Source of the DNA: Paenibacillus phyllosphaerae
Lineage (GTDB): Bacteria > Bacillota > Bacilli > Paenibacillales > Paenibacillaceae
DNA: 64,000 bases
Assembly (NCBI RefSeq): GCF_014192105.1
Contig: NZ_JACHXK010000017.1
Coordinates: 62,001-126,000, forward strand
Reading direction: 5' to 3'
Position 1 is the first letter of the stretch. Every line of letters starts with the position of its first letter. Under the pieces are notes generated by a model. That model worked only from the letters and a program-made list of their open reading frames with translations, was not told the DNA's origin and did not search any database. A program made the position numbers and the translations under genes. Positions 1 to 64,000 of this stretch are shown one piece after another.

Positions 1-89
1 AAAGCCAAAAAAGATGAAGCTGCTTGCGGGGCGAGCGCGATCAGCTCCGGTATGCGCCTCAAATTGGCGCGGTCGTAATAATGATCCAT
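1..89 (-). CDS. Carboxymuconolactone decarboxylase-family protein, N-terminal fragment (cut by window edge)
   Basis: Only the first 29 codons are visible, reading leftwards from an ATG at 87-89 and open to the window edge. A GGAGG lies six bases upstream on the minus strand (96-100). The residues begin MDHYYDRANLRRIPEL, which resembles the start of AhpD-like carboxymuconolactone decarboxylase-family proteins (peroxidase-like or lyase-like alpha-helical proteins). The diagnostic CxxC region would lie outside the window, so the family call rests on the N-terminus alone. The gene follows the Crp/Fnr regulator in the same direction, with a palindrome between them that could be the regulator's site. 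Confidence 0.55.
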   Translation of the reverse strand, partial: MDHYYDRANLRRIPELIALAPQAASSFLA

Positions 90-150
90 AGGGATCCTCC
101 TTTGCTCTGTACGTTCGACCTTATTGTACGAATAAGAGCAAAGGACTTCC

Positions 151-163
151 GTGACAAAGTCAC
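151..163. promoter_or_regulatory. GTGAC-N3-GTCAC palindrome, possible Crp/Fnr-family site
   Basis: A perfect 13-bp inverted repeat lies 62-74 bases upstream of the gene at the left edge and overlaps the last codons region of the Crp/Fnr gene's 3' flank. On the minus strand it overlaps a possible -35 (TTGTCA) followed after 17 bases by TATTCG. The half-site resembles the TGTGA/TCACA half of Crp-family operators but the spacing is shorter. Assignment to the adjacent regulator is inference. Confidence 0.35.
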
Positions 164-831
164 TGTGGCTGGCAGATCTCTTGTAAATAACCGGGGTTCA
201 CGATGGTGATCGTCCCTCTCGATAACGACAGGGCGCCTTCCCTAGCCATTTTCTTGAGCGTGCGGGACACGACCTCTCGGGCTGTCCCCAGATCGATGGC
301 GAGCTGTTCATGGGTGATTCGGATCGCATTGGAATCGCCCGAAGCGGCCGCATGAAGCAAGTAAGCGGCAATGCGGACAGGCATAGGCTGGAAGGATACG
401 CTTTCGAGCAGCTGGGTGACCTTCAGCATACGGTCGGTGAACTGCTGGTAGATGAAGCGGCGCAGGGAGACGTGCGCTGCCATCCAGTTGGTGAATACGG
501 GTACGGGCAGCAGCAGAACGTTAACCTCTTGCTCAATGGCGACGGAAGCCTCATAAGGCACGTCGCCTAGAATGCTGGCCATCATCAGGACGCAGCATTG
601 CCCTCTGCCAACCCGGTACAAGGTAATCTCCCGGCCTTCCGCCGTTGTTCGATAAATTCGGATCCGGCCCTCGACAACAAAAAGGGCATGCTGGAACCGA
701 TGGCCTTCACGAATCGGGTGGAGCGTTGAGGGGGGAAGCGAAAGCATCTCGGCCTGCGCCCAATCTTCCGGCGGAATCGCTAAGAAGCAAGGATACGCCT
801 CCAGCACGTCTTCTCTTCTACCTTTCTCCAA
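160..831 (-). CDS. Crp/Fnr family transcriptional regulator
   Basis: This 223-residue protein has the two-domain layout of the Crp/Fnr family: an N-terminal cyclic-nucleotide-binding-like beta barrel (about residues 20-130), a dimerisation helix, and a C-terminal winged helix-turn-helix (about 150-215). The recognition region contains ITHEQLAIDLGTAREVVSRT, typical of the family. There is no Fnr-type cluster of four cysteines, so an iron-sulfur oxygen sensor is unlikely. Residues expected for cAMP binding are not clearly conserved. The chosen start is TTG at 831, with AGGGGG eight bases upstream. It lies directly upstream of, and co-directional with, the partial gene at the left edge, which it may control. 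The effector is unknown. Confidence 0.9.
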   Translation of the reverse strand: MEKGRREDVLEAYPCFLAIPPEDWAQAEMLSLPPSTLHPIREGHRFQHALFVVEGRIRIYRTTAEGREITLYRVGRGQCCVLMMASILGDVPYEASVAIEQEVNVLLLPVPVFTNWMAAHVSLRRFIYQQFTDRMLKVTQLLESVSFQPMPVRIAAYLLHAAASGDSNAIRITHEQLAIDLGTAREVVSRTLKKMAREGALSLSRGTITIVNPGYLQEICQPQ

Positions 832-950
832 CTTCAGCGCCCCCTATTACGGTTATGTCGTAGAAGTTACTTCGAGATCGGGGAAGCGTCTCCCTTCTAT
901 GGGGGTCTTCTGTCTGACGCCTTTGTAGCAAGTAGACCGAAAACGAAATT

Positions 951-987
951 CGTCCCTGCCACTTCCTTGCGGGAAGCGACAGGGACG
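951..987 (-). terminator. Terminator after the xylanase gene
   Basis: The stem CGTCCCTG/CAGGGACG with an extended inner stem (CTTCC/GGAAG) lies just beyond the stop of the SLH xylanase, followed on the minus strand by a T-rich run. It separates that gene from the Crp/Fnr gene. Confidence 0.7.
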
Positions 988-1026
988 AAAAGTTAATGAC
1001 GAGATTCTCTTATAAGTAGGTCCGGC

Positions 1027-4000
1027 CTACAGCTTCCACACGCGGTACAGAATGACCGCGGCTTCCGCGCGCGTGAGCGTGTCGCTCGGCGCAAGCTTGC
1101 CGTTCTTGCCGGTGACGATGCCGGCTTGCACGAGCGCTGCGGCGCTCGCTTTGGCGTAACCGGAGACGCTCGCCGCATCGGCGAATGCGTCCAACGATCC
1201 GCCAGGTGCGACTTGCTTGCCCGCCGCGGCGAGCGCGCGGGTCGTCAGCACCATCATATCCTGGCGGGTGACGCCGCTTCCCGGCTGGAACGCGGTGTCT
1301 CCCGTGCCGGTAGCGATTCCGAGTTCTTGGGCGATGGCCAGTTCCTCGTAATAATACGCGGATTGCGGCACATCGCTGAACGTCGCCTCGCCGTTGCCTG
1401 TGCCTTTAAGCTCCAGCGCGCGGACGAGCAGCGCGATGAAGTCGGCACGCGTGATCGAAGCGTTCGGCGAGAAGCCGTCCGCCGATGTGCCTTTGATCAC
1501 GGCACGCGCGGCCATGGATTCGATCGCTTGTTGCGCCCACGGCACGGTCTGCAGATCACCGAATGCGGTTGTCGCGGAAGCGACCGCATACGTGCTGAAG
1601 TGGGTCGTCTGGAAGACGACGGTTCCGGTCGCAGCATCATAGCGCCCGTTCGGAATCGCGGTCACGGTGCCGTCGCCGGCGATGTACCAGACGACGATCG
1701 CATCCGGATTACGCAATTCCTCGGCTGTCGGCGTATACGGCACGGAGACGGTCACCGGTGCGTCCGGGTTGTTCCAGGCGAGCGCCTTATCGCCGGCCAA
1801 TAGGTGCAGTTCCAAGACAGGGCGATCGCCAATTTGCTCGCGAACGGCGGCATCCAGACCGTCGGTTGAAGCTGCGGCGATCCGGATCGACACTTGCTCA
1901 ACTTCGTCCGTCATGTTAGACAGCATATTGCTCGGAACCGCAACCGTTCCGTGTTCGGTATGGATCGTCAGCTCGTAGGTTGTTTGGCCGTTCAGGCTCG
2001 AAGCGGGCAACTGCAGCTCGTAGGCAGTGGCGTCCGCTTGCTTCGGTACGTCAATGGCAACCTGTTTCTTGCCGCCGGCAGAAGGACCTGCTTGCTCCAA
2101 CGCTTTGTTAAGCGTATCGGCAGATACGTTCCCGGTAACGCGACCCGCGTTGTCTTTCTTCACCGGAGGCTCGATGGTCACCGATCCGTTCGTCCCGGGA
2201 CTTACATTGGGTTCTTCGTTCGGATTCACGCTTGGCGTCGGATAGAGGCCGGAGCTTGGGCTGCTCGGCTTCGCGGCTGTCGTCGCATGCGCGCTTGCCG
2301 GCGCGCTGTGATTGTCCGCGGTGTCGGCAACAACCTGGTAATAGTACGTCGTGGAAGGCTGGACGGCATTGTCGACATACTGCGATGCGCTAAGCCCGGT
2401 CGCAAGTTCCGAATATTCTCCGTCTTCCGTCAGCGAACGGTACACCGCATAGGAGGCCGACGGCTGAACATCATCCCATTGCAAGTGAATGACTTTATGG
2501 TTCTGCGCGGACGCCGTCAGATTCGCGACAGGGGCCAGCAAGGTGCGCGCGGAGACGGTCGTGCTGGCCTCCGATACCAATTCACCGCTGACGGCTTTCA
2601 CCTGATAGTAGTAAGCCGTTCCCGGCTGCAGTCCCGTATCCGTCCACTCCGAAGCGTTCAGGTCGGCAACGACCTCGGTAAACGGACCTTCGGAAGCCGT
2701 GGCGCGATGGACGCTATAGGTGACCGATTCGTGCGACGAGTCGGTCCAACTCAGCCTTGCGGACGTGTCGTTGACGGTTGCTGCGGTCAAGCCTGTAGGC
2801 GCGGCAGGGGCGGATGGAGGCTCCGTCTCTTTTCCAGTCAACGTCAGTACGCCATAGACGGATGTGTCCATGTAGCCGCTGCCGGTCGTGTCGTTCCATG
2901 CGGCCACGCTTTGGCGCGCGCCGTCCTTCGCGTCATTGATCTGGACGTCGAAGCCGAGCTTCGCGTCGTTCGCCGGCGTTAAGGCGCTCAGCGGGATTGC
3001 CGCTTCGACGGTATAGTTCGTGCCGCTTACCTTCGTAGCCGAGGCGAACCCTTCCGCGATGCGGGCCGGGTTAAAGGACGTCTCGTTGTCGAAGTTGACG
3101 CGGTATTGGCCGTCGTCGTCTTGGTAGAACGACGTTTTCGCATTGTTTTGATCCACGAAAATCTCGACCGAATCCTGCTCCCACGCGTTCGCGTTGCTCT
3201 TATCTAGCTGCGCGTCGCTCACCTGGATGAGCACGTACAGGTTGTCGTTGTCCCAGAGTGTCCGGGCCGTGCCTGTCGCGCCTTGCCAAGCCAGCTGGTA
3301 CCGGTTCACCGCAATCTCCGGCGCGCTGCTCCAAGCGGCGTCAATCGTGCCGTCTACAACTGGCGTTCCGAATTTGGCGGTCGATTGGTTGGCCGTGGAC
3401 GTAGCGGGCGGGTGCTCCTCGATAAATTTGTCCGGGTCGATGACGCCATAGTAAGCTGGCTTCGCTTGCAGATCCCGGTCGAACAGCAGCGGGTTGTTCG
3501 CCGAGCGCCAGCTTGTCGCATCGTTCAGCCCCCAGAAGGTGACGCGTTCGATATGGTCCGCATGCGCTTGGTACAGCTTCATCAGCTGCGCGTACAGATA
3601 GCCTTGCGCTACGGCTTGCTTGTCGGTCAGCTCGCCGTTGCTGCCGGCTTGAATGTCCAGCTCAGTCACGCTGACTTCCACGCCCAAGTCGATGAATTTC
3701 TCCAAGGACAGCTTCACGTTGTCCGGGTTCGTGTTGACGTTGTAGTGCGCCTGCATGCCGATTCCGTCGACGAGCAGCTTGCCTGGATGCGCTTCGGCAT
3801 AGCGGTCGTTCAATTCTTCGACCATGCTGGCAATGGCTTGCGCCTTGTTCTGATTGTCTTCGTTGTAGTCGTTGTAATACAGCTTAATCTCCCAGTCCGG
3901 ATGGGCATCGAGCACTTCGCGTGCCGCAAGGAACGCTTGCTCGACATAATCCGGCCCGATCGCGTTGTACCACGCCGCTTTGCGCAGCGCGCCTTGCCAA

Positions 4001-6222
4001 TCGGTCGGGTTCGGCGGATTATCGATCATCGCTTCGTTGACGACATCCCACGAGATGACTTTGTCGCCGTAATGTTCCATGACGGTCTTGATGTGCGTTC
4101 TCAAGTTGGCGAGCGCTTCTTCGCGGCTGAGCGGCGTCGTGCCGTTCTCGCCGGTCGCCGTATTCATCCACGCCGGCGTCTGCTGATGCCACACGAGCAC
4201 GTGGCCATGGACCTGCAGGCCTTCATCGAGCGCTTTGTCGACGATCGTATCCGCCGCGGAGAAGGTGAAGTTGCCTTTCGTCGGCTGCATGCCGTCCGGC
4301 TTCATGGCGTTCTCGGCCGTGACGACGTTATGGTGCATGTTCAGCAGTTCCAGCCGCACGCCCTCGAGATCGGCCGCGGATACCGCATTGCCGATGAGGA
4401 AGTCGTCCGCGTAGGCATTCTTGATCGGCGTCAAATCCTTCTCGATCTCGACCGGACCCGCGCCCGTTCGCTCGAAGCTGACGTCGTCGATGTAGAAGGA
4501 GGCCGTGCTGTTGTTGGAGCTCTCCACATAGATGGTCAGGTACTCGTCGCCGACATTCGTATACCGGTAGGTGCCTTCATACTGGACCCAGCCGTCGTCG
4601 GTATTGATAGTCTTGGCGATCAAGTTGTTGTAGCTCGGGCTCGTGCTGCCGACTTGCGTGGACAGCTGCAGCTGCGAGCTGGCTGGGGAGATCAGCTTCA
4701 CCCAGGCCGAGATCTTGTACTCGTAGCCTTTGTCCACGTATTTCTCCACGCGCAGCGCCGGGCCGTGCCACGTATTGGTACGGTTCTCGACCTTCAGCGC
4801 ATACACGCCGCCGTCGGTATGGTTCGCCTCATTCGAGACCGTCAACGTCTCCGTGCCTGCCCGGCCCACGAATCCGCCTGTGGCCTGATCCTCGAACGTA
4901 ATGGTGTTGAAAGGCAGCGCCGGATCGCGAGGCGTTTCTTCCTCTTCGTCTCCGCCGCCGGAAGCGACTTTCTCCGTAATGCGGACATCGCCGATGTAGA
5001 ACGGGACCGCCGCGCCGTCTGCGCTCGATTGAATGCGCAGCGCCGTATCCTTGCTCGTATCGACCGTGAACTCTTTTGTCAGCGTAAAAGCCGAACCCGC
5101 CGCGAAATCCGCGCCGGCCAAGAAACTGTAGCTGTTCACCGTCTGCAGATAGGCTTGGGAACCGGCAGGCACGGACGCATCCGCGTCCACATAACCGGTA
5201 ACCGTCACCGTGTATGTAGTGCCGTTCTCAAGGCCAACGTCGGCGAACTTGAAGTCTACGGCATCCCAGTTGTTCGTCCGGTTGCTGACGTACAGCGCCG
5301 CGCCGTCGTCATTGCCGTCGAATGCTTTACCCGTTACCGGCGTCAGCGCGGCGCTGCCTGAACGGACCGCTTTGCCTTGGCCGTCCGCGAACGTCTCGTG
5401 ATATACGACCGTTGCGTCTTGCGACGGTTCCGACGGTACTGCAGGAGCGGGTCCGCCCACCATGGCCGCGAATTGGCTCAGCGTCGTGCCGCGCTGCATA
5501 TAGTGGCGTCCCATCGCATAGCTGCCCTGATTCGGATAGCCGACTTTGAAGGCATACTTGAGGCCATTCGCTGCTGCGGCCGCTTCTGCATTCGCGTTGT
5601 AAGCGCCGTAAGGGTAAGCCAGCAGGACGGGATCTTCACCCGTAATCCCCTTCAAATAATCGTTAGCAGCCGTAATCTCCGTTGTCGCTTGCTCTTCGGT
5701 AATCGCGGCAGTCCATATCTCCCCGGCCGCATTGTCATTCGCGCCGTTATGCGTCTTCGAATGGTTCTGCAAGCTGACGCTAGGCTCGGAGGCAAGGGTC
5801 TGCAATTGCGCGGTCGTCATGCTGTATCCGCCGTCGATCCAATCGCTGACGACGAACTGCACCGATTGCATGCCGTACTGCTTCAGCACCGGCAGGGCCG
5901 TCGTCACGAAATCCGGCGTCGCGTCATCGAAGGTCAGCAGAATCGGCTTATCCGGCGCCGCTTCGTCCCCCTCGAGAATATCGACGTACTGCTGCGCGGA
6001 CAATGTGTCATAACCATTGTCGCTTAAGTATTTCATCTGCTGCTTGAAATTGGCTTCGCTGGTATGCGTCCAATCATCGGTAGCATTGGCGACAACGCGG
6101 TGGTACAGCATGACCGGGATATCGGGCGCTGCGGCTGCCGCAGCCGGAGCGAGCCAGCCGGACGGAACAAGCAGCGCCGCCGTGAGCAAGCCCGCAACCG
6201 TTTTTCTAAGCGTACGACTCAT
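1027..6222 (-). CDS. Secreted multidomain CE4 deacetylase / GH10 xylanase with CBMs and SLH anchor
   Basis: This is a giant surface enzyme of about 1731 residues. In order it has a signal peptide (to the Ala-rich stretch near residue 35), a polysaccharide deacetylase (CE4/NodB) domain (about 40-260, with TFDD and NHSKTH metal motifs and AYPYG), two carbohydrate-binding modules of CBM4/9 type (about 265-425 and 440-590), a GH10 endo-xylanase (about 597-937), a CBM9-like module (about 940-1135), two fibronectin III domains (about 1140-1320), a linker plus beta-rich module common in Paenibacillus surface proteins, and three SLH repeats at the C-terminus. The GH10 acid/base glutamate is in WDVVNEAM and the nucleophile in VTELDIQ. 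The start at 6222 is preferred over the ATG at 6231, because GGAGG is only one base from the upstream ATG but ten from this one. It should deacetylate and cleave acetyl-xylan while bound to secondary cell-wall polymer. Confidence 0.95.
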
Positions 6223-6267
6223 GTATAGCATTCCTCCCCTTGGATAAATAATGAAAAAGTCCCTATA

Positions 6268-6283
6268 GTTAAGCGCTTACAAC
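6268..6283. promoter_or_regulatory. Possible catabolite response element (cre) upstream of the xylanase
   Basis: GTTAAGCGCTTACAAC, 46 bases upstream of the xylanase start, is a near palindrome centred on AAGCGCTT and is close to the CcpA cre consensus, with one or two mismatches. Carbon catabolite repression of xylanases by CcpA is established in Bacillota. Its role here is inference. Confidence 0.45.
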
Positions 6284-6299
6284 TCAATTGCGGAACAAT

Positions 6300-6615
6300 C
6301 CTCCTTTCACGAGCATGATTATAACGTGAAATGACGGCGCGGTTTACCGGGCGAAGTATAGAATGTACTTTGCTTTTTAAACATTGCGTATAACCAGCCT
6401 CCAGCGAGGCCCTATACTTGATTGAATCACCAGGCGATTCGAGCATGCTGAGGTCATGCCGGGCGCCATTCGGCGGTTGCTGTTGCCTTACCGGAGATGG
6501 CATACAAGCGCGGAAGTATGTTGAAATCTGTAGTCTGGAGGCGGATTTTGCAGACCGGATGGGCAGCTGCTTTTCTTTTGTAGGCATCCGACAGGATTCG
6601 GTATTTTCCTCCAGC
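6300..6615. other. Intergenic region between divergent xylanase and DinB genes
   Basis: I see no convincing gene on either strand. Short open frames here lack ribosome sites. The outer ends hold the xylanase leader on one side and the DinB promoter on the other. Confidence 0.5.
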
Positions 6616-6621
6616 CGCAAG

Positions 6622-6630
6622 TGCTATAAT
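6622..6630 (+). promoter_or_regulatory. Extended -10 promoter for the DinB-fold gene
   Basis: TGCTATAAT is a perfect extended -10 (TGn-TATAAT) about 47 bases upstream of the DinB start. The -35 is weak (TATTTT region), which is usual for extended -10 promoters. Confidence 0.55.
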
Positions 6631-6676
6631 CGGGTCAACTTCAATCTGCATGGATCTGATGGGAGGCGCCATAGGT

Positions 6677-7147
6677 ATGGGGGAAAGTAAGTTTTTCACA
6701 CAGTTTCGCGAATTGCGTAACCAGACGATTGCTTGGGCAGACACCACACCTCGGGATATCATCGACATCGTGCCAGAGGGCATGAACAACAGCATCAGAT
6801 GGAATTTGGGCCATATCCTCGTGGCTTGGGACAACGGCATTTTCCCGAAGATCAGCGAGCACAGACGGGTACCGCAATCCTACTACGACCTGTTCCGCAA
6901 AGGGACAAGCCCGTATACCTGGACCGAGGAGCCGCCTTCCTACATCGAGATAGTGAGCAGATTGCAAGCGCAAACGGAAGAGATCATCCTCGCCTCCGAC
7001 GGCAAGCTGAACGACCCGATCGCCGAATCGTTCCTGCGGGTCAAATTTGTACGGGGCATGTTCTTGTTCCACCTGCGGGAGGAGCAGCATCACCTCGACT
7101 GCATGAAGCGGATCCGCAAGGCTGCGCTGAAGGCGACGTCGGCTTGA
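6677..7147 (+). CDS. DinB superfamily protein (putative metal-dependent thiol S-transferase fold)
   Basis: This protein of about 156 residues has the four-helix DinB/YfiT signature: a histidine in RWNLGHILVAWD and a C-terminal HLREEQHHLDCM, which together would form the three-His metal site. The length is normal for the family. The start at 6677 is set by GGGAGG at 6661-6666; upstream in-frame ATGs overlap or precede that site. DinB proteins include bacillithiol and mycothiol S-transferases, so a role in thiol-linked detoxification is possible, but the substrate cannot be read from the sequence. It is monocistronic and is followed by a strong bidirectional terminator. Confidence 0.85.
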   Translation: MGESKFFTQFRELRNQTIAWADTTPRDIIDIVPEGMNNSIRWNLGHILVAWDNGIFPKISEHRRVPQSYYDLFRKGTSPYTWTEEPPSYIEIVSRLQAQTEEIILASDGKLNDPIAESFLRVKFVRGMFLFHLREEQHHLDCMKRIRKAALKATSA

Positions 7148-7202
7148 CGAACATCCCTGACGTGGAGACGATCGACGACATACGGTATGCCAATGACAAA
7201 AA

Positions 7203-7245
7203 CCTCAATGCTTCTCCCCTCGGGAGATGAAGCATTGAGGTTTTT
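7203..7245. terminator. Bidirectional terminator between DinB and propeller lipoprotein genes
   Basis: The long stem CCTCAATGCTT/AAGCATTGAGG has an inner CCC/GGG stem and is followed by TTTTT on the plus strand and A/T-rich sequence on the other. It sits between the two convergent genes. Confidence 0.9.
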
Positions 7246-7265
7246 AGTTCACGCTTGTTCGGTTC

Positions 7266-8603
7266 TCAATCCGCCTTCGGCTTGTCGAACGTGAACGCCT
7301 TGCTCCACGTCTTGCCGCCATCGGCTGAGGTGTACATGACCGACGGTGCTTCGGCGTCCGTGGTCACCAACCAAACATGTTTCGCGTCGGCGGCAGCGAT
7401 GTATTGCGTGCCGAAACCGGCGAATTCTTCTTTGCTCGCGGTCCACGTCTTGCCGCCGTCCGTCGTGACCGAGATCGAATTCGGTTTGTCGCACGCCGAG
7501 CAGCGGCCGCCCGCGAATGCCGTCTTCGGATCAACAACGTACAAGGCACCTGGGCCGTTGCCGGTGCCGCTCGGATACTTGTCGTCTTCCATCGTGAAGC
7601 CGGGAGCGGGGCCGGAGCCTGCGCCATGCTTGACGATGGCGGGCAGCCAGTTCTTGCCGCCATCGGACGTATGGAACAGCGCGTAGGAGGTCTGCGACAT
7701 GCCGGATCCGCCGATAATCTCGATCCAGGCATCGTCCTTGCCCGTGGAACGAATGACCGTGCCGAGCGTCTCCGCCTCCACGCCGGTCTTGGTCAGCTGA
7801 GCCTTCCACGTCTTGCCGCCGTCCGCGCTATGCATGAGCGAATATTTGCCCTTCCCGGACTGCACGGCCCAGCCGTTGTTCAGATCATGGAAATAGACGT
7901 CGCCTGCGACTTGATCCGGAACGTTCAAGGCTTGCCAATTGGCGCCTCCGTCCGTTGTCATATAGTTGCCGCTGAAAGCCGTCCGATCGTCGGTGAAATG
8001 CAAGTAAGCCTGGTTCGGCACGGTGCCGGCTTCCGTCCACGTCTTGCCGCCATCGGTGGACTGGATCAGCTTCGCGCTCTTGCCGTCCGCGCTTCCGAGC
8101 GTTGCCCATACCTTCGAGCTGCTGAGCGCGAACAGCTGAACGACCGGCCCGTCGCCCATCCGCTGCACTTCCCAGTGCGCGCCGCCATCATCGGTTCTGG
8201 CGATCTGGCCGTCGCCGGTCGCCCAGCCGGTCTTGGCATCGGCAAGGCGCAGCGCGGTTACCGTACTGATCGCAAGCGCGCGTTGCGCGGGATTCTCCGC
8301 CGCCGAACCGCTTTGTTCGGCAGGCTCATTCGTGGCGGGAGACGTATTACCGGATGACGACGAATTGTTCGGCGTCGTTGCGTCGTTGTCCTCAGGGGCA
8401 ACATTCGTGTTCCCGTTCGAGGTGCCTCCCTCCGCGGCCGGCGTAGGAAGCTGCGCGGAGGAGTTGTTCTCCTTGCCGCAGCCTGACAAGATCAGGGATA
8501 GGGCGAGCGTTAGCGCCGCCGCCCCCTTGCAGATTGTTCGTGTCGTAAACAGGACGAACACCACCTTTGCTTGAGATAGAAGGGAAGCATCGTTCGTACT
8601 CAT
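7266..8603 (-). CDS. YCF48/BNR-repeat beta-propeller lipoprotein
   Basis: This 445-residue protein has an N-terminal hydrophobic segment ending in a lipobox (LILSGCGK), then a long Ser/Thr/Asn/Gly-rich linker (about 50-115). The globular part carries at least six Asp-box-like repeats of the form TxDGGKTW (for example TDDGGAHW, STDGGKTW, TSADGGKTW) spaced through residues 120-440. This is the pattern of sialidase-like/YCF48 beta propellers. Sialidase catalytic residues are not evident, so it is best seen as a surface-anchored binding or assembly protein. The ATG at 8603 has AAGGAAG upstream at acceptable spacing. However, the signal peptide could also start at an internal GTG, because the first 15 residues are not signal-like. 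Function is unknown. Confidence 0.8.
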   Translation of the reverse strand: MSTNDASLLSQAKVVFVLFTTRTICKGAAALTLALSLILSGCGKENNSSAQLPTPAAEGGTSNGNTNVAPEDNDATTPNNSSSSGNTSPATNEPAEQSGSAAENPAQRALAISTVTALRLADAKTGWATGDGQIARTDDGGAHWEVQRMGDGPVVQLFALSSSKVWATLGSADGKSAKLIQSTDGGKTWTEAGTVPNQAYLHFTDDRTAFSGNYMTTDGGANWQALNVPDQVAGDVYFHDLNNGWAVQSGKGKYSLMHSADGGKTWKAQLTKTGVEAETLGTVIRSTGKDDAWIEIIGGSGMSQTSYALFHTSDGGKNWLPAIVKHGAGSGPAPGFTMEDDKYPSGTGNGPGALYVVDPKTAFAGGRCSACDKPNSISVTTDGGKTWTASKEEFAGFGTQYIAAADAKHVWLVTTDAEAPSVMYTSADGGKTWSKAFTFDKPKAD

Positions 8604-8798
8604 TCGTGAGTGGTACTTCCTTTTTGACGAGCTGACGATAAACTAGGTTGCATGGAGCAAGCAACAACGGGCTTGTACCTCTGTGTACCGGGGCAGGCCG
8701 CGTATTGGCTTGCCCTTGGCGTATACTTACTATTACCCAATTGAGCTGACATATTTGTGTAGGGGGCGGATTTCCGATATCGCCCAATTAATTACCAA

Positions 8799-8827
8799 TT
8801 GTTTGCTAAGTGGCAGACGGCTATGTT
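8799..8827 (+). promoter_or_regulatory. Promoter of the hflX leader transcript
   Basis: TTGTTT at 8799-8804 and TATGTT at 8822-8827 are separated by 17 bases, giving a predicted start near 8834. It lies about 660 bases upstream of hflX and 39 bases upstream of a 12-codon reading frame with its own ribosome site. Confidence 0.55.
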
Positions 8828-8865
8828 AGAATGAACGTACTTTATTGTAGAACGGAGGGTTACGT

Positions 8866-8904
8866 GTGATAGACTTTATCCGAGTTCGCTCTTTGCGCGC
8901 CTAA
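8866..8904 (+). CDS. 12-residue leader peptide with Arg-Val-Arg motif
   Basis: A GTG start at 8866 is preceded by GGAGGG at 8854-8859 with a six-base spacer, the strongest ribosome site in this stretch. The peptide reads MIDFIRVRSLRA and then stops at TAA. The RVR tripeptide fits the Arg/Lys-x-Arg/Lys (+X+) pattern at which macrolide-bound ribosomes stall in leader peptides such as that of ermD (established). It is followed 16 bases later by a hairpin and, much further on, by a terminator before hflX. Whether it senses antibiotics is inference. Confidence 0.55.
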   Translation: MIDFIRVRSLRA

Positions 8905-8920
8905 TTGAATAGCGCCAAGA

Positions 8921-8938
8921 CTCTGCCTGTGTGCAGAG
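8921..8938 (+). promoter_or_regulatory. Leader hairpin just after the leader peptide
   Basis: CTCTGC and GCAGAG form a perfect 6-bp stem with a 6-base loop starting 16 bases after the leader-peptide stop. It is well placed to respond to a ribosome paused on the peptide. Confidence 0.5.
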
Positions 8939-8972
8939 GACTCAGGATAGGTCTGCCCATTAAAGGTAACCC

Positions 8973-9071
8973 AAGGTGAAACGGACTTTGCCAGGCATCT
9001 GGCAACGGTAAGTTTCATTCCGGAGAAATCCAAGCCCCCCGCAAGCGTTGAAGCTGCGCGACTTGAATTTC
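8973..9071 (+). repeat. Tandem 99-bp structured repeat, copy 1
   Basis: Copy 1 starts AAGGTGAAACGGACTTTGCC and ends CTTGAATTTC, immediately joined to copy 2. It can form GTGAAAC/GTTTCAT around TTGCCAG/CTGGCAA, then GAAATCCAAG/CTTGAATTTC enclosing CGC-A-AGC/GCT-GCG. The minus strand happens to read open with a repeated RNETYRCQ-type peptide, which I regard as an artefact of the repeat. Confidence 0.85.
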
Positions 9072-9170
9072 AAGGTGAAACGGACTTTGCCAGGCAACTG
9101 ACAACGGTAAGTTTCATTCCGAAGAAGTTCAAGAACCCGTAAGCTTCGGAGCTCTACGTGCTTGAATTTC
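9072..9170 (+). repeat. Tandem 99-bp structured repeat, copy 2
   Basis: Copy 2 has the same start and end as copy 1. It differs at scattered positions, several of which keep base pairing: CGC/GCG in copy 1 is CGTA/TACG here, and GAAGTTCAAG/CTTGAATTTC pairs fully. The first 60 bases are nearly identical between copies, while the second hairpin diverges in sequence but not in shape. Confidence 0.85.
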
Positions 9171-9426
9171 AAAGGCATAGACGCCGACTGTCGCGGAATT
9201 GGCAGTAACGGCTGTTCATGCCAATACCCCTCACGAGATGATCGGATATAGATCTCGTGTACCTTTAATACACCTTTCGGATGCGCGGGAAGGACTGTTT
9301 GCCTCTTATTGGAGCAGGCGTCTTTCATCGGCACTCATCCGAGAATGACCTCTTGTCCGTGAAGCAAGCGAGCGTGCATGCAGCTCCACAAGCTTTGCGG
9401 AGAGATAACTGAGTTCCTCTCATCGA

Positions 9427-9458
9427 ACGCACAGGCCAAGGCTGACCGTGCGTTTTTT
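9427..9458 (+). terminator. Intrinsic terminator just upstream of hflX
   Basis: ACGCAC-a-GG pairs with CC-GTGCGT and is followed by TTTTTT (9453-9458). It lies between the leader and the hflX ribosome site, so transcription from the leader promoter must read through it. Confidence 0.85.
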
Positions 9459-9494
9459 GCTATTTATTTCACACCTTGAAGGGGGAATTCCCAT

Positions 9495-10772
9495 ATGGAA
9501 CCAACGAATAATAAAGCCGTCATCGTAGGCGTTAATTTACAGGACCGCCCGGATTTCGCGTACTCGATGGAAGAGCTGCGCAATCTGGCCGAGGCTTGCA
9601 ACATCGAAGTCGTCGCGGAACTGACGCAGAATTTGCCCAAGCTCAATAGCTCGCATTACCTTGGATCGGGGAAGGTTGACGAGCTGCTCGGATTGGCGGA
9701 AGGACTCGATGCTTCGACCGTTATTTTCAACGATGAGCTGTCGCCTTCGCAAATCCGCAATCTAGAGGGCGCGCTGCAAAAACGAGTCATCGACCGCACC
9801 ATTCTCATCCTCGACATCTTCGCCGAACGCGCGCAGACGCGCGAAGCTCAGCTTCAGGTCGAAGTTGCCCGCCTGCAGTATATGCTGCCAAGGTTGGTGG
9901 GCCTACGCGAATCACTCGGCCGTCAGGGCGGCGGCTCGGGCATGAAGAACAAAGGGACGGGCGAGACGAAGCTGGAGCTGGACCGCCGCCGCATCGAGGA
10001 CCGGATCTCGGCGCTGCAGGCGGAGCTCGAGAAACTGGTTGCCCGCCGTCAAGTACAGCGCAAGCAGCGGCAGAAGACGGGCGTTCCGGTCGTCTGTCTC
10101 GTCGGTTATACGAACGCGGGCAAATCGAGCCTCATGAATGCGATTCTGGACCGCTATATGCCGGACTCGAACAAACAGGTGCTCGCTAAAGACATGCTGT
10201 TCGCGACGCTCGAGACGTCGGTGCGCAGCATCGAGCTGCCGGACAACAAGTCGTTCTTGCTCACCGATACGGTCGGTTTCGTCAGCCAGCTGCCGCATCA
10301 CCTGGTCAAGGCGTTCCGTTCCACGCTCGAAGAAGTCGCGGAGGCGGACCTGCTCATCCAGGTCGTCGATTACGCGAATCTGGAGTATGAACGGATGATC
10401 GAGGTGACCAATTCGACCTTGAAGGAACTGGGCGCCGACCATATTCCGATGGTATACGCGTACAACAAGACCGACCTGACCGGCGAGCGTTATCCGCAAG
10501 TCAACGGCAATCAAGTCTACCTCTCCGTGAAGGAGCGGGCGGGGCTTGAGGAATTGATCGATGTCGTGAAGGCCCATGTATTCCAAGATTACGTCAAGTG
10601 CGAAGTGATCATTCCGTTCGCGGAGGGCCGCCTGGTGGCCTACTTCAACGCGAATGCGCATGTGCAGGCGACGGAATACGAGGCGAATGGCACGCGTATT
10701 ACGATGGAATGCAAAAAATCGGACTATGAGAAATATCAGCATCTGTTCCTGGAGCCGGAACCTGCGGAATAA
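9495..10772 (+). CDS. hflX: GTPase HflX (ribosome-splitting factor)
   Basis: This 425-residue protein is full length for HflX. It has the N-terminal HflX domain with the glycine-rich LGSGKVDEL segment, a coiled-coil linker rich in Arg/Gln (about 165-200), and a GTPase domain with G1 GYTNAGKSS (about 203), G3 DTVGF (about 257) and G4 NKTD (about 323). HflX binds the 50S subunit, splits stalled 70S ribosomes, and in Listeria a homologue gives macrolide/lincosamide resistance (established). The ATG at 9495 has GGGGGA upstream at suitable spacing. The gene stands alone, with a terminator on each side. The upstream terminator and leader peptide suggest it is switched on when translation is inhibited. 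Confidence 0.97.
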   Translation: MEPTNNKAVIVGVNLQDRPDFAYSMEELRNLAEACNIEVVAELTQNLPKLNSSHYLGSGKVDELLGLAEGLDASTVIFNDELSPSQIRNLEGALQKRVIDRTILILDIFAERAQTREAQLQVEVARLQYMLPRLVGLRESLGRQGGGSGMKNKGTGETKLELDRRRIEDRISALQAELEKLVARRQVQRKQRQKTGVPVVCLVGYTNAGKSSLMNAILDRYMPDSNKQVLAKDMLFATLETSVRSIELPDNKSFLLTDTVGFVSQLPHHLVKAFRSTLEEVAEADLLIQVVDYANLEYERMIEVTNSTLKELGADHIPMVYAYNKTDLTGERYPQVNGNQVYLSVKERAGLEELIDVVKAHVFQDYVKCEVIIPFAEGRLVAYFNANAHVQATEYEANGTRITMECKKSDYEKYQHLFLEPEPAE

Positions 10773-10810
10773 CAGGCGTACCTAGAGCAGAAGCGAGTTG
10801 TTTGCAGCGG

Positions 10811-10858
10811 GGGATTATCCCGAATTATCCTTCAACATTGTGGGATAATCCCTTTTTT
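10811..10858 (+). terminator. hflX terminator
   Basis: The perfect 11-bp stem GGGATTATCCC/GGGATAATCCC is followed by TTTTTT at 10853-10858. Confidence 0.95.
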
Positions 10859-10955
10859 GTGAGAAAATTGATCGATTTCTAGCCAGAGGAAGAACTTGCT
10901 TGTTTGCTATTTGTTATCAGGTGTGTTAATCTTGGTTTATTGAGATTTTGACCTG

Positions 10956-11022
10956 AATTCACATATTGCAGAGGGTTGATGTTTTGATAGCGGTTTAATT
11001 AACCTTGTGCAATATGTGAATT
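10956..11022 (+). promoter_or_regulatory. Large terminator-like hairpin in the cold-shock gene leader
   Basis: AATTCACATATTGCA (10956-10970) and TGCAATATGTGAATT (11008-11022) are a perfect 15-bp inverted repeat with a 37-base loop, followed by a run of seven T. It ends about 56 bases before the csp start. It could terminate hflX read-through, attenuate csp, or act as a temperature-sensitive leader structure of the kind csp mRNAs use. Confidence 0.65.
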
Positions 11023-11078
11023 TTTTTGTTTGTATCTCGAATAAAAAGGTCATGTAAATTTTTTGGAGGTGTTTCTAC

Positions 11079-11279
11079 ATGCAAACAGGAACAGTAAAAT
11101 GGTTTAACGCGGAGAAAGGTTTCGGCTTCATCGAAGTTGAAGGCGGCAACGACGTATTCGTGCATTTCAGCGCGATCCAAGGCGAAGGCTTCAAGTCCCT
11201 TGACGAAGGCCAACGCGTTGAGTTCAACGTTGTTCAAGGCAACCGTGGTCCACAAGCAGAGAACGTTGTAAAACTGTAG
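11079..11279 (+). CDS. Cold-shock protein, CspA/CspB family
   Basis: This is a 66-residue single cold-shock domain of standard length. RNP1 (KGFGFIEV, residues 13-20) and RNP2 (VFVHF, residues 26-30) are intact, so it should bind single-stranded RNA and DNA as an RNA chaperone. The ribosome site GGAGG lies ten bases before the ATG. The long leader with a perfect 15-bp hairpin and the following cold-inducible YdjO-like gene support a cold-responsive role. A species may carry several csp paralogues, so I do not assign a letter. Confidence 0.98.
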
Positions 11280-11291
11280 AACTGCAATGAC

Positions 11292-11325
11292 AATCCCTAA
11301 GCCGCATGGTTTAGGGATTTTCTTT
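11292..11325 (+). terminator. csp terminator
   Basis: AATCCCTAA/TTTAGGGATT forms the stem, followed by TTTTCTTTT. Confidence 0.9.
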
Positions 11326-11378
11326 TAGGATGAAGTCAGGCAAGCCAGTTTTGTAAATCCGATTGAGGGGGCATTCTT

Positions 11379-11618
11379 GTGAATTGGAGACGACCACTGG
11401 AGAATTTGCCGGAGGAAATGACGATGATCTGGTCCTGCACGAATCCGGAATGCAAAGGATGGATTCGGGATAGCTTCTCGTTCAAGGATACACCCGTCTG
11501 TTCGCAATGTAATTCCCTTATGGTCAGCAGCGAGAAAAACTTGCCGATCTTAATGTCTTCCGACCAGCAGATCAAGCGATTCCGCAAAAATCAGCAGCAA
11601 GGAAAAACAGCCGAATAG
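11379..11618 (+). CDS. ydjO: Cold-inducible YdjO-like zinc-ribbon protein
   Basis: This 79-residue protein has two cysteine pairs, CTNPEC and CSQC, with the spacing and intervening GWIRDSFSFKDTPVC of the YdjO cold-inducible family of Bacillus. The four cysteines should bind zinc as a small ribbon. The start is GTG at 11379 with GAGGGG eight bases upstream. It follows the cold-shock gene and is separated from it by a terminator, so it has its own promoter or depends on read-through. The molecular function of the family is unknown. Confidence 0.8.
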   Translation: MNWRRPLENLPEEMTMIWSCTNPECKGWIRDSFSFKDTPVCSQCNSLMVSSEKNLPILMSSDQQIKRFRKNQQQGKTAE

Positions 11619-11651
11619 CGGGCGACCGCTAGGCGATGGAATGGAATAAGA

Positions 11652-11686
11652 AGGGGCTTTCGCGTCATAACGCGAGAGCCCCTTTA
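11652..11686 (+). terminator. Terminator after the YdjO-like gene
   Basis: The long stem AGGGGCTtTCGCGT/ACGCGAgAGCCCCT is followed by TTT. It lies between convergent genes. Confidence 0.85.
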
Positions 11687-11709
11687 TGTTTGTCGCGTGC
11701 CTTAGCCGG

Positions 11710-12396
11710 CTACAGCAGCATTTTGTTCATCGAACGGTTCATCATGTTGATGTTGGCCTGCATCGTATGCTCGTAGACGCGGTAACTGCTGATCGCCGTC
11801 GTCACCAGCTGGGACAGATGGTCGCGCTCCTCCACGATCGTCTCCGGCACGAGCAGCGAGAGCAGCACGTCTTCGTTGAACCGCGGATGCTGGCTGCCCT
11901 CCACGGCATTGGCGAAGATCGTCTGAATTGGCTCAGACAGCAGGTAAGGCACGAGGAACGCGAGCGGATCGCCGGCTTTCTTCGGACGCAGGACGTAGAA
12001 CTCGGTCGAACACGCGAACAGCGTGTCGGTCTGGAATTTCTCCACTAGCTGACGGTCGACGAAGCCGACCTGGCGCAGATAAGGCCGCAGGCGGGAGATG
12101 ATGACATCGCCGGGCTGCAGCAGCTTCTTCTGGCTGTTGAGGGAGGAGGCGAGCTCCTTGTCGCCGCGTATCCTTCCTTCTATCGCATCGCCCGTATCGA
12201 GCACGTAGACTTGCTGCGGGTGCTTCTCGAGCGCCTTGGCCGAGATGGCCTTGCTGGATACGTCGATCAGATCGCCCAGGACGACGCCTTGGGCCGACTG
12301 CTTGATGGACATCCGGCGTCCGGGGTGATAGCGCTCCGGCGTAAGGATCCAGCCTTCATCGAGCGCATGCGTGCTTTTGACCGTTGTGATCGCCAT
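11710..12396 (-). CDS. Half-size type I restriction specificity (HsdS-like) subunit
   Basis: This protein of about 228 residues has one target-recognition-domain-like region. It contains GDVIISRLRPYLRQVG and EGSQHPRFNEDVLLSLLVP, both typical of HsdS, and a C-terminal helical tail (MQANINMMNRSMNKMLL region) like the conserved spacer helix. A complete HsdS has two such domains and about 400 residues, so this would have to dimerise or recognise a half site. The ATG at 12396 follows the methylase stop by seven bases, with GGTGGTGAG as ribosome site. Pairing with the upstream methylase indicates it directs its sequence choice. No restriction (HsdR) gene is nearby. Confidence 0.65.
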   Translation of the reverse strand: MAITTVKSTHALDEGWILTPERYHPGRRMSIKQSAQGVVLGDLIDVSSKAISAKALEKHPQQVYVLDTGDAIEGRIRGDKELASSLNSQKKLLQPGDVIISRLRPYLRQVGFVDRQLVEKFQTDTLFACSTEFYVLRPKKAGDPLAFLVPYLLSEPIQTIFANAVEGSQHPRFNEDVLLSLLVPETIVEERDHLSQLVTTAISSYRVYEHTMQANINMMNRSMNKMLL

Positions 12397-12403
12397 TGTA
12401 TAC

Positions 12404-13648
12404 TCACCACCCCATCTGTTCTTGCTGCAGGAACTGCTTGAACTGTTCTTCGATCTCGCGGAGATCATGGTCCAGGCTATCCCAGCTTGGATTGTCGCTT
12501 GTGACGAATTCCAACGTGCCCCGCGTATCCTTGCCGGACTTCTCGCTAATGCCGAAGAAGATCGATTCCGCCGGTATGCTCGCAAGCGGAGTTTTGCGCT
12601 TCTGGACGAACAGAATGCTCGTCTTCACCGAGGTATGGGGCATGAAGCTCGAGTTCGGCAAGCCGACGACGCCTACGATCCGGACATGCTGCAGCAGCCA
12701 GCGCCGCACATCGGCGAATTCCCTGGCGCCGAATTTGCTGTTCGGGAGGATAATCGCCATCCGTCCGCCCGGCTTCAGTAGTTGGACGCAGCGCTCGAGG
12801 AACAGCGTGTCGCGCTCGATGCGCGTTTTGCCCCGCGAGCTGTAATAGGAGCTTAAGATTTCCTTCTCCGTAATTTCGCCGGCGAACGGCGGGTTGGTCA
12901 ATATGACGTCGAACGCTTCCGGAGCCTCGTCTATCCGAAGCACGTCCTCGATCGTCGTCATATGTTCGCTTAGCGAGTGGAACAGCACCTGTTCCTGAAA
13001 ATGCGGCGATACTAGACTGTTCATCTTATGAATCTTCGGATGCTCGATACCGCCGATATAGAGCAGCGCTCGGGCGACGCGGACCGCCTTGTCGTCATAA
13101 TCGAAGCCCCACTGCTGGTCGCTCGCGCCTTTCACATAATTGAAGGCGTGGAGCAGGAAGGCGCCGGACCCGCAAGCCGGGTCGAGCACCGACTCGCCTG
13201 CCTTCGGGTTCGTCATCCGGATGCAGAAATCGACCACATGCCGCGGCGTGAAGAACTGTCCCTTCGAGCCCTTGGCCGTACGTGACACGATATATTCGAA
13301 GAAGGCGTCCAGCGCCTCGAACCGGTAGCTGGTTAGGCGGAAAGGAAGGAGCAGTCCCACGCATACCGCCAGATGCTGCGGGCTTAATTTCGTATGCGTC
13401 TCGGTCAGAATGCCTGTCCAGTGGCTGCTCAGCTCGCCGAGCAGCGTATTGACCGCATGGATGGTGGCTGATTCGTCCGCATGATCGCGGAGTAAATTGA
13501 GCCCTTGCTGCTCATCCCACACCTTAGCGAGGATGAGCTTGAAAATCTCTTCAAAGTCGCTTTCGCCGGAATTCGCCAGAATGATTTCTTCCAATCGGAT
13601 AAAGAGGGCGTCCAGCGAATCAGGCAGCATAATATGTCGTTTTCCCAC
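12404..13648 (-). CDS. HsdM-like N6-adenine DNA methylase
   Basis: This 414-residue protein has an N-terminal helical segment, then FFTPRHVVDF leading into motif I DPACGSGAFL (about residue 157) and motif IV NPPF (about 253, in DVILTNPPFAGE). This is the gamma-class order of type I HsdM N6-adenine methylases. It is shorter than a classical HsdM of about 500 residues. The start is GTG at 13648 with AGAGGTG seven bases upstream. It is followed seven bases after its stop by a half-size specificity gene. Without HsdR, the pair most likely acts as an orphan methylation system for gene regulation or epigenetic marking rather than defence. Confidence 0.9.
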   Translation of the reverse strand: MGKRHIMLPDSLDALFIRLEEIILANSGESDFEEIFKLILAKVWDEQQGLNLLRDHADESATIHAVNTLLGELSSHWTGILTETHTKLSPQHLAVCVGLLLPFRLTSYRFEALDAFFEYIVSRTAKGSKGQFFTPRHVVDFCIRMTNPKAGESVLDPACGSGAFLLHAFNYVKGASDQQWGFDYDDKAVRVARALLYIGGIEHPKIHKMNSLVSPHFQEQVLFHSLSEHMTTIEDVLRIDEAPEAFDVILTNPPFAGEITEKEILSSYYSSRGKTRIERDTLFLERCVQLLKPGGRMAIILPNSKFGAREFADVRRWLLQHVRIVGVVGLPNSSFMPHTSVKTSILFVQKRKTPLASIPAESIFFGISEKSGKDTRGTLEFVTSDNPSWDSLDHDLREIEEQFKQFLQQEQMGW

Positions 13649-13830
13649 GTGCGATTCACCTCTAGACCAAGACTAACACAATGGCCGTCGCTTTGAAACG
13701 ATTCGGTCCATTTGCGAGTATACCTGCCTGGCGCGCGGCGCGCTACGAAAATAGGAAAATGAGTTGATACCATTTTTTGACTTGCGGGGTTAAGATGAAA
13801 GGAACTAACCATGGCAAGGAGATAAACGTA

Positions 13831-14142
13831 ATGATCAGCGTATTGGCAATCATCGGCATCATCATCGGTTGTTATATCGTCTTCCGCGCGATCCAGCTCA
13901 CTGTCTTGCAGGTAGGCGAGGCCGGGCGCAGCGGCGAGAAGCTTGGCAAGACGCGGACGGTGGCAGGCTGCATCTGGGTCTATACGAGGGACACCGTCAT
14001 TTGTCTGTTCTGCTTAACGATCCTGTATGTGAGCGCGCAGCAAATGCTGGGCGGTTCGTTCGGATGGTACATCCTGCTCGCGCTGGTAGGCCTGGGCGGA
14101 CTGGGCATGTTCTGGCCGAGACGGCTGGAGGAGGACGCTTAG
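13831..14142 (+). CDS. Small membrane protein of unknown function
   Basis: This 103-residue protein has three hydrophobic segments: residues 1-20 (ISVLAIIGIIIGCYIVF), about 50-68, and about 75-92. It has a short charged C-terminus (RRLEEDA). The ATG at 13831 is supported by AAGGAG upstream, while the longer frame from 13777 has no ribosome site. It lies divergent from the methylase gene and is followed by a strong terminator. I do not recognise a family. Confidence 0.72.
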   Translation: MISVLAIIGIIIGCYIVFRAIQLTVLQVGEAGRSGEKLGKTRTVAGCIWVYTRDTVICLFCLTILYVSAQQMLGGSFGWYILLALVGLGGLGMFWPRRLEEDA

Positions 14143-14189
14143 ACGTCTCGCGTGCAGGTACGTCCTGTGCGAAAAATACATCCATCAGC

Positions 14190-14233
14190 AGCAAGCCCCC
14201 TTAACTTCGTGCTCGAAGCTAAGGGGGCTTGCT
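14190..14233. terminator. Bidirectional terminator between membrane protein and SLH phosphoesterase genes
   Basis: AGCAAGCCCCCTTA/TAAGGGGGCTTGCT with an inner ACTTCG/CGAAG stem lies between convergent genes. Confidence 0.85.
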
Positions 14234-14274
14234 TGCATAGGAGAGGAACCTTAACGGGAACCACCCTTACTGCT

Positions 14275-17200
14275 TTATGGGGTTGTGCTTAAATCGACCA
14301 GCATGTAGATCATTTTGGCGGTCTCGGCACGCGTGACCGTCCCGGCCGGATCGAACTGTCCGGCGCCTTTGCCGTTCACCAGCCCCAGAGCCTGAGCCTG
14401 CGCGATGGCTTGCACCGACCAAGGGGATGCCTTGGCCATGTCCGTAAAGTTTGCGCTTGCGGAAGGATTCGGCGTATCTTGCTTCAGCATGGCTTCATAC
14501 AGACGGATAAGGATCACGCTCGCTTCCTCGCGAGTGATCGTATCCGTCGGACGGAATTTGCCGTCGCTGCCTTGGATGATGCCGATCTCTGCCGCTTGGG
14601 CGACATAGTCCGCGTAATAAGCAGTCGGCACCACATCGGTAAAGGCGGAAGCGCTGCTCGCTGCCGTTGTCTCATAGCCGAGCGCACGCACTGCGATCGT
14701 AGCGAATTCAGCGCGGGTTACGGCCAGATTCGGACCGAAGCGGTCGGCATCGATGCCCGTGACCAGATGCTTCGCGGCCAGCTTGCCGACATATTCAGCC
14801 GCCCAGTTGCCAGCCATGTCGGTGAAGTTCTTCCGGTATTCCATCAGCGCGAACGAGGAGAAATGATCGGTCGTAAACGTTAAGACATTGCCGTTTATCG
14901 TGCCGCCCATGTACTGCGCTTCGTCGCCGTTCATGTAGTAGACGCCCGCATAGTCGGGATCGATGGACTTGAGTTCTTCGTCCGACAGTATCCGTTCGAT
15001 GCGGATTGGACCTGCGAACTGGTGCAGCTCGGCTTGTTGTCCGTTATCCGCTGCTTGGAGCGTGAACGTGAATACGATATCCGTCGCGCGGAGCGGACTT
15101 CCGTTACTCGTTGCTTGGTTCAGGATCGTCTTCAAGGAGCCGTCTGCTGCCGTGTTCATGGAAAGCGTAATCGTGTCTGCGCCTTCGAGGCCGCTCGGCA
15201 GGGAGGACGCCGGAATATGAAGCGTCAAGGCAGGGGTGCTGATCTGAAGCGTCGCTCCCTTGTCCTTCACCTTCGCGAGCCCTGTTCCGTTCAACTGCAG
15301 GGTAAGCTGGCTTTCGCTTGCATTGGCGCCATTAAGCGTAATTTGAATCGTACTCTGCCCGGCTTGCGCCGCGGTGTCGAGCATCGTCTGATCGACGCTG
15401 TACGACCCGTCCGCCTGCGGGCTTACCGTAACGTTGGCATTCGCGCCATCGGTCGGCGTAGAAGTGGAAGGCTCTTCCGACGTCGTCGTACCGGAGCCGC
15501 CCGGATAGTTACCGCCGCTGCTATTGCTTGTGCCTGTCGTGAAGCCCCAGATCGGCGACAAGCTGCTGCCGCTGTTCGCATCCTCGGCTACGGCATACCA
15601 TTGATAATACGTATCGGCTTCCAGGTCCGACCATGTGACGGAAGCCTGCTTGCCGCTTGCCGCACGAGTTTGTCCGATCAGCTGGTCCGTATAGACCTTA
15701 ATGCTCATATAGTCCGTCGCGACGCGCTTGGTCATCGTCGACAGATCGACGTTGAGTTCGAATTCGTCCTTCCCTGGCGCTTCTTTCGGATCGTAATAGT
15801 TGTAGTCGTCCAAGAGCGGCGAGTACGTCTTCACGTACACTTTGTCGTTCTTCGTATCGAATTGCAGCAGGCGCATATAACCAAGGCCGCCCTTCTCTGC
15901 GCCCTGATAGTCCGCCAGCATCTGATACACCTTGCGGTCCGGCGTACCGTCGCCGTTGTCGTCAATTTCGTCCACCAGCGTCTCCGCATCATGATAATGG
16001 CCGGAGAGCGTCGCGAATACGTTCTTGTTCGGGATGACGACGCGCTCATAGATCTCATCGGCAATCGGCGCGCGGTTGCCGGACACGAGCAGGTATTCAT
16101 GGAAAGCGAGAATGGCTTTGCGGTCCGGATGCTGCTGGACCACTTCGTTCACCCAATCGATCTCGGCGTCGCCGATGTTCCAGCCCATGTAGACGATAAT
16201 GAAGTCTACGCCGCCGGCCGACACGAGATCATAGTGGCCGCGGTTATTCTGATACGATTCGCCAAAAGTCGGCTGGACTTTGAAACGATCCTCGCCAAAC
16301 CATTGCCAGTAGTGCGAATAGTCGCCGGTCTGATGCGTGACGTCATGGTTGCCGGCCAGAACGCCGTAAGGGATCTTCGCGTCTTCTAACACCTTCATGT
16401 CCTTGTCGGCTTCGATCCACTGATATTCCTGGTCCGCTTCGTCGACAATATCGCCGGTATGGATGACGTATTGAATGTTCATGTCCTTTTGTTGATCGAC
16501 GATCCACTGCACGTTCTGCTGGTAGATCTCCGGATAGCTCTCCGAGTAATACTGCGTATCGGACATCCAGACGAAGGAGAAGTCATACGGCTCCTGCGAG
16601 ACCGGAAGTTCGTCCTGCACCATCACTTGGATCTTCTGGTCTTCGGCATAGGTGCCGGCTTTCACTTGGGCAGTCAGTTCAAAGTCGGCCGTTCCCGCGA
16701 CAAAATGGTCCAGCATGTCCCACTTCGCGCTTGTCGGGTTCCACGCGTACAGACTGACTTTGCGGCCTTCCAGCGACTTGCCCTTCCACGCGAGCTGGAC
16801 ATTGTCCGTTGCTTTAACGGACGAATCGAGCGTCACTTCAAAGCGTTGGTAAGGGAACTGATCGTCCGAATCCGTGATCAGATACTCGCCGTCCTCTTTG
16901 CCGATCAAGGCGTAATCGTCCGCCGTGAACGCTTGTTCGCCGGCTGGGATCTTCACCTTCGGCGGCTCGACCTCGTTCGCGTTCTTGAAGGCGGCGAAGC
17001 CGCTCTTCGTATTCGCGTCGAAGTTGTAACCTTTGTAGAAGGAGACATTCATCGCATCCTTCGTCGGATCGGTCACTTTAACGGAAAGCGTCGCTTGGCG
17101 ATTAACATCCGCAGCGTCGACTACCGGCTTCACCAGCTCGGCCGGGAGCGGGTTCTCATCCGGGACCTCGAAGGCCACGGTCTTGCTCGCGGCATTGCCG

Positions 17201-20200
17201 ATCTTGTCCGTTGCCTGGATCACAAAGCTGTGACTGCCCGCGGCAAGCTTGGACGAGGAGGTCGCATACGGCAGCTCTATCGGCTCGCCATCGAGCGTCG
17301 CTTCCACCTGGTCAACGCCAGCAAGCGCGTCGCTTACCTGGGCATCAAGGCTGAACGCTCCGCGATAGGTTTTGCCGTTCTGAACGGACGGCACGACCGT
17401 CGGCGCGGTATTGTCTACCTTCACCTTGGCGGACACCTCGCCGTATTGCGCGCTGGAGACCGTAATCGTGTGGTCGCCATCGGCTAGCGCTTTCGTATCG
17501 AGCGCGTAAGCTTTGGCGGTCAGTTTGTCTAGCGGCAGCGTGAAATGGAAATCGAGCGCCGGATAACGGCCGCTGCTATCGCCCATTTTAATCTCGGTCT
17601 CCGGATTGCTGAAGGCCGGATCATACAATACGGTGCCGTTCGACAGGACGAGCCGTACGTTTTTGACCGTGAAATCGTCCTTGTTCTCTTCTGCCCGGTC
17701 ATCGAATGGCGAGGACTTCGTACCCGCGCGGATCGCGATGACATTGTCGCCTTCTTGGAGGCGGTCGGCGTCAATCGGTACCGACAGCGTCGTGTAGCTG
17801 TTGATCGGATCCATGAATGTATACAGAATCTCTTGGCCGATCGTGACGCCGTTCTTGAAGTAGTAGTTCACGCTGTTCGCGTCAAAGGCGAAGTAAGCCG
17901 TATCTTCCACTGCCGGATAGGCCGCAGCCGATACATCCTTGCCGTCCACCTTCATCGTCAACGTCTCCGGTCCGGCTTGCTCGGCCGTTCCTTTAATGAT
18001 TGGCGTTCCGCTCAGGATATCGCCGTCTGCGACATTCAGGCGCACATCGGCACGGGAGTTGCCGCCGGTAATCGCGATGCGGTTCGCCTCGGTCGTGATG
18101 GTGTTCGCGCCATCCGAAATCTCATAATAATAGTCCACGTAGGAGCGCCCGATCAGCTCCGGCGAATAGATCGTATGGTGGTAGAGTGTATCGTCATAGC
18201 TCGGGTACAGATAGCGCTTGGCGTACGATGCCTGGTTGTCGGTCTTGTAGTAGAGCGCCATCGTAGTCACTAAGCGGTCGTCGGTCGCTTCGGCGACCAA
18301 TTCCAGGTTGTTCGCTTGGTCGGCAGAGGAGACACCGGTCAGGTCTTTGAATTTAGGGCTGGTCGCATCCTCTGCAACCGTGAGGCCGATTTGCGGCGCT
18401 TGGCCGGCTTCGAGAGTGCCTGGTGTTGCGAAAGTAGTGCCCGTGCTGTATTTCAGCATCGAGGTCGTGCCATTCAAGGGATACTTGTACAAAATCCCCA
18501 TATTATCTTTTGTCTCGTTCGCGACGGCACCGTCATAGTACGCTGCGGATAGCTCCGCATGGGTGTTCGTCCCGATCATGACACCGCGTTTGGAGCCGTT
18601 CGCCATGCCATCGCTGTAGACTTTTGCGATATTCACGTTTTCCACGAGGTTGGTATGATACTGTGCGTTGAAGTCCGCAACCGTCTTCGCTTTGTTCTTG
18701 CTGTTGATGACCCAGAACACGAAGGTACCTTTGGACGGGATAATCAGATCTTCGCGGTCGGTAGGCCATACGATATCGGCGTCAGGACCGGAGTCGGTAT
18801 ACCGGTAATACACCTTGTAATCCTTGAAGTTCACGGGCTTGTCCGTGTTATTGTAAATCTCGATGAACTCGTAACCGTCTGCACCGTCGACATTCGTGCT
18901 GTTCGGGACAAGTTCCGTGACCAGCAGCGCAGGAACTTTCGCGAAGTCAAAGTCCGGCAGGTCGATGGCAATCGCATAGGTTTCGGACTTCACCGTGTTA
19001 GCGGCATCCTTGGCCTCGATGTAATACTGCAATGAGGCTTCAGTCAGCGCTTCGCGCGGAATGATTCCACGGTACTCGTTGCCTGCCGAGACCGTCATCT
19101 CGACCGCGCTGTACGTACTCTGGGAAGCCGTCTTGTAAAATACCTTGGCTGTCACGGCATCGGCAGCGCCATCGGTTGCGTTCTCCGGATTGGTGATTAC
19201 CGCATCGATCGTAATATGCTCTTCCGTGTCGGCGGCGGTAACCGGCGTATGGGTAATAACCGGCGGTTGATTCTCCTCCGTCACCGGAGGCAGGGTAACC
19301 GGACGCTGAGGGACCTGCTTATCGGCTACTGTCCCTGGCGTTGCGGCTTCTGTGCCTGCCGTCAACAGAACCATCTCGGAGGATCCATTGTCCGGGTAGG
19401 TGTAATGAATGCCTTTGTTGGCGATAGTCTGAGTATCACTCTCATAAAAGGCAGAACTGACCTCATAGCCGCGGGCGTCCTTGAGGATCAGTTTGCGCAG
19501 TCCTCCGTTGGACATGCCATCGTTGCTAACCCGGAACAGATTGATGCCCTCGACTAGGCTGCTGCCGTAGAGGGTATTGAAGTCGGCTGCAGTTTTGGCT
19601 GCGTTCTTGCCGTTCATCACCCAAATGGCGATCGTCTGCTGCGAAGGAATAAGGATCGGGTTGCTGCCCAACGACCATTCCTCATCTTCGTTCGTGTCCG
19701 TATGACGATAGATCAGCTTGTAGTCAGTCAGGTCAATCGTCTGGTCGGTATTGTTGTAGACTTCAACGAATTCATAGCCGTCGCTGCCGTCCACATTAGT
19801 CGAATCCGGCACAAGCTCCGTAATGAGGAGCGGCGGAACGAGCGTGTAGTCGAAGCTTGGACGGATAACCACCGTGTACTCCGTGGATTTCGCCGTATTC
19901 GCACCGTCAGTGGCTTCAATATAATAGCGCAGCTGATCACTGGTGAACGCGCTATGCGGAATGGTAGCCTCATAGCTTGCCCCTTCCTTATGCGTCATGG
20001 TCAGCGGCGTGTAGTCGCTTTGGTCCCCAATCGCATAATAGAGCGTGCCGGATACCGCTTCGGCGCCTGCTTCGCCTTCGATCGTCGCGGCAATCACAAG
20101 GTCGGTATCGTCGATGGCTTCTGCGAAAGCGGTATGCGAGATCGTCAGCGCCGGCTGCGGTTCGACCGGCGGAGAAGAAGCTTCATCCGATGCGACCGGA

Positions 20201-20871
20201 GGTGCTTGATCCGGCTCGACTGTCCCTGGAGTTGCGGCATTTAAACCTGCGCTGGAGATCGTCATCATTGCCGATCCATTCAGCGGATAGTGATAGAAGA
20301 TTCCTTTGTTTTTCTGAGTCTGATCGTCGTTCTCGTAAGAGGCGGTAACGATGGTTGTCCCGTCGCCGTCTTTCAGGATAAAATCGCGCGGGCTGCTGTA
20401 GTGCATTCCGCCGCCGCCATCATAACGGAATAAGTTTACATTCTCGATGAGGCTTGTCCCGTAATTGGCGTTGAACTGGTCGGCCGTTAGGTCCTTATTT
20501 GACAAATTGTTGGTATTCATAACCCAGAGGACAACGGATTGTTTGGCTTCGATGATGACATCGCGGCCTGAGGTGGGTGTCCACTCATTATTCGTCGTGC
20601 CGTAGTGATAAATGAGCTGATAGTCTTTGAGGTTAATCGGCTGCGTCGAGTTATTATAGATTTCAAGGAATTCGTAAGCATCGGAAGATTGCACATTCTC
20701 GCTATCAGGCACAATCTCCGTAATGAGCAGCTTCGGTACGCTAGCATAGTTAACGGCTGCTGCTGTACCTGTATCATTGTCGGCGGCATAGCTAGCCGGA
20801 ACGACCATGCCGGCCATCATGCTGGCCAACGTTACAACGGATGTCCACCGCTTCAGTCTTCGGTTACCCAA
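14275..20871 (-). CDS. Giant SLH-anchored surface metallophosphoesterase with three lamin-tail domains
   Basis: This 2198-residue protein has a signal peptide, then three repeated lamin-tail (LTD) domains (about 45-215, 340-510 and 640-800), each opening LLITELVPDSTNV or similar and followed by an Ig-like module with YYIEAxDxANT. Further Ig/bacterial-surface modules run to about residue 1400. A calcineurin-like phosphoesterase follows (about 1430-1717) with SDTQYY, GDIVDE, GNHD, FHEYL and GHYHD metal motifs, then a fibronectin-like module, the beta-rich module also seen in the xylanase at 1-6 kb, and three SLH repeats. TTG at 20871 is the start, with GGAG nine bases upstream. It should be exported and bound to cell-wall polymer. 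Phosphomonoester or nucleotide hydrolysis outside the cell is likely; lamin-tail domains may bind DNA or other surface ligands (inference). Confidence 0.95.
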   Translation of the reverse strand: MGNRRLKRWTSVVTLASMMAGMVVPASYAADNDTGTAAAVNYASVPKLLITEIVPDSENVQSSDAYEFLEIYNNSTQPINLKDYQLIYHYGTTNNEWTPTSGRDVIIEAKQSVVLWVMNTNNLSNKDLTADQFNANYGTSLIENVNLFRYDGGGGMHYSSPRDFILKDGDGTTIVTASYENDDQTQKNKGIFYHYPLNGSAMMTISSAGLNAATPGTVEPDQAPPVASDEASSPPVEPQPALTISHTAFAEAIDDTDLVIAATIEGEAGAEAVSGTLYYAIGDQSDYTPLTMTHKEGASYEATIPHSAFTSDQLRYYIEATDGANTAKSTEYTVVIRPSFDYTLVPPLLITELVPDSTNVDGSDGYEFVEVYNNTDQTIDLTDYKLIYRHTDTNEDEEWSLGSNPILIPSQQTIAIWVMNGKNAAKTAADFNTLYGSSLVEGINLFRVSNDGMSNGGLRKLILKDARGYEVSSAFYESDTQTIANKGIHYTYPDNGSSEMVLLTAGTEAATPGTVADKQVPQRPVTLPPVTEENQPPVITHTPVTAADTEEHITIDAVITNPENATDGAADAVTAKVFYKTASQSTYSAVEMTVSAGNEYRGIIPREALTEASLQYYIEAKDAANTVKSETYAIAIDLPDFDFAKVPALLVTELVPNSTNVDGADGYEFIEIYNNTDKPVNFKDYKVYYRYTDSGPDADIVWPTDREDLIIPSKGTFVFWVINSKNKAKTVADFNAQYHTNLVENVNIAKVYSDGMANGSKRGVMIGTNTHAELSAAYYDGAVANETKDNMGILYKYPLNGTTSMLKYSTGTTFATPGTLEAGQAPQIGLTVAEDATSPKFKDLTGVSSADQANNLELVAEATDDRLVTTMALYYKTDNQASYAKRYLYPSYDDTLYHHTIYSPELIGRSYVDYYYEISDGANTITTEANRIAITGGNSRADVRLNVADGDILSGTPIIKGTAEQAGPETLTMKVDGKDVSAAAYPAVEDTAYFAFDANSVNYYFKNGVTIGQEILYTFMDPINSYTTLSVPIDADRLQEGDNVIAIRAGTKSSPFDDRAEENKDDFTVKNVRLVLSNGTVLYDPAFSNPETEIKMGDSSGRYPALDFHFTLPLDKLTAKAYALDTKALADGDHTITVSSAQYGEVSAKVKVDNTAPTVVPSVQNGKTYRGAFSLDAQVSDALAGVDQVEATLDGEPIELPYATSSSKLAAGSHSFVIQATDKIGNAASKTVAFEVPDENPLPAELVKPVVDAADVNRQATLSVKVTDPTKDAMNVSFYKGYNFDANTKSGFAAFKNANEVEPPKVKIPAGEQAFTADDYALIGKEDGEYLITDSDDQFPYQRFEVTLDSSVKATDNVQLAWKGKSLEGRKVSLYAWNPTSAKWDMLDHFVAGTADFELTAQVKAGTYAEDQKIQVMVQDELPVSQEPYDFSFVWMSDTQYYSESYPEIYQQNVQWIVDQQKDMNIQYVIHTGDIVDEADQEYQWIEADKDMKVLEDAKIPYGVLAGNHDVTHQTGDYSHYWQWFGEDRFKVQPTFGESYQNNRGHYDLVSAGGVDFIIVYMGWNIGDAEIDWVNEVVQQHPDRKAILAFHEYLLVSGNRAPIADEIYERVVIPNKNVFATLSGHYHDAETLVDEIDDNGDGTPDRKVYQMLADYQGAEKGGLGYMRLLQFDTKNDKVYVKTYSPLLDDYNYYDPKEAPGKDEFELNVDLSTMTKRVATDYMSIKVYTDQLIGQTRAASGKQASVTWSDLEADTYYQWYAVAEDANSGSSLSPIWGFTTGTSNSSGGNYPGGSGTTTSEEPSTSTPTDGANANVTVSPQADGSYSVDQTMLDTAAQAGQSTIQITLNGANASESQLTLQLNGTGLAKVKDKGATLQISTPALTLHIPASSLPSGLEGADTITLSMNTAADGSLKTILNQATSNGSPLRATDIVFTFTLQAADNGQQAELHQFAGPIRIERILSDEELKSIDPDYAGVYYMNGDEAQYMGGTINGNVLTFTTDHFSSFALMEYRKNFTDMAGNWAAEYVGKLAAKHLVTGIDADRFGPNLAVTRAEFATIAVRALGYETTAASSASAFTDVVPTAYYADYVAQAAEIGIIQGSDGKFRPTDTITREEASVILIRLYEAMLKQDTPNPSASANFTDMAKASPWSVQAIAQAQALGLVNGKGAGQFDPAGTVTRAETAKMIYMLVDLSTTP

Positions 20872-21089
20872 GTTTCACACGCTCCTGTTTAGTAGGTTCA
20901 GATGCTTCCTGCTGCCAAGCGGGTCTTGTTCAATCCCGTCCTGATTCGTTGATTTCCCTCCTTAGTGACGTGGAGAATAAACCCAAGGACAAGTCTATCG
21001 GTCCCGTATTAATAAAATATCAAGCTCTCGTAAAGAAATTGTAACGACAGGCGCGGAGTTTACCCTGCGTCAACAAGGCAGCGGGCAAA
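20872..21089. other. Intergenic region upstream of the SLH phosphoesterase and patatin genes
   Basis: This divergent spacer holds the ribosome site of the phosphoesterase gene and presumably its promoter. I see no small gene or strong repeat in it. Confidence 0.45.
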
Positions 21090-21119
21090 TTGACGCTGAA
21101 CTTGGTTGGTAGGTACAAT
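21090..21119 (+). promoter_or_regulatory. Promoter of the patatin-like gene
   Basis: TTGACG (21090-21095) and TACAAT (21114-21119) are spaced by 18 bases, a good SigA-type pair 44 bases before the start codon. Confidence 0.65.
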
Positions 21120-21162
21120 GATAAGGTTGGTTATTGGACGGGTGTTCGGAAGGAGATAGAAG

Positions 21163-22020
21163 ATGGAATCGATTGGTTTGGTATTGGAAGGCGGCGGCAT
21201 GCGCGGGGTATATACCGCCGGCGTACTCGAATATTTCTCGGAACAAGGCGTGTACTTCCCGTATACGATCGGCGTCTCGGCGGGGGCGTGCATGGCGGCG
21301 AGCTATCTGTCCCGGCAGCAGGGGCGCAACCGGACGGTCAATGTCGAGTGGGTGAAGGATTCGCGGTACATTTCATGGGGCAATCTGCTCAAGAAAGGGC
21401 AGCTGTTCGGCATGGATTTTGTGTTCGACGAGATCCCGAATAAGCTCGTTCCGTTCGACTATAAGGCTTTAGAAGCCAGTACAGAAGAATTCGTCATCGG
21501 GACGACGGACTGCCGGACCGGCGAGACCGTGTATTATAAGAAAAGCGAGCCGGATTTCGACGTGCTCCACATCCTGCGGGCGTCCAGCTCGCTGCCGTTC
21601 ATCGCGCCGATCGTGGAGCATGCGGGCAGACAGCTGCTCGATGGCGGGATCTCGGACCCGATTCCGCTGCGCAAGTCGCAGCAGGACGGCAACAAGCGCA
21701 ATGTGCTGGTGCTCACGCGCAACCGCGAGTACCGCAAATCGCCGAACCGCTTCGCTTTCGCGATCCGGCGTGCGTACGGCAAGTATCCGGCCTTCGTCGA
21801 TAGGATGCTGAAGCGGCATGAGACCTATAACAGTACGCTCGCCTACATCGATGAGCAGGAGAGCAAGGGCACGACCTTCGTGATCCGGCCGCAGGAGCCG
21901 CTCGTCGTCGGTCGCATGGAGCGGGATAGCAAGAAGCTCGATGCCTTGTATCGGCAGGGCTACGAGGATGCGAAGCGTCTGCTGCCGTCGCTGCAGGCAT
22001 GGATGGCTCAGGAACAATAA
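21163..22020 (+). CDS. Patatin-like phospholipase (YjjU-type)
   Basis: This 285-residue protein has the complete patatin signature: the oxyanion-hole GGGMRG (residues about 10-15), the nucleophile elbow GVSAGA (about 40-45) and the DGG catalytic aspartate motif (LLDGGISDPIP, about 163). The length and the C-terminal helical part match the YjjU subfamily of cytoplasmic patatin-like lipases. It should hydrolyse acyl esters by a Ser-Asp dyad; the natural substrate is unknown. The ribosome site AAGGAG precedes the ATG. It is followed by an MFS gene with its own promoter. Confidence 0.93.
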   Translation: MESIGLVLEGGGMRGVYTAGVLEYFSEQGVYFPYTIGVSAGACMAASYLSRQQGRNRTVNVEWVKDSRYISWGNLLKKGQLFGMDFVFDEIPNKLVPFDYKALEASTEEFVIGTTDCRTGETVYYKKSEPDFDVLHILRASSSLPFIAPIVEHAGRQLLDGGISDPIPLRKSQQDGNKRNVLVLTRNREYRKSPNRFAFAIRRAYGKYPAFVDRMLKRHETYNSTLAYIDEQESKGTTFVIRPQEPLVVGRMERDSKKLDALYRQGYEDAKRLLPSLQAWMAQEQ

Positions 22021-22069
22021 GCTTCATAACCTAGCACGAATTGCGCATATTTACGCGATTATCTTATAT

Positions 22070-22097
22070 TTGTCGGCGCGGGGATGGGATTTATAAT
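22070..22097 (+). promoter_or_regulatory. Promoter of the MFS gene
   Basis: TTGTCG and a perfect TATAAT are spaced by 16 bases, 67 bases before the start codon. Confidence 0.7.
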
Positions 22098-22163
22098 ACA
22101 GTCATGGCGATCATCATATCCATCATATACAGCATATAGACCCCATAGGAGGATCTTCGTTTC

Positions 22164-23384
22164 ATGCGTACCTTTTTCCCGCGATTGAAGGGCAACAGCA
22201 GAGGCTGTCTCGCGTTCGAACCGCTGTTTCTAATCCCTTACAGCATGTTTGCCACGTATGCCACCATCTATATGCACGAGCTCGGCCTCAGTGAGACGCA
22301 GATCGGATGGGTGACGACGCTGACGTTGGTAGTCCAGGTGTTCTCGTCATTTATTAGCGGCTATCTGACCGACCGGATGGGGCGGAAGGCTGCGCTGCTC
22401 ACGTTCGATCTTCTCAGTTGGTCGGTCGGCACCTTGTTGTGGGCCGTATCCCAGAATATTTGGTTCTTCATTGCCGCGGCGCTCATTAATGGCTTTCAGC
22501 GCGTTCCCCATACGGCATTCTACTGTTTGCTTGTCGAAGATACGGAGCCGAGAGAGCGTACATACGTATTTACATTGCTGCAGGTGATCGGCGTCGTAGG
22601 CGGTCTGTTCGCGCCGCTCGGCGGGCTGATCGTTCATGAGTACGGCATGGTCACGGGCGTCCGAATCATGTACGTGCTGGCCTTTGTCTTCATGACGGCA
22701 CAATTCCTCGGACGTCATTATACGACGCACGAGACGGAGATGGGTCTGCGGAAGAAGCGGGAGGCGCGAGAACTCGGTCTGCGCGCAAGCTTGCAGGATT
22801 ATATGACGACGATGCGGGCCGTCTTGGCCGACCGCGGCCTGCTGCTTATGTTCGGGGTCTACATCTTATTCAATTTCCAAATGACCATTAAGGGGACGTA
22901 TCTCTCGTTATACTTGGCGGATGGCCTCGGCATGGATGAGGGCTTGATCTCGCTCGTGCCGGCCGGCTCCTCGGTCGTGATGCTGCTCGTGCTGTGGCTG
23001 GTCATGCCGCGCATACCGGAGCGGCTTACGAATCGCACGATGCTGTGGGGATTTGTCTTATCGGCCGTCTCGAACGGCATGCTCGCGCTCGCGCCGGCGG
23101 GTGCCATGGGCTGGATCGCCGCGAGTACGGTGCTGTCGGCCGGGGCGACGATGATTACGGCTCCCTATCTCGAAGCTGCCGTAGCCAACGCCATCGACGA
23201 CGAGCGGCGAGCGAAGATGTTCGCGATTCTGTCGGTGCTCGTGCTCCTCGCCGTATCTCCGTCCGGCATCATCGGCGGTTGGGCGTATACGCTTGCGCCC
23301 GAGCTGCCGATCTGGCTCGCGACCGGCGCATTCGTGCTGAGCATACCCTTACTTGTAGCGGGCGCGAAGCGGGCGGTTCGGTAG
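22164..23384 (+). CDS. MFS transporter
   Basis: This 406-residue protein has about 12 predicted hydrophobic segments. The loop motif GYLTDRMGRKAAL between segments 2 and 3 is the classical MFS motif A, and the central basic loop (KKREARELGLRASLQDY) divides two six-helix halves. It is probably a drug or metabolite exporter of the DHA1 type, but no substrate is evident. The ribosome site AGGAGG lies before the ATG, and it has its own promoter. It ends at a convergent terminator. Confidence 0.92.
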   Translation: MRTFFPRLKGNSRGCLAFEPLFLIPYSMFATYATIYMHELGLSETQIGWVTTLTLVVQVFSSFISGYLTDRMGRKAALLTFDLLSWSVGTLLWAVSQNIWFFIAAALINGFQRVPHTAFYCLLVEDTEPRERTYVFTLLQVIGVVGGLFAPLGGLIVHEYGMVTGVRIMYVLAFVFMTAQFLGRHYTTHETEMGLRKKREARELGLRASLQDYMTTMRAVLADRGLLLMFGVYILFNFQMTIKGTYLSLYLADGLGMDEGLISLVPAGSSVVMLLVLWLVMPRIPERLTNRTMLWGFVLSAVSNGMLALAPAGAMGWIAASTVLSAGATMITAPYLEAAVANAIDDERRAKMFAILSVLVLLAVSPSGIIGGWAYTLAPELPIWLATGAFVLSIPLLVAGAKRAVR

Positions 23385-23428
23385 CCGGCCTTAGGCCGGA
23401 ATCATTTCTTGACTCATAGCTAGGACGG

Positions 23429-23465
23429 AAGAGGGCGGCAGCGATGCGCGGCCCTCTTCTTTGTT
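23429..23465. terminator. Terminator between the MFS and methyltransferase genes
   Basis: AAGAGGGC/GCCCTCTT is followed by CTTTGTTT; it serves convergent genes. Confidence 0.8.
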
Positions 23466-23493
23466 TGATCTGGGCGTCGCTTCGCCGCTTTCC

Positions 23494-24468
23494 TCACTTC
23501 TTCTCCGCCCTCGTCTGCTCCTGCAGCGAATTCCGCTCCCAGAAGACGCCTTCCGAGTAGCCTTGGATGGTGGCATCGTTCTCCGCCAGCTCCAGACGCT
23601 TCTCTGCCAGGCAGCAGAACGTCTCATCGCGCTCGATCCCGACATAGCGGCGGTTCAGCTTCTTGGCGACAACGGAAGTCGTGCCTGAGCCGAGGAATGG
23701 GTCGAAGACGACATCCTGCTCATCGGAGCTGGCCAGGATGATCTTGGCGAGCAACTTCTCCGGCTTCTGCGTCGGGTGATCGGTATTCTCCGGCATCGAC
23801 CAGAACGGCACGGTCAGGTCCGTCCAGACGTTGGACGGATGGGTGAGGCGGTATCGGCCGCCGTCTTCATCGTCGTCCCAGTCCTTCGGCTTGCCGTCCG
23901 CGCTGCGGTAAGGGGCAACGACTTTCCGCTTCATTTTGACCCGGTCGACGTAGAACTTGTACGAACTGGACTTGGTGCAGAACCAGATATCCTCGGAAGC
24001 ATTCTTCCAATTCGCTAAGGCCCCGCGGCCCTTCTCCCGTTCCCACGTAATCCGGTTATGAATCTGCAAATATTTCGACGCGACCTCATAGATGGAATGG
24101 CTCGAACGCCAGTCGCCGCAGATATAGACCGAAGCATCCGGCTTCAGAATCCGGACCAGCTTCGAGAACCACGATTCCAACCACTCGGTGTACGCTTCAT
24201 GCTCCATGCGCGTGAAGGTCTTGCCGTTGAAACGTTTGGTCAAATTATAGGGCGGATCGATGAAAAGCAGATCCACGAACTGCTCGGGCAAGTAGTCGAG
24301 CGCTTCGAATAGATCCTGATGAATGGTCTTATTCATGATTTCGTCTGGCGCCGCTAGGCGATCCAAGGCAATCAGACGCTCTTGGTAGCCCTGCTGCTCG
24401 CCTGTCTGTAACAGAAGCGTGCGGTTGCGGGCAGCTCTTTTCTTCTCGGGTTTCTTCTCAAGGTCCAT
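23494..24468 (-). CDS. Site-specific DNA methyltransferase, beta class
   Basis: This 324-residue protein has motif IV DPPY (FIDPPYNLTKRFNGKTF, about residue 71) ahead of motif I FLGSGTTS (about 256). This is the beta-class order used by N6-adenine and N4-cytosine enzymes. It also has the TQKPEKLL motif just before motif I, as in the family. Length is normal. The start at 24468 has AGGTGGT upstream. No restriction endonuclease gene is adjacent, as the neighbours are an MFS transporter and udk, so it is an orphan methylase. Which base it methylates cannot be decided from the motifs alone. Confidence 0.9.
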   Translation of the reverse strand: MDLEKKPEKKRAARNRTLLLQTGEQQGYQERLIALDRLAAPDEIMNKTIHQDLFEALDYLPEQFVDLLFIDPPYNLTKRFNGKTFTRMEHEAYTEWLESWFSKLVRILKPDASVYICGDWRSSHSIYEVASKYLQIHNRITWEREKGRGALANWKNASEDIWFCTKSSSYKFYVDRVKMKRKVVAPYRSADGKPKDWDDDEDGGRYRLTHPSNVWTDLTVPFWSMPENTDHPTQKPEKLLAKIILASSDEQDVVFDPFLGSGTTSVVAKKLNRRYVGIERDETFCCLAEKRLELAENDATIQGYSEGVFWERNSLQEQTRAEKK

Positions 24469-24651
24469 CCGTTAACGCACCACCTGTGCTGCTTGTCTCG
24501 TGTCTCATTATATCGGAAACGATTGGCAAGCGTAAATGTTACGTCCAAACGGCAAAAAAGCTACGCCAATCCTTCGTGCCTCAGACGAATGGAATGGCAT
24601 AGCCTTTCATGTGGTTGCCGGGGACGGCGCCTTTCTTACCCGAACCTATTG

Positions 24652-25272
24652 CTACTCGTTGCCGTTCATATATTTCTCGGTCAGAATGGACAGCAGCTGA
24701 ATGCCGACCTCGTTCTGCCCGCCTTCGGGAATGATGAGGTCCGCGTACTTCTTGGACGGCTCGATGAACGCCTCGTGCATCGGCTTAACCGTCTTCAGGT
24801 ACTGGTCGTGAATCGATTGAATCGTTCGGCCACGCTCTTCGATATCGCGGAGCACGCGGCGCAGGATGCGAACGTCCGGATCGGTGTCGACGAATACCTT
24901 AATGTCGAGCAGAGGACGCAGTTTCTCGTCGGAGAGCACGTGCAGCCCTTCGAGAATGACGATATTGTTCGGCGCGAGCTCGACGGTCTCCGTCGTGGAA
25001 CGGGCGTGAACGGTGAAATCATAGACCGGCGCATAAGCCGTCCGGCCTGCCTTGAGGAGCGTTAGATGCTCGACCAGCAGTTCGTTATCAAAGGCGAAGG
25101 GGTGATCATAGTTGATCGTTTCGCGTTCGGCCATACTAAGTTCCGAATGGTCTTTATAGTAATTATCCTGTGAGATGAACGTGACGAGCTCTGAGCCTTG
25201 ACGGTCAATAACGGAGCGTGCGACCGTCGTTTTGCCAGAGCCGGTGCCGCCTGCGATACCAATAATAAGCAT
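24652..25272 (-). CDS. udk: Uridine kinase
   Basis: This 206-residue protein has the P-loop GGTGSGKT at residues 8-15 and the family motifs QDNYYKD and YDHPFAFD (nucleoside-binding) and ILEGLHVL. Length is standard. It phosphorylates uridine and cytidine with ATP or GTP in pyrimidine salvage. It is transcribed alone from an extended -10 promoter. The ribosome site GGGAGG is 13-14 bases from the ATG, slightly far, but no alternative in-frame start exists near. Confidence 0.96.
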   Translation of the reverse strand: MLIIGIAGGTGSGKTTVARSVIDRQGSELVTFISQDNYYKDHSELSMAERETINYDHPFAFDNELLVEHLTLLKAGRTAYAPVYDFTVHARSTTETVELAPNNIVILEGLHVLSDEKLRPLLDIKVFVDTDPDVRILRRVLRDIEERGRTIQSIHDQYLKTVKPMHEAFIEPSKKYADLIIPEGGQNEVGIQLLSILTEKYMNGNE

Positions 25273-25320
25273 GGCGTTCCAATAAACCTCCCTAAAATAC
25301 GAGCCAATTGCAATTCCAGT

Positions 25321-25329
25321 ATTGTAGCA
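25321..25329 (-). promoter_or_regulatory. Extended -10 promoter of udk
   Basis: TGCTACAAT on the minus strand is an extended -10 about 49 bases upstream of the udk start; no clear -35 is visible. Confidence 0.45.
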
Positions 25330-25476
25330 CAGTAGGCGTTATTTTTCATCTTTCGTAAAGGGCGTGGGAAACAGGCATTTGCAGGAAGGATTCCTGCTGC
25401 AAGGTACGGGCGGATTTCCTCGGATGCAGGCGGGTTTGGTATGCTTAGAGAAAGACGCAAAGCGAGGAGGAGGCCG

Positions 25477-26175
25477 ATGATGAGCGAGCAACCACACGTA
25501 GAATACAAGAGTGGCCGAATGCCCCAATGTGCTTATACCGAAGGTAAGCACGAAACGATTACGCTTGGAATGGGCTGCTTCTGGGGACCGGAGGCGCTGT
25601 TCGGGCAATTGCCGGGCGTTCAGCGCACGCGCGTCGGCTTCGCCGGAGGCACGGCACCGGATCCGACCTACCGCCAGATGGGCGATCATTCCGAGGTCGT
25701 CGAGGTCGATTATATTCCGGCGCTGCTTCCGCTTGCGGAGCTGCTGGAGCTGTTCTGGAACAGCCATAACCCGGATAACATTAACGGGTACAAAGGGCGG
25801 CAATATTGGTCGATGGCGCTGTATCGGAATGAAGCGCAGTTGGCCGTGATTAAGGCTGCCTTACAGAAGCGTGCGGCAGAAGGGTTGAACGTGACAGGGG
25901 CGGCCACGGAGGTCGCGCCGTTTGCGGCATTCTACCTTGCGGAAGACAAGCATCAAAAATATTATTTGAAGCGTTATCCGGACGCCATAGAGAAGCTGAG
26001 CAAGCTGTACCCGGAGCACGATGAGCTGGTACACTCGACGCTGGCCGCGCGGCTGAACGGCGTAGCCAAAGGTTATGCGAGCCGCGAGCGAATCCTTGCG
26101 GATATTGCGTCATGGCCGATTGATTCGGCGAGCAAGGAAGCGATGTTGGCGGTGATTCGGCAGATTCGCTGGTAG
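25477..26175 (+). CDS. msrA: Peptide methionine sulfoxide reductase MsrA
   Basis: This protein of about 232 residues reduces methionine-S-sulfoxide in proteins. The catalytic motif GCFWG is at residues 33-37 (Cys34), followed by the family segments VGFAGG, YRQMGDHSEVVEV and SHNP. It is longer than a minimal MsrA of about 170 residues, with an extra C-terminal helical region after KRYPDAIEKL. Only one other cysteine exists (Cys18), and no C-terminal resolving cysteine is present, so recycling must differ from the usual two- or three-cysteine route. The start at 25477 has GAGGAGG upstream. Confidence 0.95.
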   Translation: MMSEQPHVEYKSGRMPQCAYTEGKHETITLGMGCFWGPEALFGQLPGVQRTRVGFAGGTAPDPTYRQMGDHSEVVEVDYIPALLPLAELLELFWNSHNPDNINGYKGRQYWSMALYRNEAQLAVIKAALQKRAAEGLNVTGAATEVAPFAAFYLAEDKHQKYYLKRYPDAIEKLSKLYPEHDELVHSTLAARLNGVAKGYASRERILADIASWPIDSASKEAMLAVIRQIRW

Positions 26176-26310
26176 AGGGGATTAGGTCCTAGTCCGCAAT
26201 CTTAGGGGCATGGGTTCCCGCAGCCAAAATCCGTTCCAATAATCCACTATTTAGTTCATAGGACCTATTCGTGTACACTAGAAGCAACTCCAAGAATAAA
26301 GGTGAACACG

Positions 26311-27567
26311 ATGATGAGAACGATCGCGAAGCTGCTGCTCGTATCGATGGTAGGCCTGATCGGTGTGGGAGCGACGACTGCCGCAAGCCCGCTCGCGCGC
26401 ACGCAGAAGCTGGGGATTCTAAATGATAGCGGCACCCACTGGGTACTCCAGAACAGCGCGGACTATAAGATGAAGTGGACGGTGCGGGATTCGAATCCGT
26501 ATCAGCACTATGAGCTGTATGCAGGACCGGGAGGGTTGGTCTATGTGCAGACGACCGACGAGTTGAAGGCCATCCAGCCTGCGACAGGCAATGCGGTCTG
26601 GAAGCATCCTAGCTTGTGGGACAGCGAGCTTGATCCGGTCATCGGCAGCGATGGCGCGTTCTATAAAGTGGCGTATGCCAAAATGGACCATGCCATCTAC
26701 GTCACCCAGGTGACGCGCTTCAACAGCGACGGCACGCTCAGCGTCTATAAGCTTGGCGATCGGCTGACCAGCGCCGAGGTAGATGCCCAAGGCCAGTTCC
26801 GTCTGCGGGCGGCAGGCGATACGCAAGGACATTTCGTGCTAGCCACGAACCAAGGCCTCGTCTCCTTGAATCCGGATGGCAGTACGAACTGGACACTTGG
26901 CAAGGTGTCGACGGACAGCGGCGAGATCGATCTCACCGCGGTGGACGACCTGTTCGCGGACGGCCAAGACCGGCTCTACGTCCGCCTGGGCGGCACGATG
27001 CTGGCGCTTAACCTGGACGGCAGCCTGCTGTGGGCGCGCGACTATGGGCTCCAGGATCTGCGCAACACCTACCTGGTGACGAAGGACGGCTACCTCCTTC
27101 AGTCGACGTCCTCGAACGATTACGGCGCCTATCCCGTTAGGCTCTATGAGATGGCCGAGACAGGTCTGAAGGCCGTCTATCAACCTTCGATTATCGCCAG
27201 CCAAATGGCCAATCAGGATGGACGCGGCGGAATCTACCGGGTGAACGAGACGCAGGAGATGGTTACGGACAGCTGGCTGAGCACGGGCGCGTTCCAATGG
27301 ACGTATCAGCTGGGAAAAATGGAGCGGGCTTCCGGCCAAGGCCTCAGGGCCGATACGATGAGAACCGACGCGAAGGGCAATGTCTACGTCGGCTCCAATG
27401 TCGGCAACGTCTACGCCTTGGACAATCTCGGCAAGCCGCGCTTCATCATTGCCGTGAACAATGCGCAGCAGTCGTACCCGGACATCCTGCCGGTTAGCGA
27501 CAGCCTGACGCTGATCGCGGTGAACAATCGTCTGGTGGCGATTGAGAAGGTCGCGAAAAAGAGTTAG
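26311..27567 (+). CDS. Secreted PQQ-type beta-propeller repeat protein
   Basis: This protein of about 418 residues has an N-terminal signal peptide (MMRTIAKLLLVSMVGLIGVG...). The rest has blade-like repeats such as GLVYVQTTDELKAIQPATGN, QDRLYVRLGGTMLALNLDG and GNVYVGSNVGNVYALDNLG. These resemble PQQ-binding-like/BamB propellers, though no dehydrogenase catalytic residues or quinone ligands are evident. It probably binds rather than catalyses. The start at 26311 (ATG) has AAAGGTG six bases upstream; a GTG at 26302 is inside that site. It is monocistronic and followed by a terminator. Confidence 0.82.
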   Translation: MMRTIAKLLLVSMVGLIGVGATTAASPLARTQKLGILNDSGTHWVLQNSADYKMKWTVRDSNPYQHYELYAGPGGLVYVQTTDELKAIQPATGNAVWKHPSLWDSELDPVIGSDGAFYKVAYAKMDHAIYVTQVTRFNSDGTLSVYKLGDRLTSAEVDAQGQFRLRAAGDTQGHFVLATNQGLVSLNPDGSTNWTLGKVSTDSGEIDLTAVDDLFADGQDRLYVRLGGTMLALNLDGSLLWARDYGLQDLRNTYLVTKDGYLLQSTSSNDYGAYPVRLYEMAETGLKAVYQPSIIASQMANQDGRGGIYRVNETQEMVTDSWLSTGAFQWTYQLGKMERASGQGLRADTMRTDAKGNVYVGSNVGNVYALDNLGKPRFIIAVNNAQQSYPDILPVSDSLTLIAVNNRLVAIEKVAKKS

Positions 27568-27592
27568 TATCTATTTAATAAGAGCTCGAATC

Positions 27593-27620
27593 AACCAACC
27601 CTCTCTTGGGGTTGGTTTTT
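27593..27620 (+). terminator. Terminator after the propeller gene
   Basis: AACCAACC/GGTTGGTT is followed by TTTTTTGTT. Confidence 0.9.
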
Positions 27621-27823
27621 TGTTGGGCTGTCGGTGGTATATAGCGAATGACCGCAGTATGCGAGAAGGCTGCCTGTATTTTTTGATCAGGCGGCACCGA
27701 AAAGCGTTCCTTCCCACGAAACTATAACCATCGGCTCGCGTGCTGGCCATTATGGGCTTGCCCGCTGGTCTAACCGCGCTTGTACCGGGCATAGTAAGTA
27801 ATTAGGGGCGCGGGCGCTTTTCA
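27621..27823. other. Intergenic region upstream of the ligase operon
   Basis: I see no gene in this part of the 320-base gap; its right end carries the operon promoter. Confidence 0.45.
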
Positions 27824-27853
27824 TTGATGATGGCTTGAAACCTATGGTAGAAT
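27824..27853 (+). promoter_or_regulatory. Promoter of the hydrolase/Mur-like ligase operon
   Basis: TTGATG and TAGAAT are spaced by 18 bases, 35 bases before the GTG start of the first gene. No operator or riboswitch is obvious. Confidence 0.55.
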
Positions 27854-27887
27854 GTTATTATTTATTCACACAAAGGATGTTGATGCA

Positions 27888-28658
27888 GTGCAAATTACGA
27901 TCGACGGTTTGAACATAAATTATCAGGTAGCCGGTGAGGGACAGGAAGTGCTGCTGCTGCATGGATGGGGCGCCGAGTTGAACACGTTTGCCGCCGTCCA
28001 CGCGAATCTCGCACAGCATTTCAAAGTATATTCGATCGATTTCCCGGGCTTCGGCAAGAGTCAAGAGCCGCGCGAGGTGTGGGGCAATACCGAATACGTG
28101 GAATTCCTCCACAAGTTCATACAGGCCATGGGAATTAAGCGCCCGATTCTGCTCGGTCATTCCTTCGGCGGACGGATCAGCATCGAATATGCGTCCAAGT
28201 ACGACGTGAAGAAGCTCGTGCTGACGAATACCGCGGGCATTAAGCCCAAGCGCAAACTGCAGTATTATGTGAAGGTTTACACGTACAAGGCGGTTAAGAA
28301 CATCTTGCGCATCCCGGGACTGCATCTGTTCCGCGACCGCGTGCTGAACTACTGGAAGGCGCGGACGGGCTCGACCGACTACAAGAACGCCTCCGGCGTG
28401 CTGCAGCAGATTTTGGTGCGAGTCGTGAATACGGACTTGAAGCATGTGATGCCGCAGATTAAGGCGCCGGTGCTGCTCATATTCGGGGAGACGGATACGG
28501 CGACGCCGGTTGAACACGGGAAGACGATGGAGAAGCTGATGCCGGATGCAGGACTTGTCGTGCTGAAGACGGGGCATTTCTCCTATTTGGAACGGCCGCA
28601 GGAATTCGCCATTATCGTAAACAAGTTCTTGGAGAAGGACAAACGGGGGAGCTTATGA
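27888..28658 (+). CDS. Alpha/beta hydrolase, first gene of the ligase operon
   Basis: This 256-residue protein starts at GTG 27888 with AAAGGA about ten bases upstream; the longer frame from 27852 lacks a ribosome site. It has the alpha/beta-hydrolase fold motifs: oxyanion LLHGWGAE (about 24), nucleophile GHSFGG (about 91), acid GETDTATP and catalytic histidine in GHFSYLERP. There is no signal peptide, so it is cytoplasmic. Its stop overlaps the start of the Mur-like ligase by four bases (ATGA), so the two are translationally coupled and likely work in one pathway. It may hydrolyse an ester or thioester intermediate or product; the substrate is unknown. Confidence 0.9.
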   Translation: MQITIDGLNINYQVAGEGQEVLLLHGWGAELNTFAAVHANLAQHFKVYSIDFPGFGKSQEPREVWGNTEYVEFLHKFIQAMGIKRPILLGHSFGGRISIEYASKYDVKKLVLTNTAGIKPKRKLQYYVKVYTYKAVKNILRIPGLHLFRDRVLNYWKARTGSTDYKNASGVLQQILVRVVNTDLKHVMPQIKAPVLLIFGETDTATPVEHGKTMEKLMPDAGLVVLKTGHFSYLERPQEFAIIVNKFLEKDKRGSL

Positions 28659-30226
28659 CAACTATTCTGCATATCATCGCTGTTGTCGCGTGGCTGCTCT
28701 ATGCACAGAAGAAGCTGCTTCGCAGCGTGCATATGCTGCAGCTGAATTCATACCGCAACGAGCGGTTCTGGAAGTGGTACAAAGGCAATATCGGCAAGAC
28801 GGTCCGCATCGCGGAGATTCTTCCGCTGATCGGGCTGATCCTCGTTATAGCAGGTTCGGAAGTATGGGGCTCCCTCGCGTGGATGGCTTCATATTTTATT
28901 TTGTTTATGACCGCCCCGAAGGAGATCGAGAAGAAGAAGCTCGTCTATACCGCCCGGGTCAAAAGATTGCTGACCGCAACGGCCGTGCTCGCTATAGTAA
29001 TCGGATTAAGCCTGCTGCTGCAGCTTGAACTCGGCTATGCGCTCATGTTCGCGGCGACGATCGTGCCTTTCTTCGTCATCCTGATCAGCAATACGGTCAT
29101 GCTCCCGGTGGAGCATCGCATTAGTCTCTATTATCTGAATGACGCGAAGAAGAAGATTCATCAGTACCGCCAGCTCGAAGTGATCGGCATTACCGGTTCG
29201 TTCGGCAAAACGAGCGTGAAGCACTTCCTGGGCACCGTGCTCTCGCAAGGGTTCAACGTCCTTATTACGCCGGAGAGCTACAACACGCCGATGGGCGTGA
29301 CGCGCACCGTGCGCTCGATGCTGACGCCGACGCATGAATATTTCGTCAGCGAGATGGGCGCCAAGCAGCGCGGCGACATCAAGGAGATCTGCGACCTGGT
29401 CAGCCCCAAATACGGGATCATCACGGCGATCGGCGAGCAGCATCTGGAGACGTTCAAGACGCTCGATACGATCAAGAAGACCAAATTCGAGTTGGCGGAG
29501 GCCCTTCCGGCCGACGGCATCGCGTTCCTCAATATCGATGACGAGAATGTCGCGGCGCAGCTGAAGGTCGCGAATATCAAAGCCAGAGTGGCCACGTACG
29601 GCATTCATTCGGCACAGCTGGACTATCGCGCGAGCGACATTCGCTACACGCGGGACGGCACGTTCTTCAAGGTCACCAAGAAGAGCACCGGCGAAGAGCA
29701 GGAATTCCAGACCGTGCTGCTCGGCGAGCACAACGTCTATAACCTCCTCGTGAGCATCGCGGTCGGCAGCGAACTTGGCGTGCCGCTGACGAAGCTGGCA
29801 ACGTACGTGCGCAAGGTGCGTCCGGTGAAACATCGTCTGGAGCTGAAGAAGAACGGACCGGTGACGATCCTCGACGACAGCTTCAACTCCAATCCGGTCG
29901 GCTCCAAGGCAGCGCTCACGGTGCTGTCCCAGATGGAAGGTAAGAAGATCCTGATCACGCCGGGGATGATCGAGCTCGGCGACAAGGAATATGAACTGAA
30001 CTTCGCCTTCGGCACCAAAGCCGCCGAGGTATGCGATTACGTCCTGCTCGTCGGGCAGTCGCAGACGAAGCCGCTGCAGGATGCTTTCGTCAAGGCAGGC
30101 TACCCGGAGTCGAAGTATAAGGTAACGAAGAATCTGAAGGAAGCGCTGCAGCATATGAACCAGGTGACCGAGCCGGGATGCATTGTGCTGCTCGAGAACG
30201 ACCTTCCGGATAACTATAACGAATAG
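28655..30226 (+). CDS. Membrane-anchored MurF-like ligase
   Basis: This 523-residue protein has four or five hydrophobic segments in its first 150 residues and then a Mur-ligase ATPase domain with P-loop GSFGKTS (about 180), the NTPMG and EMGAKQRGDI segments typical of MurF, GEQHLETF, a GEHNVYN motif and a C-terminal ligase domain (HRLELKKNG, DDSFNSNP). The normal N-terminal UDP-MurNAc-binding domain of MurF is missing and replaced by the membrane part. It probably forms an amide bond using ATP at the membrane, as MurF adds D-Ala-D-Ala to the stem peptide. The adjacent D-Ala-D-Ala ligase points to the same dipeptide as donor, but the acceptor is unknown. It overlaps the hydrolase gene and is 13 bases from the ligase gene. 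Confidence 0.9.
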   Translation: MTTILHIIAVVAWLLYAQKKLLRSVHMLQLNSYRNERFWKWYKGNIGKTVRIAEILPLIGLILVIAGSEVWGSLAWMASYFILFMTAPKEIEKKKLVYTARVKRLLTATAVLAIVIGLSLLLQLELGYALMFAATIVPFFVILISNTVMLPVEHRISLYYLNDAKKKIHQYRQLEVIGITGSFGKTSVKHFLGTVLSQGFNVLITPESYNTPMGVTRTVRSMLTPTHEYFVSEMGAKQRGDIKEICDLVSPKYGIITAIGEQHLETFKTLDTIKKTKFELAEALPADGIAFLNIDDENVAAQLKVANIKARVATYGIHSAQLDYRASDIRYTRDGTFFKVTKKSTGEEQEFQTVLLGEHNVYNLLVSIAVGSELGVPLTKLATYVRKVRPVKHRLELKKNGPVTILDDSFNSNPVGSKAALTVLSQMEGKKILITPGMIELGDKEYELNFAFGTKAAEVCDYVLLVGQSQTKPLQDAFVKAGYPESKYKVTKNLKEALQHMNQVTEPGCIVLLENDLPDNYNE

Positions 30227-30239
30227 CGAGGGCTAACAG

Positions 30240-31436
30240 ATGAAAATTCGCGTAGGGGTCCTATTCGGCGGCATGTCCGTCGAACACGAAGTATCGATCA
30301 TTTCCGGCCTTCAAGCGCTGCATGCCTTGGATACGAACAAATACGAGCCGATTCCGATCTACATCACGAAGGACGGCAAATGGTACACCGGTCCTTCCCT
30401 CACGTCGGTCGATGCGTTCAAGAACATTCCTGACCTGCTGAAGAACAGCCACCATGTCATCCTGCACACCGAGTCCAAAGGCGTGCACCAGCTGATCAAT
30501 CCGAAGCCGACGCTGTTCGGCAAAGGGAATAAGAAAGTCATCGCCGAGATCGACGTGGCCTTCCCGGTCACGCACGGTACGCTGGGCGAAGACGGCGCGC
30601 TGCAAGGACACTTGGAGCTGAACCAGATTCCATACGTCGGCTGTAACGTGCTGGCATCTGCGGTCGGCATGGATAAGATCGTCATGAAGACGGTCATCCG
30701 CGGCGCAGGCATTCCATCCGTCAACTACGTCTGGTTCTACTCGAGATCGTGGGATGTCGAGCAAGAAGCTTGTATCAACCGCGTCGAGGCTGAACTCACT
30801 TACCCGGTGATCGTGAAGCCGGCGAACCTCGGTTCGAGCGTCGGCATCAAGAAAGCCGCGAACCGCGAAGAGCTGATCGATGCGGTGACCGACGCGCTGA
30901 TGTATTCGAACAAGGTGCTTATCGAACAGATGGTGCAGAACCTGACCGAGGTCAACTGCTCGGTTATCGGCGATCACGAAGAAGTCGAGACGTCGATCTG
31001 CGAGGAAGTGCTCAAGTCCGACGAGATCCTGAGCTACCAGGACAAATATATGAGCCAGTCCAAAGGCGGCTCCAAAGGGATGACCAGCACGAACCGCAAG
31101 GTGCCGGCGGAAATCTCCGACGAGATGACGCAGCAGGTGAAGGAGCTGGCGAAGCGCACGTTCCTTGAGCTCGGCTGTAACGGCGTATCCCGCATCGACT
31201 TCCTGATCGACAAGGATAACGGCAGCGTCTACGTGAACGAGATCAATACGATCCCGGGATCGCTGGCGTTCTATCTGTGGGAGCCGGTCGGGAAGTCGTT
31301 CACGCAGATGACGAGCCAGCTCATTACGCTCGCGCTGAAGCGCCATAGAGAGAACGCGCAATTGACGCTCTCCTACGACTCGAACATCCTGGCGCTGCAA
31401 GGCAAGGGCGGCGGCAAGCTAGGGACCAAAAACTAA
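30240..31436 (+). CDS. D-Ala-D-Ala ligase-family protein (divergent)
   Basis: This 398-residue ATP-grasp protein starts GVLFGGMSVEHEVSIISG, the family's N-terminal signature, and carries the HGTLGEDGALQG segment, the ATP-binding PANLGSSVGIKKA and the metal-binding VNEINTIPG. The omega-loop region reads SYQDKYMSQSKGG, keeping the tyrosine typical of D-Ala-D-Ala enzymes rather than the histidine of VanA-type D-Ala-D-lactate ligases. The end (GSLAFYLWEP in place of the usual TxxSxYP) and the long C-terminus are unusual. It probably makes D-Ala-D-Ala or a related dipeptide for the membrane Mur-like ligase encoded just before it. It is likely not the housekeeping Ddl. Confidence 0.9.
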   Translation: MKIRVGVLFGGMSVEHEVSIISGLQALHALDTNKYEPIPIYITKDGKWYTGPSLTSVDAFKNIPDLLKNSHHVILHTESKGVHQLINPKPTLFGKGNKKVIAEIDVAFPVTHGTLGEDGALQGHLELNQIPYVGCNVLASAVGMDKIVMKTVIRGAGIPSVNYVWFYSRSWDVEQEACINRVEAELTYPVIVKPANLGSSVGIKKAANREELIDAVTDALMYSNKVLIEQMVQNLTEVNCSVIGDHEEVETSICEEVLKSDEILSYQDKYMSQSKGGSKGMTSTNRKVPAEISDEMTQQVKELAKRTFLELGCNGVSRIDFLIDKDNGSVYVNEINTIPGSLAFYLWEPVGKSFTQMTSQLITLALKRHRENAQLTLSYDSNILALQGKGGGKLGTKN

Positions 31437-31455
31437 AGCGAAAAGGTGGATGGCC

Positions 31456-32157
31456 GTGAAGTTAGAGCTGAATCCGATACCGGAATTCCCGGGCATGGAC
31501 GGCTGGCAATCCATTCGCATCGAGGAGAGAGATGAGCCGCTCATCTCTCTTTCTTGCGTTTCGGAGCGAATGATCGTCCGTCCGTATTACCAGCAGTGCG
31601 GCATTCCGCGCGCGTTGGATGATGTATGGCTGCGCGAAGGCGCGGCGCAGCGGCTGCTGCAAGCGCTGGAGCTTTTGCCTGCGGCGTACAAGCTGGTGCT
31701 GTATGACGGCTGGCGTCCGCTTGCGGTGCAGCGTTATCTGTATGACGATTTCAAGGCGAAGCTGATGCGGGAGCATCCGTCGGTAACGGGCGAGGCGCTC
31801 GACCGGCTGGTCGCGCAATATGTGTCGTTGCCGAACACCGATCCGCGGAATCCGTCTCCCCATCTGACGGGAGGATCGATTGATCTGGGCCTGGCCGATG
31901 CGGATGGCCGTGAGCTTGATATGGGCTCGCCCTTCGACGATTTCACGGATCGTTCCAATACGTCGTACTACGAGACGCATGATGTCGCGCAAGGCGGCCG
32001 TTACCGGGAACTGCGCCGCTTACTCTACCATGTGTTGACAGAGGTTGGATTTACCAACTACCATAAAGAATGGTGGCATTTTGACTACGGCAACCAGTTC
32101 TGGGCCAAGGTCAAAGGCGACACCGATGCTGTTTATGGCTACATCACTCTGACGTAG
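31456..32157 (+). CDS. VanX-type D-Ala-D-Ala dipeptidase (M15D family)
   Basis: This protein of about 233 residues carries the M15D zinc site: SPHLTGGSID matching SxHxxGxxxD (about residue 133), EWWHFDYG with the catalytic Glu and third zinc His (about 204), and the substrate-binding Arg in YDGWRP. No signal peptide is present, so it acts in the cytoplasm, as VanX does. VanX hydrolyses D-Ala-D-Ala. Here it is encoded 19 bases after a ligase that probably makes it, which would set up turnover or proofreading of the dipeptide pool. The start GTG at 31456 sits six bases after AGGTGG; an ATG at 31450 abuts that site and is less likely. Confidence 0.88.
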   Translation: MKLELNPIPEFPGMDGWQSIRIEERDEPLISLSCVSERMIVRPYYQQCGIPRALDDVWLREGAAQRLLQALELLPAAYKLVLYDGWRPLAVQRYLYDDFKAKLMREHPSVTGEALDRLVAQYVSLPNTDPRNPSPHLTGGSIDLGLADADGRELDMGSPFDDFTDRSNTSYYETHDVAQGGRYRELRRLLYHVLTEVGFTNYHKEWWHFDYGNQFWAKVKGDTDAVYGYITLT

Positions 32158-32168
32158 GGGACTTGCAC

Positions 32169-33317
32169 GTGGAACGCAATAAGCGACTATTCGAGAAAAG
32201 CCTGAAGGACTACACGATTCTGTTCCTCATCATTATGCTGCTGATCGCGGTCATTCTCGTCTTCGTCCGCAACATCTTCGGCTCGTACACGTTCGAGGAC
32301 TTCGTGAACGATTTCTTCAATTCCTTGATGGGGGCGATTATTCCGCTCATCATCTTCAATATTTTGTTCGAGTATTTGATGCGGACGCATCAGAGCAAGG
32401 TCGTGCAGGAGTCGATTGCCGAGACGCTGCTTATGAAGGAAGAAGTGCTCACGCAATTCAGCGAGGACAACCGCAAGGAATTCCTGAAGAATACGGCGCA
32501 GTCGCTCGTCGGCAAGGACGAAGGCGAGATGCTCTACTCCACCTTGTTCGTGCCGTATCTGTCGAAGAGCCGGAATTTTCGGCGGAACTTCAAGTACTAT
32601 ATTTTTTATACGCCGGAAGACAAGATGCGCGATCTCGATCAGGGGGCGAGAGACCTGTTCCCCGCCTCCGACTATGTGTGGGTGATCGAGGATCTGTCGT
32701 ATGAGAAGAACGTCATTCGGTTGGAAGACGAGCTGCTCGTCGGATTCAGCTATAACGAGCAGCAGCTCGAGAGCTACTTCAAGAACAGCCGGATCGTGTT
32801 CCGCGAGAACCTGTTCCTCCACGAGGCGCAGATTCAGCAGATGCGTGCGATGGAAGAGGCTAAGCTCACGGAGTTCGTCGAACGTTCCATGCAGTTCGCG
32901 ATGGAGGTCAACGGCGTTAAGCTGAAGGTCAAAGGGGTCATCCATGAGAACGGCGGCTTCGTGCTAAGACTGGATGCGCAAGAGGCTAAGTTCGCGGAGG
33001 ACGGCTCTTATAACCGGCTGAAGGTGAATTTCCGGATGCCGCAGATGAAGGCGAAGAAACAGTTCATCCTCGTCATCTCGGAGCCGACCTACGGCGTCGA
33101 CATCCTGTTCTCGAATCAACTGGAGCAGATGAACGTATCGGCCGTGCCGTTCTTCGACCAGGACGAGATCGTCGAGAGCCTGCCGAACGATCTGACGAAG
33201 ATCCAGCTTAGCAGCTGGGTGCTGCCGACGAGCGGCGTCGTGTTCGTGTGGGAAGAGAAGCAAGCGGCGCTGCGTGCCGTCGATAACGTGGAGGAAGAAG
33301 CATCCCGGGCGTCGTAG
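32169..33317 (+). CDS. Membrane protein of unknown function, last gene of the ligase operon
   Basis: This 382-residue protein has two hydrophobic segments near the N-terminus (residues about 17-37 and 55-72) and a large soluble C-terminal region rich in charged residues. It has no family motif that I recognise. GTG at 32169 has AGGGG eight bases upstream and begins 11 bases after the dipeptidase stop, so it belongs to the operon. A terminator overlaps its 3' end. It may be a scaffold or regulatory partner for the membrane-bound ligase (inference from operon position only). Confidence 0.8.
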   Translation: MERNKRLFEKSLKDYTILFLIIMLLIAVILVFVRNIFGSYTFEDFVNDFFNSLMGAIIPLIIFNILFEYLMRTHQSKVVQESIAETLLMKEEVLTQFSEDNRKEFLKNTAQSLVGKDEGEMLYSTLFVPYLSKSRNFRRNFKYYIFYTPEDKMRDLDQGARDLFPASDYVWVIEDLSYEKNVIRLEDELLVGFSYNEQQLESYFKNSRIVFRENLFLHEAQIQQMRAMEEAKLTEFVERSMQFAMEVNGVKLKVKGVIHENGGFVLRLDAQEAKFAEDGSYNRLKVNFRMPQMKAKKQFILVISEPTYGVDILFSNQLEQMNVSAVPFFDQDEIVESLPNDLTKIQLSSWVLPTSGVVFVWEEKQAALRAVDNVEEEASRAS

Positions 33318-33332
33318 GGGTGCTTCTTTTTT
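33297..33332 (+). terminator. Terminator of the ligase operon
   Basis: GAAGCA-TCCC/GGGG-TGCTTC is followed by TTTTTTT and overlaps the last codons of the final gene. Confidence 0.8.
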
Positions 33333-33820
33333 TAGAAATAGAAAATCAGCAACAGGATGAAAATAACGATAGGGGATATTCCGATTGCATAGAGTGGGCG
33401 CACATGATGAAGACGGAGCATAGGGAACATCATGCAATTAAACAGCAATGACCAGGTCCAAGACCACCCATGATGGTAAGTCATAAAACCATTTTCTTTG
33501 CCGATCCATTCCAGTAAAGAGTAGGTTATGATCCATTTCATGAAGTGACCTAGTATGGCGGCTTTCCTTACTGGAAAGTTAGACAGGAAAAGCATGATCG
33601 TACATGGGAAAACGATAAAGCTGTATAAATTATCCGTAATGAGTTCGCTCGGAATATTCCGCTCGTGATGCCACAGATGATAGATGTTATGCGCAATGTA
33701 TTGATAGAGCAAGTTCATGCTCACCATATAGTATATGGTCGGAAGAAACTCCTTCCACCGTCCCCAATCCGCCCATTTCCAAGCCGCAAGTAAAGCCCAT
33801 ATCGTTAATGCAATGTGCAA
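33332..33820 (-). CDS. CBO0543-type multi-pass membrane protein
   Basis: This 162-residue protein has five or six hydrophobic segments. It contains WRWxDW-like AWKWADWGRWKEFLPT near the start and the WSLLFNCMMFPMLRLHHVRP segment near the end, a pattern seen in the CBO0543 family of small Bacillota membrane proteins. The start is TTG at 33820 with AAGGATGGGG nearby, and no in-frame ATG exists. It is convergent with the ligase operon. Function is unknown. Confidence 0.8.
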   Translation of the reverse strand: MHIALTIWALLAAWKWADWGRWKEFLPTIYYMVSMNLLYQYIAHNIYHLWHHERNIPSELITDNLYSFIVFPCTIMLFLSNFPVRKAAILGHFMKWIITYSLLEWIGKENGFMTYHHGWSWTWSLLFNCMMFPMLRLHHVRPLYAIGISPIVIFILLLIFYF

Positions 33821-33974
33821 ACATACCCCATCCTTGGTTGATTTAGGAAAAGTTTATCCATTTCATAGGCGTATTATGCTAGCCGTAGGTGCGCGTTTCT
33901 AACGATCGGACAGAGGCAGGCAGCTGGTCGATCTGGCCAGCTACCTTGGTGCCGCAATGTGGTAATCGTTTCGT

Positions 33975-34745
33975 TTATTGGACGATCCCTAGATCCGGTA
34001 ATAGCGCTTGAAGCTTCGGAAGGACGACGCTGCGGAAGTGGTCCGGCGTTCGCGTGGAGATGTAGAGCGCCATGCCGTCATGTTCTTCGGTGTAGTTTAG
34101 GAAATAGGTGTAGTCCTCGACAGGTTGGCCAGGATTGACGATGGCGCAAGTAAACCAAGAATCGGTTTTCTCGAAGGCGGTCAGAATATCTTCCTTCGTA
34201 TTGACGCGGTACCAGAGGATGTTCTTCAGATAGACCGGGCGCTCATAGGGCAGCAGCCAGGTCGTGTTGGTGTGGGCGAGGCGATCGTTGATGAAGGACT
34301 GGGTGTCCGCATCTTGGTCTTCCAACGTGTATATGGCGCGATGACCATGAATAACAGCTCCGATCTTGCGCGTAAGCTCTTCGTTCAACTCGTCTAGCGG
34401 AACTTGCTTGTAGTGAGCGAGTAATTGATCCATCAAAGCGGTATTCTTCTGGGGATCGCGGTCCGGAGCGTAATGTTGGAGCAAGACCTCTTTCACACGC
34501 TGGCTGACGGTGCCGTCCGGATCGTGAATCAGTTCGTTGTGATAGTCGTATAGCGCTTCTTGGATTAATTGATCCTTATGCGGATCGAGATTGTTATCCC
34601 AATTGATGTAGTCGAAAATTACATCCTGCTCCGGTTCACGAAAAGCAAGGATCATTTCCGCTAGGGTTGGGAAGGCGCTTGGGCCATAGCCGAGTTCGTA
34701 ACCCTGTTCGAGCCGATAGGGATGAGTCGTCATGTTCAGTTTCAT
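33975..34745 (-). CDS. Hypothetical protein (about 256 residues)
   Basis: The reading frame starts at ATG 34745, with AGGAG at good spacing; an upstream in-frame start lacks a ribosome site. The protein is acidic, has no signal peptide or membrane segment, and contains tryptophan- and tyrosine-rich stretches such as YINWDNNLDPHKDQL and TWLLPYERPVYLKNILWYRV. I do not recognise a family. It lies alone and divergent from the DUF4259 gene. Confidence 0.78.
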   Translation of the reverse strand: MKLNMTTHPYRLEQGYELGYGPSAFPTLAEMILAFREPEQDVIFDYINWDNNLDPHKDQLIQEALYDYHNELIHDPDGTVSQRVKEVLLQHYAPDRDPQKNTALMDQLLAHYKQVPLDELNEELTRKIGAVIHGHRAIYTLEDQDADTQSFINDRLAHTNTTWLLPYERPVYLKNILWYRVNTKEDILTAFEKTDSWFTCAIVNPGQPVEDYTYFLNYTEEHDGMALYISTRTPDHFRSVVLPKLQALLPDLGIVQ

Positions 34746-34899
34746 TCGTGGTTCTCCTTGGTAACGAGCGTAGTTGCGATAATTGTACCATGGACGCGGG
34801 CGATCCGCTAAAGCTAACACTGCGCGGGAGTTGGCACTTGGTAGGGAGAAGGTTATACTAGCAGCAATGCGATCAACGCACAGAATGGAGAATGGATAG

Positions 34900-35274
34900 A
34901 TGGGTGCATGGGGACCGGGGATTTTCGATAACGATATGACGTGCGATGTACGCGATGAGTTCAACGCCTTGCTAGCGCAGGGATTGTCCGTCATCGAGGC
35001 GACGAGCGGCGTGCTGGAGTCGTACGAGATGGAGCTGGAGGATGAGGACCCGGAGATGGTCTGTTACGTCTACCTGGGCCTTGCAGGTGCGCAGCTAGAG
35101 CATGCCGCGCTGTTGCCCGAAGTAAGCGCGAAGGCCATCGAGGTCATCGAGCAAGGAGCGGACCTGGAGCTGTGGGAAGAATCGACGGGTGAAGACTACG
35201 CCGAGCGCAAGGCGATGCTGGAAGCATTCAAGCAGCAGCTCAAAGATTTTACCGCGAATGTGACGATGGAATAA
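34900..35274 (+). CDS. DUF4259 domain protein
   Basis: This 124-residue protein opens with MGAWGPGIFDNDMTCDV, the diagnostic start of DUF4259, in which GxWGxGxFDND is conserved. The rest is acidic and helical, also as in the family. The role of the family is unknown; members are often found as lone genes. No promoter was clear. About 190 bases separate it from the next gene. Confidence 0.87.
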   Translation: MGAWGPGIFDNDMTCDVRDEFNALLAQGLSVIEATSGVLESYEMELEDEDPEMVCYVYLGLAGAQLEHAALLPEVSAKAIEVIEQGADLELWEESTGEDYAERKAMLEAFKQQLKDFTANVTME

Positions 35275-35466
35275 TCATCAGCTGACCGCAACTTGAGGAG
35301 CGACTCCGGAATTACGGCTATCGGCCCACCTTGGTACCAACGTCTACCTACAAATAGGTCCTCTGTTCTATAAATAGCGGATTATTCCATGCCGATAATT
35401 AGAAGAATAAATCTAACGTGCATGCTGATTAATTGCCAGCTTATCGTGAATGGGGGTTGAAGAAAA

Positions 35467-36291
35467 ATGAAGGTCATGCATAACCATTCGTTGGACAGCC
35501 TCATAGCGGCGATCCCGGTCTTGAAGGCGGCGATTCCTGCTGACTTATCGATCGCAGTATGCAATCTGGAGCAGTTCATCGCTTATTTTCCTGGCGAGAA
35601 CATCAATCTGAACATTCAGGTGGGACAGCAACTGCATCCGGAAGAGCCGCTTACGGCGGCCATCCGCGGCCGGCAAGCGCTGCGGGCTGAGGTACCCGCC
35701 GAATTCTACGGTTTTGCCTTCATCGGCACGGCTTCGCCGCTCTACGATGAACAGGGCCAGGTCATTGGCGGCCTCGCCGTGCAGCTTCGCCGACAGACGG
35801 AGTTATTCGCGCTCGCCGATCAGATCGAGGAGGCTATCGCTCAAGCGAATGAGCGAATCGCGCAGGTGGCGAAAGGGGCGACCGTATTAACGGGGTTTAC
35901 CCAGCAGCTGGTTGCCTTGTCCCAACAGGCCGGCGTGAACGTGAAAAACACGGATGAGGTCGTGACGATCATTAAGAACGTGGCGGACCAGTCGAATTTG
36001 CTCGGGCTGAACGCAGCCATCGAAGCGGCCCACGCCGGGGAGAAGGGCAGAGGTTTCGGGATCGTCGCCGGGGAGATCCGCAAGCTGGCCAACGAGACGG
36101 TCCATTCGACGAATGAGATCCGCAAGACGCTCTCGGCGATGAAAGACATGACGCAGCAGATCGGCGCCTCCATTGAGCGCATGGCGTCCGTCGGCCAGGA
36201 GCAGGGAGCATCAATTCAGGAAATCTCGACGTTCATGGAAGAGATTCGCCACATGTCCGAACAGTTGAATGCGTACGCCAAACGGCTGTAG
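35467..36291 (+). CDS. Soluble methyl-accepting chemotaxis-type receptor
   Basis: This 274-residue protein has no membrane segment. Its N-terminal half (about 1-115) is a PAS-like ligand domain ([24 protein letters not shown]), followed by a short coiled-coil signalling region with the conserved MCP hairpin [20 protein letters not shown] at the tip. The signalling region is truncated compared with full receptors. It should bind a cytoplasmic ligand and couple to CheW/CheA or to another output. No chemotaxis gene is adjacent. The ribosome site GGGGG lies before ATG 35467, and a strong terminator follows. Confidence 0.88.
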
Positions 36292-36306
36292 GCATCACCC
36301 AACATG

Positions 36307-36340
36307 GAGCAGCTTGCCGCGAGGCAAGCTGCTCTTTTTT
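36307..36340 (+). terminator. Terminator after the receptor gene
   Basis: GAGCAGCTTGCC/GGCAAGCTGCTC is a perfect 12-bp stem with GCGA loop and TTTTTT. Confidence 0.95.
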
Positions 36341-36435
36341 GTCATGGGACAAGGGCATGAAGCAACAATGAACAAGGAATGCAAATAGTGACAGCGAATT
36401 CCATAACCATCAGAGGAATGGAGGCGCTCATTAGG

Positions 36436-37098
36436 ATGAGGTTTAAAGCAGTGCTCTTTGATTTGGACGGTACCTTATTGGACCGTAATACTTCGCTCGT
36501 GCGATTCGTTCGAGACCAGTATGAACGCTATTCGCCCCTACAAGTTGTTGCCAAGGAAGACTTCGTAGAACGCTTCGTCGCGCTCGATAATAACGGTTAT
36601 GTCTGGAAAGATAACGTGTATCGGCAGCTCATCGATGAGTTCTCGATTCCCGAAGTAGAATGGGACGAACTGCTGGACGATTACGTTACGGGTTTCCGCA
36701 AGCACTGCGTGGGCTTCCCCAATTTGATCCTTATGCTCACCGTATTGCGGAACAGCGGCGTCAGAATAGCATTGGTTTCCAATGGATTCGGCCAGTTCCA
36801 ATCCAACAATTTCGAATCGCTCGGCATCAGTCACTTGTTCGATGCCGTGCTGATCTCGGAGTGGGAGGGACTGCGCAAACCTGACCCGGCTATTTTCGTC
36901 CGGGCCTTATCCGGCCTTGGAGTCGAGGCAGTCGAGGCCCTCTTCGTAGGTGACCATCCGGAGAACGATATCCGGGCAAGTCGGGCGGTGGGGATGAAGG
37001 CGGCATGGAAGCGCAACGGCGGATCTTCGAATGCAGTCGAGGCGGATCTGGTGATCGATGACCTTGAAGAGTTAATTCCGTATATATTGGGGCCATAG
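36436..37098 (+). CDS. HAD-family hydrolase
   Basis: This protein of about 220 residues has HAD motif I FDLDGT at the start (nucleophile Asp), motif II LVSNG, motif III Lys in GLRKPDPAIF and motif IV GDHPENDI. The helical cap lies between motifs I and II. It is a haloacid dehalogenase-like phosphatase, in the FCK/YfnB-like subclass by motif layout. The start at 36436 is set by TGGAGG upstream; an in-frame ATG 18 codons earlier overlaps that site. The natural substrate is unknown. Confidence 0.92.
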   Translation: MRFKAVLFDLDGTLLDRNTSLVRFVRDQYERYSPLQVVAKEDFVERFVALDNNGYVWKDNVYRQLIDEFSIPEVEWDELLDDYVTGFRKHCVGFPNLILMLTVLRNSGVRIALVSNGFGQFQSNNFESLGISHLFDAVLISEWEGLRKPDPAIFVRALSGLGVEAVEALFVGDHPENDIRASRAVGMKAAWKRNGGSSNAVEADLVIDDLEELIPYILGP

Positions 37099-37153
37099 AA
37101 TGAAGGTCGAACTAGGGTCTGCCACTTTGTGGGAATTATTTCCTCATTAAGGA

Positions 37154-37183
37154 TTGACGAGGTGTGCTTACTGTGATTATACT
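37154..37183 (+). promoter_or_regulatory. Promoter of the small membrane gene
   Basis: TTGACG and TATACT are spaced by 18 bases, 62 bases before the start codon. Confidence 0.65.
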
Positions 37184-37244
37184 GTATATAAAGATATACA
37201 CACTAATAACACCTAATCACCCCAAATTTAAGGAGGAATTCCTG

Positions 37245-37418
37245 ATGAAAAATAGGATTCAAGTTGTCGGTCCGATCCTGTTCCTTGCCTACTTGCTGGT
37301 GTCGCGTTATGTGCCTATGCACGATTTCGTGGCAGGGATGCTGCTCGGCCTGTCTGCAGTGAGCAGCGCCTATACCGTTTACCTGTTCGGGAAAAGCCGC
37401 GCCAAGAAGCTCGTATAG
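37245..37418 (+). CDS. Small two-helix membrane protein (57 residues)
   Basis: The frame starts at ATG 37245 with AAGGAGG upstream at ideal spacing. It encodes two hydrophobic helices (residues about 8-22 and 29-48) separated by YVPMHDF and a basic tail ending KSRAKKLV. I do not recognise a family. Its own promoter and terminator support a real gene. Confidence 0.8.
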   Translation: MKNRIQVVGPILFLAYLLVSRYVPMHDFVAGMLLGLSAVSSAYTVYLFGKSRAKKLV

Positions 37419-37442
37419 GAAGATTCAAGCTCCATCTATCAG

Positions 37443-37476
37443 GAACTGGCCGCAATTAAGGGCCAGTTCTTTTTGG
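37443..37476 (+). terminator. Terminator after the small membrane gene
   Basis: GAACTGGCC/GGCCAGTTC is followed by TTTTT. Confidence 0.9.
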
Positions 37477-37625
37477 TTTAAACACACCTAAACTTGCCCG
37501 AAAAATTCCCGTTTGAAAATGAATCCTATCCGGCGCTCACACATGTGAAAATCGCAAAACCAATACGGTATAGCGGTTGAAAATAGAGTATAACAATAAT
37601 AAAACTCCGTACAACGAATAAAATA

Positions 37626-37640
37626 TATTGTAAAACAATA
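37626..37640. promoter_or_regulatory. TATTGT-AAA-ACAATA palindrome upstream of the DUF2975 gene
   Basis: This is a perfect 15-bp inverted repeat in an AT-rich stretch, 50 bases before the gene start. A related partial copy (TATAACAATA) lies near 37583. It is probably an operator; the regulator is not encoded nearby. Confidence 0.45.
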
Positions 37641-37689
37641 AAAATGATGCTATTCTCAACTTGAAAATATCGTAAGCGGGGTGCGTGAT

Positions 37690-38166
37690 TTGGTACGGGG
37701 ATCGACGCTCTTGTTAAAAATAACGGTTATCCTTATGGGGATACCGGTTCTTGGGCTCTGCCTATTAGGTTTGCCTTCGTTCTCGATTGAAGCGTCCGAA
37801 AGCTATCCAGCATATTGGGTATATCCCGTCATCGCAGGCATGTATGCATCTGCAATCCCATTCTTCGTTGCCTTGTATCAGGCTTTCCGACTGTTAGGCT
37901 ATATAGAGAAGAACGAAGCTTTCTCGGAATTATCGGCACGATCTCTAAAGACCATACAATCTTGCGCGATTACAATTAGCCTTGTCTATGTGGGGATCTT
38001 GCCATTCCTGGCTCTCATCGCGCAGGAAGATGACGCTCCCGGGCTTACGGCACTCGGGCTTGGCATTATGTTGGCTTCGATGGTCATTGCCGCTTTGGCG
38101 GCTGTTCTTCGAGCGGCTGTGCAACAAACTATGGCTCGCAAATCAGAAAACGATTTAACGGTCTGA
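37690..38166 (+). CDS. DUF2975 membrane protein
   Basis: This protein of about 158 residues has four hydrophobic segments. From the chosen TTG at 37690 it reads MVRGSTLLLKITVILMGIPVL, matching the typical MKRGSTLFLK start of DUF2975 proteins; the upstream GTG at 37681 is too close to the GGGG ribosome site. The central IEKNEAFSELSARSLKTIQ loop also fits the family. DUF2975 genes are usually followed by a small Xre-type (YozG-like) regulator, which is absent here. Function is unknown. Confidence 0.82.
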   Translation: MVRGSTLLLKITVILMGIPVLGLCLLGLPSFSIEASESYPAYWVYPVIAGMYASAIPFFVALYQAFRLLGYIEKNEAFSELSARSLKTIQSCAITISLVYVGILPFLALIAQEDDAPGLTALGLGIMLASMVIAALAAVLRAAVQQTMARKSENDLTV

Positions 38167-38194
38167 GGCGAACAACATAGCGGCTAAACAAACA

Positions 38195-38240
38195 AGCGGC
38201 AGTCTAGGCGTGACATTCGTTCATGTCCTAGACTGCCGCT
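38195..38240. terminator. Bidirectional terminator between DUF2975 and SNF2 genes
   Basis: The long stem AGCGGCAGTCTAGG/CCTAGACTGCCGCT has an inner GACAT/ATGTC stem, between convergent genes. Confidence 0.8.
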
Positions 38241-38269
38241 ATTTATATTCATCTTGCTATGCCACCCGA

Positions 38270-41239
38270 TCAGCCGCCCCAATCCCGGCGCAGCGTGAAC
38301 AGATCTTGCAGCGCATCGGTCGACAGCTCCGTAATCCAAGCCTCCGAGCTCGTGATGACGTTGTCGCTCAGCTGCTGCTTGCTCTCGAGCATCTCGTCGA
38401 TTCGCTCCTCGAGCGTGCCGAGGGCAATGAACTTGTGCACCTGCACGTCGCGGGTCTGTCCCATCCGGTAAGCGCGGTCGGTCGCCTGGTTCTCGACAGC
38501 CGGATTCCACCACCGGTCAAAATGGAACACGTGGTTCGCCGCCGTCAGATTGAGGCCTACGCCGCCGGCCTTGATGGACAGGATGAACACGTTCGGCTGC
38601 TCTTTCGCTGGCAGCGTGCGCGATTGGAACTGCTCGATCATCCGGTCGCGCGCCGTCTTGGAGGTGCCGCCGTGCAGGTAGAGGACCGGCTCCTCGAGTT
38701 CATGCTCGAATACCGCCTGGAGAATCTTACCCATTCCGATATATTGGGTGAAAATAAGGCAGCGCTCGCCTTCTTCGCGAAGCTCCCGCACCATCGCGAC
38801 GAGCCGCTCCAGCTTGGAGGATCTCGCGATCAGCGATTCGATGTCAAGCGTCTCGCCGCCATCGGCATCCAGCTCGCTGAGCGCTTCCTTCGTCAGCAGC
38901 ACCGGATGGTCGCATAGCTGCTTGAGCTGCGTCAGCGCCGCGAGAATCGCGCCTTTGCGCTCGATGCCTTCGAGCTGACGGACGCGGTCGAGCAGATCTT
39001 TGACCGCTTGGTCGTACAAGGCGCTTTGCTCCGCGGTGAGATGCAGATAGGTCTTCATCTCGTTCTTCTCCGGCAGATCGAGCTGGATGTTCGGGTCCTT
39101 CTTCTTCCGCCGCAGCATGAACGGCTTCACGAGCTTCTGCAGATCGGCCGTCTTCTGTTCGTCCTGCTCCTTCTCGATAGCAGTCGCGTAATTGTCCTGG
39201 AAGGCGCGGGCCGTCCCGAGGAATCCCGGATTAATGAAGTCGTAGATCGACCACAGCTCGGACAGCCGGTTCTCGATCGGCGTACCGGTCAGCGCGATCC
39301 GGTGCTTGGCCGGGAAGCTGCGTACCGCCATCGATTGGCGCGTCCCCGCATTCTTAATGTTCTGCGCTTCGTCGAGGCAGATCGCGCCCCATGTGTATTG
39401 ACGCAGCAGCTCTTGGTCGAGCGCTGACGTGGCGAAGGAAGTGAGCACGACGTCGGCCTCCCCCGCCGCCGCAGAGAACGCTTCGTCGTTCAGCCGCCGC
39501 GGGCCATAGTGGAGCATCACCCTAAGCGACGGCGCGAAGCGGCTGATCTCTTTCTGCCAGTTGCCGAGCACGGAGGTTGGACAAATAACGAGCGAAGGGA
39601 AGGTGTCCGATTCTGCCGGCGTCGTCTCCTTCACATGGAGCAGGTACGTGATGAGCTGCACGGTCTTGCCCAGACCCATATCGTCCGCGAGACACGCGCC
39701 CATGCCGAACCGGCGCAGGAAGGAGAGCCAAGCGAAGCCGTCCTGCTGATACGAGCGCAAGCTCGCTTGCAGCCCCGCAGGGATCGGCAGTTCCGGCCAG
39801 TCGGATTGCGAAGTCAGCTGATGGATGAGCTGCGAGAGATGGTCGTTCAGCTCGATCTCAAGCTCGACCTTCTCTTCCTCATCTTCCTCCGCCTCGTCTT
39901 GCTTCGCCGCGCGCCGGAACACGGTCGGACCGACCAGCTGCAGCTGGAGCGCTTCTTGGAAGGTAAGTCCCTTCGAGCGGTCGACGCGGGCCATCGCTTG
40001 GCGGATATTGGCGAGCAGCACCGGATCGAGCGCGACCCATTGGCCGCGGAACTGGACGAGCCGCTCGTTGCGCGCCAGCAGCGCCTCGAACTCCTCTTCG
40101 GTCAGCTCCGTGTCGCCGATCGCGATACGCCAGTTGAAGTCGATCAGCGAGTTCAAGCCGAACAACGACTTCACGCCTCCGCCTGCCTCGGCGCTCCCTT
40201 CCTCTGGTTTGACTTTCGCCACGACCTTCGGTTTCTTCTTGCTGGCCGCTTCCCACCAAGCGGGGAGCAGCACCTGCCAACCGCTGGCCAATAGCCGGTT
40301 GCTGTCCACGGTGAGAAAATGCCACGCATCCTCGGCCGTCAGCGAACCTCCGAACACATCCCGGCGTCCGCCGGATAGACGAGCGGGAGAAAGGCTTGCC
40401 CGCAGATGGTCCAGCCAGCCGGCCGATCGTTCGGCAACCGCAATCTCCCAATTCGATGGCCAACTGCCATAGGCTTGCCCGTCTTCGCCTAACCGAATCG
40501 GCACGATGTGCGCCAGGTCCGACTTATCCTGCAGGACGAGCTGCAGCTCCCAATCCGTTTGTTCGAGCTCTTCGTTCGGCTCGAGCAGCTGGAGGAGAGG
40601 CCGGAACGGCGCCACATCGGTCAGCCAGCCTACCGCGACGAGCCATGTCTTGTAATCCATCCCGGAGAGGACGACACGGTCCGGCGCATACAGCAGCGGA
40701 TGCTCGCGGCGCAGATCGGCGGCCTCTTCTTCGGTGGCGTAGTAGCGCTCGAACACCGACGCCGAGAATGCAGCCTCCAGGCCCTCCCGCAATTCCAGGT
40801 CTTCCCCGACTTGCCGCATGAGTTTGCCGGCTTCTGCGGGCAGCAGCTGCTCATCCCACATCCACTGCAATTTCCCCCTCTTGAAGGCCTGGAAGCTCGG
40901 CATGTATTGCCTTTCCTCGATCGCCGTCAGCAGATGGGGAGCCAATTGCTTCAGCAGTTCGGCTTGCCCGGCCCACTGCCATTCCACGTGGGCGAGCAGC
41001 TCCGGACCGGCGAAGAACGGGATGACCTGCTCCGCGGGCAGCACGACAAGCTCGAGATCCGGCGTCTGCTGCAGCTCAAGCCCCGTTCCGTACAGGGAGG
41101 GCTCATGCCAGGCGAACAGCCGGTGCTTCAGCAGCATGCCGGGGACGAAGCTGTACGTATTCAGCGTGCCGTACATAAGAGCGTCGCCGTACGCCGTCAT
41201 CGTCAAGTGAACATGCATGGTTTCTACGAATTTGCTCAT
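38270..41239 (-). CDS. ywqA: SNF2-family helicase/translocase (YwqA-like)
   Basis: This 989-residue protein has an N-terminal bacterial SNF2-associated region (about 1-480), then the two RecA lobes. Lobe 1 has motif I DMGLGKT (about 520), motif II DEAQ (about 621) and motif III LTGTPIENRL; lobe 2 has LIFTQYIGMG, FILSIKAGGVGLNL and the arginine-finger DRAYRMGQ (ending about 960). It should be an ATP-driven double-stranded DNA translocase. Its start overlaps the stop of the SWIM gene (ATGA), so the two proteins are made together, as with YwqB/YwqA of Bacillus subtilis. The pair's biological role is not settled. Confidence 0.95.
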   Translation of the reverse strand: MSKFVETMHVHLTMTAYGDALMYGTLNTYSFVPGMLLKHRLFAWHEPSLYGTGLELQQTPDLELVVLPAEQVIPFFAGPELLAHVEWQWAGQAELLKQLAPHLLTAIEERQYMPSFQAFKRGKLQWMWDEQLLPAEAGKLMRQVGEDLELREGLEAAFSASVFERYYATEEEAADLRREHPLLYAPDRVVLSGMDYKTWLVAVGWLTDVAPFRPLLQLLEPNEELEQTDWELQLVLQDKSDLAHIVPIRLGEDGQAYGSWPSNWEIAVAERSAGWLDHLRASLSPARLSGGRRDVFGGSLTAEDAWHFLTVDSNRLLASGWQVLLPAWWEAASKKKPKVVAKVKPEEGSAEAGGGVKSLFGLNSLIDFNWRIAIGDTELTEEEFEALLARNERLVQFRGQWVALDPVLLANIRQAMARVDRSKGLTFQEALQLQLVGPTVFRRAAKQDEAEEDEEEKVELEIELNDHLSQLIHQLTSQSDWPELPIPAGLQASLRSYQQDGFAWLSFLRRFGMGACLADDMGLGKTVQLITYLLHVKETTPAESDTFPSLVICPTSVLGNWQKEISRFAPSLRVMLHYGPRRLNDEAFSAAAGEADVVLTSFATSALDQELLRQYTWGAICLDEAQNIKNAGTRQSMAVRSFPAKHRIALTGTPIENRLSELWSIYDFINPGFLGTARAFQDNYATAIEKEQDEQKTADLQKLVKPFMLRRKKKDPNIQLDLPEKNEMKTYLHLTAEQSALYDQAVKDLLDRVRQLEGIERKGAILAALTQLKQLCDHPVLLTKEALSELDADGGETLDIESLIARSSKLERLVAMVRELREEGERCLIFTQYIGMGKILQAVFEHELEEPVLYLHGGTSKTARDRMIEQFQSRTLPAKEQPNVFILSIKAGGVGLNLTAANHVFHFDRWWNPAVENQATDRAYRMGQTRDVQVHKFIALGTLEERIDEMLESKQQLSDNVITSSEAWITELSTDALQDLFTLRRDWGG

Positions 41240-42870
41240 GGGATCAGCTTTCCTTTCCGCAGCTCTTCCTGCAAGGCGCGCAGGCGGCTGTTCCGGTCTG
41301 CGAAGCTGCTGATGTAATGCTCGAAGCGATCGTCCTGCTTCAGCTTCTTATACAGTTTGGCCAGCCGCTTGAGCAGCTTGACGGCGGCCTTGTAGCCGTC
41401 GCGGTTCTTCTGCGCGACGTATCGCTCTACCGCTTGATGGTAGAAGGGCAGGAGCAGCTCGGGCGCATTCTTCTCGATCGGGGCCAACTCGCTGACCTTG
41501 AAGCTGAGCGGCTCGCGGCCGGAACTGAGCTGCAGGTCGATCCATGGTTTCCACCGTTCGAATTCGATCAGCTTGTCCTCATACAGCTTACGGGCAAGCG
41601 GCAGCATGCCGGTCAGCGCTTCCCACATCCGTTCCTCTGCCTCCGGGTCGTGCTCAGTCGCTTGATCCCAGAATTGCGAATACACGCTCAAGGATTCGAT
41701 GCGATGAATGTTGAGCAGCGGACCGAGCTGCGCGAGCCAAGACGTCAGGCGCGTCCACTGTTCCCGGGCGACGAGCTCATAAGGGAAGCGGAGCAGGCTC
41801 TCCACGGACAGCCTTGCCTTCGTCCCTCGCATCAGTGCCCAGGCCGATTCATCCTGCAGCAGGTAAAAATGCATCCAGCTCCGCGCCATCACCCAGGAGG
41901 CGCGGGAGAGCGTCTGGCCAAGCTCGTCTTCGGCTGCTTCCAGCTGCCGCAGCTCCTCGGCCACCACTTGCGTATCGCTGAGCTGCGGCTCGATCCAACG
42001 GCGCCATAGCTCGATATACAGATCGGAGAAGTAAGGGTGCGAGGGCGTATCCGTCAGCATCAGCCTGCGCATATAGACCGCCGTATCCATCGCCTGCTGC
42101 CAGTATGCCGGATGTTCGGCAAGCGGCAGCGGCTGACCGAAGCAGGCGACGATGCCTTCCTGCACTTCGGCGGCTGCGACATGCGTATGGAAGCCCATAT
42201 AGAAGCCGGTCGTATGCCATTGCGTCTGGCTCTGGTTCTGCGACGGACGCGTAAGCTGAACCAGCACATGCAGGCGGATATGCAGGTCGAACAATGGAGT
42301 CAGCACCGGGGGCAAGTCAGGTTTGACCGCAATGAGCGCGGTCAGCGCTTCCTGCGCGTACTGGCTGTTGCGGGTCTGGCTATCGAGCGGCGCGATGACG
42401 CTGGCCATCAGCTCATGCCACTGCGCAATCGGCAGCTCGGCAAGGCTGCTCGCCTGATCCGAGAACTTCGAGGCCGCTTCTACCTTTTGTTTGGCCTTGG
42501 CTTCCGCCGCGCCACGCGCGGCCGCGAAGCCTGCATTCGACTTGGCATTCACGATCGCGTTCACCATGCGCCCTTGCAGGTTCGCATATTGCAGCAGCGC
42601 CGCGATGACATGCTTGCAACGGCCGCCGGCCGGGCATTCGCAGCGGCTTTCGCTCAGCTCATCGAGGTTGATCGTCACTTCGTAACGCTCATGCTCGCTG
42701 CCTTCGATGGTCGCTTCGACCTCCCGTTCGCCGGGAAGGGCCAGCTGCTGGACGCGTTCTTGCTTATAGAATTGGAAGCCGCGCTTTATCGTCAGGTCAT
42801 CGAATAGCTCGCCGACCTGCGCGACGAGCTGCTCCCATTGCGTATCGTCAATCGTATAAGGGGGTCTCAT
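41236..42870 (-). CDS. ywqB: SWIM zinc-finger protein (YwqB-like)
   Basis: This protein of about 544 residues has an N-terminal SWIM zinc finger with CxCPxxxxCxH spacing (SRCECPAGGRCKHVIAALL, about residue 75), then a long helical region without further motifs. SWIM domains bind nucleic acid or mediate protein contact. The start at 42870 is chosen because GGAGA lies about 11 bases upstream; a longer frame reaches into the promoter region. The 4-base overlap with the SNF2 gene indicates a complex or shared pathway. Confidence 0.92.
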   Translation of the reverse strand: MRPPYTIDDTQWEQLVAQVGELFDDLTIKRGFQFYKQERVQQLALPGEREVEATIEGSEHERYEVTINLDELSESRCECPAGGRCKHVIAALLQYANLQGRMVNAIVNAKSNAGFAAARGAAEAKAKQKVEAASKFSDQASSLAELPIAQWHELMASVIAPLDSQTRNSQYAQEALTALIAVKPDLPPVLTPLFDLHIRLHVLVQLTRPSQNQSQTQWHTTGFYMGFHTHVAAAEVQEGIVACFGQPLPLAEHPAYWQQAMDTAVYMRRLMLTDTPSHPYFSDLYIELWRRWIEPQLSDTQVVAEELRQLEAAEDELGQTLSRASWVMARSWMHFYLLQDESAWALMRGTKARLSVESLLRFPYELVAREQWTRLTSWLAQLGPLLNIHRIESLSVYSQFWDQATEHDPEAEERMWEALTGMLPLARKLYEDKLIEFERWKPWIDLQLSSGREPLSFKVSELAPIEKNAPELLLPFYHQAVERYVAQKNRDGYKAAVKLLKRLAKLYKKLKQDDRFEHYISSFADRNSRLRALQEELRKGKLIP

Positions 42871-42981
42871 AATGACGTAATCTCCTACGAGAAAGATTAG
42901 ATACAGAACATACGTACTTATTATAGCAGGTGAAGGGAGGAACACGAAGTGAAACAAGGCTGATCCGGCGTATTTTTCTTT

Positions 42982-43003
42982 TTCTGAACGGTAGCGTACA
43001 GAA
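42982..43003. promoter_or_regulatory. TetR operator O1
   Basis: TTCTGAACG-gtag-CGTACAGAA is a 22-bp inverted repeat with one mismatch. It lies 59 bases upstream of an almost identical copy and just ahead of the tetR promoter -35. Confidence 0.8.
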
Positions 43004-43008
43004 AAGAG

Positions 43009-43038
43009 TTGTGCGGACAAGGGTGGATGCTGTACAAT
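43009..43038 (+). promoter_or_regulatory. Promoter of tetR, between two operators
   Basis: TTGTGC and TACAAT are spaced by 18 bases and lie between O1 and O2; O2 covers the predicted start site. Confidence 0.65.
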
Positions 43039-43040
43039 TT

Positions 43041-43062
43041 TTCTATACGGTAGCGTACAGAA
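43041..43062. promoter_or_regulatory. TetR operator O2
   Basis: TTCTATACG-gtag-CGTACAGAA is a 22-bp inverted repeat (one mismatch) sharing the core CGGTAGCGTACAGAA with O1. It begins 2 bases after the -10 element, so a bound repressor would block initiation. Confidence 0.82.
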
Positions 43063-43077
43063 GAGAGGCGGAAGAGA

Positions 43078-43638
43078 ATGCCGAAAGTCGTTGTGACCAA
43101 GGAAGCGTGGATCCGGAAAGGGGCAGAATATTTTGCCCAAGGGGGAGCCGATCAGCTTCCGATCGAGAAGATGGCGCGCGAGCTGCATTGCAGCAAGAGC
43201 AGCTTCTATTGGTATTTCGACAGCCGGGAGGCGTTCATCTCGGCGATCATCGAGGCGTGGGTCGAACGTTATACCCATGCGGTCATTACCCAAGCGGAGA
43301 GCGGACCCGACGCGGACGAAGCGATTCAGCACGTCCTGCGCGTCATGTTCGCCACGACGAAAGGCCACGACTTTATGTACCATCTGCGCCGGTTAGGCGA
43401 GCGGGAGGCGCGGTATAAGGAACTGATCGATGGCCTTGAGCAGAAACGCATGGACTTCATGGCTGCTCTGCTACGGAAGAAAGGACTGTCCGCGGAGGAG
43501 GCGATGCGCCGCTCCGTGGTGCTGTACCATTTTTATCTCGGGTGGCACGAAAGGCATAAAGGGCAGGAGCAAGTCGCGCGGATGGAGGATTGGATCCGGT
43601 TGGTCCGGGATGTCATTATCGAAGCGAAGGGGGATTAA
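43078..43638 (+). CDS. TetR family transcriptional regulator
   Basis: This 186-residue protein has the TetR N-terminal helix-turn-helix (IEKMARELHCSKSSFYWYFDSREAF) and a helical ligand domain. Two matching 22-bp palindromes flank its own promoter, so it most likely represses itself and the next gene, which begins one base after its stop. The ligand is unknown. The start ATG at 43078 follows a GCGGAAGAGA ribosome region. Confidence 0.93.
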   Translation: MPKVVVTKEAWIRKGAEYFAQGGADQLPIEKMARELHCSKSSFYWYFDSREAFISAIIEAWVERYTHAVITQAESGPDADEAIQHVLRVMFATTKGHDFMYHLRRLGEREARYKELIDGLEQKRMDFMAALLRKKGLSAEEAMRRSVVLYHFYLGWHERHKGQEQVARMEDWIRLVRDVIIEAKGD

Positions 43639-43639
43639 G

Positions 43640-44062
43640 ATGAGTGTGCTGCTCTCCATTGTTGCAGGCGGTATATTGCTGATCGTAAGCGGCGTTCATG
43701 TGTATTGGGCATTCGGCGGGACTAGCGGCGCGGCTGCGGCCTTGCCGTCGAGCGGCGGCAATCCGTTATTCGTGCCGAGGATGCCGGAGACGCTTGCGGT
43801 TGCGGTCTTGTTGGCGCTAGCGGCGTGCGTCCTGCTTGGGATTGGCGATGTGCTGCCTACGTTCCTGCCCGCATGGGCATATGAATGGGGCGGATGGCTG
43901 CTGGGCGCGGTATTCGCGCTGCGGACGATCGGGGATTTTCGCTGGGTAGGACTGTTCAAGACGAGACGAGGCACAACATTCGCCCATTGGGACACGCGCT
44001 TCTATTCGCCGCTCTGCTTGGTGCTCGCCGCAATCGCATTGTGGCTTCAGATCGCCGAATAG
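43640..44062 (+). CDS. DUF3995 membrane protein
   Basis: This 140-residue protein has four hydrophobic segments. It contains the SGVHVYWAFGG motif early and the GDFRWVGLFK and WDTRFYSPLCL motifs late, which are typical of DUF3995. The start at 43640 follows the tetR stop by one base, with AAGGGGG as ribosome site, so it is co-transcribed with and controlled by the TetR protein. Function of the family is unknown; an envelope or efflux-accessory role is possible. Confidence 0.86.
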   Translation: MSVLLSIVAGGILLIVSGVHVYWAFGGTSGAAAALPSSGGNPLFVPRMPETLAVAVLLALAACVLLGIGDVLPTFLPAWAYEWGGWLLGAVFALRTIGDFRWVGLFKTRRGTTFAHWDTRFYSPLCLVLAAIALWLQIAE

Positions 44063-44093
44063 ACCGCAGACGCCGAGATATTCCGACATAACA

Positions 44094-44125
44094 AACAAGG
44101 GCCCCCGTTACGGAAGGCCCTTGTT
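44094..44125. terminator. Terminator between DUF3995 and secDF
   Basis: AACAAGGGC/GCCCTTGTT lies between convergent genes. Confidence 0.8.
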
Positions 44126-44135
44126 GTTGCTTGCG

Positions 44136-46325
44136 TTAAGCCGATGCGTCGCCTGGCTCAGGATTCGCTTTGGCTGCGGCGGCTTTATTCATGGAATTGC
44201 GCTTGAGCAGCAGCCAGATGGAGCTGGCGATATAGATCGTCGAATACATGCCGACCATGAGGCCGATCGTCATCGCCAGCGAGAAGAGCTGGATCGAATC
44301 GCTGCCGACGAGCAGCAGGATGAATGATGCCCCGAGGACCATCAGACCCGTATTGATGGATCTGGTCAGCGTCTGCGAGATACTCGTGTTGACGAGATGG
44401 GCCAGATCCTCGAACGTTTTGATTTTGGCAAAACGCAAGTTCTCCCGGATGCGGTCGAAAATGACGATCGTGTCATTGATCGAGTAACCGATGATCGTCA
44501 GAATCGCCGCGATGAACGTCAGGTTCACCTCTAGCCGGAAGATCGAGAAGATACTGACGACGAAGAACACGTCATGGAACAGCGCGATAACGCCGGCTAC
44601 GGCGAAGCGCCATTCGAAGCGGAACGCGACGAACGCGATGATCCCTAAGCTTGCGAACAGGATCGCATAGATGGCCTTGATGCCGAGCTCTTGCGCGATA
44701 CCCGGATCGACCGTATTCTCCTCGCCGGAGACCGCCTCGCCGTACTTCTCGGTGAACTTCGCCAGAATGGCGGCGACTTCGCCCTCATCCGAGCTTAGCA
44801 CCTCTTCGAACCGGACGGAGACGCGCTCCTGGTTATCCCCGCCCACCGTAATGGAGGATGGCGTGAAACCTGCTTCTTCGATGATATCCGATGCTTCCTG
44901 CTGGGTGATCTTCTGGCCGACGATAATATCGAGGCTCGTGCCGGCCTTGAAGTCGACGCCGTAATTGAATTGGAAGAGCAGCAGCATGACCAGGCCTACA
45001 GCGGTTACGCCGCCGGAAAGGGCGAAGAAGAAATTCCGCCTTTTCACGAAATCATAGATTTTGTAGAAGGATTCGGCCGGCTTGTCTTTGGCGGAGAGGG
45101 AGACGATATCCGATTCTTTCACGCCGTAATAACTCGGCTTCATGAACAAGCCGGTCCGTACGAGCAGCGCCAGCAGGAACCGCGAGAAATACACGTTCGT
45201 CGCCATGCTGAGAATGTTGCTGAGGATCAGCGTCAGCGCAAAGCCTTGAATCGCGCCGGTCCCTACAAAATAGAGCACGCCTGCCGCTACGATGGTCGTA
45301 ATGTTCGCGTCGAGAATCGTGCGGAACGAGTTCTTAGAGCCGGACTTCAGGGATGACAGCAGCGATTTGCCGGTGCGCATCTCCTCGCGGATCCGCTCGG
45401 CGGTAATGATATTGGCGTCGACGGCCATGCCGACACCGAGCACGAACGCCGCGATGCCCGGCAGCGTTACGGTTGCCTGCATCCAATAGTAGAGCAGCAG
45501 GATGCCCCAGTTATAAATAATGAGCGTAATGCTGGCGATGAGGCCCGGCATACGGTACACGATGAGCATGAACAGCAGAATCAGTACGGAAGCGATAACG
45601 CCGGCGAGCAGCGTCTTCTCGAGCGACTGCTGGCCGAGGCTCGCGCCAACCGATTGCGTGTACTTCTCCGTCAGCTTGAGCGGCAGGGCGCCGAGATTAA
45701 TGACATCGGCCAGCTCATTGGCTTCATCGAGCGTGTAATCGCCGGATATGGTCGCTTTGCCGTCCGGCAGCACGGCGCGGACGATCGGCGCGGACAGCTC
45801 CGTCTCATCGAGATAGATGGCGAGCGGCTGGCCGAGCAGCTTCTCGGTTACGGCCGCAAGCTTCGCTTTGTCTTTCACCTCGATCAGAATCATCGGCTGG
45901 TTCATTTCGTCGAAGGCAACCTGTGCGGCTCCTTCCACGAAATCGCTGCCGAGCATCTCTTTCGTGCCGTCAGGACCGCGGAAGGTCAGCTCGGCGGGTT
46001 TCTTCATCATCTCCCGCACGGTCTGCTCGTCCGATACGCCCGCGATCCGGGCGCGGATCCGGTTCTCGCCTTCGGTCGTTACTTCAGGCTCGGCAACCCC
46101 GTAAGCGTTGGCGCGTTTCTCCAGGCTTTTGGCCGTCTCGCGCAGCGCTTCCTTCGTGATCGTGCCGCCTTCTTCGACAGGCTGCGCTTCATACAGAATC
46201 TCGAAGCCGCCTTTCAGGTCGAGGCCGAGCTTAATGCCGCTTGTAATCGTTGGCGATGTAATGGCGACTATGGCTAAACAAAGAAGCGCGGTAAAGAAAA
46301 ACCCCGCAATACGTATCGATTTCAT
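44136..46325 (-). CDS. secDF: Protein translocase subunit SecDF (fused)
   Basis: This protein of about 729 residues is SecD (about 1-410) fused to SecF (about 430-729). It is an RND-family protein of 12 membrane helices with two periplasmic-type domains exposed outside. SecD signatures are LGLDLKGGFEILYE near the start and GMAVDANIITAERIREE in helix 4; SecF has FNYGVDFKAGTSLDI and SINDTIVIFDRIREN. It uses the proton gradient to help Sec-dependent export. The start at 46325 has AAGGGA eight bases upstream, while the ATG at 46331 is too close to it. It follows a small secreted-protein gene by 31 bases. Confidence 0.97.
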   Translation of the reverse strand: MKSIRIAGFFFTALLCLAIVAITSPTITSGIKLGLDLKGGFEILYEAQPVEEGGTITKEALRETAKSLEKRANAYGVAEPEVTTEGENRIRARIAGVSDEQTVREMMKKPAELTFRGPDGTKEMLGSDFVEGAAQVAFDEMNQPMILIEVKDKAKLAAVTEKLLGQPLAIYLDETELSAPIVRAVLPDGKATISGDYTLDEANELADVINLGALPLKLTEKYTQSVGASLGQQSLEKTLLAGVIASVLILLFMLIVYRMPGLIASITLIIYNWGILLLYYWMQATVTLPGIAAFVLGVGMAVDANIITAERIREEMRTGKSLLSSLKSGSKNSFRTILDANITTIVAAGVLYFVGTGAIQGFALTLILSNILSMATNVYFSRFLLALLVRTGLFMKPSYYGVKESDIVSLSAKDKPAESFYKIYDFVKRRNFFFALSGGVTAVGLVMLLLFQFNYGVDFKAGTSLDIIVGQKITQQEASDIIEEAGFTPSSITVGGDNQERVSVRFEEVLSSDEGEVAAILAKFTEKYGEAVSGEENTVDPGIAQELGIKAIYAILFASLGIIAFVAFRFEWRFAVAGVIALFHDVFFVVSIFSIFRLEVNLTFIAAILTIIGYSINDTIVIFDRIRENLRFAKIKTFEDLAHLVNTSISQTLTRSINTGLMVLGASFILLLVGSDSIQLFSLAMTIGLMVGMYSTIYIASSIWLLLKRNSMNKAAAAKANPEPGDASA

Positions 46326-46356
46326 AATCATGTCCCTTCTTGTAGGCTAATGTGCG

Positions 46357-46722
46357 TTAGAAGGGAACTGCATCCACGTAATTGGACGTATATTTGATCG
46401 GATCGAGCCGTTCATGCTTGACCAGCAGCGGGATACTATTGCCCAGCCATGCCGTATGCGATCCGATGAGGTTCGGCAGGCTGATCTGCATCGATCGGAA
46501 CAGCCGTGCCGCCGGCGGCGGGAACGACTTGTTCCATGGCGGCGGGTTCGCCGCGCTGACGTCGTAGGCATGGCCGCTCCCCGCAAAGCTGATCATATGG
46601 AGGGAGGCCGGCTGCGGATGGGACGTGTTCAGCGGAATTACCAGCACGACGAAGGACAGCAGGAGCAGATAGACCGACCAGTTGTTCATCATAGGGTGCG
46701 AATGCTTGAATGACGGCTTCAT
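46357..46722 (-). CDS. Hypothetical membrane-anchored or secreted protein (121 residues)
   Basis: The frame starts at ATG 46722 with AAGGAGG upstream, the best site in the region. It has one N-terminal hydrophobic segment (NWSVYLLLLSFVVLVIPL) and then a proline-rich soluble region (SAANPPPWNKSFPPPAARL). It lies 31 bases before secDF in the same direction and may be co-transcribed. I do not recognise a family. The strong ribosome site and the operon position support a real gene. Confidence 0.65.
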   Translation of the reverse strand: MKPSFKHSHPMMNNWSVYLLLLSFVVLVIPLNTSHPQPASLHMISFAGSGHAYDVSAANPPPWNKSFPPPAARLFRSMQISLPNLIGSHTAWLGNSIPLLVKHERLDPIKYTSNYVDAVPF

Positions 46723-46737
46723 CTTGGCTCCTCCTTG

Positions 46738-47101
46738 TGTGCGTGTGGTGAGATTCGTGCTTGTCCCATGCGTATGGCGTACTTGCGCAGCTAGCAGGAC
46801 GAGCCATAACTCTGAATATACGGCATAGGGCCGTAAGCGTTTCAGCAAAATGCCGGCAATCAGCCGACTGTTCCTGCCTAACGGGAATCATTCGCCGTCT
46901 TCCGCTATTTTCCCTGTTTATCCCATCCCTATCCGTGAAAAAAGAGAGCGTCCGGCGATCCGATCCGCAAACGCGTCTGTTTTTATCGCCTTCGGATATC
47001 GGCTATCGGCTTTAGCGCCGGCATTCTGGGGTAAAGACAAGTGAGCCGCTTGCATGGACAAGCGGCGCTTGGTAGAACGAACCGATGCCGGAGGTGCATG
47101 A
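46738..47101. other. Intergenic region between divergent secDF and mini-GNAT genes
   Basis: This stretch of about 360 bases holds no convincing gene. Near 47046 there is a small GCCGCTTG/CAAGCGGC hairpin. Promoters for both directions should be here but none is clear enough to place. Confidence 0.45.
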
Positions 47102-47467
47102 ATGATGATAGAGCGTGAACAGACGCAGACTCGCCCGGAGGAAGAGATCGTCGCCCACAAGCAGGGCAACAGCTACGTGCTGCAGGGCGTAGGCGGGATC
47201 GTCGGCGAGATTACGTATCGCCTGGTAGACGTGGACACGTGGGTGATTGACCATACTTTTGTGGACGGTTACTATCGCGGCCGAGGACTGGCCAAGCAGC
47301 TGCTCGACTTCGTGGTGGAGGAGGCGCGGGAACGGGGCCGCAAGATCATTCCTTCCTGCTCTTACGCGCTGCGCCAATTCGAGGCCGACCCGTCCTACGC
47401 CGATGTGTGGGCCAAGGAGAAGCCGACCTCCTATTCGGACTCGTATAGTTCGGATGGGGTCAAGTAG
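47102..47467 (+). CDS. Small GNAT-like acetyltransferase, copy 1
   Basis: This 121-residue protein is a minimal GNAT (YidJ/NATD1-like) with GEITYR, the DHTFVDGYYRGRGLAKQLL acetyl-CoA-binding loop and KIIPSCSYALRQF. It lacks the first strands of a full GNAT, as is normal in this subfamily. The start at 47102 has GGAGG seven bases upstream. A related gene is at 63164-63442 and shares IDHTYV/F, GxGxA, KIIPxCSYAxxxF and the spacing. The acceptor substrate is unknown. Confidence 0.88.
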   Translation: MMIEREQTQTRPEEEIVAHKQGNSYVLQGVGGIVGEITYRLVDVDTWVIDHTFVDGYYRGRGLAKQLLDFVVEEARERGRKIIPSCSYALRQFEADPSYADVWAKEKPTSYSDSYSSDGVK

Positions 47468-47483
47468 TCTGTCATTCAGTCGG

Positions 47484-47533
47484 CCTCAAAGAGCCCGCCA
47501 ATCCTGGGCAACAGGACGGCGGGCTCTTTGAGG
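47484..47533. terminator. Terminator after mini-GNAT copy 1
   Basis: CCTCAAAGAGCCCGCC/GGCGGGCTCTTTGAGG is a perfect 16-bp stem between convergent genes. Confidence 0.88.
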
Positions 47534-47540
47534 TTGGCTA

Positions 47541-47639
47541 TTACTGTTGAGCCGGGTTTTTACCTTGATCGTTCGGATTGTTCGAACGCGACGGCGAATG
47601 CTTCGGGTTGTTTTTGTCTGGTTTGGCTTTTGTGCTCAT
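47541..47639 (-). CDS. Very small Asn/Pro/Lys-rich protein (32 residues), possibly a spore or stress peptide
   Basis: A 33-codon frame starts at ATG 47639 with GGGAGGTG about ten bases upstream and stops at TAA 47541. It reads MSTKAKPDKNNPKHSPSRSN, then NPNDQGKNPAQQ. The composition (Asn, Lys, Pro, Ser, no hydrophobic core) resembles small acid-soluble or minor spore proteins, but I cannot name a family. It is too short for usual gene callers. Confidence 0.55.
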   Translation of the reverse strand: MSTKAKPDKNNPKHSPSRSNNPNDQGKNPAQQ

Positions 47640-47784
47640 GGATATCGTTCACCTCCCGTCTTACTCTGTAACAAAGTATTTCTCCAAACCGGTATCCTTA
47701 TTAGAGAAGTGCGGGCAGGAAGTACTTTTGAAAAAATGACGGCATACACTACAGTAACCATACATCAAATGAGGTGCAGCCAAG

Positions 47785-48291
47785 ATGAGATATATGGTGC
47801 AGTATCTCCCTTTACACAAACTAAAGTCCGCGATGACCGACAAAGCAACGAAACGCAGCAAAGAACTCCGCAAAGTCGCGCAAGATTGCATGCAGCTGAT
47901 GATCGTCAGAAAAAGCCGAAAAGACGGCGGTTACGTGGTTGTAAACGGAAGTAACCACTTGGAGCACTACAGAAGGTTCTCGAATAAAAAAACGGTTCCC
48001 TGTCTGGTGGATGAAGGCAAGATCGCTTCGACCATGACCGCCTTATGGCACCAGCTTCGCAAACGTAAGCTTCCTCACGAACTGCCTTCCGCCGATATGG
48101 ATCAGACGAGCGGCAACGGGTGGTCGATCATCCGTTCCTTTTTGAAACAGGACCCTCGGTTCAAAACCTTATCCCGCCGAGAGCAGGCCAAGGTACTGCG
48201 ACTCGGTATTCAATATAAGAAAACGACGATCCGGTCCATGAAATCGAAGGTGGATGAGTTGATCAAAAGGCAAGCCGCCGCGAAAAAGTGA
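47785..48291 (+). CDS. Hypothetical basic protein (168 residues)
   Basis: The protein is rich in Lys and Arg (pI clearly basic), with no membrane segment. The middle contains a conserved-looking NGSNHLEHYRRFSNKKTVPC segment, and the C-terminus is helical (SRREQAKVLRLGIQYKKTTIRSM). The ATG at 47785 has GAGGTG eight bases upstream. A strong terminator follows. I do not recognise a family; a nucleic-acid-binding role is possible from composition only. Confidence 0.7.
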   Translation: MRYMVQYLPLHKLKSAMTDKATKRSKELRKVAQDCMQLMIVRKSRKDGGYVVVNGSNHLEHYRRFSNKKTVPCLVDEGKIASTMTALWHQLRKRKLPHELPSADMDQTSGNGWSIIRSFLKQDPRFKTLSRREQAKVLRLGIQYKKTTIRSMKSKVDELIKRQAAAKK

Positions 48292-48366
48292 GGTCATCCT
48301 TGCGGCGTTGTAGTTGCATTAAGAAAAGTGTCATGCTGCTACGCTCAGGAGTCTACAGTTCAAGTC

Positions 48367-48392
48367 AAACACCTCGAGAGAGGTGTTTTTGT
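48367..48392 (+). terminator. Terminator after the basic protein gene
   Basis: CACCTC-GAGA-GAGGTG with AAA/TTT extension is followed by TTTTTGTTT. Confidence 0.85.
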
Positions 48393-48433
48393 TTCGCAAT
48401 AGGCGGCAATTCCCTCTGCCCCAATAGTTGCAG

Positions 48434-48454
48434 CAGGGCAATAGATATTGCCTG
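48434..48454. promoter_or_regulatory. Palindrome upstream of the CDF gene
   Basis: CAGGGCAAT-agat-ATTGCCTG is a near-perfect inverted repeat 128 bases before the transporter start. It could be an operator for a metal-responsive regulator, or a small hairpin. Confidence 0.3.
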
Positions 48455-48581
48455 ATAAAACTTAGTTTGTCCGCGTTTACTTTTTTCCCCCAATGACAAA
48501 ACGTTTCTCTAGACCCACATGAACATCGGTTGTTACGATAAGTTGGACTTCTTGCTGTGGGAAAGGATTGGAACGGTTATT

Positions 48582-49469
48582 ATGGATCAACAGCGATACG
48601 AGGATCTGAAGCTGGGGGAACGCGGGGCCATCGTCAGCATCATCGCTTATATCATACTGTCTGGACTGAAACTCTTGATCGGCGTAGTCGCCGGTTCGGA
48701 GGCCCTCAGGGCGGACGGACTCAATAATGCGACGGATATTGTGGCTTCCATAGCGGTGCTGATCGGGTTGAGGTTGGCCCAAAAGCCTGCGGACAGCGAC
48801 CATCCCTACGGTCATTGGAAGTCGGAAACGATAGCTTCGCTCATCGCCTCCTTCATCATGATGGCAGTCGGGCTGCAGGTGCTGTATGAAGCCGTCACCA
48901 AGATGACGCATGCCGGAGGGGAAGCACCTGATCTGATCGCGGCATGGACGGGCATCGTCTGCGCGGCCGTCATGTTCGCCGTGTATCGGTACAACAAGCG
49001 GTTGGCGACGCGAATCAAGAGCCAAGCCGTCATGGCCGCGGCCAAAGATAATCTGTCCGATGCCATCGTCAGTATCGGGACGGTCGTGGGCATTATCGGC
49101 TCCCAGTTCCGGCTGCCCTGGCTGGATCCGCTCGCCGCGATAGCGGTGGGGATCGTCATCTGCCGAACCGCCTGGGAGATCTTCAGGGAAGCTTCGCACC
49201 ATCTGTCGGATGGATTCAATGAAGAGACGATCGAATCGTTCAAGCAAGTCGTGCTGGACGTGGACGGCGTGGAAGGCGTGAAGAATATTCGAGCGAGGAG
49301 CTACGGGAGCAACGCGGTCGTGGACGTCATTCTGTTCATCGATGCGGATCTCGGCTTCCAGCAAGCGCACGATGTGGCCACGAAAGTGGAAGAGGCGCTG
49401 AAAAGCTCCTCGGACGAAGTGTATGAAGTGCATGTGCACTACGAACCGTATGACGTAGCGAACCAGTAG
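48582..49469 (+). CDS. Cation diffusion facilitator (metal exporter)
   Basis: This protein of about 295 residues has six hydrophobic segments and the CDF signature ADGLNNATDIVASIAVLIG in the second helix region, followed by the SDHPYGHWKSET loop. A C-terminal cytoplasmic dimerisation domain (VVLDVDGVEGVKNIRARSYG) closes it. The ADxxNNxxD metal site (Asp rather than His in helix 2) suggests manganese or iron rather than zinc, by analogy with MntE-type members (inference). The start at 48582 is preferred because the longer frame has no ribosome site. Confidence 0.92.
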   Translation: MDQQRYEDLKLGERGAIVSIIAYIILSGLKLLIGVVAGSEALRADGLNNATDIVASIAVLIGLRLAQKPADSDHPYGHWKSETIASLIASFIMMAVGLQVLYEAVTKMTHAGGEAPDLIAAWTGIVCAAVMFAVYRYNKRLATRIKSQAVMAAAKDNLSDAIVSIGTVVGIIGSQFRLPWLDPLAAIAVGIVICRTAWEIFREASHHLSDGFNEETIESFKQVVLDVDGVEGVKNIRARSYGSNAVVDVILFIDADLGFQQAHDVATKVEEALKSSSDEVYEVHVHYEPYDVANQ

Positions 49470-49500
49470 CGTTCACCCGCCGATAGCCCATAAGCAGCCA

Positions 49501-49545
49501 AAGCCCGCTCACGTTAGGTTAGATCCTAACGAGAACGGGCTTTTT
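49501..49545. terminator. Terminator between the CDF and mod genes
   Basis: AAGCCCG/CGGGCTT with an inner GTTAGG/CCTAAC stem is followed by TTTTT. Confidence 0.9.
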
Positions 49546-49622
49546 CGCGTGGATACGCAAGCTGCTATTGCGCCAAACGAAACGTCGCCGCCAATCTAGA
49601 TGGCGACAGCCGCTTCATCTGG

Positions 49623-50288
49623 TTAGTCGTCTTTCGTAATCCGGTTGGAGAGCAGCAGCATGACGAACGACAGCAGCAGCATAACCCCGCACCATGCCCA
49701 GGCCATCGACATGCTTCCGCCGTCCGCGGCCACGTAGATGGCCGTCGGAATGGTCTGCGTCTTCCCCGGAATATTCCCCGCAATCATCAGCGTCGCGCCG
49801 AATTCGCCCAGTCCCCGGCAGAATCCGAGGATGTACGCCGACGTCAGCGCCCGTTTGGCTAGCGGAACCGAGATGAATCGGAACACTTGCCATTCGCTCG
49901 CTCCGATTGCTCGGGCGGAATCCTCCAGGTCGTTGTCCACGCCGTCGAAGCCGGCTTTCATCGACCGGTAGGCCAGCGGGAAGGCGACGATGACGGCGGC
50001 AATGGTGGCGGCCCCCCATGTGAATAGGATCGGGCCATGGAACAGCGCTTCATAAGCTCGGCCGATCCAGCTGCGCCGGCCAAGCAGGACGAGCAGGATG
50101 AGACCGACGACGGTTGGCGGCAGTACCAGCGGCAAGAGAAGTAAGGTCTCCACGATGCTTTTGCCGAAGAAACGAGCCCGCGACATCTTGTAGGCAACGG
50201 CTAACGAAACGATAAAGACGATGATGCTGGCGATGATGGAGATTTGTACGGAAAGGGTTATCGGTTCGAGAAAAGTGGTCCAGTCCAA
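49623..50288 (-). CDS. modB: Molybdate ABC transporter permease ModB
   Basis: This 221-residue protein has five or six hydrophobic segments and the ModB motif LGEFGATLMIAGNIPGKTQT, which carries the EAA-like loop that contacts the ATPase. Length is standard. TTG at 50288 is the start, with AGGA eight bases upstream. It lies 24 bases after the modA remnant in the same direction. No modC ATPase is found after it, so the complete transporter cannot be encoded here. Confidence 0.93.
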   Translation of the reverse strand: MDWTTFLEPITLSVQISIIASIIVFIVSLAVAYKMSRARFFGKSIVETLLLLPLVLPPTVVGLILLVLLGRRSWIGRAYEALFHGPILFTWGAATIAAVIVAFPLAYRSMKAGFDGVDNDLEDSARAIGASEWQVFRFISVPLAKRALTSAYILGFCRGLGEFGATLMIAGNIPGKTQTIPTAIYVAADGGSMSMAWAWCGVMLLLSFVMLLLSNRITKDD

Positions 50289-50312
50289 GCGATCATTCCT
50301 GACGTAGCGAGA

Positions 50313-50740
50313 TTAACGCAGTTTGAAGCCGTACTTCTTGAAGACCGTATTGGCTTCCTTGGATTGCGGATAGGTATAGAAGGCGGTTGCTTCGGCCGCG
50401 TGCTCGGATTCCTTCAGTACGCCGGCGGGATAAAGGGTTGGCGCGTGAACGCTAGGGAGCACGTTAATGGCGTTCTTCACTTTCTTGGAAGTGAGCGCAT
50501 CCGTCTTGTAGACGAAGCCCGCGTCGACGTTGCCTGTCTCTACGTAGGTCAGCACTTGCCGAACATCCTTCGCGTAGACGAGTTTATTCTCAAGCGTATC
50601 CCACACTTTGCGCGCGGTCAACGTCTCTTTGGCATACTGGCCGGCCGGCACCGATTCCGGTTGGCCGATGGCGACTTTCTTGATCTCTTTATCGGTCAGG
50701 TCTTTCACCCCGCAAGACCAAGAATCCAACTTTTCTTCAA
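50313..50740 (-). pseudogene. modA: modA with internal deletion and frameshift (molybdate-binding protein remnant)
   Basis: A TTG at 50740, behind GGGGG, opens a signal-peptide-like MKKSWILGLAG that meets a stop at 50705-50707. In another frame, the sequence then continues as a normal ModA C-terminal half: VKDLTDKEIKKVAIGQPESV, PAGQYAKE, VETGNVDAGFVYKTDA, ending KKYGFKLR. ModA proteins are about 260 residues, so about 120 residues between the signal peptide and DLTDKE are lost. The join sits in GCGGGGTG (50706-50713). The open frame from 50774 reads through the join but has no real start. The gene cannot make a working binding protein unless the assembly is wrong. Confidence 0.85.
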
Positions 50741-50819
50741 TGTGAACGCCCCCAGTTACGTTAGTGGTTAACATGTCAACTATCGTAACATATCACTCAT
50801 CTGTTTTATAGTGTTTTAA

Positions 50820-50843
50820 TATATTTAAGTATAACTAAATATA
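50820..50843. promoter_or_regulatory. AT-rich inverted repeat upstream of modA
   Basis: TATATTTA-N8-TAAATATA lies 80 bases upstream of the modA start. It may be an operator for the mod genes; the motif is not a clear ModE box. Confidence 0.3.
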
Positions 50844-50941
50844 ATTAGAGTTTGTAGTCCGGTTATATTATGCGTTTTCGTTGTAATTAGTATGATTTAG
50901 CAAGGGAAGCGTTCTTCAACCGCCGCAGCAGTCCGGACGCA

Positions 50942-50977
50942 AAAAAGGCTCAGCAGGCGATGGGCCTGCTAAGCCTT
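50942..50977 (-). terminator. Terminator of the PadR-MFS operon
   Basis: AAGGCTtAGCAGGC/GCCTGCTgAGCCTT (minus strand) is followed by TTTTTT. Confidence 0.87.
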
Positions 50978-50997
50978 GCTCTCTACGATTCAACGGG

Positions 50998-51597
50998 CTA
51001 GTCCGGGAACTGCTGCAAGTACGCCTCGATCTCTTCGAGCGTCAGCTTCGGACCGGTGAAGAGCGTACCGGCTTTCGCTTCCTCCAGCAGCCGCTCGATC
51101 CAGTCGCATTCGGTCTCGCCGAACGCGATGAAGCCCTCGATCATGAGCGTCGAACCCCGGGGGAGGTAATGCGCCTTCCGCTCTAGCACAAGCTTGAGCC
51201 GGTCGATCCGCTTGCGGCCGGCCTCCAGATGCTCGGCCAAGAAGGGCTCGACCTTCGCCGGTTCGGCATAACGAACGAACGGAAGTCCGGAGAACACCGG
51301 ATGCTGCGGGTAGGAGATTTGCTTGAACTGCGCAATGAGCAGCTCCTGGAAGGCGGCAACGCCTTTCTCCGTGATATGGTAGATGACCTTGTCCGGACGT
51401 TTCTCGCCCGGCACCTGCACCACCTCGGCGGGCTCGATGTGCCCGCTCGCTCGCAGCTGATCGACCGCATAATAGAGCGAGCCGTCACGCAGCTTGAAGC
51501 TTTCGTCCCAGTTGCGCGACTTGATGATCTTGCGGATTTCGTACGGGTGCAAATCCCGTTCCATCAGCAAGCCGAGAATCAACAGCTTCATCGCCAT
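50998..51597 (-). CDS. PadR family transcriptional regulator
   Basis: This 199-residue protein has the PadR winged helix (LLILGLLMERDLHPYEIRKI to SLYYAVDQLRASGHIE) and a C-terminal helical dimerisation domain (ERKAHYLPRGSTLMIEGFIAF). It is encoded downstream of, and co-directional with, a DHA2 drug exporter whose promoter carries two TACTCAAATTTGAGTA-type sites. It is probably the repressor that controls the exporter and itself, released by a drug ligand (established pattern for PadR, e.g. LmrR). The ligand is not known. Confidence 0.9.
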   Translation of the reverse strand: MAMKLLILGLLMERDLHPYEIRKIIKSRNWDESFKLRDGSLYYAVDQLRASGHIEPAEVVQVPGEKRPDKVIYHITEKGVAAFQELLIAQFKQISYPQHPVFSGLPFVRYAEPAKVEPFLAEHLEAGRKRIDRLKLVLERKAHYLPRGSTLMIEGFIAFGETECDWIERLLEEAKAGTLFTGPKLTLEEIEAYLQQFPD

Positions 51598-51603
51598 AAT
51601 CGC

Positions 51604-53154
51604 CTAATGCCCTCCGGCTGTCGGCGCAGGCTTCGCGCCTTGCTTGTCGCCGCGGGCTTCGAGGCCCGCGCGTCCCATCAGCAGCGCGAAGATGAGGGCG
51701 CCGGCCGGCAGAATGACCGACCACTGGAAGAGGAACAGAATCGAATCGGCCAGGTTGCCGAGCAGGACGTTGATGACGTCTTGGGACAAGCCCATCTGCG
51801 TCTGGATCGTCGGGTCCAGCAGCGCCTGGCCGCCTTTAATCTGCTCCGCTAGCTGCGGATCCACATTCGGCAACGCGTTCAGCCCATCCTGGAATACATG
51901 CTTCTGCATCGCGCCGAACACCGTGACGCCGAGGGCCGAGCCGATCGTCCGGAAGAAGGTAATGAGCGATGAAGCGGAGCCCTTATACTGGGGCGGTACC
52001 GAACCAAGCGTCGAGATGCTCAGGAGCGAGAAGGAGACGCCGATGCCAAGGCCAGTGACGATCATGAACAGGGTAATGTACAGGCGGCTCGTCGAGGCGT
52101 CCATGACAAAGCCGAGCAGCGACAGGCCGATGAATAACACCAACGCGGAGAATATCATAACGGTGCGATAACGCAGCTTGCCGGCAATCCGCCCGCCGAC
52201 CTGGCTGCTCAGCACGACGCCGATCAGCATCGGGGTCAGGACGGTGCTCGTCTCCGTCGCCGTCTTATGGAACACGCCTTGAATGAAGATCGGGATATAG
52301 GTTGCCGTGCCGATCATCGCTGCGCCGTACAGCAAGGAGATCATCATGCTGCTCGTGAACACGTTGTCCTTAAACAGCTTGAAGGCGATGATGGGATCCT
52401 TCGCCCGGCGCTCGCACGCGACGAATATGGCGGTCAGTACCGCTGAGGCAACGAACAAGCCGATCGTATTCCACGACGACCAAGCCCAGCCGTCGCTGCC
52501 GCCAAGCTCCAGGCCGAACATGAGGCAGAGCACCGCGGCAGCGAGCGTGATGGCTCCGGCCCAGTCGATGTTCTGCTTCTTATGGTTTGTCGACTCATGA
52601 TACGCCTTCAGGATGAATATGAACGACAATACGGCGATCGGCACGTTGATGTAAAAAATCCACCGCCAGCTGATGCTGTCGGTAATCGCGCCGCCCATGA
52701 TCGGGCCGAACACGTTCGAGATGCCGAAGACGGCGCCGAAGAGGCCCATCATCTTGCCGCGCTTCTCGGGCGGGAACAGATCGAAAATAATCGCGAATAC
52801 GATCGGGGTGACCGCGCCGCCGCCGATGCCTTGAATGGCCCGGTAAATAATGAGCTGTTCCATGTTCTGCGCCGTTCCGCACAGAATGGAGCCTGCCATG
52901 AACACGAACAGGCCCGCGAGGAAGAACCGCTTGCGCCCATACATATCCGACAGCTTGCCGAAGATCGGGGAACAGACGACCATCGCAATCATGTAGGCCG
53001 AATATACCCAGACAAACTTATCGAATCCGCCGAGTTTGGCAATAATTTGGGTCATGGCCGTCGATACGATCGTCTGATCGAGCGCCGACATGAACAAGCC
53101 TAACATGAGCCCCGCAATGACGAGTCCCATACTGCCGTTTTTTTTCGCTTCCAC
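51604..53154 (-). CDS. DHA2 family multidrug MFS exporter (EmrB/QacA type)
   Basis: This 516-residue protein has about 14 hydrophobic segments. The helix-1 motif LDQTIVSTAM and the loop motif GKLSDMYGRKRFFLAG (motif A) mark the DHA2 drug:H+ antiporters, and GPIMGGAITDSISWRWIFYI is the motif C region. The start is GTG at 53154 with GAGAGGT eight bases upstream. It shares an operon with the PadR gene, whose start lies seven bases after this stop. Two PadR-type operators overlap its promoter. Export of amphipathic or lipophilic drugs is likely. Confidence 0.95.
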   Translation of the reverse strand: MEAKKNGSMGLVIAGLMLGLFMSALDQTIVSTAMTQIIAKLGGFDKFVWVYSAYMIAMVVCSPIFGKLSDMYGRKRFFLAGLFVFMAGSILCGTAQNMEQLIIYRAIQGIGGGAVTPIVFAIIFDLFPPEKRGKMMGLFGAVFGISNVFGPIMGGAITDSISWRWIFYINVPIAVLSFIFILKAYHESTNHKKQNIDWAGAITLAAAVLCLMFGLELGGSDGWAWSSWNTIGLFVASAVLTAIFVACERRAKDPIIAFKLFKDNVFTSSMMISLLYGAAMIGTATYIPIFIQGVFHKTATETSTVLTPMLIGVVLSSQVGGRIAGKLRYRTVMIFSALVLFIGLSLLGFVMDASTSRLYITLFMIVTGLGIGVSFSLLSISTLGSVPPQYKGSASSLITFFRTIGSALGVTVFGAMQKHVFQDGLNALPNVDPQLAEQIKGGQALLDPTIQTQMGLSQDVINVLLGNLADSILFLFQWSVILPAGALIFALLMGRAGLEARGDKQGAKPAPTAGGH

Positions 53155-53176
53155 GTCGAATGACCTCTCTTGTGAC

Positions 53177-53192
53177 TACTCAAATTTGATTA
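53177..53192. promoter_or_regulatory. PadR operator O1 (near-palindrome)
   Basis: TACTCAAATTTGATTA differs from the perfect upstream copy at one base. It lies just after the predicted start site of the exporter operon. Confidence 0.82.
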
Positions 53193-53199
53193 CTTCGTT

Positions 53200-53227
53200 A
53201 GTATACTCAAATTTGAGTAAACTGCAA
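53200..53227 (-). promoter_or_regulatory. Promoter of the DHA2-PadR operon
   Basis: TTGCAG and TATACT on the minus strand are spaced by 16 bases. The perfect operator O2 fills the spacer and O1 lies downstream, so bound regulator would block the polymerase. Confidence 0.55.
53204..53219. promoter_or_regulatory. PadR operator O2 (perfect palindrome)
   Basis: TACTCAAATTTGAGTA is a perfect 16-bp palindrome; its centre is 27 bases from that of O1. Confidence 0.87.
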
Positions 53228-53231
53228 GGAT

Positions 53232-54044
53232 TTAATGGCTCGCAATCCCTTTCCTCATATATTCGTCCGGCGTTATGCCCAGGATCGCCTTGAAGTCTTT
53301 AATGAAGTGGGATTGATCGTAGTAACCGAGCTCGAAGGCAAGCTGCAGCAGATCCGGCTGGCTGCCCCGGTCGATCGCCTCTGCCGCGTTCTGCAGCCGA
53401 TACAGCTTGATGACCCACTTCGGCGGTACGCCGACATATTGGTCGAACAGCCGTTGCAGCTTGCGAATGTTCATGTCGTACCGTTCGCAAATCTGCTCTA
53501 CCTTCGTGATGCCGCGGTCACCGCTTATCTGCCCGATCAGCTGGCTGAGGAAGCTGGCCTGCGGATCCGGCTCGGGCAGGCGCGGCGCCAGCAGCGCTTC
53601 CATCCGATCCACCATGAGCGATTCCGAAGGCAGTGACAGCAGATCTTCCTCCAGTTCTCGCGAATCGGCGCCGAGCAGCTTGTCTACCGGCAGGGGCTCC
53701 CCGATGAGGCCGGAGACCGGCTTATTGATGAAGGGAAAGAAGCAGCCCGGCTTGAACTTAATGCCGAACACACAGCCTTTGCCTTGGACCAAATGGCCGA
53801 ATTTGGCTGTCGTGGGCGCGAAGACGCCGGAGCGTCCGCGTTCGATCACGAGATTGACGTTAGGGTTGGGGATCACGCTTTGCAGATAGGGAGGTTTGCC
53901 GGTCAGATCCCAGCTGACGATCCAATAGTGCTTGATGAAGGCGGCTGCGGCAGGCGATGGGGCATATCGGGAGAGGGTGAACTGCTTCTCGCCCTCCTGG
54001 AGCTGAAGGACGCCCATGCTTGGGCGTTCGGCTTGGTGATGCAC
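53232..54044 (-). CDS. AraC family transcriptional regulator
   Basis: This 270-residue protein has an N-terminal regulatory domain (about 1-150, with HYWIVSWDL and PNPNVNLVIERGRSG) and a C-terminal AraC helix-turn-helix pair (about 165-265, with CERYDMNIRKLQRLFDQYVG and ELGYYDQSHFIKDFKAILG). GTG at 54044 has AAGGAG about ten bases upstream. It lies upstream of the drug-exporter operon and divergent from an SRPBCC gene. The target genes and inducer are unknown. Confidence 0.93.
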   Translation of the reverse strand: MHHQAERPSMGVLQLQEGEKQFTLSRYAPSPAAAAFIKHYWIVSWDLTGKPPYLQSVIPNPNVNLVIERGRSGVFAPTTAKFGHLVQGKGCVFGIKFKPGCFFPFINKPVSGLIGEPLPVDKLLGADSRELEEDLLSLPSESLMVDRMEALLAPRLPEPDPQASFLSQLIGQISGDRGITKVEQICERYDMNIRKLQRLFDQYVGVPPKWVIKLYRLQNAAEAIDRGSQPDLLQLAFELGYYDQSHFIKDFKAILGITPDEYMRKGIASH

Positions 54045-54183
54045 GAATCGATCACTCCTTCTGGCTTTTGTCGCCTTTTTACAATACTTGCTAAAATGGG
54101 GCGTGCTATTCTCATACTAGCATAGAATTGAGGCCAGTCAGCGTGTCTTGCCATCACTTTGGATAAAGAAGGAGCTGCTACTA

Positions 54184-54636
54184 ATGGAGTTACGCTATGA
54201 GTTCTATATCGGCGCTTCGCCGGAGAAGGTATGGGAGGTGCTCGTCTCGCCGGAGGGGACGAAGAAAACGTTCTTCGGCTGCGTGATCGAATCTACGTTC
54301 GAGGAAGGCGCGCCGTACGCTTACGTCGGGCCTGGCAATGACGGAGATCAGACGGTTCATGTATACGGCACGCTCTTGGCTGTGAAGCCGGCTCAGGAGC
54401 TGAGTTATTGCGAACATCCGGGTCCTTCCTACTACGACAATCATGAGGAGCTCCAGTCCCGCGTCACCTTCACGCTTGAGGCGGTCGGGAATACGACGAA
54501 ACTGACGCTCGTGAACGATGAATGGACGCCTGCCGAACATCCTTCGCTGAACAATGCCAAATCGCATTGGTGGATGATCCTAAGCAATATCAAGACCGTC
54601 GCGGAGTCGGGGCAGCCGCTGGACTTCGGCTGGTAA
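54184..54636 (+). CDS. SRPBCC/AHSA1-type protein
   Basis: This 150-residue protein has the AHSA1/START-like fold signature: the YIGASPEKVWEVLVSPEGTKK start, a central beta region and the NDEWTPAEHPSLNNAKSHWW C-terminal helix. START-like proteins have a deep hydrophobic pocket for small ligands. The ATG at 54184 has AAGGAG nine bases upstream. It lies divergent from the AraC gene, so both may be regulated together. Confidence 0.88.
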   Translation: MELRYEFYIGASPEKVWEVLVSPEGTKKTFFGCVIESTFEEGAPYAYVGPGNDGDQTVHVYGTLLAVKPAQELSYCEHPGPSYYDNHEELQSRVTFTLEAVGNTTKLTLVNDEWTPAEHPSLNNAKSHWWMILSNIKTVAESGQPLDFGW

Positions 54637-54732
54637 CCGCCGAAGGCGGACAAGCCGAGGTGATGGTTCTTCCCGTGCGGCTTCATGCCGCGCAAGCCGC
54701 AATTCGCGAATCTTCACCGTCTTTCTACAAAG

Positions 54733-54762
54733 CCCTCATGCCTAGAAGGTATGGGGTTTTTT
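54733..54762 (+). terminator. Terminator after the SRPBCC gene
   Basis: CCC-t-CAT-g-CCT pairs with AGG-t-ATG-GGG, followed by TTTTTT. Confidence 0.8.
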
Positions 54763-54876
54763 GCGTGGATATAAATACCAGTGACCGCCAAGCAAAGGAT
54801 TGATGGCCTATAAAGTCGAATATATGAAGATCGCATTATAGGTTAGGTTTAGGAAGGCTGGCAGGGGGAGATTGGC

Positions 54877-56448
54877 ATGACACTGACGCTGAGCGAGCTT
54901 ATCACGCAGTGGAAGCAGCGTTGTTACGAGGAAGGCATGGATCCGGCCGAGGTGCCGGGATTCAGCGGGTATTTGACGGAAGAGGAGCTGCAGGCGCGGC
55001 TGATCCAATATAGTGAGTTTATCGAAGTGACGACGTTCTTCGTCGAGAAGTTTCTCGCGGCGTTAACGGGCAGTCCCATGCTCATCTGTATTTTCGACGC
55101 GGAGGGATATGTTCTCGATATGGGGGGCAATTCCGCCATTCTGAATACCGTCCGCACGCTCGGCATCGTCCCGGGCGTACAGTTCGGCAAGACGCAAATG
55201 GGCCCCAACGCACCCGCGTTATGCCTTATGCTTAGGCAGCCCTTATGCTTGCAGGGGCAGGAACATCACCATGAGGTGATTCAAGGGATGGCATGCTGGG
55301 CGATTCCCATCATGGCGGAAGGAGGGAAGCGGCCGGTCGGCGCCATCTCGATCATGACGAGCCTGGATCTCGCCCATTCGTACTTAGGCGTGTTGCTGGC
55401 GACGGTAACGGATTCCATTGAGCGGGAGATTCAATTGCGGAAGCAGAATACGCAGCTTCAAATTCTGAATCAGGTGCTCGTCAATACGAACTATTACGGA
55501 TTGATCATCACGGATGCGGAGGGCCACGTCATCGAGATGAACGCGCCCATCGCGAATTTGTTCGAGCATGGCTTGATTGAAGCTGGGGTCGGCTCCAGCG
55601 TATTCGAAATCGGTCTTGTGGCGAACTATTTTGAACGTGTGATGCGGAGCGGGAATGAAGTGGTCGGCGCTGAGCTCAAGCTGCGGACCGCAGGCGCGGC
55701 GAAGCATTATTTGCTCGATGTGGTCCCGATCCATGATGAGCAGGGAATGCTCATTCGCGTAGTCGGCAGCCTGCGCGATATTACGGAGCTGAAGACGACC
55801 GAAGAGGTGCTCCGCAATACGGAGAAGCTGGTCTTCGCCGGCCGCCTGGCCGTCAGCATCGCCCATGAGGTGCGCAATCCGCTGACTGTGGTGAAGGGAC
55901 TGCTCCAATACGCGGGCGGGAAGCTGGCGCATCACGATCTGGTCATGTCGGAGCTCGAACGTATGAATCTCATCGTCGGCGAGTTCATGATTCTCGGCAA
56001 GCCGCAGGCCGCGCAATTCAAGGAGGAGAGCTGCGTGGTCATCCTTGATGAGGTACTGCGGATCTTCGGTATCCAGGCGGCAATGAACGGCCTTGCCATC
56101 ACGACCGAGATGCGCGGGGACAAGCCGATCCTTTGCGACCGGAATCAGATCAAGCAGGTGTTCCTGAACATCCTGCGCAATGCCCAGGAAGCGATGCCTT
56201 ATGGCGGGAAGATTCAAATTGAGCTCGATGTGCGGGAGGACCGCCAACATATCCGGTTCACGGACGAGGGGAGCGGGATGAGCGAAGAGGTGCAGAAGCG
56301 GCTCGGAGAGCCGTTCTTGACGACCAAGCCGGACGGCAACGGCCTTGGCTTGATGATCGTCCGCAAAATCATCGCTGCTCATCAGGGCACGATGTCCGTG
56401 GAGAGCCGCATTGGCGAAGGGACGAGCGTGGAGCTTTGTCTGCCTTAA
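54877..56448 (+). CDS. Soluble PAS/GAF-type sensor histidine kinase
   Basis: This 523-residue protein has no membrane segment. In order it has a GAF-like domain resembling the N-terminal sensor of AcoR activators (about 60-190; MGPNAPALCLMLRQPLCLQG), a PAS domain (about 195-310; YYGLIITDAEGHVIEMNAPI), a HisKA dimerisation domain with the phospho-accepting His in SIAHEVRNPL (about 329), and a HATPase domain with the N box ILRNAQEA, GSGMSE and GNGLGL. It looks like the cytoplasmic sporulation-phosphorelay kinases of the Bacillota. No response regulator is adjacent. The ribosome site GGGGGAG lies before ATG 54877. Confidence 0.92.
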   Translation: MTLTLSELITQWKQRCYEEGMDPAEVPGFSGYLTEEELQARLIQYSEFIEVTTFFVEKFLAALTGSPMLICIFDAEGYVLDMGGNSAILNTVRTLGIVPGVQFGKTQMGPNAPALCLMLRQPLCLQGQEHHHEVIQGMACWAIPIMAEGGKRPVGAISIMTSLDLAHSYLGVLLATVTDSIEREIQLRKQNTQLQILNQVLVNTNYYGLIITDAEGHVIEMNAPIANLFEHGLIEAGVGSSVFEIGLVANYFERVMRSGNEVVGAELKLRTAGAAKHYLLDVVPIHDEQGMLIRVVGSLRDITELKTTEEVLRNTEKLVFAGRLAVSIAHEVRNPLTVVKGLLQYAGGKLAHHDLVMSELERMNLIVGEFMILGKPQAAQFKEESCVVILDEVLRIFGIQAAMNGLAITTEMRGDKPILCDRNQIKQVFLNILRNAQEAMPYGGKIQIELDVREDRQHIRFTDEGSGMSEEVQKRLGEPFLTTKPDGNGLGLMIVRKIIAAHQGTMSVESRIGEGTSVELCLP

Positions 56449-56470
56449 GCGAATCGGGTTTTCGATAGAA

Positions 56471-56505
56471 GCGTTTGCTGGCTCCATGCCGGCAAGCGCT
56501 TTTTG
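56471..56505 (+). terminator. Terminator after the soluble kinase
   Basis: GCGTTTGCTGG pairs with CCGGCAAGCGC (one G-U), followed by TTTTTGCC. Confidence 0.85.
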
Positions 56506-56630
56506 CCTATCGGCACCATTCTCCAATCTGAGAAGGGAGAAATCCCTCTTTACAGGCTGCCGAATCGCTGTTAGTATTTTCCACTAATAACCATGTGCGA
56601 GTGCGAATGAATGATGACAGGGGTGGTGCA

Positions 56631-57881
56631 ATGCGGCTGAGTACGTGGCTCGATACATGGAAATACCCTTCAATCTTGCTGATCAGCGTCGGCGTTACGA
56701 ATATCGGGGCGTGGATATACCTGATCGCGCTGAATCTGATGCTGCTGGACATGACAAGTTCGCCGCTTGCGATCTCGGCCCTCTATGTCATTAAGCCTCT
56801 GGCCACGCTGTGCACGAATCTGTGGTCCGGCAGCCTGATCGACCGAATGAACAAGCGCAGGCTGATGGTGGCCCTGGATCTGATTCGGGCGGCGCTGATC
56901 GTGTTCATGCCGCTATGTACGTCGATGTGGCAGGTCTTCGTCCTCGTCTTCCTCGTGAGCGCCGCGGGCTCGATCTTCGGTCCGGCCTCGATGGCTTATG
57001 TGACTAAGCTTATTCCCGGCGACCAACGCCCGCGCTACAACTCGATTCAGAGCTTCATCCATTCCGGCGCGTTCCTGACCGGTCCGGCGGCTGCGGGACT
57101 GCTGTTCCTCGTCGGTCCGCCGAGCGCGGCGATCTACGTAACGGCTGTGGCAATGTTGCTCTCGGGCCTCGTCCTGATGCTGCTGCCCAATGTGGAAGGT
57201 ACGCCTCAGGGTGGCGAGCAGGCGGCCAAGTTGTCCTGGTCGGTGGTGAAGACGGACTTAAGGCTCGTGATCGCTTTCGGCCGCAAGCAGGTCTACGTCA
57301 TGACGATCTGGTTCCTGTACAGCCTCATTCTGGTTGTCATTGCCTCGGCGATGGATTCGCTGGAGGTGGCCTTCTCCAAGCAGGTGCTCGGTTTGACCGA
57401 CAGCGAGTACGGCTTGCTCGTCAGCACCGCAGGCGCGGGCATTATGATCGGTGCCTTCATCAATACGCTCGTCGTGAAGAGGGCTGCGCCAACGTTCATG
57501 GTCGGGATCGGAACGCTAGGCGTCTGCTTAGGCTATCTCATCTACGCGTTCTCGCATTCGTTCATGGCCGCAGCCGTCGGGTTTGTCGTGCTGGCCTTCT
57601 GGCTGGCCTTCGTCAACTCGGGCTTCGCGACCTTCTATCAGGCGAATGTGCCGGTGGAAGTCATGGGGCGGGTCGGCAGTCTGCTGGGCCTCATCGAGGC
57701 TGCGCTTGCCATGTTGGCCACCCTGCTGTTCGGCGCGGCTGCGCAGTGGCTGTCCATTCCGCTCGTCGTCATGACAGGCGCCGTGGGCATGGCGGTCTTC
57801 GGCATTATGCTCGCGGTCTGCTGCTTGTACGGGGGACGCGGGCAGACGAGCGGATCCCCGGCTCACTTGAAGGACGTATGA
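56631..57881 (+). CDS. MFS transporter
   Basis: This 416-residue protein has about 12 hydrophobic segments in two halves, with the loop motif SGSLIDRMNKRRLMVALD between helices 2 and 3. It resembles the MFS_3 group of exporters, which includes enterobactin exporter EntS-like proteins. The start at 56631 follows GGGGTGG; the upstream frame start at 56595 lacks a ribosome site. Substrate is unknown. It ends at a convergent terminator. Confidence 0.9.
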   Translation: MRLSTWLDTWKYPSILLISVGVTNIGAWIYLIALNLMLLDMTSSPLAISALYVIKPLATLCTNLWSGSLIDRMNKRRLMVALDLIRAALIVFMPLCTSMWQVFVLVFLVSAAGSIFGPASMAYVTKLIPGDQRPRYNSIQSFIHSGAFLTGPAAAGLLFLVGPPSAAIYVTAVAMLLSGLVLMLLPNVEGTPQGGEQAAKLSWSVVKTDLRLVIAFGRKQVYVMTIWFLYSLILVVIASAMDSLEVAFSKQVLGLTDSEYGLLVSTAGAGIMIGAFINTLVVKRAAPTFMVGIGTLGVCLGYLIYAFSHSFMAAAVGFVVLAFWLAFVNSGFATFYQANVPVEVMGRVGSLLGLIEAALAMLATLLFGAAAQWLSIPLVVMTGAVGMAVFGIMLAVCCLYGGRGQTSGSPAHLKDV

Positions 57882-57887
57882 AGAAAA

Positions 57888-57930
57888 GGCGGCTTCTCCA
57901 TTGCAGACCATGCAATGGGGAAGCCGCCTA
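57888..57930. terminator. Terminator between the MFS and CMD genes
   Basis: AGGCGGCTTC/GAAGCCGCCT with an inner CATTGC/GCAATG stem, between convergent genes. Confidence 0.82.
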
Positions 57931-57964
57931 TTGGCGCGTGGGCTCCAGTGCGTGCCGGTGCTCG

Positions 57965-58393
57965 TTAGCTCGGCATCATGCCTGTTGTAATCGCGATTCG
58001 GTTCCAACCGTTGATCGTGATGATCGTCATTAGAATCTCGCTCAGCTGGCGGTTGTCGAAGTGGCGGGCCGCTTCTTCATAGACGGCATCCGGCACATGC
58101 TTCTCAGATACGAGCGTCACGGCCTCGGTCAGCGCCAGCACCGCCTGCTCGGCTTCGGAGAAGAAAGGCGTATCCCGCCATGCGGAGACGGTGTAGATCC
58201 GCTGTTCGCTCTCGCCGATCGCGCGGGCGTCCTTCGCGTGCATATCCAGGCAGAAGGCGCAGCCGTTCAGCTGGGAGGCGCGGATTTTGATCAGCTCGAT
58301 CAGCTTCTTATCGAGCTCCGTGTTGGCGACTTGCTCGGCGAAATTCTTCATGGCCGTATAGCTGGCTGCGTGCAGGGATGGACGTTTTGTCAT
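57965..58393 (-). CDS. Carboxymuconolactone decarboxylase-family (AhpD-like) protein
   Basis: This protein of about 142 residues has the CMD/AhpD core with CAFCLDMH (CxxC then His two residues on), flanked by IKIRASQLNG before and DTPFFSEAEQAVLALTEAVT after. The CxxC and His are the redox-active set of AhpD-type alkylhydroperoxidases. ATG at 58393 follows AAGGAGG, and a longer frame lacks a ribosome site. Its promoter region has an ECF41-like element; genes of this family are the classic partners of ECF41 sigma factors (established). No such sigma gene is in the window. Confidence 0.92.
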   Translation of the reverse strand: MTKRPSLHAASYTAMKNFAEQVANTELDKKLIELIKIRASQLNGCAFCLDMHAKDARAIGESEQRIYTVSAWRDTPFFSEAEQAVLALTEAVTLVSEKHVPDAVYEEAARHFDNRQLSEILMTIITINGWNRIAITTGMMPS

Positions 58394-58453
58394 GGGTAGT
58401 TCCTCCTTAAAGTTAGCGCGCCGATCAGGCGCTTGCGTCTTACTCACTAACAA

Positions 58454-58481
58454 GACGGAGGGAACCGTGCATTCTGTGACA
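58454..58481 (-). promoter_or_regulatory. ECF41-like promoter of the CMD gene
   Basis: On the minus strand TGTCACA (58475-58481) is followed by CGTC (58454-58457) after 17 bases, 61 bases before the start codon. The ECF41 promoter is known as TGTCACA, a spacer of about 16, and CGTC, in front of CMD, oxidoreductase or epimerase genes. Match and gene type agree. Confidence 0.6.
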
Positions 58482-58521
58482 TCATGGCGAGAGAAATTTG
58501 GAGAAGAAGCGGACAGCACGA

Positions 58522-58553
58522 AAAAAACGGATGATGCACGTAGCACCATCCGT
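58522..58553 (-). terminator. Terminator of the DUF420 gene
   Basis: On the minus strand ACGGATG/CATCCGT with an inner GTGCT/GCAT-type stem is followed by TTTTTTT. Confidence 0.87.
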
Positions 58554-58571
58554 CAGGTCGCAAGTCAAAGG

Positions 58572-59132
58572 TTATTGTCCGTAGTACGGCGAAATCATCA
58601 GATACACGATAACGCCCGTAAGCGATACGTACAGCCATAGAGGCATCGTCCAGCGGACGATCTTCTTATGCCGCTCCACCTGCATGTTGAGGCCCCGCGC
58701 CGTCGAGATGAGCGCGAGCGGGACGATCACGATCGCCAGCAGGATGTGGGTGATCAGGATGAAGAAGTAGATCCCGCGCAGAATGCCGGTCCCGCCGTAG
58801 GAAGTCGATTCCGACAGGCCGTGATAAGTGACATACGAAATCAGGAATAGCGTCGTAGAGGTGAACGCCGCAAAGATAAACCGTTTATGCAGCGTAATAT
58901 TCTTCTTCATAATAAAATACAGCGCGGCAAGCAAGAACACGAAGGTGAAGCTGTTGAAGATCGCATTGAGCATCGGCAGCAAATAAATATTGAAGCCGAC
59001 CTCCCCGTCATATCCGGGCAGGAAGAACAGGACGGCGACCAACACGTTAATCGCGATCGACAGCGTGACGATCAACGTGGTGTAATTGCGCGGCTTGTCC
59101 GCAGGGGCAGCGGCGTTCCGGTTCGAAGTCAT
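58572..59132 (-). CDS. DUF420 membrane protein (YozB/CtaM-like)
   Basis: This protein of about 186 residues has five hydrophobic segments and the DUF420 pattern: MLNAIFNSF early, KKNITLHKRFIF, SYVTYHGLSE, and HKKIVRWTMPLWLYVSLTGV at the end, with conserved histidines that could bind haem or copper. The Bacillus YozB and staphylococcal CtaM homologues are needed for function or maturation of haem-copper oxidases (established for CtaM). The start at 59132 has AGGAG at good spacing. No cytochrome oxidase genes are in the window, so the link is by family only. Confidence 0.9.
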   Translation of the reverse strand: MTSNRNAAAPADKPRNYTTLIVTLSIAINVLVAVLFFLPGYDGEVGFNIYLLPMLNAIFNSFTFVFLLAALYFIMKKNITLHKRFIFAAFTSTTLFLISYVTYHGLSESTSYGGTGILRGIYFFILITHILLAIVIVPLALISTARGLNMQVERHKKIVRWTMPLWLYVSLTGVIVYLMISPYYGQ

Positions 59133-59336
59133 CGTTATGGCTCCTTTGGCAGTTTGGTTACCTCTTAACAGTAGCCGATCTGCGCTAGGCATCGCAACCG
59201 GGTCGGGGCGGGAGTTCTAACAGATTTGTGGCGCGCGTATGACCCTTTTTTGAACAGGGGATCGTGCAACATTCGCGAAGCCTCTTTCGTCTAAAAATTG
59301 GAAACCAAACGGTGGGCGGCATACGGGAGGTGCTTC

Positions 59337-59655
59337 ATGGCGAGTAAGAGAAGCAAGCTGATCTACATCTTGGCTGTGATTATCGCGATCGCCATTGCGG
59401 TGCGGTGAGACGTTCGAGTTGTTTTATTTTCCATCTCCGGCTGAGACTGATATTCCATTCCGTTTCATGGTCATTACGACGGAAGGCAACATGATTGCCC
59501 GCATGAGGCTTGGGGTCAACGAACACGAGATCATACAGGATTTCAAAGTCCGCGAAAAGGCCGTCACGTGGATCGACCTGCCCGAATCTACGGACCACAG
59601 CTACGAATTCCATTACACTTATTACGATCAGGACGGTCAGGCGATCGACCGGTAA
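59337..59655 (+). pseudogene. Frameshifted small membrane-anchored protein
   Basis: An ATG at 59337 has GGGAGG six bases upstream and encodes a single membrane helix (SKLIYILAVIIAIAIAVR) that stops at TGA 59406-59408. A different frame directly continues from about 59398 to a stop at 59653-59655 with a soluble, aromatic-rich domain (FELFYFPSPAETDIPFRFMV) that has no ribosome site of its own. Joining the two gives a plausible one-helix anchored protein of about 105 residues. I read this as one gene broken by one extra or two missing bases, or a sequencing error. The alternative is a 23-residue membrane peptide followed by an unrelated frame. Confidence 0.5.
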
Positions 59656-59706
59656 GCCGTAATCATGACAGATGCAGCCGCTAGGCATACAGAGTCGCGT
59701 TTCAAC

Positions 59707-59715
59707 TTATCCACA
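59707..59715 (+). promoter_or_regulatory. Consensus DnaA box, upstream outlier
   Basis: TTATCCACA is a perfect DnaA box, 192 bases left of the dense cluster that starts at 59907. Confidence 0.6.
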
Positions 59716-59906
59716 CGGGGTTATAGGGTTATCCCGCAGCATCCGGTTCACTTGCCGGATCAACTTCATTCTCCTAACCAGGGAGGCAGATTCTAATAGG
59801 ATCGCCGTTTGGTAGATCCAGAAGTTTCTATTAGATTCCAGTTTCTGTGTTATGGTGAACCTGGTAACTAGCGCACAATGTACCCCTTTGTGAACTTCCT
59901 CACAGC

Positions 59907-60016
59907 TTATCCACAGTTATCCACAGAGTTATCAACATCATCCACACGTAAAATTTGCCTGATGTGAACAATGTTTGCTGATCGTATTAACATATCCACA
60001 ATTTTAAATATCCACA
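59907..60016 (+). other. DnaA-box cluster
   Basis: Six boxes in the same orientation lie in 110 bases: perfect TTATCCACA at 59907 and 59917, one-mismatch forms at 59929 (TTATCAACA), 59938 (TCATCCACA), 59992 and 60008 (ATATCCACA). The first four are spaced 10, 12 and 9 bases, about one helical turn each. The stretch is AT-rich after 59990. It lies between the frameshifted gene and a polysaccharide deacetylase gene, with no dnaA, dnaN or rpmH near, so it is not an ordinary oriC. It may titrate DnaA or regulate the downstream gene. Confidence 0.75.
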
Positions 60017-60173
60017 GATGGATAAATGTTGAGAATATTCAGCCCGGAGCAGTTTTTAACAAAGGCTCAAAAACAGTCCTACTTTCTCGTACTCTTCCAT
60101 ATACTCTATCAAGTTCACCGCAAGGCACGCTTGAAACTTGCTGCGCCATCAATGAAGGCGATAGCCGGAGAGG

Positions 60174-61478
60174 ATGAAGAAAAGGATGAACGTAGCTTGG
60201 AAACGCATAGCCGCCGTGGCGGTTGTCATGCTGCTGCTCATGGGGATGATGAAGCTGGAGTTGACCGATGGCGGAGGCGCGATGGCCCATGCGCACGCAC
60301 AGGGGACAGCTGCACCTGATATAGAGGCGGATAACGCCGTAACGAAGCGGCCTAATGCCGCCATTACCGCCGCGCAAGCGGGCATTGCATCGTCGCTTGT
60401 TCAGGCATACGGGAACGTGCGAACGATTCCCGCTGCAATGCCAACGGCTGCCGAAACTCCAGCAGACCCGAATGCCTCTGCCGCTCCGAAGATCGCCTCC
60501 ACTCCGAATACCTCGGCCGTCCCGGAAGCGAAAGTCCAAGAAGCCGCTTCGAGTAAGCTTGCATCCAACGTGCCGGACAAAGTCGTCTATCTGACCTTCG
60601 ATGACGGGCCGAGCAAGTGGACGCCCGAAGTCCTCGATCTGCTCGCGAAGTACAAGGTGAAGGCCACGTTCTTCGTGCTTGGCCAATCGGCCGAGCGCGC
60701 TCCGGAAGTGGTGAAGCGCATCGTCCGAGAGGGGCATGGCCTCGGCAATCATACCTATAATCATAAATACGAGGAATTGTACCATAGCTTTATGGGCTTC
60801 TGGACTCAGGTGAAGAAGACCGACGACATTCTCACCCGCCTGACCGGCAAGCAAGTGACGCTGCTGCGGGCGCCGGGGGGCACGTACACGAACTTCGATG
60901 CTTTCTATTTTCAATATCTAGGGGAAGCGGGCTTCCGCATTATGGACTGGAACGTGGATTCGGGGGATTCGAAACGGTCGAATGTGCCGGCGGAGGAGAT
61001 CATCCGGATGGTCAAGCAGACGAAGCTTGCGAAAGAAGTGACGCTTTTGCTGCACGATGGAGCAGGTCACGAGCAGTCCGTGAAGGCGCTGCCGGCGATT
61101 ATTGAATATTACAAGGCCAAAGGCTACCGGTTCGCCGTCATGAACGAGGAGACGAAGCCCGTTACCTTCCGCTTCGGGGCGGACAAATGGCACAAGGCAT
61201 GGACGCCGTCGCTGCATCAGCAGGCCGAGGCCGCCGTGACGGCCTTCCAGCGCGAACACGGATGGATGCCGCTGCGGGAGTGGCTGGTCGGCAAAGGGAC
61301 GGTCGCGTGGGACGCCAAGGCGCATGAAGCGGTAGTGGAACTTGCGGATACGACTACTTTCCGGCTGATTCCCGCAGGCGGGCAGGCGGTGAAGGTCGCC
61401 GGAACCCCAGGCGAGAGCAACGGGAAGCTGTCTTTCAAGATCACGCATAATCAGTTCTATGTGTTGAAGACGGCGTGA
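60174..61478 (+). CDS. Polysaccharide deacetylase family protein (membrane-anchored)
   Basis: This 434-residue protein has an N-terminal hydrophobic anchor (AAVAVVMLLLMGMMKLEL), an Ala/Pro/Thr-rich linker (about 40-135) and a NodB/CE4 domain with TFDDGP (about 141), NHTYNH (about 191), LLRAPGGTY and LLLHDG; the catalytic and metal residues are intact. A C-terminal region of about 85 residues (MPLREWLVGKGTVAWDAKAHEAVVELA) looks like a stalk or copper-amine-oxidase-like module. It should deacetylate cell-wall or peptidoglycan sugars outside the cell. ATG 60174 is preceded by GGAG. The DnaA-box cluster lies in its upstream region. Confidence 0.93.
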   Translation: MKKRMNVAWKRIAAVAVVMLLLMGMMKLELTDGGGAMAHAHAQGTAAPDIEADNAVTKRPNAAITAAQAGIASSLVQAYGNVRTIPAAMPTAAETPADPNASAAPKIASTPNTSAVPEAKVQEAASSKLASNVPDKVVYLTFDDGPSKWTPEVLDLLAKYKVKATFFVLGQSAERAPEVVKRIVREGHGLGNHTYNHKYEELYHSFMGFWTQVKKTDDILTRLTGKQVTLLRAPGGTYTNFDAFYFQYLGEAGFRIMDWNVDSGDSKRSNVPAEEIIRMVKQTKLAKEVTLLLHDGAGHEQSVKALPAIIEYYKAKGYRFAVMNEETKPVTFRFGADKWHKAWTPSLHQQAEAAVTAFQREHGWMPLREWLVGKGTVAWDAKAHEAVVELADTTTFRLIPAGGQAVKVAGTPGESNGKLSFKITHNQFYVLKTA

Positions 61479-61547
61479 CCAACTGCTATGATACGGATAA
61501 ACTAGGAATATCTGATTTGCAAAAGCATTTAAGGAGCATTAAGTGCA

Positions 61548-63059
61548 TTGACGAACACTTCAATACGTTACACAAGACGTCCGAATTGGACGCTGTATGT
61601 TCTTATCGTGATCATCCCGCTCATCGTATTCAGCCTCATTCTGTTCCAGGTGCTTAAGAGCCGATCGAATACGGACTTGAAGGAAGAGGCTCATGCGCTA
61701 ACCGGCGTACATGGGTTATATGTCGAGAACTTCTTCAGCGAGACGATCGGCCGGCTGGAGAGCATGGCCATCTACTTGAGCAGCGAATCGCCCGAGTCCC
61801 CCGTGACCAAGCGGATGTTGGTCGCCAGCCAGCAGATGGATTCGCGGTTTTCCAACTTCTATGTCGTGGACCGGGACGGCAATGTAATCGCCACGACTGG
61901 CAGCCTGGAGCAATCGGTGAACCAATCGGACCGCGCTTATTTCTCGCTGGCGCTGCTGACGGGCTTAACGCAAGTTTCGGAGCCGCATTTTGGCCGCGTG
62001 ACCGGACGCTATATCGTTTCGATCGCCTCTCCGGTCATCAGCGAAGAGGGCAAGGTGCTCTACGTTGTGGTTGGAACGGTGCAAGTCGAGAAGCTTGAGG
62101 ATGGCCTGCGTCAGATCCTCCATGAGGAGACGCTGCGTATTACCGACCGTTCCGGCCGTATTCTGATGCAGACGAAGAAAATAACCTCAGGAGTTCCTAC
62201 CGTCTCTTCCTCCCTCCAGTTGGAGGCGGTTCCATGGCGCGTGGAAGTCGTGCTGGAACAGGATTATCAGGCCTCTGTCATGTGGCCGACCGGCTTCTTC
62301 GGCGCTGGCGCCTTTGCGCTGCTGAACGTGGTCTACTTCCTGGTCAATACGGTTCTCATGAAGCGGCGCTTGGCCAAGGAGCTGGAACAGATCGAGGGAG
62401 ATAAGCTCCGGATGATCGGGACGATCGCGGCAGGGACGGCGCATGAGATCCGCAATCCGCTGACGGGGATTAAAGGCTTCATCGACCTGCTGAGCGAGAA
62501 GTATCAAGGGGAGCGCGACCAATATTACTTCTCCCTGATTCAGACGGAGATCAACCGGATTAACAGCATCGTAAGCGAGCTGCTCATCATCGGGAAGCCG
62601 ACCGTGCCCTCCAAGGAGGTCTTCGCCATCCAACCCGTGCTCAGCGAGATTCTGCCGATCATCGAATCGGAGGCCCGGCTCCATAATGCGGACGTTCGCG
62701 TCCTGATGGCGCAGGAACCGCTCTATGTGATGTTTTCCAAGGACCAGTTCAAACAAATCGTGCTGAATCTGGCGAAGAATGGGCTCGAGGCGCTGGAACG
62801 ACGAGGCCAGCTGACGATCGTGTCTTCCTATGCCGGCGATCGTATCCAGCTTCGGATCGAAGATAACGGCAGGGGCATGTCGCCCGATACGCTGAAGAAA
62901 ATTTTCGTCCCCTTCTTCACGATGAAGGATACGGGGACAGGCCTTGGGCTTGTGGTCAGCAAGCGGATTCTGGACAACTATGGCGGCCGGCTGCTGATCG
63001 AGAGCAAGGAGCGGATCGGCACGAAGGTCACGATCGAGCTGCCCATGGCTCGTCCGTAA
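61548..63059 (+). CDS. Membrane sensor histidine kinase
   Basis: This 503-residue protein has an N-terminal membrane helix (about 13-35), an extracellular sensor domain of the Cache/dCache type (about 40-235; VVDRDGNVIATTG, ISEEGKVLYVVVGTVQVE), a second helix (about 245-265), a HisKA domain with His in GTAHEIRNPLTGIKG (about 298) and a HATPase domain with NLAKNGLEA, DNGRGMS and GTGLGL. It resembles Bacillota kinases that feed the Spo0A phosphorelay. TTG at 61548 has AAGGAG about 11 bases upstream. No response regulator is adjacent. Confidence 0.93.
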   Translation: MTNTSIRYTRRPNWTLYVLIVIIPLIVFSLILFQVLKSRSNTDLKEEAHALTGVHGLYVENFFSETIGRLESMAIYLSSESPESPVTKRMLVASQQMDSRFSNFYVVDRDGNVIATTGSLEQSVNQSDRAYFSLALLTGLTQVSEPHFGRVTGRYIVSIASPVISEEGKVLYVVVGTVQVEKLEDGLRQILHEETLRITDRSGRILMQTKKITSGVPTVSSSLQLEAVPWRVEVVLEQDYQASVMWPTGFFGAGAFALLNVVYFLVNTVLMKRRLAKELEQIEGDKLRMIGTIAAGTAHEIRNPLTGIKGFIDLLSEKYQGERDQYYFSLIQTEINRINSIVSELLIIGKPTVPSKEVFAIQPVLSEILPIIESEARLHNADVRVLMAQEPLYVMFSKDQFKQIVLNLAKNGLEALERRGQLTIVSSYAGDRIQLRIEDNGRGMSPDTLKKIFVPFFTMKDTGTGLGLVVSKRILDNYGGRLLIESKERIGTKVTIELPMARP

Positions 63060-63163
63060 GGAATGGCAAGCGCCCGAATGCTGTATGGTACATGTATTGC
63101 AGGAGGCTAACGAGGGTATGATGGAGTGCATCGCTAGCTAAGGCAGACAAGGAGGCGTTGCAG

Positions 63164-63442
63164 ATGAGGGATATCGTGCAGGAGGGCAATGGGTTCTACA
63201 TCCGCGAGGATGGCGCGCCGATTGCGGAGATCACCTATGCGCAGCCGGGTGAGAACACGCTGGTCATCGACCATACGTATGTCGCCGAGTCGCTTCGCGG
63301 CCAAGGCATTGCGGAGCAGCTGGTGCAGCGGGTCGTCTCCTATGCTCGCGAGAACGGCAAGAAGATTATACCGGCGTGCTCGTACGCGCATGCCTCGTTC
63401 CGCAGGCATAAGGAGTACCACGATGTCTGGCAGCAGGAATAG
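63164..63442 (+). CDS. Small GNAT-like acetyltransferase, copy 2
   Basis: This 92-residue protein is a minimal GNAT of the YidJ/NATD1 type with AEITYAQPG, IDHTYVAESLRGQGIAEQLV and KKIIPACSYAHASF. It is shorter at both ends than copy 1 at 47102-47467, but the shared motifs are clear. ATG 63164 has GGAGG eight bases upstream. Acceptor unknown. A terminator follows. Confidence 0.9.
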   Translation: MRDIVQEGNGFYIREDGAPIAEITYAQPGENTLVIDHTYVAESLRGQGIAEQLVQRVVSYARENGKKIIPACSYAHASFRRHKEYHDVWQQE

Positions 63443-63467
63443 CATGCCGGGCAGCATGAACGGTGAA

Positions 63468-63501
63468 GGGCATTGCGCTTATAGGCGCAGTGCTCTTTTT
63501 T
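63468..63501 (+). terminator. Terminator after mini-GNAT copy 2
   Basis: GGGCATTGCGC pairs with GCGCAGTGCTC (G-U pairs tolerated), followed by TTTTTT. Confidence 0.85.
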
Positions 63502-63564
63502 CTTGGAGAAGGAGGAGACTCAGAAAATGAACCGCGAACCGCTATCCCAGGCGCTGCTTGCAAT

Positions 63565-63601
63565 AAAAAGCCGGCTATTCGCATAAGAGCGAACAGCCGG
63601 C
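63565..63601 (-). terminator. Terminator of the small 63613 gene
   Basis: GCCGGCT/AGCCGGC with an inner CGC/GCG stem, followed by TTTTTATT on the minus strand. Confidence 0.82.
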
Positions 63602-63612
63602 GTGTAGCGTGC

Positions 63613-63798
63613 CTATTTATCGGTCGATGACTTAATCTCTGCCGTAATTGCAATCTGGAAAATCTCGACTGGCAAGTCGCGTACGTTCTCGTCCAGTTGG
63701 GTTGCATAATAGACCGAACCGTCCTCGATAGCGACAATGCGCATCTCGATTCCGAGAGCATCCACGTACTGTTTGCCTACTTTAATATCCCAAGTCAT
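63613..63798 (-). CDS. Hypothetical protein (61 residues)
   Basis: ATG at 63798 has GGAG eight bases upstream (the ATG at 63804 is only two bases from it). The protein begins MTWDIKVGKQYVDALGIEMR and is a small acidic beta-rich protein (VAIEDGSVYYATQLDE). I do not recognise a family. A matching terminator supports expression. Confidence 0.65.
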   Translation of the reverse strand: MTWDIKVGKQYVDALGIEMRIVAIEDGSVYYATQLDENVRDLPVEIFQIAITAEIKSSTDK

Positions 63799-63804
63799 TG
63801 TCAT

Positions 63805-64000
63805 ATCTCCTTTTTCCCGTTCAACAGATCCGTTTATCGCAGCAACCGTATTCCCTTACTTTATTATTAATAGAAACGCAAAGTCAAGCTTCGGCCTAGG
63901 CAAGCTGCTTATGCAAACCCTTGCGGCGGGCGCCCTCTTCCCTTCCATGCGGCGAGGTACTACTAAAGTTAGAACTGCCGCGAAGCGCCGCCCTTGTTTA
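63805..64000. other. Right-edge region without a supported gene
   Basis: Short frames on both strands run off the edge but lack a ribosome site or a family motif. The leader of the 63613 gene occupies the left part. Confidence 0.4.

Follow-up and report, generated by a model that had tools for sequence, protein, structure and literature searches.

Attenuation of hflXr (lmo0762) in Listeria monocytogenes by rli80, a leader that carries an upstream open reading frame (uORF) with an Arg-Leu-Arg (RLR) motif, was established experimentally (PMC6310831). The element uORFC-6-1 was described from 51 examples, located "primarily" before hflX in Bacillales, in which a uORF with Arg-Leu-Arg lies in a covarying structure (PMC8632094). 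The erm(K)/erm(D) leader of Bacillus licheniformis is a transcription attenuator with an RLR uORF, MTHSMRLRFPTLNQ, and the likeness of the erm(K), msr(A) and mef(E) leaders at the peptide level is in print (PMC4335068). The tlrB (yxjB) leader of B. subtilis encodes the peptide MIIQFIRYR and makes use of both levels of control, transcriptional and translational (PMC6851288).

We analyzed a 64,000-nucleotide stretch of DNA from Paenibacillus phyllosphaerae (the window), in which an hflX gene follows a leader that resembles each of these systems in part. With rli80 it has in common a second hflX copy, a short uORF with Arg-x-Arg, an intrinsic terminator, an antiterminator, and an anti-antiterminator region that holds the uORF; it differs in having RVR rather than RLR, 12 codons rather than 14, a GTG start, and a long leader, the comparison being one of descriptions and not of DNA. 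Like uORFC-6-1 it lies 5' of hflX in a member of the Bacillales and places an Arg-x-Arg uORF inside covarying RNA, the window motif being RVR and not Arg-Leu-Arg, and judged from the description of uORFC-6-1 the two are most likely the same RNA. The main description of uORFC-6-1 names no antiterminator and no other gene family, and its supplements may list other genes (PMC8632094). What the window leader shares with erm(K) is the transcription attenuator, and near-identical peptides occur among the matches to our leader model described below, whereas the erm(K) gene encodes a methyltransferase and the uORF ends differ in this comparison, which is of peptides and not of DNA. FIRYR of tlrB is close to FIRVR of the window, and tlrB also has a terminator and a drug-stalled ribosome; in contrast, the description of tlrB identifies no overlapping antiterminator and adds sequestration of the Shine-Dalgarno (SD) sequence and NusG-dependent pausing (PMC6851288), and its R-x-R is C-terminal whereas RVR in the window is followed by four more codons.

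With a probability of about 0.82, we consider the window leader to be an hflXr-type attenuator that controls transcription through the ribosome. It appears to be a genuine member of a kind that is already known, the stalling attenuators of the hflXr/rli80/uORFC-6-1 type, with a mechanism that we infer from its parts. The analysis contributes a model of the antiterminator of hflXr leaders that is supported by covariation and spans up to 508 nt, and it brings together the hflXr, erm(K) and mef/msr leaders, previously known piecemeal, as members of what appears to be a single RNA family.

Leader anatomy and the type of its hflX gene

The features of the locus are collected in Table 1. Direct reading placed the promoter, the GGAGGG, the 12-codon frame, the hairpin and the terminator exactly where the preliminary description had put them, and RVR, which it had read as a +X+ motif, is present in the uORF. 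The sequence TATGTTAGAATG was found within 60 nt 5' of the uORF SD in 9 of 58 leaders; with a less strict pattern the count rose to 34. GCACAGGC doubles as the 5' arm of the terminator, whose T-run lies 36 bases 5' of the hflX ATG. The whole leader (8834-9494) folded with z = -6.99, and none of 20 shuffled sequences folded as well. No Rfam family reached its gathering score in a scan of the window, and a scan of the leader returned only two matches, both far below their gathering scores.

Table 1. Features of the hflX leader and gene in the window; all lie on the forward (+) strand, and positions count from the first letter of the window.
Feature	Position	Basis and details
Sigma-A-like promoter TTGTTT-17-TATGTT	8799..8827	Direct reading; TTGTTT 8799-8804, 17 nt, TATGTT 8822-8827
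Shine-Dalgarno GGAGGG of the uORF	8854..8859	Direct reading; conserved in leader alignments
uORF MIDFIRVRSLRA, 12 codons, GTG start	8866..8904	+X+ motif R6-V7-R8 at 8881-8889
P1 5' strand, inside the uORF	8871..8886	Fold; self-versus-cross duplex test
P2 hairpin CUCUGC-CUGUGU-GCAGAG, anti-antiterminator	8921..8938	Consensus and window folding; begins 16 bases past the uORF stop
Antiterminator arm 1 GCCUGUGUGCAGAGGACUC	8925..8943	Duplex with arm 2; permutation test
P1 3' strand	8939..8954	Fold; duplex test
P3 5' strand UUAAAGGUAACC	8960..8971	Partner GUACCUUUAA 9259-9268; window sequence and relatives L009-L019
Two tandem repeat copies, ~99 nt each	8973..9170	Between the two P3 strands
Antiterminator arm 2	9409..9436	CUGAGUUCCUCU 9409-9420 plus GCACAGGC 9429-9436
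Intrinsic terminator, ends in T6 (9453-9458)	9426..9458	Direct reading; 5' arm much alike in relatives
hflXr-type GTPase gene	9495..10772	TIGR03156 435.2 bits; 8a57_D 467.8 bits

The genome holds a second, canonical hflX, whose product is 43% identical to HflX of the window. Among PDB chains the window protein matched 8a57_D, which we take to be HflXr of Listeria, far ahead of the next chain (272.7 bits), while the canonical protein matched 8a57_D with 290.7 bits, below the five other chains listed. The window protein also has a loop two residues longer than that of the canonical copy, which may correspond to the HD-loop, reported to be longer in HflXr (PMC12493154). By these sequence comparisons the window gene is an HflXr-type second copy.

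Conservation and covariation among hflX leaders

When the 180-nt leader core of one relative (L011) was used as an nhmmer query, the leader was found 5' of hflX at 64 of 78 loci. These 78 include some loci fetched twice, and there were 60 distinct leaders; by named locus the count was 51 of 60, with nine lacking such a leader. Five whole-genome loci (L071, L073, L078, L079, L081) gave no nhmmer match and were not counted; four of them carry the leader on the other strand, and a wrong orientation of these loci is the probable cause. The covariance model found no leader at any of 12 canonical-hflX loci (L087-L098). This model, R1, was built from the leader 5' domain of 32 sequences, the window among them, and the window 5' domain scored 138.2 bits against it as one of its own members.

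Conservation of the leader peptide in relatives, which the preliminary description had named as a check, is evident at these loci. When frames were set by aligning each leader to the uORF of the window, without regard to the motif, codons 6-8 read R-x-R or R-x-K in 51 of 58 leaders, and the start, stop and SD of the uORF were kept in most, the start codon being GTG in 53 and ATG in two. The middle residue was V in most leaders and I or L in some. Codon 8 was Arg in 50 of the 58 (AGA 16, CGT 12, AGG 9, CGC 8, CGG 4, CGA 1) and Lys in one. Seven leaders had no motif at codons 6-8: three of these (L040, L043, L046) have RLR in a shifted frame, another three (L045, L052, L056) have a +X+ further along, and L083 reads IRVW instead of IRVR, with no +X+, and nonetheless keeps the antiterminator pairing. 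In a set of 37 frames picked for containing the motif, codons 10-12 showed little variation, silent sites included, and are therefore probably under constraint from RNA structure as well.

Covariation supports a long-range antiterminator, in which a strand of the leader hairpin would pair with the strand before the terminator and with the terminator 5' arm. In the window the duplex of arm 1 and arm 2 was computed at -30.0 kcal/mol. Across 58 leaders arms scored -24.08 with their own partners and -20.87 with swapped ones, a difference reached in none of 5000 permutations (z -10.8); when swaps were confined to clusters of 80, 85 and 90% identity, it was reached in 0, 0 and 1 of 5000, and z was -7.5 when each cluster was reduced to a single representative (23 rows). 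A control pairing with the 3' side of the terminator gave z 0.9. Two leaders were left out of the pairing tests, L042, where no terminator was found, and L074, a duplicate of L014, and the terminators of L036, L045, L046 and L085 were placed by hand. Compensatory changes were seen in L018 and L084 (AGAGAA with UUCUCU), in L083 (GUCUGUGU with ACACAGAC) and in L048 (GUGGAGGAC with GUCCUCCAC). The same kind of duplex test for P1 gave z -6.1 with free swaps and -5.3 with the 23 representatives, and no significance within clusters of 85 and 90% identity. The antiterminator and the anti-antiterminator are mutually exclusive across leaders; folding of the window leader by itself did not reproduce the OFF state at equilibrium. 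The antiterminator is an element that was absent from the preliminary description.

Proposed mechanism and alternatives

In the mechanism we propose, ribosomes would clear the 12-codon uORF when no drug is present, and the uORF strand would then pair with its P1 partner next to hairpin P2. P1 and P2 would sequester the strand GCCUGUG-UGC-AGAGGACUC, and the terminator would end transcription. A macrolide-bound ribosome would stall at R-V-R and cover the P1 5' strand, and the strand released in this way could pair with CUGAGUUCCUCU, which directly precedes the terminator, and with GCACAGGC, which lies within it. With the terminator blocked, hflXr, encoding a ribosome-splitting resistance factor, would be transcribed. 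The preliminary description had suggested that such attenuation logic drives this hflX, and the suggestion gains support from the conservation of the leader, the covariation of the antiterminator, folding with a ribosome mask, the HflXr type of the gene, and the presence of the same leader before other macrolide-resistance families; the stalling, the identity of the drug and the read-through are the parts that we infer.

The distance from peptide to terminator had been singled out as unusually long, and it is: the span from hairpin to terminator is 508 nt in the window, the longest of the 58 leaders, against 123-446 nt in the other 57. Compared with close relatives the window has about 250 nt of extra sequence between the P3 strands, and this sequence, which holds two copies of a dispersed repeat, accounts for the length of the leader. 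The repeat is structured, of the form GGTGAAACGG-N-GTTTCATTCCG, and its pattern has 39 exact copies in the genome against none for the reversed control; it occurred in 14 of the 39 genomes searched, its own included. Its contexts are mixed, 21 of 30 being intergenic by a rough ORF rule. Its end motifs were found in none of the 57 other leaders, no Rfam family matched at the repeats in 20 repeat loci, and one 44-base pattern had no exact match in viral contigs. Three riboswitches were seen elsewhere in these 20 loci. We also considered whether the length renders an attenuator implausible and rejected this, because neither arm is missing and the additional stretch falls between the two strands of P3. 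The repeat-bearing leader offers a natural test of the distance that is permissible between antiterminator arms.

Equilibrium folding with no ribosome made the terminator dominant in 53 of the 58 leaders. With a mask representing a ribosome stalled near codon 8, the antiterminator became dominant in 32, and the shift exceeded 0.1 toward the antiterminator in 33 and away from it in none. The other 25 showed no shift above 0.1, and five leaders, including that of the window, were in the antiterminator state from the start. Control masks placed elsewhere, three per leader where room allowed, gave shifts toward the antiterminator in 8 of 162 cases and away from it in 17. A mask that reached only codons 1-2 shifted 29 of the 58 leaders, so the folding model does not single out codon 8.

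For the window leader, the equilibrium model, which leaves aside kinetics, pausing and Mg, put the antiterminator at 0.97 with no ribosome; P1 stood at 0.72 and P2 at 0.93 for transcripts up to 9425, and the equilibrium flipped once 9437 had been made. This copy is predicted to favor read-through in the absence of drug, against simple inducibility or tight OFF control here, unless kinetic trapping intervenes, and the equilibrium preference for the antiterminator would mean either that P1/P2 form a kinetic trap or that the copy is leaky or constitutive. It is possible that the copy has decayed or become constitutive, the extra repeat sequence and an over-stable antiterminator leaving the leader open and hflX on without drug, and the predicted antiterminator state without a ribosome, the flip at 9437 and the record span all point that way. 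We nevertheless regard a decayed or constitutive copy as unlikely, because the uORF, P1, P2, both antiterminator arms and the terminator are all present, the 5' domain scores highly against R1, the extra sequence sits between the P3 strands, and P1/P2 are in place well ahead of the synthesis of the partner strand, which renders kinetic trapping plausible.

The similar peptide of tlrB, and its use of both levels (PMC6851288), raise the question of whether translation attenuation or SD masking with pausing does the main work here, with the terminator pairing secondary, and consensus folding does pair the SD of the uORF itself. The SD of hflX, however, is a GGGGG at 9481-9485, which lies 3' of the terminator and takes no part in the pairings tested, and the covarying partner is the terminator arm together with the strand before it, and for these reasons we think it improbable that a translational mechanism dominates. 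It is also conceivable that the uORF is not functionally translated and that the region is kept as a structured RNA that binds a small molecule or protein. RNA pairing alone would give the low variation seen at the silent sites of codons 10-12 in the motif-chosen frames, but not readily the use of all six Arg codons at codon 8 or the retention of start, stop and SD in most leaders, and with no Rfam family matching we hold a purely structural role to be very improbable.

A putative leader family beyond hflX

R1 matched 93 of 398 Bacilli genomes and 43 of 146 genera (E <= 0.001), giving 104 distinct matches; in the window genome only the hflX copy was matched. The genes behind the 104 matches encode HflX (27), Mph (25), Erm (17), Msr (10), Vga (1), macrolide esterases (5), Mef (5), RlmA/TlrB-type methyltransferases (5), LmrB-like MFS proteins (5), short-chain dehydrogenases/reductases (SDR; 3), and a DHA1 MFS protein (1), with many of these assignments being family-level matches below the NCBIfam cut-offs for named alleles. 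Known macrolide-lincosamide resistance families follow 100 of the 104 matches, with the specificity of R1 judged from neighbor genes. NCBIfam named 38 of the open segments, and the others took their names from blastp matches to these segments or to HflX of the window. To assign the downstream gene we considered open segments of at least 130 aa on the same strand, up to the second one. In L162, L167 and L245 the match came from the second segment; for L206 and L211 the segment starts more than 1 kb past the leader, so that a smaller gene may intervene.

The mechanisms encoded behind the leader include ribosome splitting, rRNA methylation at two sites, drug phosphorylation, esterases, ABC-F protection and efflux. 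By a mechanical pick, a +X+ uORF was present in 56 of 77 non-HflX leaders and was lacking in the five esterase and three SDR leaders. The antiterminator test on 76 non-HflX leaders gave -18.1 for own and -15.0 for swapped partners (0 of 10000 permutations, z -8.4), with several Mef, LmrB and other rows kept in for which the automatic choice of terminator is probably wrong. Leaders appear to cluster by gene with repeated departures: a tree of 97 leaders, built on 116 columns and with most forks weak, required 32 changes of gene family, where the minimum is 10, the mean of shuffled trees was 62.5, and none of 200 shuffles was as low. In one bacterial family, leaders that are nearly identical precede mef and mph, with msr next in line in both cases (L212, L234). 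Ten genomes (G287, G150, G111, G180, G243, G258, G049, G128, G298, G351) have two or three leader copies before different genes, a pattern expected for a small regulon. The esterase leaders (L187, L221, L246, L253, L255) form one group in the tree with support of 93, and their peptides start with MWQI-; that these peptides have no +X+ suggests that arrest depends on another kind of peptide, which may respond to a different class of drug.

These data support one sensor with many effectors, short of proving a single homologous family. We somewhat favor the broader view that the hflX leader belongs to a single, portable family of homologous macrolide-sensing RNAs that Bacilli place in front of unrelated resistance mechanisms and swap among them. 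Such a family would be usable to find unknown resistance genes, with the SDR as the first candidate. A literature search that covered mostly openly available papers turned up no description of these leaders as one RNA family spanning the different gene families. Given that 100 of the 104 matches precede known resistance families, the leader could help to annotate resistance genes in environmental Bacilli, and the four remaining genes, three SDRs and one MFS pump, are candidate resistance genes.

The SDR is PRK08263-like and stands behind the leader in three genera (L182, L185, L190). SDRs matching that of L190 (E <= 1e-60) were found in 12 of 398 genomes; all three with at least 57% identity to it have the leader, and none of the nine more distant ones does. 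A literature search returned no report of such an SDR acting on ribosomal macrolides and did return an SDR that inactivates tetrahydroisoquinoline. The genomic context makes the SDR of L182, L185 and L190 a candidate for a new macrolide-related enzyme. The MFS pump behind the leader in L179 is Tet/DHA1-like.
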